From a virus, in the IMG/VR virus record IMGVR_UViG_3300049255_000608, positions 1-48,271 of that record: a stretch of DNA of 48,271 nucleotides. One strand, written 5' to 3'. Of the stretch, positions 1-48,271 are shown in pieces; the stretch's first letter is position 1, and each line of letters opens with the position of its first letter. The notes under the pieces are model-generated. The model was not told the DNA's origin. It was given only the letters and a program-made list of their open reading frames with translations, and ran no database searches. Made by a program: the position numbers and the translations under genes.

Positions 1-525
1 TCAGGGGCGGTCATGTTGCAGCCTCTCGTTGAGCAGCGTGGCGGCGCGTTCGTATTTTTCGGTCAATCGCCGGCGGTCCTGGAGGCACAGAAGGGCCAGC
101 CGATCGGGATCAGAGTTGTCAGCATTATCGCATCGCTTGATGCGCACAGCATCGATGCTTCCCCACGAGGCAAGGGCGGCGATATAAGCCGCATACGATG
201 CCGTCGGCGGCCTCGTCAGCTCTTTAACGATCGCCACCGCCTCGGAGGCAATTCCAGCCGTGATCAGCAGCTCCGGCGTCGTGTTGGTGTCTTCCAAGGA
301 ATCGTGCAGCCAAGCCGCCTCGATCGCTGTGGCGGACGACGACGGCCAGAAAAGCATCAAGCGCACAGCCACCCGCCGAAGATGATCGATGTATGGAGCA
401 CCAGCCTTATCAATCTGACCTGCATGAAGCCGCGCAGCCACAGCCGCCCCACGGCTATCCAATATCGCGGCGGCCTTGAACGACGCAGACAGCAGCGCGG
501 GGTCTGGAGGCATCACAATGCTCAT
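1..525 (-). CDS. HD-domain (p)ppGpp hydrolase-like protein (MESH1/SpoT-HD type)
   Basis: This 174-residue protein looks like a stand-alone alarmone hydrolase of the RelA/SpoT N-terminal HD type. The metal and catalytic residues of that fold are visible in order: H48 in the YIDH segment, the H74-D75 pair, the E78-D79 pair, and D133 with N134 after K130. There is no synthetase or regulatory domain, so it resembles small MESH1-like enzymes that remove the 3' pyrophosphate of (p)ppGpp. Its length fits that class. It is the last gene of the leftward operon and overlaps the upstream gene by four bases. A role in lowering host alarmones or countering alarmone-type toxins is inference; substrate specificity cannot be read from sequence. 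Confidence 0.75.
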   Translation of the reverse strand: MSIVMPPDPALLSASFKAAAILDSRGAAVAARLHAGQIDKAGAPYIDHLRRVAVRLMLFWPSSSATAIEAAWLHDSLEDTNTTPELLITAGIASEAVAIVKELTRPPTASYAAYIAALASWGSIDAVRIKRCDNADNSDPDRLALLCLQDRRRLTEKYERAATLLNERLQHDRP

Positions 526-752
526 CGCCCCGCCTTCCGCCGCTTGATGTCGCGCAGAACGGCCCGCAGCAGATCCAGGTCATAATCATCAACCCCGGCG
601 CGCTTGAGTTTTTGGCGAGTGTCAAGCCCAGTCGCATTGAGCACCTCACGCACAACCACTTGATTGTCGTGGGCCTGGATGATGATCCCGCACGCCGTAG
701 CCACCCCGCATGCAAACCCGCGATCGTGGTGCGTTTGGGGCTGCTTAGTCAT
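522..752 (-). CDS. Hypothetical small phage protein
   Basis: I do not recognise this 76-residue protein. The start at 752 is preferred over an ATG at 761 because it overlaps the stop of the upstream gene in an ATGACTAA junction, which is typical of coupled phage genes. The C-terminal half is charged and helical (DYDLDLLRAVLRDIKRRK). It contains no membrane segment and no recognisable catalytic motif. It sits between a small unknown gene and the HD hydrolase-like gene in the same operon. Confidence 0.55.
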   Translation of the reverse strand: MTKQPQTHHDRGFACGVATACGIIIQAHDNQVVVREVLNATGLDTRQKLKRAGVDDYDLDLLRAVLRDIKRRKAGR

Positions 753-996
753 GGCTGCCACCCAACACCTCTACCTCGCTCAATCGAATGCGCTGATCGC
801 GCCCTTGCAAATGGTATGACGGCGTCCCAGCGAACGGTGTGTCGTAGAGTTTCGCGACCCGTTCCACGCCGCCGATGAGATAGCAAACACAGCCGGAGTT
901 GTCTCCGTGCTGTCTGCCCTCACAACGAAGGATGCGTACGCTCTTGCCAATCGGATCGGTTTGTTCCGGTTGCGTTTGGTCATCCCTCACGGTCAT
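745..996 (-). CDS. Hypothetical small phage protein
   Basis: This 83-residue protein starts at an ATG (MTVRDD) inside a longer open frame that extends to 1086; the longer form would add 30 poorly conserved-looking residues. The body has a beta-rich look (SVRILRCEG..., CVCYLIGGVERVAKLYD) followed by SYHLQGRDQRIRLSEVEVLGG, suggesting a small SH3-like barrel. It has no catalytic motif. It overlaps the next gene by eight bases. Function unknown. Confidence 0.5.
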   Translation of the reverse strand: MTVRDDQTQPEQTDPIGKSVRILRCEGRQHGDNSGCVCYLIGGVERVAKLYDTPFAGTPSYHLQGRDQRIRLSEVEVLGGSHD

Positions 997-1082
997 GAGA
1001 TTATTCCGGTTCGCGCAGATTCCGCAGGATGAACGCGTCGGCTTCCTCGACTCTCCTGTCGTTGCGTTTGGTGCAGGCTGGG

Positions 1083-1361
1083 TCATGGTGAGATTCCCTT
1101 CTCACGCCGCCAGTCGGCACTCCACCGATCTAGCGACGCATGAGCCTGTGCCACGGTGCATGGAGCGCAAGGTTCGCCGCAGTCCCCATCGCATTCTGGG
1201 CACGGCTCAGTTATGTCGCCATTATAGGTCCAAAGCGCCTTCAGCAGATCCGCATCGTTGGGATCGCTTGGGTGCCCCTCATTATTAGCCGCCCACTCAT
1301 GGACAGCATCGATGAGTGCCTTCATTTCGGCGTCGGTGTGCGTTTGATCAGGTGCGGCCAT
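1083..1361 (-). CDS. Hypothetical Cys-rich small protein
   Basis: This 92-residue protein has a cysteine cluster near the C-terminus (PCPECDGDCGEPCAPC, roughly residues 54-69). That pattern resembles a compact zinc-binding knuckle. The N-terminal half is acidic and helical. The start at 1361 overlaps the end of the upstream gene by 14 bases; the frame stays open to 1607, but that extension is the shadow of the neighbouring gene. Function unknown; a small DNA- or protein-binding zinc protein is possible. Confidence 0.5.
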   Translation of the reverse strand: MAAPDQTHTDAEMKALIDAVHEWAANNEGHPSDPNDADLLKALWTYNGDITEPCPECDGDCGEPCAPCTVAQAHASLDRWSADWRREKGISP

Positions 1362-1614
1362 TGTATAACTCCCATGATCGACGCTCGACATCGCGGCGCT
1401 GCGCATCCGGCTCATCTCCGCGATCCCGGCCGGCGCTTCCCCTGCCCCAGGCATAGGCGAGACTGTCCCGCGCTGGCGGCTTTCGCTGCCAAGCATCCAT
1501 GTATCCCGCGGCCATATCGGATTCTTCAGCCGGAGTTGGATTGAGCGGGTCGAATGGCGGTTGGTTTTGTCGTTCCGCCTCCGGGGCGTGCGTTTGGTCG
1601 GAGTCAATGGTCAT
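1348..1614 (-). CDS. Hypothetical small protein, Rmf/CrpP-like motif
   Basis: This is an 88-residue protein with a proline-rich acidic N-terminus. Its C-terminal half carries DMAAGYMDAWQRKPPARD and then AYAWGRGSAGRDRGD. The GYxDAW...AYxxGxxAGR pattern resembles small basic phage or plasmid proteins with a ribosome-modulation-factor-like helix pair. The resemblance is only at motif level. It is the first gene after the integrase in operon order and overlaps the Cys-rich gene downstream. Confidence 0.5.
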   Translation of the reverse strand: MTIDSDQTHAPEAERQNQPPFDPLNPTPAEESDMAAGYMDAWQRKPPARDSLAYAWGRGSAGRDRGDEPDAQRRDVERRSWELYNGRT

Positions 1615-1653
1615 GCAACCTCCCAGTGCTCGGTCTCATAAGGGCGGCGGCTG

Positions 1654-2763
1654 TTAGTCCTTCCGCTTCTTTAGATGCGCCACGCGCTGCTCGGCCGCGT
1701 TGCGGAACTGCTCGACCGTCCGCCGAGCATATCTCCGTCGCATCGACGCCGTTTCGTGTCCGGTATGTGTGGATGCCGGAATATCACCGACGTCGGCATC
1801 GTAGATTTCAGTCATCGCCGTCGCCCGCAGATCCCGGAACTGCAAATCGTCGGGGATCCCGGCCGCCCGCGCGATCGCCCTGAACTCATGCTGGAACGTG
1901 AAATCGACCCACGGCCGCTGCGTCATCTCGCACACCACCACGTGCGTCGACGCCACGGCGCCTGGCGCCTTCTGCCGCTCGCGTTCGGCCTCGATCAGCG
2001 CCTGCAGCTCGGGATAGGCGGCCGCGTCGATCGGCACCACGGTGCCGGTCTTCTTCGTCGCCAGTTCGCCGGCGTCGAGCGTCGACCAGGTCAGCGTCAG
2101 CACGTCGCCCTGGCGATGAGCCAACCAGTAGGCGATCGACGTCGCCAGCGCGACCGAGGGCCGCTTCAGCTCCCGCGCCTTGGCGCACACCGCGGCTATC
2201 TGTTCCTGCGTCCAACGCTGCTGCCGCTGGGGGATGCTGCGCAGCTCCATGCCGGTCCAGGGGTTGTCGGCACGGTCCACCAGGTCGCGGCGGCCACCCC
2301 ACTTCCAGATCCGTCGCGCCAGGCGGCAGGCATAGTGCGCGAGCGCATGCCCGCGATCGGCCTTCAGCACGGCGTAGACGCCGTCGGCATGCCGCGCGCG
2401 GATAGCCCTGGCCTGATACTGCCCGAGCGTCTTGGAGGCCACCTCGAGCGGCGCCAGCACGCTGCGGGCGATGTAGCGGTAGTCCCGCTGGGTCTTGTCG
2501 GCGAGCTGCTTGAACCGGTCGGAGGCCAGGAAGGCCTCCAGCAGCCACTTCACCGTGCCCACCACAGGCGCGTCAGGGCCGAGCTGCAGGTTGTCGCGGT
2601 TCAGCGTTCGCGCCATCGCCCAGGCGGCTTCCTGGTTCTTGCCCAGGGCCTTGGTGCGCAGGTTATGCGACTTCCGGAGCCGGTCGGGTGGATCCCAGTA
2701 CCAGCTGCCCTTCACCTGCTTGACGTGTGGGGGCCTCTCAGGCGCGTCGGATTCCGAGGGCAT
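1654..2763 (-). CDS. int: Tyrosine-family site-specific integrase
   Basis: This 369-residue protein is a phage tyrosine recombinase for integration and excision. Numbered from the ATG at 2763, the catalytic landmarks are R217 in the HRQGD box, the RDLR box (R310-R313), the GH box (H336) and the nucleophile Tyr345 in RRRYARR. The usual His of the HxxR box is replaced by Arg310. The N-terminal part holds a helical core-binding segment (about 65-155). I chose the ATG at 2763 because GGGAG lies eight bases upstream; the frame can extend to a TTG at 2790. It is embedded in the leftward operon rather than at a genome edge. No attP core could be recognised without the host sequence. Confidence 0.93.
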   Translation of the reverse strand: MPSESDAPERPPHVKQVKGSWYWDPPDRLRKSHNLRTKALGKNQEAAWAMARTLNRDNLQLGPDAPVVGTVKWLLEAFLASDRFKQLADKTQRDYRYIARSVLAPLEVASKTLGQYQARAIRARHADGVYAVLKADRGHALAHYACRLARRIWKWGGRRDLVDRADNPWTGMELRSIPQRQQRWTQEQIAAVCAKARELKRPSVALATSIAYWLAHRQGDVLTLTWSTLDAGELATKKTGTVVPIDAAAYPELQALIEAERERQKAPGAVASTHVVVCEMTQRPWVDFTFQHEFRAIARAAGIPDDLQFRDLRATAMTEIYDADVGDIPASTHTGHETASMRRRYARRTVEQFRNAAEQRVAHLKKRKD

Positions 2764-3010
2764 TGTCCAGCTCCCGTTCTTCCGCGCCAATATCTGCCGT
2801 GACGCCCGATTCGCGGTCGATCGCGGCGTCGACCGCCTTCACGTCCCACCGGGCATTCTCAAGGGCGGCGTCACATCCCCACACCGGGCCGGGTATCTGG
2901 CCCTTTGCCATGCGCAGGGTCAATTCGGCGTCCTCGATCTGCAGCTTGCCGCGCAACTGCACGCGGGTGATCAGCCGCGGCGGATAGCGCCAGGTGGTGG
3001 GCTTGCTCAC
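2738..3010 (-). CDS. Hypothetical phage protein
   Basis: This 90-residue protein starts at a GTG whose four-base GTGA overlap with the stop of the upstream DUF4031 gene decides the start. The sequence is mixed helix and strand (TRVQLRGKLQIEDAELTLR, then a charged C-terminus). No catalytic motif or membrane segment was seen. Its 3' end overlaps the integrase start by 26 bases, so integrase translation may be coupled to it. Not recognised; an excisionase role is suggested only by position. Confidence 0.5.
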   Translation of the reverse strand: MSKPTTWRYPPRLITRVQLRGKLQIEDAELTLRMAKGQIPGPVWGCDAALENARWDVKAVDAAIDRESGVTADIGAEERELDNALGIRRA

Positions 3011-3441
3011 TCCCCTGCCCTCCACATCCAGAACCCCTGCAACCCCTTGGCTGGCTGGAATGGTCGCTCCGGCCTCACGTCCGATAGCGGCCAAGCCCAA
3101 TTGGTGTGTTCCGTGCGATCGCTGTCCGCCACCTCCGGGAACTCCCGCAGCAGACCGGGAACATCCTCGGGCTTGGGCAGCTCGCCGCGCGTGCGCCGGC
3201 GATGCACAGCCATCACGCCGCACTCTCGCAACGTGATCGCCTTGGCACCAAAGCTGATCGCCAGCTCACGCTTGTTCATCGCGACGTCGTAGTGATCGCC
3301 CTGATACCATTTCCGAGCGATCCCGATCCGCCGCGCCATGGCGTGCAGCTCATCTTCCGTATCCGCAATCATGTGCGACATCTTCATCCGGCCAAACTTG
3401 CCCATGGCGTGTAGATACATGTCGTCAACGTAGACGGTCAT
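3007..3441 (-). CDS. DUF4031 domain protein
   Basis: This 144-residue protein begins MTVYVDDMYLHAMGKFGRMK and continues through a conserved order of motifs: SHMIADTEDELHAMARRIG, then WYQGDHYDVAMNKRELAISFGA and ITLRECG. That arrangement matches the DUF4031 family found in phages and actinobacteria. The family has no established biochemical role that I know of. The conserved DD, H and HYD residues hint at a metal or nucleic-acid site. The start at 3441 overlaps the upstream stop in ATGA; an extension to 3561 would run through the neighbouring gene and is rejected. Confidence 0.8.
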   Translation of the reverse strand: MTVYVDDMYLHAMGKFGRMKMSHMIADTEDELHAMARRIGIARKWYQGDHYDVAMNKRELAISFGAKAITLRECGVMAVHRRRTRGELPKPEDVPGLLREFPEVADSDRTEHTNWAWPLSDVRPERPFQPAKGLQGFWMWRAGE

Positions 3442-3863
3442 CGGTTGGCGTCGCCCCATATCCGGCCGCCTTTCCACGCGGACCAGAGGCGCGCGGTTTC
3501 GTCCTCGAAATAGCCTCCGTCTTCCCACCTGGTGGTGTCGATCGAGTTCGTTTCCGCCCATCGTTCGAACGCCTCGCGGCAGGTCGAACTTCCCGCAGTC
3601 GCTTCCTGGCTCTCAAAGCTGCGCCGAGACGCGGAGTTGAGGCAGAGCAACAGCAGCTCGAACAGACCAACGGGGTTAATCGTAGAGGGTATGCCAGCAC
3701 GTTCTAGGAGCTGCTCAGTCCTTAAGACGACCGTTTGTTCCAGCCAGCGCGCCTCGACCTCATTAGAGGTGAAGCCGTCTGGCGGAATGGGTATGCCGAG
3801 TGGCCGAGCTGGACGGATGCCGCCGCTGCCTTGATGTGGCGGAGATCCCTGCGATTCACTCAT
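3438..3863 (-). CDS. Hypothetical phage protein with FERWA / WSAWKGG motif
   Basis: This protein is 141 residues. The C-terminal third contains AFERWAETNS followed by YFEDETARLWSAWKGG, a recurring pattern in small early-region proteins of proteobacterial phages. The N-terminus is proline-rich and probably disordered, with a helix around FELLLLCLNSAS. No enzymatic motif is evident. The start at 3863 overlaps the upstream gene by eight bases. Function unknown. Confidence 0.6.
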   Translation of the reverse strand: MSESQGSPPHQGSGGIRPARPLGIPIPPDGFTSNEVEARWLEQTVVLRTEQLLERAGIPSTINPVGLFELLLLCLNSASRRSFESQEATAGSSTCREAFERWAETNSIDTTRWEDGGYFEDETARLWSAWKGGRIWGDANR

Positions 3864-4041
3864 GTGCCTCAACCTCCCTGCAAACCGCCACCACGATCGG
3901 CTTCGGACCTTTCCCGATCTGCACCGGATCGTGCAGCGTCGCCTGGCGATGCAGTTCGCACGCTGCCGGCGACGGATAATCGACATGCGCCGCGCTGATC
4001 TGGCCACCGGTCAGTACCACGATGATGAGGGTGGTGATCAT
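3856..4041 (-). CDS. Small single-pass membrane or exported protein
   Basis: This is a 61-residue protein starting with a short hydrophobic segment (MITTLIIVVLTGG), followed by a polar region with two cysteines (C28 and C54). The hydrophobic stretch is short for a membrane span and could be a signal peptide. It overlaps both neighbours by a few bases, which supports it being real. Function unknown. Confidence 0.5.
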   Translation of the reverse strand: MITTLIIVVLTGGQISAAHVDYPSPAACELHRQATLHDPVQIGKGPKPIVVAVCREVEAHE

Positions 4042-5009
4042 GCGGCCCTCGGCATGTCGCGGTGTTCCCGCCCGTCCAGCACGGCGCCGGCGGCATGCTT
4101 GCCCACCCAGATCATCGTGGTGCCGTCGGAATAATGCGAGAACGGGCGCTCGCCGGTGATGCGCGCCAGGCGCTCCGCGTCAGCGAAGTTGAGTGGCCGC
4201 CGCGGCGCCCAGCGATCGCGGCCATTCATTATCACGCTGCCGCCTTCGGTAACGATGTCGAACCAATGATCCGCGTCGATCCAATTGCCCCACTGCTTGA
4301 AGTGGAACGTCACGCCGTGCCGCTCGCACCAATCCCGCGCCGCGCGTTGAAATGCCACGCGCGTCGGCCGGGCGCGGTAGCTGTGCGTCTGGCTGCTCTC
4401 GCCGCCGGCGACTAGGAATTCGATTAATCCGTATCCGGTCCAATCGACCGAGCCAAGCGCGGGCTCATAACTCACCCAGGTGCGCCAGCCGGTTCCACTG
4501 ATCGCTTGCAATGCCGGCAGGTGCTTTCGTGCCCGCGGTTCGTCCTCGATGCTGACGCCAATCAGCACATGCGCGAGGGGTGCCAAACGCCACGCAATAT
4601 CCCCATGTAGCCGGATCCTTGAGAGGTACTCGGCGGCAACCTCCGGCCGCTTGGTCAGCACCATGTATCGATGATGATCCGCCTTCGCCATGACGCCGAA
4701 AATGCGATTGCGCCAGGCGTCGGGCACATTCGGATGGAACAGATCCCCATGCGCCACGGGAAACACCGTCTTCGGTGTGCGCCACTTCAGCGGCTGGTCA
4801 AGCCACTGCTCGTTGAAGCGGACTTCGCCAGACCACACCGGGCCGCCCTTGCTGGGCAGCGTCAGCCCCTCGCGCGATGGATGGTGCTGCAGCCGCGTGC
4901 CAGCCAGGCGCATCGCATAGCAGTTGCGGCACCCCGGCGAGATGACCGAACAGCCGGTGATGACGTTCCACGTCGCGTCCGCCCAGGAGATGTTGGTGCC
5001 GTCCGCCAT
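4038..5009 (-). CDS. Phage Gp37/Gp68 family protein (DUF5131)
   Basis: This 323-residue protein matches the phage Gp37/Gp68 family. The N-terminus reads ISWADATWNVITGC, then SPGCRNCYA. The three cysteines C20, C27 and C30 form a C-x6-C-x2-C cluster that suggests an iron-sulfur or radical-SAM-like centre. Later family segments include FLVAGGESS and FHFKQWGNW. The start is the ATG at 5009, which overlaps the upstream gene by one base (TGATG); the long open frame to 5624 is an antisense-GC artefact. The family is widespread in phages and its reaction is unknown to me; nucleic-acid modification is a guess from the cluster. Confidence 0.85.
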   Translation of the reverse strand: MADGTNISWADATWNVITGCSVISPGCRNCYAMRLAGTRLQHHPSREGLTLPSKGGPVWSGEVRFNEQWLDQPLKWRTPKTVFPVAHGDLFHPNVPDAWRNRIFGVMAKADHHRYMVLTKRPEVAAEYLSRIRLHGDIAWRLAPLAHVLIGVSIEDEPRARKHLPALQAISGTGWRTWVSYEPALGSVDWTGYGLIEFLVAGGESSQTHSYRARPTRVAFQRAARDWCERHGVTFHFKQWGNWIDADHWFDIVTEGGSVIMNGRDRWAPRRPLNFADAERLARITGERPFSHYSDGTTMIWVGKHAAGAVLDGREHRDMPRAA

Positions 5010-5299
5010 CACGACCGCCGTGGCGCTTCTTCGCGCAGGACCGCCGCCACGGCGCGCGGGTACAGCACGAAGGCCTTGGGGGTGCCATCGGACATCAGCG
5101 CCTCCTTTGCGGCCTCCTCGAGAGCGTCCGCCGCGAGCAGCAAGGCGTCCGTGTCGGCGCAGCTCGCCAGCAGATGCACGAACGGCCGGACCAGGATCCA
5201 CGGCGCGCCAGGCGCCATGTCTGCGATCTGTTTCGTCCAGTAGGCGACGCGGCTGGATCTGGCGCGCTCTGGGCTGAGGGTCAGCGTTCCACCGCTCAT
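5009..5299 (-). CDS. Hypothetical phage protein
   Basis: This 96-residue helical protein is rich in Ala and Leu, with repeated amphipathic helices (VHLLASCADTDALLLAADAL and AVAAVLREEA). No catalytic motif was found. It is joined to the Gp37/Gp68 gene by a TGATG junction and to the next upstream gene by ATGA. Function unknown. Confidence 0.55.
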   Translation of the reverse strand: MSGGTLTLSPERARSSRVAYWTKQIADMAPGAPWILVRPFVHLLASCADTDALLLAADALEEAAKEALMSDGTPKAFVLYPRAVAAVLREEAPRRS

Positions 5300-5700
5300 G
5301 GTTTGACCACCGGCAGATCCTCGGGCGCGGCCTCATTGGCCCTCGCGGCGGCCACTCCCATGCGGATGACGCGGGCGATCTCCGCCAGCGCCAGTGCGGC
5401 ACCACGCACATTGTTCCGATAGCGTGAGCGCGGTTTCCACCAGATCGGATCCCACGGCCAGATCGTGGGCATCGGCGGAAACGGTATGGGGGTGCCGGCC
5501 GCCTTCGGCTGCGCCAGCAGATACGATGCCGCCGCTCGCGCCAGCTCGCGGCCCACATAGCGGTCATCGTGCACCGGCTGGCGGTCTTCATGGCGGATCT
5601 GCCGCACCCTCTCGCGGGCCACATCCATCAGCGCCATCGCACTGGCTGGATCCAGTTGCTCCAGCTCGCGGATCGCATCGGTCAACAATGGTATCGTCAT
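5296..5700 (-). CDS. Conserved phage hypothetical protein (HDD...WPWD..WWKP motifs)
   Basis: This protein is 134 residues with a clear conserved pattern: VRQIRHEDRQPVHDDRYVGR, then ARAAASYLLAQP, then TIWPWDPIWWKPRSRYRN and a helical end around ALALAEIARV. The H-D-D and WPWD/WWKP landmarks occur in a common family of phage hypothetical proteins. The role of the family is unknown. The start at 5700 (MTIPLL) overlaps the upstream gene by four bases. Confidence 0.7.
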   Translation of the reverse strand: MTIPLLTDAIRELEQLDPASAMALMDVARERVRQIRHEDRQPVHDDRYVGRELARAAASYLLAQPKAAGTPIPFPPMPTIWPWDPIWWKPRSRYRNNVRGAALALAEIARVIRMGVAAARANEAAPEDLPVVKP

Positions 5701-6188
5701 CGCACCACCTGCAGCAGCTTGTCCGCCGGCACGCGCAGCCGGCATACGGCGCCACCCTTGACTGGGCGCGCAATGATCTCGACGGGCACCTTGTAGGAAA
5801 CGAACACCGTCTCGGCCTGCAGCACCTGGCCTTCGTGCTCGAAGCGTTGCCGTGGCTGCAGATATTCGGCGCGCTCGCCGTCTGTTGAACTGGTTGGGGC
5901 TGACATTGCCCGGGAAACCCTTTGATAGGAGTTGGCGGGGGTGATCGGCAGATCGATCTCCTCCCGCATAAATCCGGCTTCGACACGGGCTGTGGTGAGC
6001 CACCACGTATCGCCGCTCTTGCGGTCGATCGAGCGGATGATGTGCCGCCCGCGAGCGAATACGATGTGGTCGTTGACGCGCAGCTCGTCCCCGCGCACGT
6101 CCTCGATCTCCTCGCGCAGGGCCTCGGCCGGTGGCGGTTCGTCCGCCTCCGGCTCCATCCAACGCCACAAGGTCGAGGTCTGCGCCAT
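5697..6188 (-). CDS. Hypothetical phage protein, possibly with internal start
   Basis: This 163-residue protein contains a beta-rich segment (RVNDHIVFARGRHIIRSIDR, then WWLTTARVEAG). A second possible start, an ATG at 5906 (MSAPTSS), would give a 69-residue protein with its own compact beta-rich body (VFVSYKVPVEIIARPVKGG). One 163-residue gene is the simpler reading. It starts two bases after the stop of the ParB-like gene, so the two are cotranslated. Function unknown. Confidence 0.55.
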   Translation of the reverse strand: MAQTSTLWRWMEPEADEPPPAEALREEIEDVRGDELRVNDHIVFARGRHIIRSIDRKSGDTWWLTTARVEAGFMREEIDLPITPANSYQRVSRAMSAPTSSTDGERAEYLQPRQRFEHEGQVLQAETVFVSYKVPVEIIARPVKGGAVCRLRVPADKLLQVVR

Positions 6189-6190
6189 CG

Positions 6191-7924
6191 TCAGTCTTCG
6201 CGCGGCGTCGGTGCCGACGCACCGAACTGTGTGGCCGCCGGCCGCCAGTCCGGCAGCTTGCCCACCAGGCGTTCGCGCAGCGCCTTCACCGTGCCGCTGG
6301 TAGGCAGCCCCACGCTCTCGGCTGCGCGCCGCAGCTCGTCCCCGCCAACCGTGGCGAGGAAGGCCACTGTGTCCAGCCGGTCCAGCGCGGCGCCGGCGCC
6401 GATCGCCGCGCCGATCCACTCCGCCGCGTCGCCACTGGCGCCGGTGTAGGACCGGCCGGTCTCATCGGGCCCCCCGATCTTCAGGATCCGACCCAGCAAG
6501 GTTCCAGCCAATGCACGCGCGTCGGCACCGTTGACGTCTGACAGGCCTCCGCCGGGGAGCAGTAGCGAATCAATGACGTCGCCGATGGACCGCAGGCGAT
6601 GAAGTCCGCCCCAACCCTCGGCCTGTTCCTCCTGCTCGGCGCTGAGGCGCACATGCAGGTCCACATTGTCAGCTGCGAAAGCCAACAGCAGCAGCACAAT
6701 CACCCGTTCCAGCGGCAGCTCGGCAAGGCCATCCTGCAGCGTCGCGCGCAGGGCCTCGGTCTTCAGGTCCGCAACGATCTTCAGGCCGGCCTTGCTGATG
6801 CCGGGCTTGTCCAGTGCCTCGGCCGGTGGCGCGTCCGCGCCAACCGGGCCGTCGTCATCATCAGTGGCAGCCTGCGTGGTGCCTGCCTGTGACGCCGCCT
6901 GTTTTTGCTCGCGCACCTTGGCGGCCTTGTCGGCGGCCTTCTTTGCAGCCACATCCTCGGCAAGAAACCGATGGATCTGGCCGTCGGGTTTCATCACCGA
7001 GAAAATGCATTCAATCCGTTTCGGCTTCGTCTTCTCGGTGACATAGCTGCTGACCAGCCTGAAGCCGGGCGGCAGCTTGATGGTGCCCCGCGAGGCGTCC
7101 CACTCGGCGATCTGCACCCGCTGCCTGGCCGTCTGCTGGTCCTTGATCTGCGCCTTCAGTTCCGCGTGCTGCAGCCGCAAAAAGCGTGGAACATCGTTGG
7201 TAAAGAAGCGATCCGGATCGTCCGGCTCGGCGAACAGATCCTCAGCCCACATATCTTCATGCGCATCGGCATCGAAGATCGCGAGCGTACGCGTGACGCG
7301 ATCCACACGGCACGCCTGCGCAATCGCGATCCATGGCACGTCCATGGATCCGTCAGATAGCTTGTGCGGCTTATAGGCCTTCAGCGCAGCCCGCTGCGCC
7401 TTGTGCGGCGCGTTGGCGATCACCTGAAGCTGATGGTCGCGGGGCATATCCATCTCGGCCAGCTTCAGCAGCTCGGGATCAAGGCGGCCCAGCCGCTCGA
7501 GCAGCTTGACCTCGCGCGGCGTGTGGCACAGCGCGGCGGCCGCATCCTCGATGCTGTAGCCCTGGTCGCGCAGGTCGCACACGGTACGCCACAGGTCGAC
7601 CGGATGAGTTGCCTCGCGGTGTAGGTTCTCCGCCGCCTGCACCGCACGGATCTCATTGTCCGTCCATGCACCGAGATGCACCGGGATCTCTTCCAGGCCT
7701 GCGCGCGTGGCGCAGCGCAGCCGCCGGCGCCCGAACGCGATGCTGTAGCGGTTGCCCACCAGGCGCACGCCGATCGGCTCAAGCACGCCGTGGCGTTTGA
7801 TGGACGATTCCAGGATCGTATCGGCGATCGCTGTTGCGGGCGCGCGGCGCATGTCATTGCCGTCGTCATCGATCAGCGTGATCGGGACAGGAAACCCTTG
7901 TGCCGGCGGAACGATAGCGTCCAT
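6191..7924 (-). CDS. ParB-like nuclease domain protein
   Basis: This 577-residue protein has a ParB/Srx-type domain at about residues 35-100, with the segment YSIAFGRRRLRCATRAG corresponding to the conserved GxRRxRA box. A helical segment with an HTH-like stretch follows (SIEDAAAALCHTPREVKLLERLG). The rest is a long phage-specific C-terminus with a charged Lys/Ala linker around 320-350 and a helical tail. Related phage proteins are often annotated as ParB N-terminal domain or chromosome-partitioning proteins. No ParA-like ATPase is encoded in the window, so classical partition is unlikely. Transcription control or DNA binding and nicking are alternatives. Confidence 0.8.
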   Translation of the reverse strand: MDAIVPPAQGFPVPITLIDDDGNDMRRAPATAIADTILESSIKRHGVLEPIGVRLVGNRYSIAFGRRRLRCATRAGLEEIPVHLGAWTDNEIRAVQAAENLHREATHPVDLWRTVCDLRDQGYSIEDAAAALCHTPREVKLLERLGRLDPELLKLAEMDMPRDHQLQVIANAPHKAQRAALKAYKPHKLSDGSMDVPWIAIAQACRVDRVTRTLAIFDADAHEDMWAEDLFAEPDDPDRFFTNDVPRFLRLQHAELKAQIKDQQTARQRVQIAEWDASRGTIKLPPGFRLVSSYVTEKTKPKRIECIFSVMKPDGQIHRFLAEDVAAKKAADKAAKVREQKQAASQAGTTQAATDDDDGPVGADAPPAEALDKPGISKAGLKIVADLKTEALRATLQDGLAELPLERVIVLLLLAFAADNVDLHVRLSAEQEEQAEGWGGLHRLRSIGDVIDSLLLPGGGLSDVNGADARALAGTLLGRILKIGGPDETGRSYTGASGDAAEWIGAAIGAGAALDRLDTVAFLATVGGDELRRAAESVGLPTSGTVKALRERLVGKLPDWRPAATQFGASAPTPRED

Positions 7925-7928
7925 CGGT

Positions 7929-9023
<1,095 letters not shown>

Positions 9024-9027
9024 CGGG

Positions 9028-9243
9028 CTACCGCCTGCCAGCGTCGCGCGGCCGCTCCCGGCGACCGTTTCGCTCCAGGGTCGGTTCGGTGAGCTGCTCG
9101 ATGGTGTCGGCGACCTCGGCCCGTGCCGTCGCGGGCAACCGGGGGATTTTGAGGATGCGGCGCAGGCGCTGGTCGATCTGCTCGACTGTATCCATCAGCG
9201 CGCGCCAGGTCAGTGGCCTGCGGGGCATGATGATTATTTCCAT
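9028..9243 (-). CDS. Hypothetical small helical protein, first gene of leftward operon
   Basis: This 71-residue basic, helical protein (RALMDTVEQIDQRLRRILKI, then ARAEVADTIEQLTEP) has no recognised motif. It could start at 9243 or at a second ATG at 9228; neither has a strong ribosome binding site. It ends four bases before the next gene. As the first gene after the leftward promoter it occupies the position where lambda carries its antiterminator, but nothing in the sequence proves that role. Confidence 0.5.
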   Translation of the reverse strand: MEIIIMPRRPLTWRALMDTVEQIDQRLRRILKIPRLPATARAEVADTIEQLTEPTLERNGRRERPRDAGRR

Positions 9244-9265
9244 GGTGGTAACAGGGTGTGGCGAG

Positions 9266-9279
9266 CGCAGAATTCTGCG
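9266..9279. repeat. Perfect 14-base palindrome in leftward leader
   Basis: CGCAGAATTCTGCG is a perfect inverted repeat lying 23 bases upstream of the first leftward gene, in the presumed untranslated leader. It could be a short hairpin in the RNA or a protein-binding site. No T-tract follows, so it is not an obvious terminator. Confidence 0.6.
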
Positions 9280-9477
9280 GGATGTAGGGGTCCGTTAATG
9301 AAGCAATAATGATTTTCTGACGCGAAAAGCAGACCGCATATGAAACGGATGCCCTTGACGCATCCTGGTTCACAGGTTTGTCATCGGCGCATCGCGCAGT
9401 TCGCGGGGTGCTCCAACCATCGGCAATGGACGAGATGAAATGGCGGAACACATGGCCTCCCCGGTGGACGGGCGGCA

Positions 9478-9506
9478 ATTCACCAAATCGGTGACATCTG
9501 TGTCAA
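9478..9506 (-). promoter_or_regulatory. Putative leftward early promoter (PL-like)
   Basis: On the minus strand a consensus -35 box TTGACA lies at 9506-9501. About 17-18 bases later comes a weak -10-like GTGAATT at 9483-9477. The operator at 9480-9494 covers the spacer and the -10, and the operator at 9516-9530 lies just upstream of the -35. Repressor binding would block leftward transcription. Confidence 0.6.
9480..9494. promoter_or_regulatory. Operator, left proximal (TCACC-N5-GGTGA)
   Basis: The site TCACCAAATCGGTGA is a perfect five-base inverted repeat with a five-base spacer. It overlaps the -10 region of the leftward promoter. The same half-site recurs at 9516, 9976, 10000 and 10035, flanking the repressor gene on both sides. 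Confidence 0.75.
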
Positions 9507-9515
9507 GCGAATATT

Positions 9516-9530
9516 TCACCGTTATGGTGA
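9516..9530. promoter_or_regulatory. Operator, left distal (TCACC-N5-GGTGA)
   Basis: The site TCACCGTTATGGTGA has perfect arms and lies nine bases upstream of the leftward -35 box. Its centre is 36 bases from the left proximal operator. Confidence 0.75.
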
Positions 9531-9618
9531 TTTCTGGGCCCGACCCTACTGCAGACTGGTATCAGCCGGAGCTGTCATGTCGGTGAAGATTGGTGATTAC
9601 TCGCGAGTCCGAGGTGGC

Positions 9619-9966
9619 TTAGGCCGACCTTCTCTTCGACTTGTCGATGAGGATTTCGAGCCCTTTGTCCCTGGCGTAGGCGGCAATCATGCGCTTTTCC
9701 GCAGGGATAAGCAGGCGCCACCACCTGAGGAGTGCGATCTCGTCGGGCTTCTTGACGAACTCGCCGTCATTTGGCGGTGCATTCGCCAATAGGTCAGCGG
9801 CTGTGACGCCCAGAGCACCTGCGATTCGGTGCATCCAGGTGTCAGTAAGGCGGCGCTCTCCCTTTTCCAGCCGTGAGATCTGCTGGGCGCTCGTGCGCGC
9901 AGCCTCGCCCACCTGGTCGAGTGTCATCCCTCTGGCTTCGCGTAACTCTTTGATGCGATTAGGCAT
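9619..9966 (-). CDS. CI-like XRE-family repressor
   Basis: This 115-residue protein has an N-terminal XRE helix-turn-helix at about residues 5-60 (IKELREARGMTLDQVGEAAR, TSAQQISRLEKGERRLTD, ALGVTAADLL). The recognition helix is around QQISRLEKG. The C-terminus is short and helical and has no LexA-type peptidase domain, so RecA-stimulated self-cleavage is not expected; inactivation must occur otherwise. The gene lies between two operator clusters and is transcribed opposite to the Cro-like gene, as in lambdoid immunity regions. The operator at 9976-9990 ends ten bases from its start codon, so autoregulation is likely. No good ribosome binding site precedes the ATG. Confidence 0.88.
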   Translation of the reverse strand: MPNRIKELREARGMTLDQVGEAARTSAQQISRLEKGERRLTDTWMHRIAGALGVTAADLLANAPPNDGEFVKKPDEIALLRWWRLLIPAEKRMIAAYARDKGLEILIDKSKRRSA

Positions 9967-9975
9967 ATGCCATGT

Positions 9976-9990
9976 TCGCCAATGTGGTGA
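9976..9990. promoter_or_regulatory. Operator, right cluster, repressor-proximal
   Basis: TCGCCAATGTGGTGA is a TCACC-N5-GGTGA site with one mismatch in the left arm. It lies immediately upstream of the repressor gene and would regulate the repressor's own promoter. Confidence 0.65.
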
Positions 9991-9999
9991 AAAGGGCTA

Positions 10000-10014
10000 G
10001 CGCCAGTTTGGTGA
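10000..10014. promoter_or_regulatory. Operator, right cluster, middle
   Basis: GCGCCAGTTTGGTGA keeps a perfect right arm and a degenerate left arm. It ends nine bases before the rightward -35 box, the same distance found between the left distal operator and the leftward -35 box. Confidence 0.6.
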
Positions 10015-10023
10015 AAATTGAGC

Positions 10024-10052
10024 TTGACGTAAAATCACCATTCCGGTGATCT
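10024..10052 (+). promoter_or_regulatory. Putative rightward early promoter (PR-like)
   Basis: TTGACG at 10024-10029 is a near-consensus -35 box, followed after 17 bases by a weak -10-like TGATCT at 10047-10052. The operator at 10035-10049 occupies the spacer and the -10. Transcription would start close to the ATG at 10060, so the Cro-like mRNA may have little or no leader. Confidence 0.55.
10035..10049. promoter_or_regulatory. Operator, right cluster, Cro-proximal (TCACC-N5-GGTGA)
   Basis: TCACCATTCCGGTGA has perfect arms, which extend to ATCACC/GGTGAT. It overlaps the rightward promoter and lies ten bases before the Cro-like start. Confidence 0.75.
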
Positions 10053-10059
10053 GTGGCCC

Positions 10060-10263
10060 ATGCTCCTGCGCCAATACCTCACAGACCACAGCATCCCGGT
10101 GCCTGATTTCGCGGCATCGATCGACGTGACTGTGCAGGCTGTGCATCGCTACATCGCCGGCAACCGCGTGCCTCGGCGTGAGGTCATGGATCGGATCACA
10201 CAGGCAACGCAGGGGAACGTCACCCCCAACGATTTCTACGCGGCTGGCGAACGGGCGGCATGA
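10060..10263 (+). CDS. Cro-like helix-turn-helix protein
   Basis: This 67-residue protein begins MLLRQYLTDHSIPVPDFAA and carries a compact HTH: VTVQAVHRYIAGNRVPRREV is the turn and recognition region, followed by DRITQATQGNVTPNDFY. Size, fold and position (first rightward gene, divergent from the repressor) match Cro or CII-like antirepressors. No Shine-Dalgarno sequence is visible before the ATG, consistent with a leaderless or very short-leader transcript. Confidence 0.85.
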   Translation: MLLRQYLTDHSIPVPDFAASIDVTVQAVHRYIAGNRVPRREVMDRITQATQGNVTPNDFYAAGERAA

Positions 10264-10435
10264 CGGCATGACGATTTCAACCTCTCCACATCCGGACCGA
10301 TGTGCATCAAGGGGTTGCGGTCCGTCACGCGGACACAGTCCTCTTCGCGCGTTAGGGTTTCTCGCTTGGCGCAGGTATGACGCGAACGATCCCGCTCCAG
10401 TCCCGCGGCTGTGCCGCAACCATGGCGTCTGCTCA
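10264..10435. other. Gap between Cro-like gene and convergent secreted moron
   Basis: These 172 bases separate two convergent genes. A GCGGC-TGT-GCCGC hairpin occurs at 10405-10417, without a T-run. I see no convincing gene on either strand; an open frame running through it on the plus strand continues antisense into the secreted-protein gene. Confidence 0.45.
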
Positions 10436-10771
10436 CTACCGCTTGAATTGGAATTGCTGGTTGGCTTTCGTGGCCTGAATCTCCTGCTCGACACACGCCT
10501 GCAGGATTTCGAAGCTTTCCCCGACGGCGCGGCCGACCTGGTCGCAATGGTTCTTCATCGCGGTGGGCAGGCCGTCCCATTTCGGCTTCAGCTTGTCATA
10601 CGCTGCCTGTTCCTCCTGCAGGCAGGCTTGTCGGATCTCTTCCGAGCCACCGACCGCGTCGCCCACCTGCTTGCAATGGCCCTCTACGTCGTAGTTGGGC
10701 ATTTCGGCGCGCGCGCTGGAAGCGCCCGCCACGGCCATCGCCGCGATAACCATTGCTGCCGCGTACTTCAT
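10436..10771 (-). CDS. Small exported protein with two Cys-x16-Cys repeats (moron-like)
   Basis: This is a 111-residue protein with a Sec signal peptide (MKYAAAMVIAAMAVAGASSA, likely cut after ARA at residue 22). The mature part has two internally similar units: HCKQVGDAVGGSEEIRQAC (C33, C50) and HCDQVGRAVGESFEILQAC (C76, C93). Each pairs cysteines 17 apart and is probably a disulfide-stapled helical hairpin in the periplasm. The gene opposes the rightward early operon and has its own GGGAG-type ribosome binding site upstream. That is the pattern of a moron expressed from the prophage. Function unknown; envelope modification of the lysogen is inference. Confidence 0.75.
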   Translation of the reverse strand: MKYAAAMVIAAMAVAGASSARAEMPNYDVEGHCKQVGDAVGGSEEIRQACLQEEQAAYDKLKPKWDGLPTAMKNHCDQVGRAVGESFEILQACVEQEIQATKANQQFQFKR

Positions 10772-10830
10772 CCCGCTTCTCCCTACCCCATGATCGCCAT
10801 CCTGCCACCGGAACAACCCGAGGGCGAGTC

Positions 10831-11313
10831 ATGAGCGCCATTGACCAGAACAGCCTGAAGACGGCCTGGAAATTGCTGGTGAGGGACCTGGGCAGCATCG
10901 ATGCCGTGGCCGCTTGTACACGCACCACACGCTCCCTGGCCGGCGAATACGGTAACATCAACAACCCCGACCGTTACGCCCCCGTCGATGTGGTGCTGGA
11001 CGCGGAACGCGTCGCTGGTCAGCCCCGTGTGACCGAGATGCTGGCCCTGCTGCAGGGGTACGCCCTGGTGCCGGTCGAGCCTCGGGCTGCCGGTGAACTG
11101 GCGGTGAAGCTGGCGGAGTTCGGCCGGGACGCGTCCGCGCTGTTCGCCACCGCGGCCACGGCCCTGTCGCATGATCACCTGACGGCCGATGAGCGGATCA
11201 AGCTGTCGTGCGAGCTGGCTGACATCCGCCGCGTGATCACCGAAGCGGAGCAAATCATCAACGTCGGCCAAGGTCGCACCGACCGCCTGGTGCCCCGGGC
11301 AGTGGAGGGCTGA
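10831..11313 (+). CDS. Phage regulatory protein, CII (CP76)-like
   Basis: This 160-residue protein has an N-terminal DNA-binding-like region (LKTAWKLLVRDLGSIDAVAA, then RTTRSLAGEYGNINNPDRYA). A segment of the type PVDVVLDAERVAGQPRVTEM follows, then a helical C-terminus. The order resembles phage regulatory proteins of the CII/CP76 type that are common in alphaproteobacterial prophages. The start at 10831 is preferred over the longer frame from 10753. It opens the replication operon and is joined to the next gene by TGATG. Confidence 0.65.
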   Translation: MSAIDQNSLKTAWKLLVRDLGSIDAVAACTRTTRSLAGEYGNINNPDRYAPVDVVLDAERVAGQPRVTEMLALLQGYALVPVEPRAAGELAVKLAEFGRDASALFATAATALSHDHLTADERIKLSCELADIRRVITEAEQIINVGQGRTDRLVPRAVEG

Positions 11314-11513
11314 TGCGCAAGGTGCGCTACACCGGCTTCCCACCGCCCGCCGAGCAGCTGGCCCACCAGCTGCGCACCGGAACCGGCTTCACCTGGGCGA
11401 AACCCGGCCCGGACGGCCCGAAGCTGCAGGCGCTCGGTTTCACCCTGCAGGGCTACAGCCGTCCGGCGCCGCGAGCGCCCTGGCGGTATGTCAATCCGCC
11501 GAATGTGCGCTGA
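11313..11513 (+). CDS. Hypothetical small protein
   Basis: This 66-residue basic protein (MRKVRYTGFPPPAEQLAHQL) is rich in Pro, Tyr and Arg. It is linked to both neighbours by one-base TGATG-type junctions, which supports translation. No family recognised. Confidence 0.55.
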   Translation: MRKVRYTGFPPPAEQLAHQLRTGTGFTWAKPGPDGPKLQALGFTLQGYSRPAPRAPWRYVNPPNVR

Positions 11514-12142
11514 TGGACGGCCAGAAGCGGAACACCGTCGCGTCGGGCCTAAAACGCAACGACCATGACTGGTACACAGAGCCGCCGTTCGCCGTGCACG
11601 ACCTGTTCGATGCCGAGACATTCCAGGGCGGTATCTGGGATCCATGCTGCGGCCGCGGCACGATCCCCTATGTCTGCGGGCAGCGCGACTACCCCGTCGT
11701 CGGCACCGACCTGGTGCAACGCGCGCCGGGCTTCCATCGCTTCAACTTCCTGGATTATCCCCGCGCGCCCCATGGCATGCCGAACATCGTCTGCAATCCG
11801 CCGTTCCTGATCATCGATGATTGGATGCGGCACGTCGCGCGCCTGCTGATCCATAAGGCGGCGATCTTCGCGCCGATCACACTGCTGAACGGCGGTGCCC
11901 ATTCGCGGCTGCTGCGGTCGGTTCCGTTCGCCTGTTGCTGGGCCTTCACCTATCGCGTGCCGTGCCCACCCGGGGAGAAGGCGCCCAAGCTGGAAGAGTG
12001 GACGCGTGACACCATCAAGGGGACCACCGGCAACTTCGGCTGGTTCATCCTCGATACGGGCTTCGCCGGCAGACCTCATGTTGATTTCCTGCCCGTCCCG
12101 CCGGCGGACAGCGATCAGGCCGCCATCCCGGGCCTGACATGA
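11513..12142 (+). CDS. Class I SAM-dependent DNA methyltransferase (adenine type)
   Basis: This 209-residue protein has the SAM-binding motif IWDPCCGRGTI (residues 41-51), an acidic loop residue in VVGTDLV (about 62-68) and the catalytic NPPF motif at 95-98. These are the two hallmarks of amino-methyltransferases acting on adenine. The N-terminus (HDWYTEPPFAVHDLF) resembles phage adenine methylases. No matching restriction nuclease is nearby, so it is a solitary methylase, plausibly protecting or marking phage DNA. Recognition site unknown. Confidence 0.8.
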   Translation: MDGQKRNTVASGLKRNDHDWYTEPPFAVHDLFDAETFQGGIWDPCCGRGTIPYVCGQRDYPVVGTDLVQRAPGFHRFNFLDYPRAPHGMPNIVCNPPFLIIDDWMRHVARLLIHKAAIFAPITLLNGGAHSRLLRSVPFACCWAFTYRVPCPPGEKAPKLEEWTRDTIKGTTGNFGWFILDTGFAGRPHVDFLPVPPADSDQAAIPGLT

Positions 12143-12795
12143 CGCACACACGGGGGAACGCCATGCAGCTCGCGATCACGCTCAACATAGAGATTCCGGA
12201 ACCGTTGCAAACGCTGCTCCAGGCCTTCCTGGGCACGCTGGCCGCAACGGCTCCGGCACGATCTTCGCCGGAGGATGTTCCGGCGGAGCGGCCCATGGTT
12301 GGGCCGGCGGCACCTGCCGCGCACTTGGACGTTTCCTCCCTTAACTCGCCGGCGGCGGCGTCCCCGCCGCCGGCACTTTCTTCGAAGTCCCATGGGGGGG
12401 GGGGCCGCGCGCTGTATCGAACGCAGGAACGCATCGATTTCCTGAAGCTGGCGTGGCCTCGCGGCGATGGTGCGGCCGATGTGCTCGCGACCATGAACAA
12501 GCTGCCGGGGCCCGCTGTGGCCGACGAACGCACGGTGCTGCGCATGGTGGCATGGTTGAAGCTGCAGCGGTCGCCAGAAGCCCTGCGCAGGATGCAGATG
12601 GCGAAGGTCAGGGCTATGCGCGACGCGAAAGTGAAGGGCGAGCCCGTACCCGCCAGTCACGACGCCATTCTGCGATGGGGCGCCGAGCACGGATGCCACC
12701 AGGATCAGCTCGACCTGGCCGCAATGAACGCACGCCGGCGGGAGCTGGGGCTGCCGCCCTTTGTCCCCTCCGACGCGCGGCGGCGCGCGGCCTGA
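12139..12795 (+). CDS. Hypothetical protein with GcrA-like helical motif and G11 tract
   Basis: This protein is 218 residues. Residues about 30-80 are a low-complexity Ala/Pro/Ser linker. The C-terminal half (RTQERIDFLKLAWPRGDGAA, then VLRMVAWLKLQRSPEALRRM, then HDAILRWGAEHG) is helical and looks DNA-binding, with a spacing reminiscent of GcrA-type HTH proteins. An ATG at 12163 with GGGGGA upstream is an alternative start; 12139 overlaps the methylase stop. A run of eleven G residues at 12394-12404 encodes four glycines in the linker, and a one-base slip there would cut off the C-terminal domain. Confidence 0.6.
   Translation: MTHTRGNAMQLAITLNIEIPEPLQTLLQAFLGTLAATAPARSSPEDVPAERPMVGPAAPAAHLDVSSLNSPAAASPPPALSSKSHGGGGRALYRTQERIDFLKLAWPRGDGAADVLATMNKLPGPAVADERTVLRMVAWLKLQRSPEALRRMQMAKVRAMRDAKVKGEPVPASHDAILRWGAEHGCHQDQLDLAAMNARRRELGLPPFVPSDARRRAA
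12394..12404 (+). repeat. Homopolymer tract of eleven G
   Basis: An uninterrupted run of 11 G lies inside the preceding gene between the linker and the helical C-terminal domain. As sequenced the frame is intact. It is either a slippage-prone switch or a place where sequencing error is likely. Confidence 0.9.
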
Positions 12796-12808
12796 TCTGA
12801 TCGTCGGT

Positions 12809-13825
12809 ATGCCCCGTTTCACGCAGGAGGATCTCGATGCCATCCGGATCCGGGTGCCGATCGCCGGCGTGATTGGGCGCCGCGTGCCACTCGCGCGCGC
12901 TGGGCGCCAATTGAGCGGGTGCTGTCCATTCCATCTCGAACGCAAGCCCAGCTTCTATGTCTATTCCGACCACTATCATTGTTTCGGATGCGGCGCGCAT
13001 GGCGACGTCATCCGGTTCGCGATGGACGTCGATGGCCTCAGCTTCGTTGACGCCGTCGAACGGCTCGCATCTGACGGTGGCGTAACGGCAACACCAGTGT
13101 CCGCGCAAGAACGACAGATCGCCGGGCGGGCGCGGGCGGACGATGATGCGGCGGCCGAGCGTTATCGCCGCTATGCCGCCGCGATCTGGCTGGCAGCGAC
13201 ACCATCGATCCTTGGCACGCCGGTGGAACGGTACCTCGCGGGGCGCTGCATCGATCTGGCGTGCCTGGCGCGGGTGCCGAGTGCCTTGCGGTTCCATCCT
13301 GGGCTGCCGCACCGCCCGAGCGGCCGCACAATGCCGGCAATGGTCGCCGCGATCCATGGCGCCGACGGCAAGCACCTGTCCACGCATCGCACCTGGTTGG
13401 AACCTGTCGGCCGCGATTGGATCAAGGCGCGGGTGCCCAATGCGAAGCTGACGGTGGGCATGTATCCTGGTGGCAGCATCCGCCTCGCCCGTGGCCCGTC
13501 GGGGAAGTCGCTGAGGGATGCGCCGGCGGACGATACGGTGATCATCGGCGAGGGCATTGAAACCTGCCTGACGATCGCTGCGGCCTGTCCGGAGCTGCGG
13601 GTGATCGCCGCCGTCTCGCAGGGCAATCTTGGTGGCGTATGGCTGCCGGACCAGCTCCGCAACGTGATCCTCGCCAGCGACAATGACGTCAAGCCGGTCG
13701 CGCGCGAACGGTTCCAGCGGATCGTGGAGCAGCACATGGATGCGGGGCGGAATGTGCGCGTCGTGCGTAGCCCGCTGGGTAATGATTTCAACGATGCCGC
13801 GCTGGCATGGAAACGTGCCGCATGA
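12809..13825 (+). CDS. DNA primase (CHC2 zinc finger + Toprim)
   Basis: This 338-residue primase has an N-terminal CHC2 zinc finger (C39-P-F-H42, then C58 and C61 in YHCFGCGAHGDV). A linker and a Toprim domain follow, with DTVIIGEGIETCLTIAA supplying the conserved Glu and VILASDNDVKP supplying the Asp pair. The start at 12809 (MPRFTQ) is chosen over an upstream frame extension because the zinc-finger N-terminus normally begins this way. It overlaps the ATPase gene by four bases (ATGA). Together they would prime and unwind phage DNA at the origin. Confidence 0.93.
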   Translation: MPRFTQEDLDAIRIRVPIAGVIGRRVPLARAGRQLSGCCPFHLERKPSFYVYSDHYHCFGCGAHGDVIRFAMDVDGLSFVDAVERLASDGGVTATPVSAQERQIAGRARADDDAAAERYRRYAAAIWLAATPSILGTPVERYLAGRCIDLACLARVPSALRFHPGLPHRPSGRTMPAMVAAIHGADGKHLSTHRTWLEPVGRDWIKARVPNAKLTVGMYPGGSIRLARGPSGKSLRDAPADDTVIIGEGIETCLTIAAACPELRVIAAVSQGNLGGVWLPDQLRNVILASDNDVKPVARERFQRIVEQHMDAGRNVRVVRSPLGNDFNDAALAWKRAA

Positions 13826-15744
13826 GCGATCCGGCCGCGCAATCAATCCGTCAGGCAGTGATGGGCGGCGATCGGCCGTTCCGGGTGATCGAGGGCAAGC
13901 CGCGTGGGCCTACGCGCCCGGTTGGGGAGGATAATGAACCCTGGCCGATCCTGCCGCTTGGTCACAACGACGGAACGTTCCACTTCCTTGATGTCGCCGG
14001 CCAGCATCGCGGAATGTCCGCCCGTCAGCTCGGCGCCCGCCATGACATGGTTGGGCTGTTCGGGGGCAATGATGCTTGGCTGCGGCGCCAGTTCCCGAAA
14101 AAGAAAGCGGAGACGAAGAAAGACGCCGATGGCAACGAGCAGACCATCTGGCACACGATCGATTTCAGCATCAACACTGCAGTGGCGGCGTTGCAGCGCG
14201 CCTGTTTCGAGGCCGGCTTCTGGGGCCTGCGCATGCGTCTGCGGCCGCCGGGGATCTGGCGCGATACCGATGGCCGCCCGGTCGTTCATTGCGGTGACAT
14301 GGTGCTGCTGCGCGGTCAACAGGAACCCGCCGGCACGCGTGAAGGTAATCAGGTGTTCGTCTATAGCGACGCCACCGCGCGGCCAGGCGTCCCGTGCCCC
14401 GCTAATATCGGGCAGGAATTGCATGCACGCCTGCGGGATCTCTGGCGCTGGCGTGAACCGGGCGCGCCGGTCGCGATCCTCGGTCTGGTCTGCAATGGCT
14501 ACTACGGCGCCGCGATCGACTGGCGCCCCAGCGGCTTTGTCATGGGGGGCACCGGCAGTGGCAAATCGAAGCTGCTGGGCACCGTCCGCGCCTGCTGGCC
14601 GGAATGCCACTACGACAACGACACGACGAAGCCGGGGATTGAGCAAGCGGTGAACGGCCGCGCGGTGCCGATCATCATTGACGAAACGAACGACACGGCC
14701 AACCGTTCGGCCGGCCGTCAGTTGGCCGATATGGTGCTGACATCGGCGGGTGGTGAAGGCACGCAAGGATCGCGCGGCACTTTGGACGGCAAGGGCCGCC
14801 GTATCGAACTCGCGGCGTCGTTTGTGATGTTCGCCATCAACCCGCCGGACCTCGAACCTCAGCATCTCGGTCGCATGACGTTGCTGGAGGCTTTGGCGCC
14901 AGAAGCTGGCGCTGACAACAGCGCGGCGCATGATGCCACGATCGCCTTCGCCCGCGCCCATCAGGCTGAGTTGTGGGGGCGTGCCTTGGCGGGGTGGGAC
15001 CGTTATCACATCGCGCTCGAGCGCTTGCGTGAGGGGCTGCGCAAGGTCGGCTGCTCGCCGCGGGAGATGGATCATCTGGGCGCGTTGCTGGCCGGCTATT
15101 GGGTTCTGACCGAGGAAGGTCTGCCGGATGACCGGGGCGTGCGTATCGCCATCAACGCGCTGCACGGCGCGAGTGCCGACGAACCAGGTCTGATCCGCAG
15201 CCGTGCCGAGATGGAACAGGACAGCCGCCCTCGCAGGATGCTGCAGCACCTGCAGTCGAGCCATGTCTATCTGCATCGTAGCTCTGAGCGCGAGCCGATC
15301 GGCAAGCTGATCGAAATCGGCTGGCGTCTCGATCGAGATCTGCTGGTGCGGGATGACCAGGGCACATGGGGCCGCAGTGACGAAGCCGCGCGCGAGCTGC
15401 TCACGCACTATGGCATCCGCGTCGTGCTGCGCTGTGAGCGGTTTGGCGAGCCTAAGCCGATCAATGGGTGCTTCTGCCAGCACTGCAAGGACCGTCGCGG
15501 GCCAATCCCGCGTGGGTCAGACGACTACGGCGTCTGGTTCGCCAACTCAAATCCCGAGCTGAAGCGGCTGTTCACCGGCACCGCATTTGAGGGTGAGCGC
15601 TGGCAGCATGAAATGCGTCGCCTTCCGACCGCCCGCACGCATCGCAGCACGGTGCGTATCGGTTCCGTGCCGGTGCGCGCCACCTGGCTGGGGAAAGCCG
15701 ACTTCGTCGGGCCTGAGGAACGGGAGGATGACGTTTTGGTGTGA
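13822..15744 (+). CDS. Phage replication ATPase/helicase (DUF927-like)
   Basis: This 640-residue protein has a central P-loop ATPase. Walker A is GGTGSGKS at residues 242-249, and Walker B is IIIDE at 284-288. Before Walker A, the segment AILGLVCNGYYGAAIDWRPS resembles DUF927-type phage ATPases. A Cys-rich patch near the C-terminus (GCFCQHCKD) may bind zinc. It directly follows the primase, so it is probably the replicative helicase or loader. The frame extends upstream to 13807, but MSDPAAQ with the ATGA overlap is the better start. Its stop codon lies inside the first TGTGAC repeat. Confidence 0.8.
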   Translation: MSDPAAQSIRQAVMGGDRPFRVIEGKPRGPTRPVGEDNEPWPILPLGHNDGTFHFLDVAGQHRGMSARQLGARHDMVGLFGGNDAWLRRQFPKKKAETKKDADGNEQTIWHTIDFSINTAVAALQRACFEAGFWGLRMRLRPPGIWRDTDGRPVVHCGDMVLLRGQQEPAGTREGNQVFVYSDATARPGVPCPANIGQELHARLRDLWRWREPGAPVAILGLVCNGYYGAAIDWRPSGFVMGGTGSGKSKLLGTVRACWPECHYDNDTTKPGIEQAVNGRAVPIIIDETNDTANRSAGRQLADMVLTSAGGEGTQGSRGTLDGKGRRIELAASFVMFAINPPDLEPQHLGRMTLLEALAPEAGADNSAAHDATIAFARAHQAELWGRALAGWDRYHIALERLREGLRKVGCSPREMDHLGALLAGYWVLTEEGLPDDRGVRIAINALHGASADEPGLIRSRAEMEQDSRPRRMLQHLQSSHVYLHRSSEREPIGKLIEIGWRLDRDLLVRDDQGTWGRSDEAARELLTHYGIRVVLRCERFGEPKPINGCFCQHCKDRRGPIPRGSDDYGVWFANSNPELKRLFTGTAFEGERWQHEMRRLPTARTHRSTVRIGSVPVRATWLGKADFVGPEEREDDVLV

Positions 15745-15961
15745 CGCGTGTGACGCTCTGTGACGGCTTGTGTGACGCGGAAACGCAATGAGATCAACTG
15801 TGTGACGTCTGTGACGCTATGCGTTGCAGCGCCCTATAGAAGGATCATCCGCTATACGTCTCTCTCTTTCTTGTTTCATACGTCACACAAGTCACACAGA
15901 GAGAAAGAGATAGATAGATCAAGGGGTTCGGTCTGTGACACCATCTGTGACATGTGTGACA
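15740..15961. repeat. Cluster of eleven TGTGAC(G/A) repeats, putative origin or regulator array
   Basis: TGTGACG occurs at 15740, 15749, 15759, 15771, 15801 and 15810. TGTGACA occurs at 15934, 15946 and 15955. Two inverted copies lie at 15881-15887 and 15891-15896. Many neighbours are 9-12 bases apart, about one helical turn. In the middle an imperfect purine/pyrimidine inverted repeat (TCTCTTTCT at 15863, AGAAAGAGA at 15902) brackets the inverted copies. The array starts at the stop of the replication ATPase and runs into the start of the next gene. Iterons of a replication origin or binding sites for the downstream HTH protein are the main readings. Confidence 0.8.
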
Positions 15962-16390
15962 AGCGACGAAGTTGAACGGTTCGTTATCGCGCGGCTTGAG
16001 GAAGCTGGCATGACGCTGCTGGCGCTTCCATCCACCGGCCACACCACGCACATGCGCTGTGGCATGCCGGAGGTCGTCCGGTCGTTCTGGGAAGCCTATA
16101 ACCAGGAACCGGCCGAGCCGCGTGCGCCTCGCCCCAGCAGTGACCGTATTGATCGTATGGAGGAAGCTTTGAGCTGGCTGCGGTTCATTCCGCAGGATCG
16201 ATACGTGCTGCGGCGCATCGTCAGCGCGCGGCTGCTGGTCAATCCGATCACCGAACGGCACAAAATGTCCTGGCGTGCCGTCGGTGAGCGCCTGGGCTGC
16301 GACTATCGCGCCGTGCAGCGGTGGCACGCGGAGGCGATCGGTATCATCGTGGCTGAACTCCATCGCCGCAGATTTAATTTTTCGGCTTGA
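15935..16390 (+). CDS. HTH protein, DUF6362-like
   Basis: This 151-residue protein carries MRCGMPEVVRSFWEAYNQEP, then RIDRMEEALSWLRFI and a C-terminal HTH (SWRAVGERLGCDYRAVQRWH, then AEAIGIIVAEL). The order matches DUF6362-type proteins found just before the packaging genes in alphaproteobacterial phages. The GTG at 15935 is preceded by AAGGGG eight bases upstream. The first nine codons overlap three TGTGAC repeats, so the protein may bind its own 5' region. A late-gene regulator role is inferred from its position before the terminator and late operon. Confidence 0.7.
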   Translation: MTPSVTCVTSDEVERFVIARLEEAGMTLLALPSTGHTTHMRCGMPEVVRSFWEAYNQEPAEPRAPRPSSDRIDRMEEALSWLRFIPQDRYVLRRIVSARLLVNPITERHKMSWRAVGERLGCDYRAVQRWHAEAIGIIVAELHRRRFNFSA

Positions 16391-16403
16391 TCACCATGAT
16401 CAA
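16387..16403. promoter_or_regulatory. Inverted repeat TTGATC-N5-GATCAA
   Basis: A perfect six-base inverted repeat with a five-base spacer overlaps the stop codon of the HTH gene. It contains two GATC sites, so Dam-type methylation could affect any protein binding. It lies 38 bases before the terminator. Confidence 0.5.
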
Positions 16404-16440
16404 AATCGCGTAGTCACGCAGTCATGCTTGCGAAACGTGC

Positions 16441-16478
16441 GCCCGGCCGGTCTTAGACCCGCCGGGCGTTGTTTTTTT
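16441..16478 (+). terminator. Rho-independent terminator between early and late regions
   Basis: The stem GCCCGGC (16441-16447) pairs with GCCGGGC (16461-16467), with an inner GGTC-TTA-GACC helix. It is followed by a T-rich run (TTGTTTTTTT). This is the strongest terminator in the window and separates the early regulatory and replication genes from the structural genes. Late transcription must either read through it or start after it. Confidence 0.88.
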
Positions 16479-16491
16479 CGGGGGAGCTTAG

Positions 16492-17130
16492 ATGCCGATC
16501 GTCTCGATCCGAAGCGACCTCGACCGCTTCACCCGCACGCTTAACGACTTCCAGCGTACCCAATTGCCCTACGGCACTGCGCTAGCAATCAACACCACGG
16601 CGCGCGGCGCCAACCGGCAACTGACGTCAGAGTTGCCGTCGATTTTCTCCACCAAGGGTCGGCCGACGCCGTTCATCATGCGCGCTGTTGGCAACACGTT
16701 CGCCCGCAAGAACAACCTGCGAGCGGAGGTGTTCATCAAGCGCCAGCAGATGAAGGTCCTTGGCCTGGAAGAAACTGGCGGCTCGATTAGCCGCGCCCCC
16801 GGCGCCCCGATCCTGACGCCCGTCAACGCCAAGCTGAACGCCTACGGCAACATCCCGCGTGGTGCGATGCGCCGCCTGTTGGCAGACCCCAAACGCTACT
16901 TCCTGGGCCATGTTCGCGGGGTGTTTGGAATTTGGGAACGCACCCACACGCCCGGCTCAAAGAGCAACGCTGCCCACGGGCTGAAGCTGATCGCCGCACT
17001 GCGCGAGCGTGCTCGCTATCGTCCACGCTTCGGCTTCGGCGCACGCGTCGCGGCGCGGGTCAACGCAACGTTCCTGCCTGCGCTGTCGGCCGGTCTCGCC
17101 AAAGCGATGGCGACGGCGGTCGGCAGGTAG
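16492..17130 (+). CDS. Hypothetical protein, minor-tail-Z-like architecture
   Basis: This is a 212-residue basic protein. It opens with a helical stretch containing LPYGTALAINTTARGANRQL, then FIMRAVGNTFARKNNLRAEV, then a basic C-terminus. The early AINxxA motif and overall charge resemble the lambda gpZ / phage minor tail protein family. In lambda that gene sits between head and tail genes, whereas here it precedes the terminase, so the assignment is tentative. It is the first late gene after the terminator. Confidence 0.45.
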   Translation: MPIVSIRSDLDRFTRTLNDFQRTQLPYGTALAINTTARGANRQLTSELPSIFSTKGRPTPFIMRAVGNTFARKNNLRAEVFIKRQQMKVLGLEETGGSISRAPGAPILTPVNAKLNAYGNIPRGAMRRLLADPKRYFLGHVRGVFGIWERTHTPGSKSNAAHGLKLIAALRERARYRPRFGFGARVAARVNATFLPALSAGLAKAMATAVGR

Positions 17131-17221
17131 TGGCACGGGTCCTTCCTGGCCTTTCCGACATGCGGGTATTTCGCACCGCGCTTTGTCGCGACTGAGTGAC
17201 CCTCTGGGATTGTGAATTCAC

Positions 17222-17737
17222 ATGACCGACGCCATCAGCAAGAGCGCCTTCGCTGCGCACCGTGGCGTCGGCACCAGTGCGGTCAGCAACTGGATCGCGC
17301 GAGGGCAGTTGGCGGGCGCGGCGCTGACCGAGGACGGCCAGATCAACGTGGAGGAGGCTGACAGGCAGCTCGGCGTAGCGGTGGATCCCGGCCGCGGCGC
17401 GCCGGCCGCCGGCGCGTCGGCATCGCGAGGGCAGGGCCAGGAAGACGATACGGCGGCGACGCTCGCCCAGATCCGGCTACGGAAAGAAACGCTGGCGCTG
17501 GAACAGCAAGAGCGCAGTGCCGCCCTCGATCGAGGGGAGCTGATGCGTGTCGATGACGCGCGGCGCGCATGGGCATCGGAGCTGGATGACCTGGTTGCGG
17601 CGACGGAGCTTTTCGTTGTCGAGCTGCCGGTCAAGCTGGGGCTGACGGGCCGCGAGTCGGTCGAGATCGCGCGCCGCGAGTGGCGGGCCTTCCGGGCACG
17701 TCGCGCAGAACAGGCGGACCACGACCGTGCAGCTTGA
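17222..17737 (+). CDS. Terminase small subunit (Nu1-like)
   Basis: This 171-residue protein has an N-terminal winged-helix-like DNA-binding segment (ISKSAFAAHRGVGTSAVSNW, then IARGQLAGAALTEDGQINVE). A Gly/Ala linker follows, then a charged helix (IRLRKETLALEQQERSAALD) of the kind that contacts the large subunit. Architecture, size and position just before GpA match Nu1-type small terminases that recognise the packaging site. It overlaps the large subunit gene by 11 bases. Confidence 0.85.
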   Translation: MTDAISKSAFAAHRGVGTSAVSNWIARGQLAGAALTEDGQINVEEADRQLGVAVDPGRGAPAAGASASRGQGQEDDTAATLAQIRLRKETLALEQQERSAALDRGELMRVDDARRAWASELDDLVAATELFVVELPVKLGLTGRESVEIARREWRAFRARRAEQADHDRAA

Positions 17738-19682
17738 GGGGCTCGCAGATCCCGCTGAGATCGTCGCCGATGTGATCGCGCGCGGGCTTCAACCGCCGCC
17801 GCCTGTCGACCTGGTGAGCTGGGCCGCGCGCAATGTGCGCTTCGGCAGCGAGAGCCCTTTCCCAGGGCCATACGACCCTGACCGCTTCCCGCCCTACCGG
17901 CGGATACTGGAGGTGCTATCACCGGACCACCCGGCGCGTGTGGTGGCCCTGCGTGGCTCGGCGCAGATCGGCAAGACGGTCGTCGCAGAGATTTTTCTCG
18001 GCGGCACGCAGGACCTCGATCCGTGCCCGTTCCTTTACGTGCATCCGACCGAGCCCAACGCGCACCGGTGGGTGCGCACCAAATGGTGGCCGCGGGTGCG
18101 CGCGACGCCGGCGCTGGCGAGGCTGTTCGAGGGCCGCTCCTCAAAGGAGGGCGGCACCAGCTTGATGCTGCAGGAGCGCAAGGACGGACGCGGCATGCTG
18201 ATCGTCTCGGGTGCGAACTCGGCGGCATCGCTGTCCATGATCACGGCGCGCCGCCAGGTGCAGGATGATCTGTCGCTGTGGGGTGACCTGGCTGAAGGAG
18301 ATCCGGAAGGCCTTGCCGATGACCGGTCCAAGGCGTTTGCGTGGGGCAAGATCTTCAAGGTTTCGACGCCGCATCTGACGCACAAGTGCCGGATCAGTGA
18401 TGCGTTCAACCGTGGCACGCAGGAGTATCTACACGTGCCGTGCCCGCACTGCGGGCACCTCCACCCCCTGGACTGGGATCAGTTCAGGGCGCGGGTCGAA
18501 GAAGATGCCGACAACGCTTTTTTCGTGTGCCCCGAGTGCGGCGGTATCATTGAGGAGAAACACCGGGGCGCGATCGTCGCCGCTGGCAAATGGGTGCCAC
18601 ACAATCCCAATCCGGAGCCGGGCTGGGTCAGCTTCCACCTGTGGGCCGCCTATGCCGGGCTCGAATCCTGGGCGAACCTGGCGCGCGCCTGGCACGCCGC
18701 GAAGGGCGATCCCACGGATGAGAAGCGCGTTACGAACACGACGGGTGGTGAGCCTTATGAACAGCCGGGCGAAGCGCCCGACTGGGAAGAGCTGAAAACC
18801 CGCGCGGAGAAGGGTGGCCGCAAGCGTGGTGTGGTGCCAATCGGCGCGCTGCTGCTGACCCTGACGCTCGACTGCCAGGATGATTACGTTGACGGCGTGG
18901 TGGTTGGCTGGGGCCGCGATCTGCGACGCTGGGTTGTCGACCGTGTGCGCGTTGAAGGCCATGTGTCCACGCCGGAGGCGCGGGCCGAGCTGAACGAACT
19001 TGTTGACCGAGCGTGGCTGACAGCGGCCGGATCCAAGCGTCGCGTCGATCTGACCGGGATCGATGCGAATGCCTGGACCGACGATGTCTTCGACTGGGCG
19101 AAAGGATTTCCGAAAACCCGCGTCGTGATGGTGCGCGGCGTGTCCGGAGACTCGGCACCGAGCTTGGCGCTGGTGCGGAAAGAGCGCCGGCGAGATGGTC
19201 GCCTGGTGAAGTATCAAGGCCGCTTCTACAACGTTGGCGTCGATCAGCTGAAAGCGGCGCTCTACAAGTTCCTGCGGATCGTTGATCCTGATGCCCGGGG
19301 CTACGTCGATCTGCCTTCGGGCTTTGAAGACGACTACTTCGAACAAGTAACGTCCGAGAAGCGCACCGCAGTGGTCAACCGGCGAGGCTTCACCATCTAT
19401 CAGTGGCTCAAGCCGCGCGCGGTCCGGAATGAAATGCTCGACTGCATGGTCTATGGCGAGGCGCTGGCGGGGAAGTTGGGGTGGCGCACACTGACGCCGG
19501 CACAATGGGCCTCACTGGAAGCCGAACGCGAGATCGCCGCGGCGCGAACCGCCACGCAGCAGCGGGACATGTTCGCAGATCCGGTGCCGGCCCCCAAACC
19601 GGCGCCGCAGCCGATGCCGATGGTTACACATGTGCCGCCTGCCCAACCGGGCGGCCGGTCATTGGGGGCAATGTTGCCGTGA
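17727..19682 (+). CDS. Terminase large subunit (GpA family)
   Basis: This 651-residue packaging motor belongs to the lambda GpA family. The ATPase carries a Walker A-like GSAQIGKT at residues 77-84. A zinc-binding pair follows (PCPHCGHLHPLDW and FVCPECGG), then the nuclease half with LTLTLDCQDDYVDGVVVGWG and the Asp-containing GIDANAW. The start is the GTG at 17727, overlapping the small subunit. A GpA-type motor predicts cos-type packaging into a lambda-like capsid; the cos site itself was not identified. Confidence 0.95.
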   Translation: MQLEGLADPAEIVADVIARGLQPPPPVDLVSWAARNVRFGSESPFPGPYDPDRFPPYRRILEVLSPDHPARVVALRGSAQIGKTVVAEIFLGGTQDLDPCPFLYVHPTEPNAHRWVRTKWWPRVRATPALARLFEGRSSKEGGTSLMLQERKDGRGMLIVSGANSAASLSMITARRQVQDDLSLWGDLAEGDPEGLADDRSKAFAWGKIFKVSTPHLTHKCRISDAFNRGTQEYLHVPCPHCGHLHPLDWDQFRARVEEDADNAFFVCPECGGIIEEKHRGAIVAAGKWVPHNPNPEPGWVSFHLWAAYAGLESWANLARAWHAAKGDPTDEKRVTNTTGGEPYEQPGEAPDWEELKTRAEKGGRKRGVVPIGALLLTLTLDCQDDYVDGVVVGWGRDLRRWVVDRVRVEGHVSTPEARAELNELVDRAWLTAAGSKRRVDLTGIDANAWTDDVFDWAKGFPKTRVVMVRGVSGDSAPSLALVRKERRRDGRLVKYQGRFYNVGVDQLKAALYKFLRIVDPDARGYVDLPSGFEDDYFEQVTSEKRTAVVNRRGFTIYQWLKPRAVRNEMLDCMVYGEALAGKLGWRTLTPAQWASLEAEREIAAARTATQQRDMFADPVPAPKPAPQPMPMVTHVPPAQPGGRSLGAMLP

Positions 19683-19873
19683 CGAATGCCGATCCGATCA
19701 CCAAGGCGCTGCGGCAGGCATCGCGCGGCGACCTGCGTCGCATTGCGCGCGGCGCCGCCGGCCGGCTGCAGGATCGGCTGCTGGGCCTCGGTTGGCTGGC
19801 GTATGTGCCTGGGCAAAGCCAGGTGCTGGCGCTGACGGTCCCGGGTGAAATCGAACTGCGTCATCGGATCTGA
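19679..19873 (+). CDS. Hypothetical small protein between terminase and gpW
   Basis: This 64-residue protein starts at a GTG that overlaps the terminase stop in GTGA. It is basic and helical first (ITKALRQASRGDLRRIARGA), then has a short beta-rich end (VPGQSQVLALTVPGEIELRH). Small genes in this position are common in GpA/gpW head modules, but I cannot name a family. Confidence 0.55.
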   Translation: MTNADPITKALRQASRGDLRRIARGAAGRLQDRLLGLGWLAYVPGQSQVLALTVPGEIELRHRI

Positions 19874-19875
19874 GC

Positions 19876-20139
19876 ATGGCGTTCGAACAGAATCGTTCCG
19901 TCTTCGCTGGCTTGCCTGTGGCAACGCTGCAGCAGGCCCTCACGAATGCGCAGATGGCGTTGATTGCACTGCAAACGGGCCAGCAGGTGGCCACTCTGAG
20001 CTACGGCGAGGGCAATGGGACCAAGCACACGCAGTTCCGGGCGACGGATGTGGGTAAGCTTACCCAAATGATCGGCGAGCTGCAGGCTTGCCTGGGCTTG
20101 CGCGACCGCGCGCGGTCCGGCTTCAGGTTCAGCTACTGA
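19876..20139 (+). CDS. Head-tail joining protein (gpW family)
   Basis: This 87-residue protein matches the gpW pattern: an N-terminal helix (LQQALTNAQMALIALQTGQQ), a beta hairpin (VATLSYGEGNGTKHTQFRAT) and a second helix (KLTQMIGELQACLGL). gpW sits on the portal and stabilises DNA in the head. It is placed directly before the portal gene as in lambda, with a one-base TGATG junction. Confidence 0.88.
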   Translation: MAFEQNRSVFAGLPVATLQQALTNAQMALIALQTGQQVATLSYGEGNGTKHTQFRATDVGKLTQMIGELQACLGLRDRARSGFRFSY

Positions 20140-21812
20140 TGACGGGCCTGGTTGCTGCAGATGGTGTCACGCCGCTGGTGTCCCGGCCTGCGGAGGCGCC
20201 GCCGCCAAGAAAACGTGCGGCCCTGTCGGGGGAAGCGTCATGGGCGTTCCCCTACGACGCCTCGAGCTGGTACCAGCCGGAGAACGAGGGCTGGTTTCCG
20301 ATCACGTATTCGCCGGATCATGAGATCAACGTCTACCGTGATCGCATGGTCGGCCGCGTGCGCGATGTCACGCGCAACGACGGCGCGGCGACCGGCGCGA
20401 TCCTGTCGACGCTCGACCAGGTCATCGGCGGGTCCTACCGCCTCATTGCGCTGCCGGACTGGCGTTGGTTGCAGCGTCATTTCGGACCGCAGTTCGACGC
20501 AGAGTGGGCCGAAGACTACCGTCAGGCCGTTGAAAGTGAATGGCGCGACTGGTCTGAAGATCCGCTTTACTTCAACGACGCCGAGCGGCAACTCAGCGTC
20601 GCCGACCAGATGTGGCTGGCGTTGAGGCACCAGCTGGTGGATGGCGACACGCTCGGCTGCCTGGAGTGGCACCCGGATCGGGTGGGATATGGTGCGGCAC
20701 GCTATGCGACCACGACACGCCTGATCGATCCAGATCGGTTGTCGAACCCGAACGAGATGATCGACACGCGGCATCGCCGCGGTGGCGTGCAAATTGATGA
20801 CGATGGCGTGCCGATCGGCTATCACATCCGGCGCGGCCATGCCTTCGACTGGTATCAGTCGGTGGACAGTATGATTTGGGATTTTGTTCCACGTGAAACA
20901 GAGTGGGGCCGCCCCGTCCTGCTGCATTATTACGACCGCGATCGCACAACGCAGCATCGCGGTCTCGCGGCTTTCACGCCGGTTTTGAACACGTTCAAGA
21001 TGCTGAATAAGTTCGACGCCGTAACCCTGCAGGCGGCGATCCTCGCCGCTGTCTATAGCCTCGCCGTCGAAAGCCCCTACGATCAAGAGGGGCTGAAGGA
21101 GATGCTTCAGGGTGGTCAATTGGACGAGCTGAATAATTATTCGGCCATGCGTGCGCAGTATCGTCGGGATCGGCCTATCAAGCTGAACAACGCGACAATG
21201 GTGCCGCTCTTCCCGGGCGAAACGATCAAGGCGATGGGGCCGACGCAACCGGGGCCGGAATATGATCCCTTCACACACGCGGTCTGCCGCAAGATCGCGG
21301 CGTCGCTTGGCACCACTGTGGAAGAGGTCACCCGTGACTGGACAAAGACCAACTACAGCTCTGCCCGGGCAGGCTTTGTCTCCGCGTGGCGGACTGTCAG
21401 CCGCCGGCGGGCGCGGTTCGATCGGGGCTACGCCCGCGGCCTCTATGTCGGTTGGCACGAAGAGGCCTACGAAATCGCAAAACTGCCGCTCCCGGCGGGA
21501 GCGCCAGACTTCGTGGAAGCGCGCGGCGCTCTGACGCGCTGTAAGTGGATCGGCGCACCGCGCGGCTGGGTCGACCCGGTGAAGGAAGCGCAAGGGGCCG
21601 TGCTCCGCATGGACGCGGGGATTTCCACGCTGCAGCAGGAAGCCGCCGAGCAAGGCCTTGATTGGGAAGAGGTGCTGGTACAGCGCGCGCGGGAACGGAG
21701 TATGATGAAGGAACTGGACATCCCGTATCCCGCGTGGATCGCGGGGATCTCGCCACAAGACGGTGGTGACGAGCCTGCTCACACGCAGGCCAGACGGCCG
21801 CAGCCGACATGA
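20139..21812 (+). CDS. Portal protein (lambda GpB family)
   Basis: This 557-residue portal protein has family segments such as VTRNDGAATGAILSTLDQVI near the start, LRHQLVDGDTLGCLEWHP and then IAASLGTTVEEVTRDWTKTN followed by YSSARAGFVSAWR near the C-terminus. It forms the ring through which DNA enters and leaves the capsid. The start at 20139 follows gpW; the frame open upstream is the shadow of gpW. It overlaps the protease gene by four bases. Confidence 0.93.
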   Translation: MTGLVAADGVTPLVSRPAEAPPPRKRAALSGEASWAFPYDASSWYQPENEGWFPITYSPDHEINVYRDRMVGRVRDVTRNDGAATGAILSTLDQVIGGSYRLIALPDWRWLQRHFGPQFDAEWAEDYRQAVESEWRDWSEDPLYFNDAERQLSVADQMWLALRHQLVDGDTLGCLEWHPDRVGYGAARYATTTRLIDPDRLSNPNEMIDTRHRRGGVQIDDDGVPIGYHIRRGHAFDWYQSVDSMIWDFVPRETEWGRPVLLHYYDRDRTTQHRGLAAFTPVLNTFKMLNKFDAVTLQAAILAAVYSLAVESPYDQEGLKEMLQGGQLDELNNYSAMRAQYRRDRPIKLNNATMVPLFPGETIKAMGPTQPGPEYDPFTHAVCRKIAASLGTTVEEVTRDWTKTNYSSARAGFVSAWRTVSRRRARFDRGYARGLYVGWHEEAYEIAKLPLPAGAPDFVEARGALTRCKWIGAPRGWVDPVKEAQGAVLRMDAGISTLQQEAAEQGLDWEEVLVQRARERSMMKELDIPYPAWIAGISPQDGGDEPAHTQARRPQPT

Positions 21813-22681
21813 CCCATTTCGCACACCTGGCGCAGCAGATCTTCAACCGTCCGCTAGCGATCCGGCCCGAGAAGGCTGAGATCATCATGGCGGCGATCGC
21901 CGATCGGCTCGGAATCGCCCGTCTTCGCATGCCGGATGGCCGGACGCGCCTGTTTGATGGCGGCGATATCATCTTCGCCGGCGAGGCTGAGCCCGCCTGC
22001 GCCGATGGCTACGAAGTCCACCAGGGCGTGGCCCTGATCGAAGTGCAGGGCACGCTGGTGCAGCGGCAGTTCGGTCTTCGCCCCACATCCGGAATGACTG
22101 GCTACAACGCCGTGCGCAGCAATTTCTTCACGGCGCTGGAAGATCCGTCGGTCAAGGCCATCGCGTTGGACATTGATAGCCCCGGGGGCGACAGCGCGGG
22201 CCTATTCGACCTGACGGACGCCATCTTCGCGGCACGCGGCAGCAAGCCCGTGTGGGCCATCCTGGACGAGAACGCCTGCAGCGCCGCCTATGCGATCGCC
22301 GCGGCTGCCGATCGCATCACGGTGCCACGGACAGGCTATGCCGGCTCGATCGGCGTCATTTGCATGCATGTCGACGTGACCGGCATGCTTGAAAAGGAAG
22401 GCGTCACGGTCACCGTGCTGCAATTCGGCGCGCGTAAAGCGGACGGTCAGCCTGTGGTGAAGCTGTCCGATGACGCCCGCACGGCGATGCAGGCCGATAT
22501 CGACACGATCGGCGAGTTATTCGTTACGACGGTGGGACGATATCGTGGCATCTCGGCGAACAAGGTGCGGGATCAGGAAGCGGCCGTGTTCATGGGCGCA
22601 AAGGCGCGGGATGCCGGCCTGGTCGACGCGGTAATGAGCCCGGCGGAGGCCTTCGCGGCCCTGGTCAAGTCGCTGGGCTGA
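21809..22681 (+). CDS. S49-family prohead protease (lambda GpC-like)
   Basis: This 290-residue ClpP/SppA-fold protease has the oxyanion segment DIDSPGGDSAG (122-131), the nucleophile Ser158 in NACSAAYAIA, the conserved GSIGVI (179-184) and the general base Lys210 in FGARKADG. This is the lambda GpC type that processes the portal and scaffold during capsid maturation. It lacks the C-terminal scaffold extension of lambda GpC; that function seems to be supplied by the separate gene downstream. Confidence 0.92.
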   Translation: MTHFAHLAQQIFNRPLAIRPEKAEIIMAAIADRLGIARLRMPDGRTRLFDGGDIIFAGEAEPACADGYEVHQGVALIEVQGTLVQRQFGLRPTSGMTGYNAVRSNFFTALEDPSVKAIALDIDSPGGDSAGLFDLTDAIFAARGSKPVWAILDENACSAAYAIAAAADRITVPRTGYAGSIGVICMHVDVTGMLEKEGVTVTVLQFGARKADGQPVVKLSDDARTAMQADIDTIGELFVTTVGRYRGISANKVRDQEAAVFMGAKARDAGLVDAVMSPAEAFAALVKSLG

Positions 22682-22702
22682 CATTTTCTCGGCGCGTGGA
22701 AC

Positions 22703-22716
22703 GGGGCGAAAGCCCC
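22703..22716 (+). promoter_or_regulatory. GNRA-tetraloop hairpin between protease and scaffold genes
   Basis: GGGGC-GAAA-GCCCC is a stable hairpin with a GNRA tetraloop, 21 bases after the protease stop. No T-run follows, so it is more likely an RNA stability or processing element than a terminator. It could separate the expression of the protease and the scaffold-like gene. Confidence 0.5.
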
Positions 22717-22812
22717 TCGCGCGTGCTCTGGAACGGAAACGACACGGTTTTCGATGTCGCGGGCCAATTTTTGGGCCACGATGGACGAACAGCAACGCAA
22801 AAGGAGAGCATG

Positions 22813-23469
22813 ATGAGTTTGCGCCAACGGCTGCTCGGCAGCTCGCGCTTTGGTCATTTCGGTGGTGCGCCGACCCCTGCCGTCGCCGGCAGCGCTGCCG
22901 AAGGTGAGGACGAAGCTGCTCGGGCTGCCAAGAAAAAGGCGGACGAGGACGAAGCCGCCAAAGTTGCTGAAGAGGATGAGGCGCGCAAGGCACGCAAGGC
23001 ACGCAAGGCACGCCGGGCTCGCAAGGCAAAGAAAAGCGAGCAGCCGAGCGATGAGGATGATGATCCTGACGGCGACGATGCCGGCGACGATGAAGAAGAT
23101 GAGGATGACGAGGACGAAATGAAGAAGGCGGCTGTGGCCGGCCACGATTTCGCTCTCGACGCCGCCTTCCGCATGGGCGCCCGCTCCCAGCGCCGTCGTT
23201 GCGTCGCGATCTTCGCCAACAAGGCGGCGGCTGTGAATCCGGTATTGGCCATGTCACTGGCGTTCGAGACGACGATGACCGCCTCGGCGGCGATCGGCGT
23301 GCTGGAGCGGACGCCGGTGGCCACACCCAGTTCCTTGCACGCACGCATGGCGGGTAGCGCATCCGGCGGCGTTCGTGTGCCGCCAATCGTTTCCGAAAGT
23401 CCGGGTGGCGCGGTCGCAGTTGAAGCGAGCTGGGATCGGGCACTGAGGGGTTTCGCGCCCAAGTCCTGA
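22813..23469 (+). CDS. Scaffold-like protein with basic KAR repeats and acidic tract
   Basis: This 218-residue protein lies where lambda has the Nu3 scaffold. Its first half is a charged coiled-coil region with a run of KAR triplets (about residues 57-72) next to an Asp/Glu-rich tract (about 77-110). The second half is Ala-rich and contains FALDAAFRMGARSQRRRCVA. The start at 22813 is favoured over the adjacent ATG at 22810 because AGGAG is then six bases upstream. Scaffold function is inferred from position and composition. Confidence 0.6.
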   Translation: MSLRQRLLGSSRFGHFGGAPTPAVAGSAAEGEDEAARAAKKKADEDEAAKVAEEDEARKARKARKARRARKAKKSEQPSDEDDDPDGDDAGDDEEDEDDEDEMKKAAVAGHDFALDAAFRMGARSQRRRCVAIFANKAAAVNPVLAMSLAFETTMTASAAIGVLERTPVATPSSLHARMAGSASGGVRVPPIVSESPGGAVAVEASWDRALRGFAPKS

Positions 23470-23510
23470 TCCGAATCTGTATCAATCCCTAGACGCAAGG
23501 AACCATTCCG

Positions 23511-24494
23511 ATGGTGTCTCCCGTCCTTTATGAGCGCCGGCATTCCTTCGGCTTCGTGGTGAGCGAAGAAGAAGGCACGCGCTCTCGCGACCAGGTCACG
23601 CTGCTGCAGCAGACGCCCCCCAATCCGCCCAGCGCAGCCTCGCTTTCGGCGGCCACGACGGGCGGGTCGCTCGCGAGCGGCACGCTGTATGTGAAGGTCG
23701 CGTATGTCGGCGCCTTCGGCGAAACCGAGGGCTCCACCGAGGCCAGCGTCTCAGTTACTGGGCCGACCGGCGAGGTAACGATCACGTCCCCAGGCGCAGC
23801 TGCTGGTGCGACAGGATGGAATGCCTACGCCGCCACGGCATCGGGTGCGGAGGTGCTGCAGAACGCCACGCCGATCGCCATCGGGACGAACGTCGTCATC
23901 ACCAGCCTGCTGTCCGCGGGGAACACGACGCCGACCCTGCCGCCCAACACCGTGCTGCCGGCAGGAACGATCCTTGGTGAAGTGCAGGACGGCAGCTCGG
24001 CAACCTACGCCGCGAACAGCGGCAACACCGGCAATTTCACTTGCGGCACGATCACGGTCAGCCAGGGCGTGGTGGAAGGGACCTACTCGATCGAGTTCAG
24101 CGCCGCGACCGTCTTCAACGTCTTCTATCCGAACGGGGAACTGGTGGGCGAAGGTCACACCGGGACCGCGTTCGCGGCGGGAGGCCTTGGCTTTACCATC
24201 ACCGCCGGCGGCACGCCGGCGGCGGTTGGCGATGGCGGCACGATCGCGCTCGCCACCAACGCCAATGTCGGTCTCTACACGCCGCAGAACCTTCTGGCGG
24301 CCGACGGCACCCAAATTGCGGCCGCGATCCTGGCAAACGAGACCGATGCATCAGGTGGCAACGTCAAGGTCACGGTGTTCGATCGCGCCTGCGAAGTGAA
24401 TGGTTCGGAGCTGATCTATCCCGCCTCCGTCACAGCCGCGCAGATCGCCGCGATCAACGCCCAGCTCGCGGCGATCGGCGTCATCGTCCGCTAA
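23511..24494 (+). CDS. Head decoration protein (gpD-like) with two inserted domains
   Basis: This 327-residue protein contains the gpD core in pieces: VSEEEGTRSRDQVTLLQ (18-33), LPAGTILGEVQ (149-159) and a C-terminal part (about 252-327). Residues about 36-146 form an Ig/fibronectin-like insert (LYVKVAYVGAFGETEG, TGWNAYAATASGAEVL). Residues about 170-248 form a second beta domain beginning SGNTGNFTCGT and ending GDGGTIAL. A domain with the same landmarks occurs in the tail terminator at 26835-27740. Decoration proteins lock the expanded capsid; the inserts would be displayed on the surface. Confidence 0.85.
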   Translation: MVSPVLYERRHSFGFVVSEEEGTRSRDQVTLLQQTPPNPPSAASLSAATTGGSLASGTLYVKVAYVGAFGETEGSTEASVSVTGPTGEVTITSPGAAAGATGWNAYAATASGAEVLQNATPIAIGTNVVITSLLSAGNTTPTLPPNTVLPAGTILGEVQDGSSATYAANSGNTGNFTCGTITVSQGVVEGTYSIEFSAATVFNVFYPNGELVGEGHTGTAFAAGGLGFTITAGGTPAAVGDGGTIALATNANVGLYTPQNLLAADGTQIAAAILANETDASGGNVKVTVFDRACEVNGSELIYPASVTAAQIAAINAQLAAIGVIVR

Positions 24495-24577
24495 TCTCAG
24501 CACCCATGGGGCGGCCGCCTGGCCGCCAAACCCCTGGCGGCGCGCCAGCGCGCTTCCGCCCTATCGGAGGAACTTTG

Positions 24578-25894
24578 ATGGCGTCTCTCGATATCTTCCA
24601 CTCGGATCCGTTCACCACGATCCAGCTGACCAGCGCGATCGAGCGCGTTCCCTATCTGCCTCAGGGTATCGAATCCCTGGCCCTGTTCGATGACAAGCCG
24701 ATCCGCACCAAGGTCGCTATGGTCGAACAGCGCCAGGGCCAGCTTGTGATCCTGAATTTCCTCGATCGGGGCGCGCCGCGCACACAGCGCACCATGGAAC
24801 GCCGGCAGGCGCGTGGGTTCAACGTGCCCCGAATCGGTATGCAGGACACGATCTATGCCGAGGAAATCGCCACGATTCGTGAATTCGGTTCTGAAACCGA
24901 ACTGATGCAGGTCCAGACGGAGGTCGGACGGCGCCTGGTCGGTCCGACCGGCTTGCGGTCGAACGTCCGCTACACGCAGGAGTATCACAAGCTGGCGGCG
25001 ATCCAGGGGCTGCTGCTGGATTCGGACGGCAGTGTGCTGCACAACTGGTTCCAGGAATTCGGCATCGCGCAGCCGCAGGAAATCCCGTTCAACTTCGCGA
25101 ACCTGCAGGCGCAGTATGTTACGAACGGCATCGCGGGGTTGCGGTCTCTGTGCAACCAGGTGGTGCGCAATATGAAGCGCGCGGCGCAGGGATCCTGGAT
25201 CGAGGGGCGGTCCCGCGCCGTCGCTTTGTGTGGCGATGCGTTCTTTGACGCGCTGATCTCCACCCCCGAAGTGCGCAGCACGTATTTGAACTGGATGCAG
25301 GCGCAGGAGCTGCGGCAGAACCTGGCGTTCGAGGTATTTAACTGGGGCGGTATCGACTGGGTCAATTACCGCGGCTCTGATGATGTGGTCGGCCTGGTGG
25401 GCACGGCGACCGCGAATAGCGGAACGATCGCGTGCTCCGGCATCCAGTCGGCTTACACGGTGCTGGGGAAGGAAGTATCCGTGCAGGGGATGCAGGTCAG
25501 CGGCCCAGGCATTCCGGCTGGGGCCACCATCGGCAGCGTGAGTGTCGGGGTCAGCTTCACTCTCGCGAGCTCGGTGGTCGCAAGCCAGTCCACCAACGGC
25601 ATTTACAACGTCAGTGCCGGCGGCAATCAATATACCGGGGGCGGTTCGATCTCGATCCCGTCGAACAAGGTGAAGTTCGCACCGCGCTTCGCGCCCGGGA
25701 TCTTCGAAAAAGTGATGGCGCCGGCCGACAGCTTCGACTGGATCAACACGCTGGGTAAGCCCGAGTATGTGCGGATCATCCCGGACACCAAACGCAACGA
25801 GCATGTTGGGCTGGAGATGGATTCGTTCGCGCTGCACATCTGCACGCGGCCGGAGACCCTCCAGTCGGGAACGATGGACTCCACCGCTGACTGA
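24578..25894 (+). CDS. Major capsid protein (lambda GpE family) with Ig-like insert
   Basis: This 438-residue protein is an E-type HK97-fold capsid protein, with TTIQLTSAIERVPYLPQGIE near the N-terminus, ERRQARGFNVPRIGMQDTIY, and a C-terminal PDTKRNEHVGLEMDSFALHI. Residues about 274-350 form a beta-rich insert (VSVQGMQVSGPGIPAGATIG, then SFTLASSVVASQSTNG) of the Ig-like type seen on phage surfaces. CGGAGG lies seven bases before the ATG, the strongest ribosome binding site nearby, fitting high expression. The frame open upstream of 24578 is the shadow of the decoration gene. Confidence 0.92.
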   Translation: MASLDIFHSDPFTTIQLTSAIERVPYLPQGIESLALFDDKPIRTKVAMVEQRQGQLVILNFLDRGAPRTQRTMERRQARGFNVPRIGMQDTIYAEEIATIREFGSETELMQVQTEVGRRLVGPTGLRSNVRYTQEYHKLAAIQGLLLDSDGSVLHNWFQEFGIAQPQEIPFNFANLQAQYVTNGIAGLRSLCNQVVRNMKRAAQGSWIEGRSRAVALCGDAFFDALISTPEVRSTYLNWMQAQELRQNLAFEVFNWGGIDWVNYRGSDDVVGLVGTATANSGTIACSGIQSAYTVLGKEVSVQGMQVSGPGIPAGATIGSVSVGVSFTLASSVVASQSTNGIYNVSAGGNQYTGGGSISIPSNKVKFAPRFAPGIFEKVMAPADSFDWINTLGKPEYVRIIPDTKRNEHVGLEMDSFALHICTRPETLQSGTMDSTAD

Positions 25895-25928
25895 TCTGCA
25901 CCTGGCTTGATTGGCGGAGGAAGTTATC

Positions 25929-26189
25929 ATGACCACCACGACAACGGTGTTTCCGAAGAAGGGCGTGACGCTGTTCCTTCCGGGCGGCGTGCATGGCTTC
26001 ACGGATCAGGAACGCGGCGTGCCGGTGCCAACCGGCCATGCCACCACAATGCTTGCAGTTGGGCACGTCGAGACGGCCGAGCAGCGCAAGGCGGCAGCCG
26101 ACCTGGCGAAGGCCGAGACCGAGAAGGCGGCGGCCCAACAGGCAGCCGCAGCACCGGCAGAAGCCGAAGCCGAGCATCTGGCGGGCTGA
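25929..26189 (+). CDS. Hypothetical protein, FI-like position
   Basis: This 86-residue protein has an N-terminal beta segment (TVFPKKGVTLFLPGGVHGFT) and an Ala/Glu/Lys-rich helical tail (EQRKAAADLAKAETEKAAAQ). It lies between the capsid and FII-type genes, the position of lambda FI, but no sequence match to FI is clear. GGAGG precedes the ATG by eight bases. Confidence 0.55.
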   Translation: MTTTTTVFPKKGVTLFLPGGVHGFTDQERGVPVPTGHATTMLAVGHVETAEQRKAAADLAKAETEKAAAQQAAAAPAEAEAEHLAG

Positions 26190-26191
26190 CG

Positions 26192-26539
26192 ATGATTGAC
26201 CTGGACGCCCAGGTTCTGGCGCCGAACTTCGCGGTGTGGAGCGAAGGAAATCGCGGCCAGCCGGTGCCGAGCTATGTGCCATCGGATGGCGGCGCGGCCA
26301 GCTCGATCGACGGCATCTTTCGCATCCCGTCGAACACCCTGTTCGGCGGCGGCGAGGCGCCGGGGCTGACCAGCCGCCGGCCAGAGCTGGATATCCGCGC
26401 CAGCCAGGTCCCGCGGGGCATCACCATCGCCCAGGGCGGCACATTCACCGTGCGTGGCATCGCCTACCTGATCACCGATCAGCGGCCTGACGGCGAAGGC
26501 CTGATCACGCTGCACCTTTCCGAGGCCCCGATCTCCTGA
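26192..26539 (+). CDS. Head-tail joining protein (gpFII-like)
   Basis: This 115-residue beta-rich protein has SSIDGIFRIPSNTLFGGG near the middle, then RRPELDIRASQVPRGITIAQ and RGIAYLITDQRPDGEGLITL. That order resembles lambda gpFII, which completes the head and forms the tail attachment site. Length (lambda FII is about 117 residues) and position agree. Confidence 0.7.
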   Translation: MIDLDAQVLAPNFAVWSEGNRGQPVPSYVPSDGGAASSIDGIFRIPSNTLFGGGEAPGLTSRRPELDIRASQVPRGITIAQGGTFTVRGIAYLITDQRPDGEGLITLHLSEAPIS

Positions 26540-26838
26540 TGGCACGCAACGACCTGCTCTGCGGCGCGGCGCCTCTGGCGCTGGGCGCGACGCCGCACCG
26601 TGCCCCGGACGTCGCGGATTTCTGCATCACCGGCCGGTCCTGGGGCGGTGACATGAAGCTGCAGGTGGGCGGTCACGTGCTGCGCGTGCCCTTGGTGCCG
26701 GGTAGTAGCCCGGCGCAGACCGCTGCAGCCGTTGTGCGGGCCGCCAGCGCGCATCCTGCCCTGCGTGGCGAACTGAAGGTGGATGCCGTGGGCCAGGCGA
26801 TCGTGCGGCTGTCGCTGCGTCAGGTAGCTACGCAATGA
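26539..26838 (+). CDS. Hypothetical head-tail region protein
   Basis: This 99-residue protein contains MKLQVGGHVLRVPLVPGSSP, followed by AQTAAAVVRAASAHPALRGE. The pattern vGG-x-v-x-V-P-G-s-xAQ-aaavv-Aa resembles a small domain seen in phage tail sheath proteins. It is joined to both neighbours by short overlaps. A connector or completion role is likely from position only. Confidence 0.5.
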   Translation: MARNDLLCGAAPLALGATPHRAPDVADFCITGRSWGGDMKLQVGGHVLRVPLVPGSSPAQTAAAVVRAASAHPALRGELKVDAVGQAIVRLSLRQVATQ

Positions 26839-27740
26839 CCGCCGCGCGCACCATGCTGTGCATCGCCGCCGTCAACGCGCTGGGCGCCGCGGCGGCGCTC
26901 GCCGAAACCGATCCGGACTTCGCCCCCCTACCCGGCGCACAGGTGTTTGTGGGGCAGACCTGGCCCTCGCAATCGCCAACCCCGGGCGCGGCGCCGATGC
27001 CCAACCAGCTGCTGGTGTATGGCTGGGAGGAAGACAGCGACAGCCTCTCCGGTGAGTCCACATCGCCACAGTTCAAGACGACCACCATGCTGGTTGTGGA
27101 AGCCCGCGTCGAAACCCGCAGCCCGGCGGCGCAAGCCACGCTGCCCAGCGTCCCATCGTCCGATGCCATCGCGGCAACCGTCGATGCCCGGCTCGCGGCG
27201 CTGACCTATGCCGTAAAGAACGCGCTGCTGTGCGGCCTGGCAACCCAGGCCACCGCGGTCAACGGTGGTCAGCCCTTGGTGCAGGGCTTCGGCAAGCTGC
27301 AGAGCAAGGCGATGCTGGACGGCGAGGGTCAGCGCATCGCCGGCAACGATGCCGTGACTATCGACGTGATCTATGGCGAAACGTTCAATTTCGCGACTGT
27401 CACAGCCACGCCGGCACTGACCGAAGTCTCGACCACGATCGGCGCGCAGGCTGTCGCCAAGGCAAACAACGGCAACCAAGGCAACGGCACGATCTCGGCA
27501 GTCGCCGTCGGCGGCGGCGTACAGGTTGGCACTTACGCCGTGGCCTTCACCTCGGCCACGTCCTTCACCGTCACCAACCCCGACAGCACGTCGGCCGGAG
27601 CCGGAACGGTCGGCACTCAATTTGCCGGCGGCGGCCTGACCTTCACAATCACCGTCGGCTCACAGGCCTACGTCGCCGGCGACGGCTACGGAATCGCCGT
27701 GTGGGCGGCGGCCGAAACCCAGCTCAACCTTTCAGAGTAG
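26835..27740 (+). CDS. Tail terminator-like protein with fused decoration-type domain
   Basis: This 301-residue protein has an N-terminal half (1-185) of tail-terminator type: LLVYGWEEDSD, then FKTTTMLVVEARVETRSPAA, a helix around LAALTYAVKNALLC, and DAVTIDVIYGETFNF. Residues about 211-290 form a separate beta domain (NNGNQGNGTISAVAV, VGTYAVAFTSATSFTVTNPD, GGGLTFTITVG, GDGYGIAV). Its landmarks match the second inserted domain of the head decoration protein. It precedes the sheath gene, as expected for the protein capping the tail tube and sheath. Confidence 0.65.
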   Translation: MTAARTMLCIAAVNALGAAAALAETDPDFAPLPGAQVFVGQTWPSQSPTPGAAPMPNQLLVYGWEEDSDSLSGESTSPQFKTTTMLVVEARVETRSPAAQATLPSVPSSDAIAATVDARLAALTYAVKNALLCGLATQATAVNGGQPLVQGFGKLQSKAMLDGEGQRIAGNDAVTIDVIYGETFNFATVTATPALTEVSTTIGAQAVAKANNGNQGNGTISAVAVGGGVQVGTYAVAFTSATSFTVTNPDSTSAGAGTVGTQFAGGGLTFTITVGSQAYVAGDGYGIAVWAAAETQLNLSE

Positions 27741-27754
27741 GAGCGCAGCGCGCC

Positions 27755-29338
27755 ATGAGTGCTTCGATCGCCCAAGAGTTCCAGCAGATCTCCTCGGCCA
27801 ATCCGCAGCCGCCGCTGTACTACATCGAGTTCAACAACTCGGCCGCCGGCGTCGCCGGCAACGCGCCGCAGAAGAATCTGATCATTGGCCAGAGCATCAA
27901 CACGGTTGCAGCAGTCGCCACCTATGTGCCATCCGCGATGTGGGCAGCCAACTATTTCGGGGCCGGATCGCAGCTGGCGCTGATGGCAGCAAAGGTCTAC
28001 GCCAACGACAACGAGGCGCAGCTCTGGGCCTATCCGCTGGCTGACGCCAATAGCTCGGCTGCCGCGGCGGGCAGTATTGCCTTCACTGGGCCGGCCACCG
28101 CCAATGGCACGATCTTCCTGATGGTGAACGGGCGCGAACTGCAGGTCGGCGTGATCTCCGGCATGACGGCGCAGCAGATCGCCACCGCCGTGGTGGCAGC
28201 GGTTACCGCCTACATCGATCCACGTGGCATGGTGCTGCCGGCCACGGCCGCGATCGATGGCACGCACAACTATCAGGTGGACTTCACCGCCCGGAATAAG
28301 GGCACGATCGGCAACACGATCGGCCTGACGCTGAACTTCTACGGCTCTGCGAATGGCGAGGTGCTGCCCGCCGGCGTCGGTGCCACGGTCGTTGCGATGA
28401 CCGGCGGCGCGACAGATCCGGATCTCGCCGGCGTCGCGGCCGCGCTGGGGCCGGTCGCTTACGATTTCATCGCCGAGGCCGGCTACAACGAGTCGACGCA
28501 GCTTAATGAGCTGCAGACCATGATGTCCTTCACCAGTGGCCGCTGGAGCTACGCGCAGCAGCTCTATGGCCATGTGTGGAGCGCCTATCAGTCCACTGCC
28601 GGCTTCAGCGGATCGGACCTTCTGACCTTCGGCGCTACCAGGAACGATCCGCACCTGACCGTGGTTGGATACGAACAGGCCTGCCCGCACGCCACCTTCG
28701 ATATCGCTGCCGCCAACATGGCATCTTTCGGTGCCGGTTCAAAAGCGGGTGTCTCGCAGCCGGAACAGACATTGCCGCTGGTGGACATCCTCGCCGCGCC
28801 TTACGGCAATCGGTTCCTGTTTGCCACGCAAACTGCGCTGTTGCAGACCGGCATCGCACTGATGATGCCGAACAACGACAACTCGGCCTCGATCATGGCC
28901 TCGGTCACCACCTATCAATTGAACACCTGGGGACAGACCGATCGCAGCTATCTGTATGCCACCACGATGTTCCAGTTCATGTATTACGTGCGCGACCAGA
29001 AGGCGAACCTGACGCAGAAGTTCCCGCGCGCGGTGCTGGCGGCCGATGGCACCAGCTTCGGCCAGCAGGGTAATTTCGGCACCAACACGCCAACGATCGT
29101 TACCCCCAAGGTGATGGAATCGGAGCTGATCGCCGAATATGCGCGCATGTGCCCGGGCGGCGACCTGCAATGTGTGGTGCAGGCGGCGAATGACTACGGG
29201 CCGCAATGTCAGATCAACGGCGCGAACCCGAACCGGATGGATGTGCTGGACAATCCGATCATGGTCGGCGGCCTGCGTATGATCGCGGTGATCAACCAGT
29301 TCCGCCTGGTCGTTCCGCCCACACCGATCGCGGCGTAA
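27755..29338 (+). CDS. Contractile tail sheath protein (Mu gpL-like)
   Basis: This 527-residue protein is a Mu-type sheath. Supporting segments are QKNLIIGQSINTVAAVATYV, AKVYANDNEAQLWAYPLADA, a VNGRELQVGVISGMTAQQIA insert domain, and a C-terminus with VMESELIAEYARM, then NPIMVGGLRMIAVINQFRLV. Length is close to Mu gpL. Its presence means the virion has a contractile tail, although the capsid genes are lambda-like. Confidence 0.92.
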   Translation: MSASIAQEFQQISSANPQPPLYYIEFNNSAAGVAGNAPQKNLIIGQSINTVAAVATYVPSAMWAANYFGAGSQLALMAAKVYANDNEAQLWAYPLADANSSAAAAGSIAFTGPATANGTIFLMVNGRELQVGVISGMTAQQIATAVVAAVTAYIDPRGMVLPATAAIDGTHNYQVDFTARNKGTIGNTIGLTLNFYGSANGEVLPAGVGATVVAMTGGATDPDLAGVAAALGPVAYDFIAEAGYNESTQLNELQTMMSFTSGRWSYAQQLYGHVWSAYQSTAGFSGSDLLTFGATRNDPHLTVVGYEQACPHATFDIAAANMASFGAGSKAGVSQPEQTLPLVDILAAPYGNRFLFATQTALLQTGIALMMPNNDNSASIMASVTTYQLNTWGQTDRSYLYATTMFQFMYYVRDQKANLTQKFPRAVLAADGTSFGQQGNFGTNTPTIVTPKVMESELIAEYARMCPGGDLQCVVQAANDYGPQCQINGANPNRMDVLDNPIMVGGLRMIAVINQFRLVVPPTPIAA

Positions 29339-29373
29339 TCCGCACCACCCGTCCCTGAAAAGGAGCATCACCC

Positions 29374-29745
29374 ATGGCTGTCGGCCCCACTGGCGGCGTC
29401 GCGTTCCTCAAGTTCAACGGTCTGCAATATCAGCTGCGCGGTCAGTTGAAAGTGCAGCCGAACATGACGGAGGCAGAGTGGATCGCCAATCAGGATCGAA
29501 CCATCACCTACACCGAAAAGGCCGTCGTGCCCTACATCGAAGGGACATTGAGCGACAGTGGCGGTCTGTCTGTGCAGCAGCTCTCGCGGATCCGCGGGGC
29601 AACCGTCCTAGCCCAGCTGTCCAATGGCAAGCAATACACGCTTCAGCAGGCAGGCACCTGGGGTGAGGTGGCAGACGACACCGAAAAGGGTGAAATCAAA
29701 GTCAAGTTTGGTGGTGCAAGCTGCTACGAGCAGCTCTCTTCATAA
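29374..29745 (+). CDS. Tail tube protein (Mu gpM-like)
   Basis: This 123-residue protein follows the sheath directly. Motifs include VAFLKFNGLQYQLRGQLKVQ, then EKAVVPYIEGTLSDSGG and a C-terminal TWGEVADDTEKGEIKVKFGG. Size, beta-rich character and position match the inner tube protein of Mu-like myophages. AAAGGAG precedes the start. Confidence 0.9.
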   Translation: MAVGPTGGVAFLKFNGLQYQLRGQLKVQPNMTEAEWIANQDRTITYTEKAVVPYIEGTLSDSGGLSVQQLSRIRGATVLAQLSNGKQYTLQQAGTWGEVADDTEKGEIKVKFGGASCYEQLSS

Positions 29746-29762
29746 CGAGAAAGGACTGAAGT

Positions 29763-30089
29763 ATGCCCGATACGATAACTCGTAAGCATACACTTGCGAC
29801 TCCGGTGACCGCCTATGACCAACAGGTCACCGAGGTCACGCTGCGCCTACCGACGCCGATGGAGCTGCGCCAGTGTGGTCAGCCATATCTGATCATCAAC
29901 GGCGGCATAAAGGCAGATTATGAGGCCTGCGCGCAGCTTCTGATGAAGGTATGCGATCCGCCGCTCCCTGGCCCGGCGATCGATACCCTTCACCCAGCTG
30001 ACTTCGATGAGATGGCGATGATCTTGGTGGGTTTTACGAGACTCAACCGCCGTGGGGCGGCCGCGAATATATCCCAGCCCACCGCCTAA
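29763..30089 (+). CDS. Tail assembly chaperone, short form (Mu gp41-like)
   Basis: This 108-residue protein lies between tube and tape measure. It carries VTEVTLRLPTPMELRQCGQP and an acidic helical end (FDEMAMILVGF). This is the in-frame product of a two-product chaperone gene that coats the tape measure during tail assembly. A slippery site near codon 90 allows a longer product (separate entry). Confidence 0.82.
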   Translation: MPDTITRKHTLATPVTAYDQQVTEVTLRLPTPMELRQCGQPYLIINGGIKADYEACAQLLMKVCDPPLPGPAIDTLHPADFDEMAMILVGFTRLNRRGAAANISQPTA

Positions 30090-30217
30090 TTAACGACTGT
30101 TTCGACATCGCCTGGTTCTGGCGCATGGACCCGTTCGCTGTCATGGCGCTCCCCGAGCGGGATCTGTTGCTACTTCATGAACAGGCACGGCGCCTTTCTG
30201 AAAATGTGAAGGGATAA
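29763..30217 (+). CDS. Tail assembly chaperone, -1 frameshift fusion
   Basis: A -1 shift at GGGTTTT (30029-30035) joins the first 91 codons to an overlapping frame. That frame has been open since the TGA at 30008 and ends at the TAA at 30215-30217, giving about 151 residues. The added part reads YETQPPWGGREYIPAHRLIN and then CFDIAWFWRMDPFAVMALPE, with a helical end. The W-x-R-M-D-P-F...M-x-L-P pattern is typical of the downstream part of such chaperones. The frame has no good start of its own, and it explains the 131 bases before the tape measure. Confidence 0.8.
30029..30035 (+). promoter_or_regulatory. Programmed -1 frameshift slippery heptamer
   Basis: In the zero frame the codons read gtG GGT TTT, a canonical X-XXY-YYZ heptamer (G-GGT-TTT). 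Both tRNAs can re-pair one base back. It lies inside the overlap between the zero and -1 frames (30008-30089). Confidence 0.8.
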
Positions 30218-30220
30218 CTG

Positions 30221-32035
30221 ATGGCCTCCGATCAGACCCTTCGGGCGATCATCACGGTGTTGGACCGCACGGCGGAGCCGATCCACCAGATCAATGCGCG
30301 GTTTGAGGCGATGGGCGCGCCGCTGCGCGAGATCAGTTCGCGCGTTAGTGAACTGGCCGAGGAAGTCGGGCTGAAGCGGATCGGGGAGCACGCGAAAAAG
30401 GCATTCGAGCAAGTCCGCCATCTTGGTGAGGCGGTACTCGAGATTGCCGGTCCGCTCGCGGCACTGGGAGCCGCCGGAAGTGTAGCGGGCCTCGTTGAGA
30501 TGGCGAAGTCTACGGCCGAATTCGCCGAGCAGCTGGATATCGGCGCCGGCATGACGGGAATTGCGACGGAGACGCTCTCCGGATGGCATTATGCCGCGGG
30601 GCTGGTGAACGTTGATGTTCAGCAGCTTGATAAGGGCTTCACTTATCTGAACCGGAACATCAACGAAGCGGCGGCTGGCAAGGCGAAGGATGTGCAGACC
30701 ATCTTGACCCGGATGGGGCTCACCAACGCGCCAGGCCACCTGGTCAATACGGGTGATGCACTTAAGGCGGTTGCGGCTGAGGTGAAGCATCTTGTTGATG
30801 GCGGTCATATCCAGCTCGCCACCGACATGATGTCGAAGCTGTTCGGCGCGCGGCAAGGCGCGCAGTTAATGCCGCTATTCGAGCAGGGGCCAGAAGGGCT
30901 GAAGAAGGCCCTCGGCGAAGCGGCTGAGGCGGGAATTTCGCTGACATCCGCGCAAACCCGTTCCGGCCATGAGTTCATGGACCAGTATAAGGCGATGTCC
31001 GCGTCGGTGGACGGCCTGAAGGTCGCGATCGGCAATGAGCTCTTGCCTGCCTTGACGCCGATTCTCGAAGGAATGCGGGATTGGCTGAATGCAAACCGCG
31101 AATGGATCGCGACGAAGATCGGCGAGTCGGTGAAATACTTTTCCGAAAGGATAAAGGAAATCGACTGGAAGGCTATCGGGCATGATCTCCATGAGATCGG
31201 TGCGGGGGCGGCCTTGGTGGTCGATAAACTTGGTGGCATCGGACCCGCCATCGGTGTGGTTGCGGCCATAAGTTTGGCGCCGGAGATCGCGGCGTTCATG
31301 CAACTTGGTGGCGCAGTGGCGGGAGTAGCCGCCAAGTTCGTAGTCTTTCCGGTCGCGGAGCTGCTTGTGTCGTTCGCGACGTTGGTTCCAGCTATCGAAA
31401 GCTTCCGGGATGTGTGGGTGGCGCTTGATGTAGCGATGGACGCCAACCCTCTCGGTGTTGCTGTCCTAGCGGTTGCTGCCCTTGGTGTGGCGGCTTACGA
31501 GTTGTATGAGCACTGGAATCAGGTCGAGGGATTTTTCGAGGATCTGTGGAACTCATTGCCCGGTTGGGCAAAGACCGGCGTGCAGATAATCGGTGCGTCC
31601 ATCGCGCCATTCATTGCGATCCCAGCGGAGATCTACGCGCACTGGTCGGACCTCAAGGGGTTCTTCACAACGTTGTTGGCTGACATCGCGAGCATCTTCG
31701 AGAGCGCATATAAGCGTATCGAGCCAATTGTACGGAGTATCGAGCATCCACTCGATTGGATTGGGCAAAAACTTGGGATGGACCATTCGGCATCTCCTTC
31801 TGCGGAAGATTTCCGTCATCGCCACGATCCGCTTCGTCTTGGCGTCCAGCCACCGCTATCCACGTTGCCCGGGGCGGCAGCCGCCGCTGGCGCCGCGCTA
31901 GCGAACGGGCCGCAGGGTCAAACCAAAGTGACCGTTGACTTCCTGAATTTGCCGCCCGCGCGGGTTTCGACCGAAAGTCGCGGCAGCGCGGATCCGCCAC
32001 AGATCAATATCGGCGAGGCGATGGTGCCGGGATGA
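30221..32035 (+). CDS. Tail tape measure protein
   Basis: This 604-residue protein has an N-terminal helical region (QTLRAIITVLDRTAEPIHQI), hydrophobic stretches at about 76-96 and 340-430, and a low-complexity Ala/Pro C-terminus. Position after the chaperone and helix-rich composition identify the tape measure. It is short for this role; using the usual estimate of about 0.15 nm per residue the tail would be near 90 nm. That figure is an estimate, not a measurement. Confidence 0.85.
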   Translation: MASDQTLRAIITVLDRTAEPIHQINARFEAMGAPLREISSRVSELAEEVGLKRIGEHAKKAFEQVRHLGEAVLEIAGPLAALGAAGSVAGLVEMAKSTAEFAEQLDIGAGMTGIATETLSGWHYAAGLVNVDVQQLDKGFTYLNRNINEAAAGKAKDVQTILTRMGLTNAPGHLVNTGDALKAVAAEVKHLVDGGHIQLATDMMSKLFGARQGAQLMPLFEQGPEGLKKALGEAAEAGISLTSAQTRSGHEFMDQYKAMSASVDGLKVAIGNELLPALTPILEGMRDWLNANREWIATKIGESVKYFSERIKEIDWKAIGHDLHEIGAGAALVVDKLGGIGPAIGVVAAISLAPEIAAFMQLGGAVAGVAAKFVVFPVAELLVSFATLVPAIESFRDVWVALDVAMDANPLGVAVLAVAALGVAAYELYEHWNQVEGFFEDLWNSLPGWAKTGVQIIGASIAPFIAIPAEIYAHWSDLKGFFTTLLADIASIFESAYKRIEPIVRSIEHPLDWIGQKLGMDHSASPSAEDFRHRHDPLRLGVQPPLSTLPGAAAAAGAALANGPQGQTKVTVDFLNLPPARVSTESRGSADPPQINIGEAMVPG

Positions 32036-33312
32036 GCGACTTCACATCCTCCGCCGGCGTCGGCCTGTTCGGCGACTGGCGCCAGAACCTGCAGCCGGGA
32101 TCCTTCCGCGGCATCCCGTTCCTGTGCCGGGACGTTTCGAACCCGGCTGGGCAGCGCCTGGCCAAGTTTGAATTCCCCGACAGCGACCAGCCGCAGGTGC
32201 AGCCCCTGGGCCGCGGCATCAAGACCTGGCGTCTGCAGCTCTACGTCGCCGGCGATGACTACATGGATCAGCGGGATGCGCTGGAACAGGCGCTCGACCA
32301 GGATGGCCCAGGCACCTTGGTGCACCCCTACCGTGGCCAGCTACAGGTCTACGCCGAGTTCCCCTGCCCGATTAAGGAGCTGTCGGAAAAGGGCCGCGCC
32401 GCCTTCTTTGAATGCAATTTCGTGGAGGAAGGTGGCCCGGCGCAGCCGACGCCGTCGCCCGACACGGCTTCCATCGCCTTCGATGCGGCGGACGATGTGT
32501 TCAGCCAGCTCGCCGATGCCTTCAACGGCGGGTTGTATGCGTTCGACGGCGCCTTTGCCTTCGTCCAGGCGGCGACGGAGCTGATGTTCACCGCCGTGCA
32601 GACCGCGCTCGGCGTGGTGCTGACCGCCGAAGCCGGCGTGCTGTCGGTGGCGCAGGACATCGTCACACTGGCGGCCGTCGCCTATGACGATACGGTCGGC
32701 TACGCCGAGGTGCTGACCGGTCTGTTTCAGGATTACGTCGTGGCGATCGTCACCGCCGCCAACGTTATCGTCTCCACCGTGGATCCCACGGCACCTCCCG
32801 GTTACCAGGACAGCTCCCGCCTGCCGGAGCTGCCCACGGACCCCAGCTACGGCCTGGGGGCGATCGCCGGCGGCGCCATCACGCTGGCCCCCGCAAGTGC
32901 CACGGGGCAGCTGGCAACGAATGCCACAGCGCTGGGCCAGCTCGTGCAGGGCGCCGCCACGGCCGCGCTCCTGCAGCTGTATGCCCAGACCAGCTTTACC
33001 GCCTCCCAGGACGTCGATACCGCCCGCTCGCAGGCCTATGGCCTGGTGGTGGCGCAGATCGATGCCGCCGCAGGCAATGATCCGCTGATCCAGACCTGGC
33101 GCGCGGCCCTGGTGGCGATGGTCACGCAGCTGACGCAGAACGCGAAGCAGCTCCCGCTGCTGGCGACCTACACCACGCCGGCGCCGATGCCGGCGCTGGT
33201 GCTGGCGCAACGCCTGTTCCAGGACGGCAGCCAGGCTGACACGTTGGTACAGCGCAACGGGGCACCGCACCCGTTGTTCATGCCGCAAACGGTTGAATAC
33301 CTCGCGCAATGA
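32032..33312 (+). CDS. DNA circularisation / tail protein (Mu gpN-like)
   Basis: This 426-residue protein has a conserved N-terminal domain: GDWRQNLQPGSFRGIPFLCR, GRGIKTWRLQLYVAGDDYMD, LDQDGPGTLVHPYRGQLQV and FFECNFVEEG. These match the DNA-circulation N-terminal domain of Mu gpN, now viewed as a baseplate-tail component. The C-terminal 250 residues are Ala-rich and helical. It overlaps its neighbours by four bases on each side. Confidence 0.9.
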   Translation: MSDFTSSAGVGLFGDWRQNLQPGSFRGIPFLCRDVSNPAGQRLAKFEFPDSDQPQVQPLGRGIKTWRLQLYVAGDDYMDQRDALEQALDQDGPGTLVHPYRGQLQVYAEFPCPIKELSEKGRAAFFECNFVEEGGPAQPTPSPDTASIAFDAADDVFSQLADAFNGGLYAFDGAFAFVQAATELMFTAVQTALGVVLTAEAGVLSVAQDIVTLAAVAYDDTVGYAEVLTGLFQDYVVAIVTAANVIVSTVDPTAPPGYQDSSRLPELPTDPSYGLGAIAGGAITLAPASATGQLATNATALGQLVQGAATAALLQLYAQTSFTASQDVDTARSQAYGLVVAQIDAAAGNDPLIQTWRAALVAMVTQLTQNAKQLPLLATYTTPAPMPALVLAQRLFQDGSQADTLVQRNGAPHPLFMPQTVEYLAQ

Positions 33313-34391
33313 CCGTCAGGTTGTTCTGTGACGGACAGGTGCACCGCACCTGGATGAGCGCGCGCGTGACGCGTGGGTTGAAGCGGGCCTGCTCGGATTT
33401 CGTATTCGAAACGCCTGGGGAATATATCCCGACGATCCTGCCGTTCATGCCCTGCGTCATCAAGGATGACGATGACCTGGTGCTGACCGGCTATGTGGAC
33501 AATATCAGCGTGCGGATCGATGCCAAATCCACCCGCACGATTATCACAGGCCGGTCGAAGGTGATGGACCTGGTGGACTGCATGCCGGAGTTCACCACCA
33601 ATCAGTTTAATGGCTGCACGATTGATGCCATCGCACGCTCGGTGTGCGCGGCCTTCGGCATCGGCGTGGTGGTGGGACCCGGCGTCAACGTCGGGGACCC
33701 ATTCCCGGACGCGACGTTCGAGCGGGCCGAGAAGGGTTTCGCCTACATCGAGCGCCTGGCGCGCCAGCGCGGGATTCTGCTGACCGATGACGAAGCCGGG
33801 AACCTAGTGCTGGCCACGGTCGGCGCCGTGCGGGCGCCGTCTCCGCTGGTGATGGGCCAGGGTGGGAATGTGTTTCGAGCCAACGGCGCCCTGAATGGCC
33901 ATCAGCGCTACAGCAAGTACACCGTGCACAGTCAGGCCGGCATCGCGGTGACCGATACTACGGTGCAGAATGCGGTAGTGGCCACCGCCTATGACCCGGG
34001 TGTGCCTCGTTACCGGCCATGGTCCGGCATCGCGGAATCTGCATCGCTGGCCGACTCCGCGCAGCTGCGCGTCAACTGGGAAGCGGCCCACCGGCTGGGT
34101 GAAGGGATCAAGGCGACCCTTTCGGTGCCGGATTGGCGCGCCAAGGGTGCGCTGTGGCGGTGTAACCAGCTCGTGGCATGCGACGTGCCGCGGCTGGCAT
34201 TGAACACGGACCTGCTGATCGGCGAGTTCGTCTTCACCGACGATGGAGCGGAAGGCCGCCACGCGGACCTGACCGTGCAGCCGCCGTCCGCGTTCGTGCC
34301 TGATCCCACCAAGCGGGCCAAGGGCAAGGGCACCGGCGGTGGCGGTCAATGGACCGGGATCATCAACGTGACCAGCGGGGCACCGACGTGA
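33309..34391 (+). CDS. Baseplate hub protein (Mu gpP/gp44-like)
   Basis: This 360-residue protein carries RACSDFVFETPGEYIPTILP, DDLVLTGYVDNISVRIDAKS, ITGRSKVMDLVDCMPEF and ERLARQRGILLTDDEAGNLV. These mark the gpP/gpD-type hub that joins tube and spike. The C-terminus has a Lys/Gly-rich tail. It overlaps the spike gene by four bases (GTGA). Confidence 0.9.
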   Translation: MTVRLFCDGQVHRTWMSARVTRGLKRACSDFVFETPGEYIPTILPFMPCVIKDDDDLVLTGYVDNISVRIDAKSTRTIITGRSKVMDLVDCMPEFTTNQFNGCTIDAIARSVCAAFGIGVVVGPGVNVGDPFPDATFERAEKGFAYIERLARQRGILLTDDEAGNLVLATVGAVRAPSPLVMGQGGNVFRANGALNGHQRYSKYTVHSQAGIAVTDTTVQNAVVATAYDPGVPRYRPWSGIAESASLADSAQLRVNWEAAHRLGEGIKATLSVPDWRAKGALWRCNQLVACDVPRLALNTDLLIGEFVFTDDGAEGRHADLTVQPPSAFVPDPTKRAKGKGTGGGGQWTGIINVTSGAPT

Positions 34392-35053
34392 GCGAGGAGA
34401 CCTTCCGCCGCATCTGGGCAGCGATCCGCACCCAGGTGGTGCGTGGCAAGGTTGTGATGGCCGGCTACAACAAGGGTGGCCAGCGCACGATGCTGCAGGG
34501 CGCCGGCTTCTTCGGCGAGCAGCACCTGAATATCGAGCTGATGCTACCCTATGGCATGTCGGCGATCCCGGCCGGCGAGACGGCGGATTACATCTACTTC
34601 AAGGTCAATGGCTCGGCCGATCACAAGGTGGCGGTGGGCGCGGATGACCCGGCGTTGCGGATCCCCGATCTGCAGGCGGGAGAGATCGGCTTCCGGAACA
34701 ATCGCGGCAACCAGGTGGTGTTGCGTCAGAACAAGATCGAAGTGACCGCGCCGCTGGACGATATCGACGTCACGGCGGCTGTAGGCAACATCAACGTCGC
34801 CGCGACCGCTGGTAATGTCGCCGTCACGGCGGCGGCGGGAAACATCTCGCTTGCGGCGGCGGCGGGAAATGTTTCGGTTACGGCATCGAACGGCGACATC
34901 ACGCTGTCGGCGAAGTCGATCACGTTCACCGGGATTGGCGGTGGCAATCTGGGGCTGAACGTGACCGGAAATCTCACGCTGGGTGCGACGGGATCCGTCG
35001 CGATCTCGGGCGTCGCAGGCGAAATCACCGCCAACGGCCACGTGTTGGGCTGA
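34388..35053 (+). CDS. Baseplate spike protein (Mu gp45/GpV-like)
   Basis: This 221-residue protein starts at a GTG overlapping the hub gene. The N-terminal part forms the OB-like domain (VVMAGYNKGGQRTMLQGAGF, GETADYIYFKVNGSADHKVA). Residues about 125-180 are a series of 9-10-residue repeats with a GNI/GNV turn (AVGNINVAAT, AGNVAVTAAA, GNISLAAAA), which should form the trimeric beta-helix of the puncturing needle. Length is similar to Mu gp45. Confidence 0.88.
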   Translation: MSEETFRRIWAAIRTQVVRGKVVMAGYNKGGQRTMLQGAGFFGEQHLNIELMLPYGMSAIPAGETADYIYFKVNGSADHKVAVGADDPALRIPDLQAGEIGFRNNRGNQVVLRQNKIEVTAPLDDIDVTAAVGNINVAATAGNVAVTAAAGNISLAAAAGNVSVTASNGDITLSAKSITFTGIGGGNLGLNVTGNLTLGATGSVAISGVAGEITANGHVLG

Positions 35054-35054
35054 C

Positions 35055-35663
35055 ATGGATATTGCGACGGTTCTCGTGCCGCTGGCACAGGCGGCGCCGG
35101 TGATCGGCGGCGCGATCGGCAGCTTTGTGATCGGCGAAAGCGCGATCGGTGTGCCGCCGCAGTCGCCGCAGATCATCACCAGCGTGCTCGACTGGGCGAT
35201 CGTCAGCGGCGACCTGCTGACCGACGATGGGCTGGATACCGCCGTCGCGATCTCGCTCTGGACCGATCGCCTCGCGAACGCCGACGATGTTCTGCCTGCA
35301 GGAAATGGTGACCGTCGAGGCTGGGGTGGCGATGCCTATCTGCCGCCATTATCTGGCGGCCAGCCCGACCATATCGGCTCGCGCCTGTGGTTGCTGTCAC
35401 GATCGCTGCAGATTTTGCAGACCGCGCAGCTTGCCCAGACCTATTGCCAGGAAGCACTGCAATGGATGGTGGATGATGGCGTGGCCGCGGTGGTGAACAC
35501 ACCATTGCCGACCTTCCCACGGCGGGGAGCGATGCGCATCGTCAACCAGATTGCGCAATTATCCGCCGCCGGCGGAACGATCAACCGGCAATACGAATCG
35601 CTGTGGGACATGACGCGAGGGGCTGTTTCGATGTCGGGCATCGTTCTGGGTGGGGGGGTCTAA
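35055..35663 (+). CDS. Baseplate protein (Mu gp46-like)
   Basis: This 202-residue protein contains DWAIVSGDLLTDDGLDTAVA, ISLWTDRLANADDVLP and GWGGDAYLP, followed by GSRLWLLSR. These are the landmarks of the Mu gp46 family of baseplate wedge components. The N-terminal 55 residues are unusually hydrophobic (VLVPLAQAAPVIGGAIGSFV) and may be an extension. It follows the spike gene by one base. Confidence 0.85.
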   Translation: MDIATVLVPLAQAAPVIGGAIGSFVIGESAIGVPPQSPQIITSVLDWAIVSGDLLTDDGLDTAVAISLWTDRLANADDVLPAGNGDRRGWGGDAYLPPLSGGQPDHIGSRLWLLSRSLQILQTAQLAQTYCQEALQWMVDDGVAAVVNTPLPTFPRRGAMRIVNQIAQLSAAGGTINRQYESLWDMTRGAVSMSGIVLGGGV

Positions 35664-35666
35664 GGT

Positions 35667-36311
35667 ATGTCGGACAGCAATCCTGGCCTGGTAAACGGCG
35701 AAGTGCCCACCGCTGATGAGTGGAACAGCTTCTTTTCAGGTAAGGTGGACGCCGTCGGGGGGGTCATCCAGAATCCAACGGTTGAAGGCGGAACGATCGA
35801 TGGAAGCATTATCGGTGGCGCAACCCCGGCTGCCGGCAAATTTACCACCCTGATTGCAACCGGAACGGTTGTGCTTGAGGGCACCACGTCGAACAACAAC
35901 GCGCCGGCCGGTGATATCGGCGAGTTCATTCAGTCGTCGGTGAATGCCGGCAGCGGCACGAACCTCAGCAACAACGCGCCGGCCGACGTCACCAGCATCT
36001 CCCTGACGGCGGGCGATTGGGATGTCTACGGTAACGTCAACTTCGCCGCTGGCGTGTCCACTGTGGTCACTGAGGTTATCGGCTGGATCAATACCAGTTC
36101 TGCCACGGTTCCGAGTGGCTCTGGCACGCCAAACGGCGGCGCCATCGCTGCCTTCCCCGTCGCGGCAAGCAATAATGCACCGACTTTTTCGGTCGGGCGC
36201 ATGCGGTTGAGCCTGTCGACCACAACGACCGTTTATCTCAGCGTGAAGGCCTCCTTCACGGTTTCCACTCTCAATCCTGGCGGCTTCATCGGCGCGCGGC
36301 GCGTCCGGTAA
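35667..36311 (+). CDS. Fibre-like structural protein within baseplate genes
   Basis: This 214-residue protein has an N-terminal short beta-repeat region (GGVIQNPTVEGGTIDGSIIG, then GATPAAGKFTTLIATGTVVL) of the type that starts phage fibres. A beta-rich C-terminal domain follows (AGDWDVYGNVNFAAG, RMRLSLSTTTTVYLSVKASF) that looks like a C1q/TNF-like knob. It is inserted between the gp46 and gp47 genes. A short fibre or baseplate-attached receptor-binding protein is likely. Confidence 0.6.
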   Translation: MSDSNPGLVNGEVPTADEWNSFFSGKVDAVGGVIQNPTVEGGTIDGSIIGGATPAAGKFTTLIATGTVVLEGTTSNNNAPAGDIGEFIQSSVNAGSGTNLSNNAPADVTSISLTAGDWDVYGNVNFAAGVSTVVTEVIGWINTSSATVPSGSGTPNGGAIAAFPVAASNNAPTFSVGRMRLSLSTTTTVYLSVKASFTVSTLNPGGFIGARRVR

Positions 36312-36338
36312 GCTGCAAGACACCGGTCGGGTTCCGAT

Positions 36339-37526
36339 ATGTCATCATTCTGGCGTCCCGCGGTCGCTCAGACGATCGCGCAGATCAGGGCCGCGTTCGC
36401 CGCCCTGATCCCTGGGGCGGATGCTGCCCCGCGGCGGTCCAACCTGGGCGTCGCGTCAATCACGATCGCCACCGCGATCGATGGCGAATATGCCTACCTG
36501 GACTGGCAGATCGATAATGCCCTGATGCCGGATACGGCGATCGCGCCGTACTCGAACCGGTGGGGTTCACTAAAGGGCGCGAACCCGAAAGGGCCAAACC
36601 CGGCCACTGGCGGAGCAAACTTCGCGGACTGCCTGCCGAATATTCCGATCGATTCGGGCACGCAGATGCAGCTCCAGCCCAACATCGTGTTCGCTACGAC
36701 GGCGGCGGCCAATACTGGAACTGGCGGCACGGTCAGCAACGTTCCGATCAAGGCCGTGCTGCCGGCGGTGGACAGTGATGGCACGCAGTGGAACTGTGCC
36801 GCTGGTGCCGCGCTGACGCTGGTGCAGGGGATCCCTGGCATCAACGGCAATGGCATCACGGTCGCGGCCGACATCACCAACGGCACCGCGCCCGAAACGA
36901 ATGAGGCGTTCGTCGCGCGCTACATGCAATTGTTCCGGCAGCCGCCGCAGGGCGGGGACGCCTTCGATTACATCGAATGGGCGCTCGAGGTGCCGGGCGT
37001 CACGCGTGCCTGGTGCGCGCCACTGTGGATGGGGCCGGGGACCATTGCCGTCTACACGATGTTCGACGTGGCGAACGCCACCGAAAACGGCGTGCCACAG
37101 GGAACCAACGGCGTCGCGAGCGGAGAGACGCGGGCGACGCCGGCGACGGAGGATCTGCTGACCGTCGCGAACTGGATCTTCGTCGGGCGATATGCGGTGA
37201 AGGGCGCGTGCCGGCCGGCCACGGCGCTGGTGTATTCGATCGCACCGACCTTGGTGCCAACGAACTTCACGTTGAAATACGTGCCGTCTGCCCAGCAGAG
37301 CGCGGTGGAGGCGGCGATCGGCGCCGTGCTGCTGCAGGAAGGGGCGGCAGCGGTGCTGAACACGACCGGCCCGCTGGTGACCGGCGGCACGGTCGAGCTG
37401 GCTGATATCCAGTCCGCCGTCCGCGCAGTGCCGCAATGCTCTGGCGCGCTGGTGTTGAGCCCGACCGATAACATCGCGACCTCGATCGGGCAGCTACCGA
37501 CCGTGGGCAGCTGCACGTTCGACTGA
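36339..37526 (+). CDS. Baseplate J-like protein (Mu gp47-like)
   Basis: This 395-residue protein includes GTQMQLQPNIVFATTAAANT, AAGAALTLVQGIPGINGNGI, ETNEAFVARYMQLFRQPPQG and DYIEWALEVPGVTRAWCAPL. This succession is diagnostic of the gpJ/gp47 baseplate wedge family. It is joined to the gp48-like gene by a one-base TGATG junction. Confidence 0.93.
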   Translation: MSSFWRPAVAQTIAQIRAAFAALIPGADAAPRRSNLGVASITIATAIDGEYAYLDWQIDNALMPDTAIAPYSNRWGSLKGANPKGPNPATGGANFADCLPNIPIDSGTQMQLQPNIVFATTAAANTGTGGTVSNVPIKAVLPAVDSDGTQWNCAAGAALTLVQGIPGINGNGITVAADITNGTAPETNEAFVARYMQLFRQPPQGGDAFDYIEWALEVPGVTRAWCAPLWMGPGTIAVYTMFDVANATENGVPQGTNGVASGETRATPATEDLLTVANWIFVGRYAVKGACRPATALVYSIAPTLVPTNFTLKYVPSAQQSAVEAAIGAVLLQEGAAAVLNTTGPLVTGGTVELADIQSAVRAVPQCSGALVLSPTDNIATSIGQLPTVGSCTFD

Positions 37527-38137
37527 TGCAGCCGACGAACTATGCGGGCCTGTCGCAGGCCGACTTCCAGGACGTGATGGCAGAGAAGCTGCCACCGCGC
37601 GGGCTGGCGTGGCCGCGGCTGGTGGGCGGCGTGTTCCAGGGCTTCATGCGCGCGGTTGGCAACGTTCTGGCGGCGTTTCATGCGCGGGCCGCGCAGCTGA
37701 CCGAGGTGGAGGCCTTCCCGCCGACGTCGGTCGAGCTGCTGCCGGACTGGGAGAGAGTGCTGGAGCTACCGGATCCATGCCTTGGTGCGAACCCGGTGAC
37801 CGCGGCCCGGCAGGCCGCGGTGGCGGCGCGGCTGGCCGCCACGGGCGGGCAGTCGATCCCGTACTTCCAGGAACTGGCGAACAACCTCGGCGGCTCCGTT
37901 TCGACAACCGAATACGCACCCTGGCGTTGGGGTGTGGATGTGTGGGGCACGCCCTGGCGCAACGCGTCCTGGGCCTATGTGTGGCTGGTGACCTTGCAGA
38001 ACCAGGCTGCGTTCGATTTTGAGTGGGGCGTGTCGTCATGGGGTGAGCCGTACTGGCAGATCGCAAACGGCCCAATCCAGTGCGAGATCCAGCGCCTTGC
38101 GCCGGGGCACACCCAAGTGAATTTCACGGACTTCTGA
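37526..38137 (+). CDS. Baseplate protein (Mu gp48-like)
   Basis: This 203-residue protein carries FQDVMAEKLPPRGLAWPRLV, LTEVEAFPPTSVELLPDWER, VLELPDPCLG and RQAAVAARLAATGGQSIPYF, the standard order of the Mu gp48 (DUF2313) family. The C-terminus is Trp-rich. It closes the baseplate cluster before the fibre genes. Confidence 0.9.
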   Translation: MQPTNYAGLSQADFQDVMAEKLPPRGLAWPRLVGGVFQGFMRAVGNVLAAFHARAAQLTEVEAFPPTSVELLPDWERVLELPDPCLGANPVTAARQAAVAARLAATGGQSIPYFQELANNLGGSVSTTEYAPWRWGVDVWGTPWRNASWAYVWLVTLQNQAAFDFEWGVSSWGEPYWQIANGPIQCEIQRLAPGHTQVNFTDF

Positions 38138-38153
38138 CGGTGGGATTTTTCTG

Positions 38154-39584
38154 ATGCAGCTTTCCGATAATGGCGGCGCCCTGACGACGCGGCCGGCGCC
38201 GAATGTCACGACAGCGCCAGGCTACCTCAACAACGACCGAACGCAGACCACGGCGCCGACGATCAGCGACCCCGACATGGGCAACGCGATCCTGGCGGAG
38301 CTGATGAACCTGGCCACCACGACGGGCCAGACCGCCAACAAGGCCAATGTCATCCAGGCGTTGGTTTCCGTTCTCGCGCTCGCTAGCGCCAACTACACTG
38401 ACGTCGTCGCGGGATCGGGCGGTACCAGCGTCACGCTCACGCCGGCGAATGCCGGTTTGATCGTGGTGGATGCGACCCTTGGCAACGTGACCTTCACCAC
38501 CTGCGCCGCGGCCGCCGCCGCTGGCACGACGCAGACCGCCGCCGGCTCCAGCGCCACGAACGCGACCATCACGCCGCTGGACTTTACGTTCCTGCGGATC
38601 GATAGCTCCGCACACACCGTCTCCATCAACAAGCCCGGGTCTGGTGCAGGCAGTTCGGACACGGTGGTAGGCGGCAGTTTTCCGATCGCGCAGGTCACCG
38701 CGTTGCCGCTGTTGATTTTGCGTAACGATGGCGTGAGTAAATGGTTCTGGAGCGCCTCGGCGCTCGGAAACGGGGTGACACTCGCGCCCGGACAATGCCA
38801 GCTGCAATATGCATCGGCGACGGCACTGCATCTTGCGCCGGTTGGTGGCAGCGGGGTCGTCATTGCTGGCGTTCTCTATTCGCTTCCGTCCGGCGGGGTG
38901 AATGCCGCCAACACCAATGTCTACGTCAATGGCACGGCGGCGCAGAACCTTGCGGCCAGCACGCTGTATTATGTCTATCTGTTCAATAATTCCGGCACGC
39001 TGACGATCGACTTCAGCGCCACCAGCCATGCCACCGACACGACGGCCGGCAATGTGGGGGTGGAGATCAAGAATGGCGACAATACGCGGTCGCTGGTCGG
39101 GTTGATCTACACGAATGGCAGCGCCCAGTTCGCGGACAGTGGTGCCAATCGTCTGGTGGCATCCTGGTTCAATCCTCAGACCAAAACGGGCATTGGCCAA
39201 TTTAGCACCGTACCCTCGACATCCAGCACGAGCTTTGTCGAGCTTCAGACCAGCATTCGTGTAACTTTTGTGACTTTCGGCAATCGAGAGGTCTCTTTCT
39301 CGGTTAGCGGTGAGAATGGCGCAACAGTCTCGGGCTTGGGCGTTCAGACGGCTATGAGCTTCGATGGCAGCCTCTACCAGGAAAGCTGCTTTGTCTACGT
39401 CGCCAGTTCTTCTATCGGCGCGTCCGGCTCATTCTCAGGGCGCCGCCTTCTTTCGGAAGGGTATCATTATGCCACCCTTCTTGGTGGCGTGAACACGACT
39501 GGCACCGGCTCATGGGCAAACGCCTATCCGCCTACTCCCACAACAGCGACTGGCTGGCAGCTAGACGCTTCCATTTCGGGGTGA
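38154..39584 (+). CDS. Tail fibre protein
   Basis: This 476-residue, beta-rich, Thr/Ser/Ala-rich protein follows the last baseplate gene, the normal place of the main tail fibre. The N-terminus (DPDMGNAILAELMNLATTTG, QTANKANVIQALVSVLALAS) is the probable attachment region. The middle has short repeats and the C-terminus looks like a receptor-binding head. No chaperone-cleavage motif was recognised. Confidence 0.75.
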   Translation: MQLSDNGGALTTRPAPNVTTAPGYLNNDRTQTTAPTISDPDMGNAILAELMNLATTTGQTANKANVIQALVSVLALASANYTDVVAGSGGTSVTLTPANAGLIVVDATLGNVTFTTCAAAAAAGTTQTAAGSSATNATITPLDFTFLRIDSSAHTVSINKPGSGAGSSDTVVGGSFPIAQVTALPLLILRNDGVSKWFWSASALGNGVTLAPGQCQLQYASATALHLAPVGGSGVVIAGVLYSLPSGGVNAANTNVYVNGTAAQNLAASTLYYVYLFNNSGTLTIDFSATSHATDTTAGNVGVEIKNGDNTRSLVGLIYTNGSAQFADSGANRLVASWFNPQTKTGIGQFSTVPSTSSTSFVELQTSIRVTFVTFGNREVSFSVSGENGATVSGLGVQTAMSFDGSLYQESCFVYVASSSIGASGSFSGRRLLSEGYHYATLLGGVNTTGTGSWANAYPPTPTTATGWQLDASISG

Positions 39585-39587
39585 TTC

Positions 39588-40097
39588 ATGTCCGACACAA
39601 AGGCCATTGGGCCGAACTTCGCAAACGAGCTGCAGGCGGCCGGACTGTTGGGGCTGCCTTTTGCCTGGGAACCAGGCGGGACGATCACATTCGGGTCTGC
39701 AATAACCTCCGCGCAGGTCACCGCGGTCGAGGCGGTGTATGCGGCTCACAACCCTGCCACGCCAGATCTGATTGCCGAGGCGACTGCAGCCCTTAGTGTT
39801 CCTGTCGCGGTGACCTTCACCAGCACGACGGCGATGGATGGGTCATACGCGATCGATCCGGTGTCACAGGGAAAAATGGCCGCGGTCAGCGCCTACATCC
39901 TGACGAATGGGAAATTTCCTGGTGGCGCGGCGACGTATCCATGGGTCGACGTGACCGGCGTCGCGCGCACCTTCCCGACGACCTCACTGTTCCAGACGTT
40001 CGCCACCGCGATCGCCGACCATGTCTCGGTGCTGGACCTGATCATCGCGACCAGCAGCGGGACATTGCCCGCAGCTTCGATCGCGATCACCGGCTGA
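39588..40097 (+). CDS. Tail fibre-associated protein (DUF4376-like C-terminus)
   Basis: This 169-residue protein has an Ala-rich N-terminal half. Its C-terminal segment reads GAATYPWVDVTGVARTFPTT, then FQTFATAIADHVSVLDLI, reminiscent of DUF4376 domains found at the ends of phage tail fibre or fibre-assembly proteins. It lies three bases after the fibre gene. Confidence 0.6.
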   Translation: MSDTKAIGPNFANELQAAGLLGLPFAWEPGGTITFGSAITSAQVTAVEAVYAAHNPATPDLIAEATAALSVPVAVTFTSTTAMDGSYAIDPVSQGKMAAVSAYILTNGKFPGGAATYPWVDVTGVARTFPTTSLFQTFATAIADHVSVLDLIIATSSGTLPAASIAITG

Positions 40098-40138
40098 TCA
40101 CGGGGCGACTGGCCAATACCACCTGAACGGAGACTGGG

Positions 40139-40558
40139 ATGCGCTGGATTTGTTTGATGGCAGCACTGCTGCTGCCCATTGCCACGGCGCGCGCACAAAC
40201 CGCGACTGACGCGCAGGGACGAACGATCAATTCCGGAAGCGACGCTAGTAGCTCGCCGCCTTCTCTGAGTGGATTGAACCTGCTCGGCACGCTCTTCGCC
40301 AACGCTGCGCGGGTCGGCTACCTGGTGCAGGTGCAGGATACCGCAACGGATTGCGCGCCGGCGTCGGGGGTCGGCATCAACGGGATTGTCGTGGCCTTCG
40401 ATGACGGCAACGGCAACAACCTTCTGATCGGGACGTTGGGATTCGCGCTCACTCAGGGTGGCCAGGGCGGCTCCTTCGACATGGCGGGGATGCCGCATGC
40501 GGGGCGGATAAGGGTCTATGGGAAATCGGGGTGTCAGGTGGCACTGCATCAATGGTAA
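40139..40558 (+). CDS. Exported protein with Sec signal peptide
   Basis: This is a 139-residue protein with a clear signal peptide (MRWICLMAALLLPIATARAQ, cut near ARA-Q). The mature part starts TATDAQGRTINSGS, has two cysteines (in TDCAPAS and SGCQVA) and is beta-rich. The DxxGRT start resembles the beginning of the exported protein at 41744. It is the first of three consecutive genes with export signals directly after the tail fibre genes. Role unknown. Confidence 0.65.
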   Translation: MRWICLMAALLLPIATARAQTATDAQGRTINSGSDASSSPPSLSGLNLLGTLFANAARVGYLVQVQDTATDCAPASGVGINGIVVAFDDGNGNNLLIGTLGFALTQGGQGGSFDMAGMPHAGRIRVYGKSGCQVALHQW

Positions 40559-41742
40559 TGCGCAAGCTTGATCGGCTGACCGGTGGCGTGATGCGCCGGC
40601 TCGGCCTGGCGCTCGCGATATTCGCGGCGCAGCTTGTCGTTCTGGCTCCGCACATCTATGCGGCCGTAACGCAGCCGGCACAGAATGTCGCGCTGCAGAG
40701 CCCGGCGATCTTCGGCCCCGGCGTCGACGGCAACGTCACAATCAGCAGCGGAACTGTCGTGATCTCTCGCGAGATGGACTACGCCAGCCTGACGCTGAGT
40801 GGGTCCGGCAACATCTACGCGGCGGGTTATCCGATTCGTGTCCAAAATGTCCTGGACACGTCGGGTGCCACGTCGTCCTGTCCGATCAACCTGAACGGGG
40901 GCAACGCGGGCGCCGCATCTGGTGCGACCGGTGGCGGGGGTGGCGGCAATCCGAACATCGGCACGCTTGCCATCAACCAAACACTCGCCGCCGTCGCCGC
41001 GACCGGCACGACGGGAGCGGGAACGGCCAATGCCCAATACACCCTCAGAGCCACGTTCTCGAATGGCGGCATCGGCGGCGTCGGGGGGGTATCTGGCACC
41101 AGCAATGCCGGCGGTTCACCAGTCGCCAACAATTCCTCTGCGCTGCTTCAGTATCTGTTTCCGTTATGGAACGGCAGCGCGATGCCCTATGTGTTGGGCA
41201 ACAACCTAAACTATCCCGTGTTCGCGCAGGGTGGCCCCGGTGTGGCGGGCGGTTCCGGCGGCGGGGACGGCACCAATGCCGGCGGCGGTGGCGGGGGACC
41301 TGGCGGAAGTTCCTCCACGCTGTATGTGGCCGCTTCCATTTGGAAGCGTAATGGCGGCAGCCAAAACGTCTATTGTGCCTACGGGGGCAATGGTGGCCTG
41401 GGAGGCAATGGCGCAGCCGGCAACGCTGGTGGCGGCGGTGGTGGCGGCGGCGGCGGCGGCGGTTTCTTTTACGGGCTATTCGGACAACTCGTCGGAGGAA
41501 CGGTTACGAACGCCATCAATGTCTCCGGTGGAAATGGCGGCATGGGCGGCAACGGCAGTGGCACCGGGAAGGGTGGTAACGGAGGCCAGGGTGGATACGG
41601 CGGAAACTGGCAGGCGGTTGTGCTTTCACCGCCCTCTTTCACCTACGGATCGTTCGACGCGACGCCAACCAGCGGATCGACCACGTCAACGTCGACCGGC
41701 GCTGTAGGTGGCGCCGGCGCCCAAGTCTTGGGGGGTTTGTAA
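40558..41742 (+). CDS. Polyglycine-rich adhesin-like protein with N-terminal signal segment
   Basis: This 394-residue protein starts at an ATG overlapping the preceding stop. A basic then hydrophobic segment (RRLGLALAIFAAQLVVLAPH, residues 13-32) is a probable signal peptide or anchor. The body has repeated Gly-rich tracts at about 113-130, 170-186, 225-250, 276-302 (twelve Gly in a row at 291-302) and 324-350, separated by short variable segments. That layout resembles the polyglycine-sandwich tips of gp38-type T-even adhesins. Those are not exported, so the signal is odd. Receptor-binding tip or lysogen surface protein are the alternatives. Confidence 0.6.
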   Translation: MRKLDRLTGGVMRRLGLALAIFAAQLVVLAPHIYAAVTQPAQNVALQSPAIFGPGVDGNVTISSGTVVISREMDYASLTLSGSGNIYAAGYPIRVQNVLDTSGATSSCPINLNGGNAGAASGATGGGGGGNPNIGTLAINQTLAAVAATGTTGAGTANAQYTLRATFSNGGIGGVGGVSGTSNAGGSPVANNSSALLQYLFPLWNGSAMPYVLGNNLNYPVFAQGGPGVAGGSGGGDGTNAGGGGGGPGGSSSTLYVAASIWKRNGGSQNVYCAYGGNGGLGGNGAAGNAGGGGGGGGGGGGFFYGLFGQLVGGTVTNAINVSGGNGGMGGNGSGTGKGGNGGQGGYGGNWQAVVLSPPSFTYGSFDATPTSGSTTSTSTGAVGGAGAQVLGGL

Positions 41743-41743
41743 C

Positions 41744-42211
41744 ATGAAGCTGCTGCGCATCGCCCTCGTCGCCGCCTTGTTGGCTTCCTCCGTCGCCCAG
41801 GCGCAGACGCTGACCGATAACTTCGGTCGGACCGTCACCTTCACCGGCAACGCTTATGTTGTCACCGATCCTCGCGATCCCAGCGTGGGTATCAGTGGCA
41901 GCGCATCATCGCAGGCTGCCGCGATGTATGTCGTAAACTCTCTGCGGCCAGCTTGGTATGTGCCGACGCCTGCGCCAAACCCGACAGTGATCACCTCGAT
42001 CGCGTTCCTCGATCGCTTCACCCCCGCCGAGCAGGCGGCAGTGCAGCAAGCCGCTGCCAGTGCGCCATCCACGATCGGGGTCGGCCTGACGACCGGTCTC
42101 GCCACCGGAACGATCGATTTGACCGGCCCCGCTCTGAAAGCCTGGATGGATGCGTTGGTCACGGCCGGCGCGATCACCTCGGCCCGAGAGAGCACCATCC
42201 TCACCCCCTGA
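41744..42211 (+). CDS. Exported protein with Sec signal peptide and tail-associated C-terminus
   Basis: This 155-residue protein has a strong signal peptide (MKLLRIALVAALLASSVAQA). The mature region begins QTLTDNFGRTVTFTGNAYVV. The C-terminal segment (FLDRFTPAEQAAVQQAAASA, then IDLTGPALKAWMDALVTAGA, ITSARESTILTP) is of a type seen at the end of phage fibre-region proteins. A virion-type domain behind a Sec signal is unusual. The gene begins one base after the polyglycine gene. Confidence 0.65.
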   Translation: MKLLRIALVAALLASSVAQAQTLTDNFGRTVTFTGNAYVVTDPRDPSVGISGSASSQAAAMYVVNSLRPAWYVPTPAPNPTVITSIAFLDRFTPAEQAAVQQAAASAPSTIGVGLTTGLATGTIDLTGPALKAWMDALVTAGAITSARESTILTP

Positions 42212-42264
42212 TGATGGGGCGACGTGCCCGCTTGACAGAAGTGCCGAGTATCGAGAGGTGAGCA

Positions 42265-42630
42265 ATGACGTCTGAGCGCCACGAAGGTCGATCGCGCTCA
42301 TGCGAGAGCTGCGCCAACTTCAAGGAGCCGCGAACCACATTGGGTTCGTTCCTTCACGGAGCAGCCCAACTGCTCGTGCCGAGCGTCGCCGGCGCCATCA
42401 TCACCGCGATATGGCTGCTTTCGGGCCTCACTGAACGCATCAATTATATCGATGACACACTGAAGGAGACCAAAGGCAGCATCACTACGATGCGCGGAGA
42501 ACTGCTCGAGTTGTCTCGTCTGGGCGAGAGATTGGAAACGCGCCTCGATGACCAGGTCCCGCAGCCGCAGGCGCGCCGACCATCGGGATCGCGTCAGCCG
42601 ATGTCCGTGCCGAACAATGAAGGTGGCTGA
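42265..42630 (+). CDS. Single-span membrane protein of the lysis cassette
   Basis: This 121-residue protein has one transmembrane segment at about residues 34-54 (AQLLVPSVAGAIITAIWLLS), then a coiled-coil-like stretch (ERINYIDDTLKETKGSITTM) and a Pro/Gln-rich tail. The N-terminus has a CESC motif. It precedes the endolysin, so a holin, pinholin or spanin-related role is possible; topology alone does not decide between them. Confidence 0.55.
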   Translation: MTSERHEGRSRSCESCANFKEPRTTLGSFLHGAAQLLVPSVAGAIITAIWLLSGLTERINYIDDTLKETKGSITTMRGELLELSRLGERLETRLDDQVPQPQARRPSGSRQPMSVPNNEGG

Positions 42631-42631
42631 C

Positions 42632-43171
42632 ATGTCTGTTTTCGATCGATGCTTCGAAATCACCGTGGGTAATGAGGGTGGCTACAGCGACGATCCGAAT
42701 GATCGCGGCAACTGGACCAGTGGCCAGGTAGGCATCGGTGAGCTGCGCGGCACCAAATACGGCATCAGCGCGATGTCGTATCCGAACCTGGATATCCAGA
42801 ACCTCACGCTGGACCAGGCGAAGGCGATCTACGCGACGGATTACTGGGCGAAGGTCAACGGCTCGGCGCTGCCGCCGGCCGTGGCATGCCTGGTGTTTGA
42901 TGCTGGTGTGAATTCCGGGACCAAGAAGGCTGGGGAGCTGCTGCAGGTGGCCCTCGGCTTCGTTGGCAACGCTGTCGACGGTGATATCGGCGGCATGACG
43001 CTGGACGCCGTGCACAAGGCGACGACGTCGGACCTGCAGGGGTTGCTGGCGGAGTATTCTGCCCGCCGCATCGTCTACGATACGGAAACGGCACAATGGG
43101 CAAACGACGCGCTTGGCTGGTCACGCCGCGTCATTGGCCTGCCGTTCAAGGCGCTCGTGCTGCAGGCTTGA
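42632..43171 (+). CDS. Endolysin, glycoside hydrolase family 108 type
   Basis: This 179-residue lysozyme-like protein has the catalytic Glu15 in TVGNEGGYSDDPNDRGN, followed by GTKYGISAMSYPNLDIQNLT and DYWAKVNGSALPPAVACLVF. This order is diagnostic for the GH108 / secretion-activator muramidases. It has no signal peptide, so release to the cell wall needs the holin. The start at 42632 is preferred; an ATG five codons upstream is possible. Confidence 0.92.
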   Translation: MSVFDRCFEITVGNEGGYSDDPNDRGNWTSGQVGIGELRGTKYGISAMSYPNLDIQNLTLDQAKAIYATDYWAKVNGSALPPAVACLVFDAGVNSGTKKAGELLQVALGFVGNAVDGDIGGMTLDAVHKATTSDLQGLLAEYSARRIVYDTETAQWANDALGWSRRVIGLPFKALVLQA

Positions 43172-43261
43172 TCCGCGCCGCCTTCGCTTTCTTCCGCCTC
43201 GCCGAAACGACATCGATCCGACCCGCCACGCTGCGGTCGATCATCTTTGATTGGAGAAACC

Positions 43262-43822
43262 ATGAACATCATCGACCTTTCCTCCATCGCAACATCAGTC
43301 GCGTTGCCGCTCGCCCTTGCGGCCGTCACGGCTGGCATTCCAATCGTGGTGCCTGTGCTGCTGAAGCGCGCGAAGCTGGCGAATGTGACGGGCCTGAACG
43401 CCAAACTGGTCGAGGTCCTTGATGCAGGGGCGGGTGAGGCCTATCGGCAGGCCGTGCTGCATGGTCACAATCTGACCGTGCCGGCGGGACAGAATGCCGC
43501 CGTGGCAATCGCCGCGAATTATGTGCTTGCCCGGCTGCCTGACACGCTGAAGCAGCTGGGCGTCACGCCGGACGGGGTTTCCGCGATGGTGGCGGCCCGC
43601 CTGGGCAAGCTGCTTGCGGTCGATCCGACCATTTCGGCCACGGGGGTCTCAGCGGCCGCCGGCGAGGCGTCAGGTCCGAGCGCGACGAAGGTGCCGGTCG
43701 ACGTCGGGCGCCTTCCTGGGGGTGCGGGGTCGATTGTTTCCGCAGCGGATCCTATCGCGCCGCCGGCGGCCGCGAATGCACCCGCGGTTGTCGCCCCACC
43801 TGCGGCAACCGCAGCCGCCTGA
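43262..43822 (+). CDS. Holin-like membrane protein
   Basis: This 186-residue protein has one hydrophobic span at about residues 8-34 (IATSVALPLALAAVTAGIPI). A helical domain follows (NAKLVEVLDAGAGEAYRQAV), then a Pro/Ala-rich C-terminus. Span, helix and position after the endolysin resemble LLH-type holins. GGAG precedes the ATG. The long disordered tail is unusual for a holin. Confidence 0.55.
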   Translation: MNIIDLSSIATSVALPLALAAVTAGIPIVVPVLLKRAKLANVTGLNAKLVEVLDAGAGEAYRQAVLHGHNLTVPAGQNAAVAIAANYVLARLPDTLKQLGVTPDGVSAMVAARLGKLLAVDPTISATGVSAAAGEASGPSATKVPVDVGRLPGGAGSIVSAADPIAPPAAANAPAVVAPPAATAAA

Positions 43823-43866
43823 TCCTCGCGCGCGGCGATCTCCGCGCATCATCCTGGAGAATCATC

Positions 43867-44424
43867 ATGCTCAATCGTCGCAGCTTTTTGCTGGGCGCCA
43901 CCGGTCTCTGCGCCGTGGTCCCGGTCGCCGACGCGTTGGCGTCTGGCGCGCTGCCAACCCTCACCTCGGCCGAGATCGTCACTCTCGCCGGAAACACCGA
44001 TACGGCGCTGCTGAACGCGGTGAAGGGTATTGCCGTGGCGGAGCCGGGCCTGATCCCCGCGGACACTGTCACCACCATCACGAACGACCTGACGATCGGC
44101 CAGGGGGCGGCTCAGACGCTGACCACAAACCTGCCCGCGGCGCAGGGTGCGACCACGGTGAAGACGATCAATGGCTACATCAACGCGGTCATGAACACGC
44201 TGGCGGCGCCGCCGATCAATGGCCTCATTCCGGCACCGTTCAATGAAGCCATCGCGGCTGTCGCGATCGCCATGCCGACCTTGGAGGGGTTTGTGGATAC
44301 CTACATCCTCGGGGCCAGCGCACCTCTGGCCACGGCTGGCGCCCGAGCCAAACTGGCGAAGCTGATGCCTATGTCGCTGGATGAAGCGAAGGCGACCCTG
44401 GCCCGCTACGCGGCTTCGCACTGA
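43867..44424 (+). CDS. Exported protein with twin-arginine (Tat) signal
   Basis: This 185-residue protein starts MLNRRSFLLGATGLCAVVPV, with the RR-x-F-L-L Tat motif and an ALA-type cleavage region near residue 25. The mature part is helical and Thr/Ala-rich (VTTITNDLTIGQGAAQTLTT, KTINGYINAVMNTLAAPPIN). The Tat route carries folded proteins, often with cofactors, which is rare for phage gene products. No enzyme family was recognised. It sits between the holin-like gene and a papain-like gene and overlaps the latter by one base. Confidence 0.65.
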   Translation: MLNRRSFLLGATGLCAVVPVADALASGALPTLTSAEIVTLAGNTDTALLNAVKGIAVAEPGLIPADTVTTITNDLTIGQGAAQTLTTNLPAAQGATTVKTINGYINAVMNTLAAPPINGLIPAPFNEAIAAVAIAMPTLEGFVDTYILGASAPLATAGARAKLAKLMPMSLDEAKATLARYAASH

Positions 44425-45191
44425 TGCTGCGCACGGGTGCGGTGCACGGCGCCCATTCGGCGCGCGTGCCTGCATTTGCGGCGTGTGCCGCGCTGGCGGC
44501 GGTCCAGCCGCCGGCGCGGGCGGACTGGTTCGCGGCGTGCCCTGCCGACGGTGATCCACTTGGCAACGACCAGGTGGGGTGCTGCGTGCCGGCAGCCGAT
44601 TATCGTTGGATCGAGGCCGTGCTGGCCAGCACCAGCGGCAGCGATCTGTGGAAGCCGACGCGCGGGATGGTGCTGGGCCGCTATTCCGCGCTGACCGGAT
44701 ACAATGCGATCACCGGAACGAACGACAACGGCACGCCGACTGTGATGGACCTGGCGGATCTGACCACCAGGGGCATCACGCTGGCGTCCGTGCAGCGGAA
44801 ATTCGTGCCATGGCAGGCCTCGGTGGATCCGCTGAACGATGACCACCTGGCGATCGCGGTCGGTTTGTGCGCGCCGGTGCTGGTGACCTTCAATCTGCCG
44901 CGCAACTGGGCTGCCATCGAATCCGATCTCAACGCCTGGAACGTCGCGCCAGGCCAGGGCTCCGACTGGGAGCCGATTGAAGGACATCGCGTACTGCTCG
45001 GCCGGTTTGATGGCGTGGAGCGGTGGGTGCGGACATGGGGCATGGATCCCGCGATCCATCCCGACTGGTGGCGCCGCTATTGCCTGGGCGTGGATCTGCT
45101 TGTGGATCGCAACCTGGTCGACGCCAGCGGCCGATCGGCGCGCGGTCTGGATCTGTCAGGCCTGATGCGCGCCATGGGCGCCGCAGCATGA
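44424..45191 (+). CDS. Papain-like (C1/C39-type) putative cysteine protease
   Basis: This 255-residue protein has the segment PLGNDQVGCCVPAADYRWIE, which resembles the catalytic Cys region of papain-fold proteins (Cys53/Cys54, with Gln50 as a possible oxyanion residue). EGHRVLLGRFDG follows (His188), then RTWGMDP (204-208). Length and the Cys-His-Trp order fit the fold; activity is not proven. Residues 1-33 are Ala-rich without a clear signal peptide. It overlaps the next gene by four bases. Confidence 0.5.
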   Translation: MLRTGAVHGAHSARVPAFAACAALAAVQPPARADWFAACPADGDPLGNDQVGCCVPAADYRWIEAVLASTSGSDLWKPTRGMVLGRYSALTGYNAITGTNDNGTPTVMDLADLTTRGITLASVQRKFVPWQASVDPLNDDHLAIAVGLCAPVLVTFNLPRNWAAIESDLNAWNVAPGQGSDWEPIEGHRVLLGRFDGVERWVRTWGMDPAIHPDWWRRYCLGVDLLVDRNLVDASGRSARGLDLSGLMRAMGAAA

Positions 45192-45661
45192 CGATCGCCG
45201 TCCAGTTCGTTGCATCCCGATCGTTCGGGGCTGATCTCATCGAGCTGTACAGCCACAGCCCCTATTCCCACGTGGATGCTGTGCTGGCTGACGGGCAGCT
45301 GCTCGGCGCGCGATCCGAAACGATCGGCAAGATCCCGCCAGGCGTGCAGGTGCGGCCGGCGGATTATGAGGCCTTCACCGTGCGGCGCCGGGTGGAGCTG
45401 CCGGCGACGGATCTGCAAGCCACTGCGTTCTTCGCATTCCTGCACGGCCAGCTCGGCAAGCCGTATGATCAGCGCGCCATCGCTGCCTTCGCCTCCGGCC
45501 GTGACTGGCGAACGCCAGACGCCTGGTTCTGCAGTGAACTGGTGGCGGCCGCGATGGAAGCGGCCGGAATATTCCAGTGGCGGCTGCTCGACGTCGCCAG
45601 CAAGATCGATCCCGGTGACCTGGCGCTGGCGTGCTCGGTTCTGGTGAACCTCGGGGGGTGA
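45188..45661 (+). CDS. Permuted papain-like hydrolase (YiiX/NlpC-P60 type)
   Basis: This 157-residue protein has His28 in YSHSPYSHVDAVLADG and Cys115 in DAWFCSELVAAAMEAAG. His before Cys is the hallmark of the circularly permuted papain-like enzymes (YaeF/YiiX clade). Family members act on amide bonds of cell-wall peptides or lipids. It has no signal peptide. It is cotranslated with the papain-like gene before it and the nuclease after it. Confidence 0.72.
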   Translation: MTIAVQFVASRSFGADLIELYSHSPYSHVDAVLADGQLLGARSETIGKIPPGVQVRPADYEAFTVRRRVELPATDLQATAFFAFLHGQLGKPYDQRAIAAFASGRDWRTPDAWFCSELVAAAMEAAGIFQWRLLDVASKIDPGDLALACSVLVNLGG

Positions 45662-45663
45662 CG

Positions 45664-46521
45664 ATGCGCGAACTGGACTTCCTGGCGCGGCAGCCGCGTG
45701 GGCGCCGCATGGACACGCTGTGGCTGGTCCTGGGCGTCGCGCTGCTGGCGTTGGGGCTGCTGACGCTGGCGGCCGCCCACAACCGCGTGTGGGCCGCTGA
45801 CTGCGCTTCCGCCCCGAATGGCCTGCCCTCGGTCCCTGGCGCCGTCACCGTGTGCCATGCGGGCTATGCCAGCCTGCTGGATCCCCGCCGTCGCGAACCG
45901 ATCCTGGTGACCTGGCGCCTGACTGGCCCGGCTACGATGGGCTGCCATTCCCGGGCAGGACTGAGGTTCATGCCGGATCCGTTGGCGCCGGCCGAGGCGC
46001 AGGGTGCGCCGGCGGACTATCGACGTTCCGGCTACGACCTGGGGCACATGGCCGACAACGCGGATTTCGCATGGGACCAGGCGCAGCAGCGCGACACGTT
46101 CAGCATGGCCAATGTGGAGCCGCAGCTGCCGGGCCTGAACCGCCAGGGATGGGAACGTGGTGAGGAGATGGCACGCGCGTGGGCCTGGCAGCGCGGTGTG
46201 GTGGATGTGGTTGCGGGACCGATCTATGCCGCCGGCGCCCCGGCGATCGGCGCCGACGCGCTGCCGGTACCGGCCGCGTTCTTCAAGGTCATCATCGACG
46301 TGAAGACGGGCAGCTTCCTGGCATTCGAGATGCCGCAGGCCGCCGTGGCGAAGATGCCCGACTTGACACCCTGGTTGGTGCCGATCGCCAAGGTGGAAGC
46401 GGATACCGGGCTGCAGATCCCGCTGCCGGTAGGCGCGGCGCAATCGCCGCGCGCGTGGCCGGTGGATCTGGATGGGTGGCACAAGGCGCACCAGGCCGTG
46501 TGTGAGCACGGCGGCACGTAA
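45664..46521 (+). CDS. Membrane-anchored DNA/RNA non-specific endonuclease (DRGH-type)
   Basis: This 285-residue protein has an N-terminal signal anchor at about residues 19-39 (LWLVLGVALLALGLLTLAAA). A beta-beta-alpha-Me nuclease domain follows: YDLGHMADNADF with His128, FSMANVEPQLPGLNRQGWE with metal-ligand Asn159 and Glu164. The usual DRGH Arg is Leu here, which may lower activity. The anchor puts the nuclease on the periplasmic side. Degradation of incoming DNA, or of host DNA at lysis, is inference. Confidence 0.82.
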   Translation: MRELDFLARQPRGRRMDTLWLVLGVALLALGLLTLAAAHNRVWAADCASAPNGLPSVPGAVTVCHAGYASLLDPRRREPILVTWRLTGPATMGCHSRAGLRFMPDPLAPAEAQGAPADYRRSGYDLGHMADNADFAWDQAQQRDTFSMANVEPQLPGLNRQGWERGEEMARAWAWQRGVVDVVAGPIYAAGAPAIGADALPVPAAFFKVIIDVKTGSFLAFEMPQAAVAKMPDLTPWLVPIAKVEADTGLQIPLPVGAAQSPRAWPVDLDGWHKAHQAVCEHGGT

Positions 46522-46524
46522 CTG

Positions 46525-46899
46525 ATGGGCCTGCTGAGCCTGAAGCTGCGGTCGCTGGAAGGGGGCCGAGTGGCCTTCTGGTGCCCAGGGTGTGAGGAAA
46601 TCCATTCTGTGGGGGTCAAGGCGCCCTCGACGGCTAAGTGGGGCTGGGATGGCAACGTGCTGGCTCCGACTTTCACGCCCTCTATCTTGGTCACCTGCGG
46701 TCACTACGTGCCGGGTCACACCGGCTCATGCTGGTGCACCTTCAACGCCAAGCGCCCCGGCGACGCGTCGTTCCAATGCTTTCGCTGCCACTCCTTCGTG
46801 CGGGCCGGCCGCATCGAATTCTTGAATGATTCCACGCATGCGCTCGCCGGTAAGACCGTCGACCTGCCCGACCTGCCCGACCTGCCAGAAGGATCTTGA
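46525..46899 (+). CDS. DUF6527-like zinc-binding protein (copy 1)
   Basis: This 124-residue protein carries FWCPGCEEIHSVGV, WGWDGNVLAPTFTPSILVTC, CFRCHSFVRAGRIEFLNDST and HALAGKTVDLPD. The order W-C-P-x-C ... W-x-W-(D/N)-G-N ... P-T-x-x-P-S ... C-H-x-F ... D-x-THAL-x-G matches DUF6527. It ends with a triple DLP repeat. The adjacent gene is a clear paralogue. The family's function is not established to my knowledge. Confidence 0.75.
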   Translation: MGLLSLKLRSLEGGRVAFWCPGCEEIHSVGVKAPSTAKWGWDGNVLAPTFTPSILVTCGHYVPGHTGSCWCTFNAKRPGDASFQCFRCHSFVRAGRIEFLNDSTHALAGKTVDLPDLPDLPEGS

Positions 46900-47279
46900 T
46901 GATGGTTGAGCGCCTGTCCGACACACTTTGCCGCGTCGGCCGCAAAGATGGCTATAGCGTCGACGGCCAGGTCGCGCACTGGTGCCCGGCCTGTAATGAG
47001 CTGCATGCCTTCGCGCTGCATGACCCTAACCACAGCGGCGCCAGGTGGAGCTGGGACGGCAACTTGGCCTCCCCGACGATGTTGCCGAGCATGAACATCT
47101 CGACCGGCGCGTACGTCGATCCGACATGTGAAATTCCGGGCACCAGGTGCCACTACTTTCTGCGCGCCGGTGTCATCGACTTCCTGGGCGACTGCACGCA
47201 CGCACTGCGCGGCCAGAAGGTGCCGCTGCCGCCGATACCGCCACGCTTTCCGCCAGACTATGTGACGCGGTCGCAATAA
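46899..47279 (+). CDS. DUF6527-like zinc-binding protein (copy 2)
   Basis: This 126-residue paralogue of the preceding protein carries HWCPACNELHAFALHDPNHS, WSWDGNLASPTMLPSMNIST, RCHYFLRAGVIDFLGDCTHA and LRGQKVPLPPIP. The start overlaps the previous stop in TGATGATG; ATG 46899 or 46902 could be used. The tandem arrangement suggests duplication followed by divergence, with the metal-binding residues kept in both copies. Confidence 0.75.
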   Translation: MMVERLSDTLCRVGRKDGYSVDGQVAHWCPACNELHAFALHDPNHSGARWSWDGNLASPTMLPSMNISTGAYVDPTCEIPGTRCHYFLRAGVIDFLGDCTHALRGQKVPLPPIPPRFPPDYVTRSQ

Positions 47280-47317
47280 GCCGCCGGCGATCGCCGTTCG
47301 CCCCGCGCCAGCGGGGG

Positions 47318-47340
47318 TCGGGCTGCTAGAAACAGCCCGA
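47318..47340. repeat. Perfect 8-base stem hairpin before the Dam-like gene
   Basis: TCGGGCTG (47318-47325) pairs with CAGCCCGA (47333-47340) across a seven-base loop. A second imperfect hairpin (CCGTGCAG...CTGCACACGG) follows at 47342-47365, ending at the next start codon. There is no T-run. The pair could be a rho-independent-like pause, a translational control of the methyltransferase, or a binding site. Confidence 0.55.
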
Positions 47341-47365
47341 GCCGTGCAGGTGGATCTGCACACGG

Positions 47366-48271
47366 ATGAACCGCCCCGCTTCCCCCGGCCGGGGACGCGG
47401 CTACTGTGTGAGACATTCCGCCGTGGAGTCGAATCCGTTCCTGTCGCCGGCGACGCCGGCATTGCCTGTCGCGCCCTATATTGGCGGCAAGCACAACCTG
47501 GCGCCGCGAATCATCGATCGCATCGCCGCCATCCCCCATAGCATCTACGTCGAGTCCTTCGTCGGCATGGGCGGCATCTTCCTGCGTCGCCCGTTCCGCG
47601 CGTCCAGTGAGGTGATCAACGACATCTCCAGCGACGTCGCGACGCTGTTCCGGATCCTGCAGCGCCACTATGTTCCGTTCCTGGAAACGATGCGCTGGCA
47701 GCTCACCAGCCGCGCCGAGTTCGAGCGCCTGGCCAGGACGGATCCGGACACGCTTACCGACCTCGAGCGCGCGGCGCGCTTCCTCTACCTGCAGCGCACA
47801 GCCTTTGGCGGGAAGGTTGCCGGTCGCAGCTTTGGCGCGTCGATCGGCGCGTCAGCGCGGTTCGATATCACCAGGCTGGCGCCGCTGCTCGAGGCGGCGC
47901 ACGAGCGCCTGGCGTCGGTGGTGATCGAGCGGCTGCCCTATGACGAACTGCTGCAGCGCTACGATCGGCCCGAGACGCTGTTTTACCTCGACCCGCCGTA
48001 CTGGGGATCCGAGCTGGATTACGGCCGGGGCGCGTTCGGCCGAGTCGACTTCGGCCGCCTGGCGCGGCTGCTGGGCGAGATCCGCGGCCGTTTCCTGCTG
48101 TCTATCAACGACACGCCGGAGATCCGGAAGATCTTCGCTGCGTTCCCGCTCGAGGAGGTGCGCACTACCTACAGCATCAGCGGCGAAGGCAACCGTCCGG
48201 CGGCCGAGCTGCTGATCAGCAACGCGCCGCCGCCGGCGACGCTGTTCACCGCGGCGGATGCAGTGGCCTAG
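47366..48271 (+). CDS. Dam-like DNA adenine methyltransferase
   Basis: This 301-residue enzyme has the D12-class order: YIGGKHNLAPRIID (38-51), the SAM-binding VESFVGMGGIFLRR (62-75), IND (85-87), the helical recognition region with QRTAFGGK, and the catalytic DPPYWGSELDYG (209-220). The first ~20 residues look non-homologous; a GTG at codon 20 (47423) may be the true start, although neither start has a clear ribosome binding site. No restriction partner is present. The stop codon is the last three bases of the window. Confidence 0.9.
   Translation: MNRPASPGRGRGYCVRHSAVESNPFLSPATPALPVAPYIGGKHNLAPRIIDRIAAIPHSIYVESFVGMGGIFLRRPFRASSEVINDISSDVATLFRILQRHYVPFLETMRWQLTSRAEFERLARTDPDTLTDLERAARFLYLQRTAFGGKVAGRSFGASIGASARFDITRLAPLLEAAHERLASVVIERLPYDELLQRYDRPETLFYLDPPYWGSELDYGRGAFGRVDFGRLARLLGEIRGRFLLSINDTPEIRKIFAAFPLEEVRTTYSISGEGNRPAAELLISNAPPPATLFTAADAVA

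Follow-up and report, generated by a model that had tools for sequence, protein, structure and literature searches.

The cytoplasm is taken to be the place where phage adhesins fold, and we know of no tailed phage that finishes its fibres outside this compartment. The known fibres, spikes and tip adhesins of the Caudoviricetes, including gp38 of the T-even phages, assemble there and carry no signal peptides. Three genes (P1 to P3) of the phage analysed here share with them the site after the baseplate J and gpI-type genes, and relatives of the cluster carry fibre repeats, the S74 chaperone and a Gly-rich domain; in contrast to the known adhesins, however, the products have predicted export signals, and P2 gives no gp38 family match. 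A signal peptide followed by phage-fibre-like parts is known from the MAT proteins of Bdellovibrio (chimeric S74 and non-S74 fibres), which are exported adhesins (PMC10769870), but these are encoded by bacterial chromosomal genes and used in predation, whereas the genes described here sit in phage tail modules. Among exported phage-encoded proteins, Llp of phage T5, working from within the periplasm, protects from superinfection, and proteins of this kind are considered to keep phage from adsorbing unproductively to fragments of lysed cells (PMC9586334). Unlike P1 to P3, Llp is a small lipoprotein without fibre parts encoded outside the late tail operon, and the Cys of an Llp- or Cor-type lipobox is absent at the cleavage sites of P1 and P3. 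Lom of phage lambda is likewise exported, and its gene is located between those of the tail spike and the tail fibre (PMC12309495), but it is an outer-membrane beta-barrel expressed in lysogens, a type of family for which P1 to P3 gave no match in Pfam or PHROG. Finally, Spackle (gp61.3) of T4 has a signal peptide and two Cys, and from the periplasm contacts a baseplate protein of the virion (PMC7650644); it differs in being a lysozyme inhibitor encoded outside the fibre region, without any match to P1 to P3.

The window, i.e. the whole analysed stretch of 48,271 nucleotides, covers positions 1 to 48,271 of IMG/VR virus record IMGVR_UViG_3300049255_000608. Large terminase, portal, head maturation protease, tape measure and baseplate hub were identified via PHROGs, and the phage has a contractile, Mu/SfV-like tail. 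Judged by baseplate J, its closest named relatives are Acetobacter and Komagataeibacter phages (34%), which are too distant for naming a host. Baseplate J (36339-37526) and a gpI-type gene (37526-38137) are followed by P5 (38154..39584, + strand), a cytoplasmic tail fibre of 476 aa without signal peptide, whose N-terminal ~76 aa form a conserved attachment part (54-55% identity of the first 76 residues with the counterparts in the related phages L015 and L016). Next comes P4 (39588..40097, +), a fibre-region protein without export signal that is DUF4376-like by a weak match under the curated cut-off (PF14301, E=0.008) and has relatives in L070, L024, L015 and L033. After a gap of 41 bases P1 begins; P1 and P2 overlap in TAATG and a single base separates P2 from P3, so that the three genes abut within the late operon just 5' of the lysis genes. 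Directly 3' of the cluster lies the endolysin gene (42632..43171, +; phrog_315 lysis, E=5e-38), and the holin position, judged from place and sequence, is taken by the small protein encoded at 42265..42630 (+), in which a coiled coil accompanies a single membrane segment and which gave no PHROG match. Further 3' of the lysis genes, the window encodes a 185 aa protein (43867-44424, +) with the Tat/Sec-like start MLNRRSFLLGATG, and phage phiKM1 has a lipoprotein-like RR protein at a similar position (L014 16636-17244).

Signal peptides were called with our own rule-based score rather than SignalP, using the charge of the n-region, the hydrophobic core and an A-X-A type cleavage site. P1 and P3 show the features of Sec signal peptides: a short, positively charged n-region comes first, then a hydrophobic core with a mean hydropathy of about 3, and the cleavage site reads A-R-A or A-Q-A. 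P2 shows these features in part. P1 (40139..40558, +; 139 aa, signal score 5.54) is predicted to be Sec-exported by the signal peptide MRWICLMAALLLPIATARA (40139..40195), which is followed by QTA. A GGAG Shine-Dalgarno sequence lies 6 nt 5' of its ATG and an in-frame stop only 12 nt upstream, which fixes the start within 12 bases. The mature part has two Cys and is predicted to form a beta-sandwich (pLDDT 65, core 70-86). We found no informative homologues of P1, no named phage that carries it and nothing useful among about 400 bacterial genomes, and the sole other copy of P1 and P2 was of identical sequence. Membership of P1 in the phrog_22789 module discussed below was rejected, as the resemblance is confined to a motif (hhalign probability 1%); the best hit of its fold search (E=0.01) is not independent, since the alignment behind the model included phrog_22789 modules.

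P2 (40558..41742, +) is a Gly-rich protein (26%) of 394 aa with two Cys in its mature part, and its start is coupled to the stop of P1. Its hydrophobic N-terminal segment LGLALAIFAAQLVVLA (40558..40662) precedes HIYA and, beyond an uncertain cleavage point at an I-Y-A site, AVT; the long h-region with one Gln inside fails the strict rule, and alternative starts exist at ATG 40591 and GTG 40531. The segment could therefore be an export signal or an uncleaved anchor. A single-sequence structure model was useless overall (pLDDT 38), with a confident helix at residues 2-38. P2 gave no match in Pfam, PHROG or PDB and no informative homologue. The gp38-type label that the original prediction had attached to it was drawn from composition and is not supported, since no Pfam match up to E=1, including PF05268, was obtained. 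P3 (41744..42211, +; 155 aa, signal score 5.61) is predicted to be Sec-exported and consists of the signal peptide MKLLRIALVAALLASSVAQA (41744..41803), followed by QTL, a linker and a C-terminal fibre-region domain (41984..42208). Other phages have this domain in small signal-less proteins encoded in their fibre or head regions; it is 54% identical to a protein of L007 (tblastn E=2e-16) and 49% to one of L045 (4e-12), both small, signal-less and adjoining fibres or tail genes, and it matches phrog_25252 (E=8.5e-7), which bears out the fibre-region type of C-terminus noticed from the DNA alone. The mature part of P3 contains no Cys; no named phage carrying P3 was found, and a search of about 400 bacterial genomes for relatives returned nothing useful. 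Because the C-terminal domain also occurs in small head-region proteins just 3' of the probable major capsid gene (L008 7947-8324, L009 2708-3085), it appears to be mobile between virion modules.

The run of two or three signals is not a chance event, because background passes are rare: shuffled window proteins passed the rule in 1.2% of trials, as did 3 of 507 genes (0.6%) located 5' of the baseplate J gene in related phages, one of these three being a true exported fibre. Codon usage lends support to the signal segments of both P2 and P3, and the P1 segment, where usage is weak, still outscores the other two forward frames. The original prediction of three abutting, signal-bearing genes behind the cytoplasmic fibres thus holds for the + strand reading frames and for the signals of P1 and P3, and in part for P2. 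Elsewhere in the window, the probable tail sheath gene is directly preceded by a gene (26835-27740, +; 301 aa) whose product begins with an Ala-rich stretch resembling a signal peptide; it failed the rule.

The arrangement of P1 to P3 recurs and is not unique to this phage. Among about 60 related phages gathered via baseplate J, the two closest (L015 and L016) share the trait, and the remaining ones mostly lack it. In L016 (baseplate J 63% identical) a fibre (11842-12987) is followed by three signal-bearing genes whose products measure 237, 122 and 369 aa. A module that ends in YGAVTGQxxTAREW (phrog_22789) is common to the 237 aa and 122 aa proteins, with additional weak tail-spike and tail-fibre matches in the former; the third has the Gly-rich domain PF21722 (E=4e-9) and no Cys. 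Both exported copies of the module hold Cys at two aligned columns, and the four signal-less copies hold none. In Sinorhizobium phage phiM5, a protein of the phrog_22789 type bears the annotation 'detected in phage particle proteome'; its gene lies directly 3' of the major capsid gene (L185 3983-4258), and a role in head decoration is likely. A search for phrog_22789 in the host family of L097, a related prophage (Paracraurococcus), gave four weak and uninformative matches. L015 (73%) has a signal-bearing fibre-repeat protein with a weak tail-fibre match at the contig end, L040 a signal on a 555 aa fibre-like protein, and L019 (40%) signals on a 974 aa fibre/spike protein (phrog_2631 tail-fibre/spike match, E=2e-11), a protein of 507 aa and a pair of small proteins. 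Small exported coiled-coil proteins with weak spanin-like matches each follow a large exported protein in L019 (12411-12722, 16258-16530).

True export should leave proteins with an oxidatively folded look, and we therefore compared Cys in fibre-family proteins with and without signals. With the fibre repeat of L040 as query, 69 viral loci yielded 62 distinct proteins with closed N-termini, 28 of which bear signals, a share (45%) that is biased by a query taken from an exported protein. A second set, obtained with a signal-less fibre and cleared of overlaps with the first, is less affected and has signals in 14 of 47 proteins (30%). Cys per 1000 residues amounted to 12.4 in mature exported versus 3.0 in signal-less proteins in the first set and to 6.8 versus 3.2 in the second, so that exported proteins are about 2-4 times richer in Cys. 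Even Cys counts among Cys-containing proteins were found in 24/27 exported versus 8/26 signal-less proteins and in 11/12 versus 11/26, respectively. Altogether, the 109 distinct fibre-family proteins, from viral contigs with a tail-fibre repeat, include 42 with signals, and even counts occur in 35/39 exported versus 19/52 signal-less proteins (p=3e-7, which is indicative as the sequences are related). Signal-bearing genes next to these fibres, a choice made independently of any motif, have even counts in all 13 Cys-containing cases, versus 17/39 for signal-less genes at the same loci. Besides, the repeat form LRGDGxC with a second Cys before it occurs eight times, always in exported proteins, and the usual form (W or Y) seven times, twice in exported proteins. 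High Cys content together with even counts is the mark of periplasmic disulfide folding, and we are confident that fibre-family proteins with signals fold oxidatively as a class. Cys parity reports the folding compartment at class level and gives no destination; by position, signal and the two Cys in each mature part, P1 and P2 would fall under this result.

Several genomic contexts tie the exported proteins to phages. Neighbours of their genes include terminase, portal, baseplate wedge protein and tail protein, and the complete circular genome MW202444, with integrase, head and tail genes, encodes in its fibre slot a signal-bearing protein of 1253 aa that is rich in fibre repeats. An exported protein of L114 (646-2295) follows the Bdellovibrio pattern of signal, fibre part and optional S74, as it carries PF13884, the S74 chaperone of endosialidase that is found on spikes and fibres and is absent from P1 to P3. 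It belongs to a run (L114 646-7251) of five signal-bearing genes plus a fibre, with one 44 aa ORF between, that includes S74-tipped and fibre-repeat proteins. In isolated phages the fibre repeat is almost absent. With high confidence, adhesin-type phage proteins of the tail region are exported. No description of exported phage tail fibres was found in the open-access literature, as far as it was covered, which agrees with the original view that the arrangement is apparently undescribed; it recurs in related phages.

Where the exported proteins go is a more tentative matter. Our preferred reading, held at less than even confidence, is that the virion is their destination and that they finish its fibres, in line with the original option of adhesin parts completed in the periplasm. 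P1 to P3 are best explained as late phage proteins that take the Sec route to the periplasm and belong to a widespread, unrecognised class in which tail-fibre-region parts have an added signal peptide. On the virion reading they would build up in the periplasm while virions assemble in the cytoplasm, meet the particles when the cell is opened by holin and endolysin, and then dock as outer or tip pieces onto fibres that already bear attachment parts, here P5. Export would in this way give access to disulfide-stabilised adhesins beyond the reach of the reducing cytoplasm. The virion is favoured because of the fibre parts, the S74 chaperone, the fibre slot in MW202444 and the phiM5 relative of the L016 module, with its annotated presence in the particle proteome. 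The reading is weakened because P1 and P2 are without informative homologues, P1 is weakly linked to the module, and P3 and the third protein of L016 are Cys-free; in addition, no virion-attachment domain is recognisable in P1 to P3, which counts against docking.

Only slightly less probable than the virion reading is that the exported proteins instead mask the receptor, i.e. bind the phage's own receptor or a surface glycan from the periplasm or after lysis and thereby prevent superinfection and adsorption to debris, like Llp of T5 but built from adhesin parts. The combination of export with adhesin-type parts is in line with this, as are the precedents of Llp, of Lom with its gene among spike and fibre genes, and of the two-Cys Spackle binding a baseplate protein. 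However, a lipobox is lacking in most members of the class, which are long proteins of the repeat, spike or Gly-rich kind with no evident route to the surface before lysis, and late expression comes late for superinfection exclusion. An action in the surroundings after lysis, as free adhesins or depolymerases that loosen capsule or biofilm and are neither virion parts nor masks, is improbable: a weak match of pectate-lyase type (PF12708, E=0.001) was obtained for the 974 aa exported protein of L019, but P1 to P3 lack an enzyme domain in Pfam and PHROG, and P1 and P3 are small.

The original prediction had also offered lysogenic conversion, in which the lysogen would produce the proteins and display them as surface adhesins. 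Early and repressor-type genes on the - strand indicate that the phage may be temperate, and the exported S74 adhesins of Bdellovibrio offer a parallel, but P1 to P3 abut in the late operon 5' of the endolysin gene and no promoter or intergenic terminator of their own was found on the + strand by a sigma-70 consensus scan, which alphaproteobacterial promoters may escape. As nothing suggests separate transcription, the lysogen-surface reading has lost ground and appears quite improbable. A better candidate for an exported protein expressed in the lysogen is a 111 aa protein encoded near the early/repressor region (10436-10771, -) with the clear signal peptide MKYAAAMVIAAMAVAGASSARA, then EMP. 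That the hydrophobic N-termini are artefacts, with real starts downstream or segments that are no export signals, is very unlikely, since the weak codon usage in the P1 signal region, the strict-rule failure of P2 and the proof of mimics given by the gene at 26835 are set against the Shine-Dalgarno sequence and near upstream stop of P1, the codon support for P2 and P3, the recurrence elsewhere and the Cys parity.

Returning to the virion as destination, a broader form of this reading, which we regard as possible but doubtful, is that in a large share of uncultured tailed phages Sec-made disulfide adhesin pieces join cytoplasm-made virions at lysis, and assembly would thus take place in two compartments. 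One survey of hypervariable proteins regarded missing signal peptides as support for a phage origin (PMC6199706). If export of tail-fibre-type proteins is routine, receptor-binding proteins in viral metagenomes would be mistaken for surface proteins of bacteria, and a periplasmic branch, open to direct test, would exist in either virion assembly or receptor masking.
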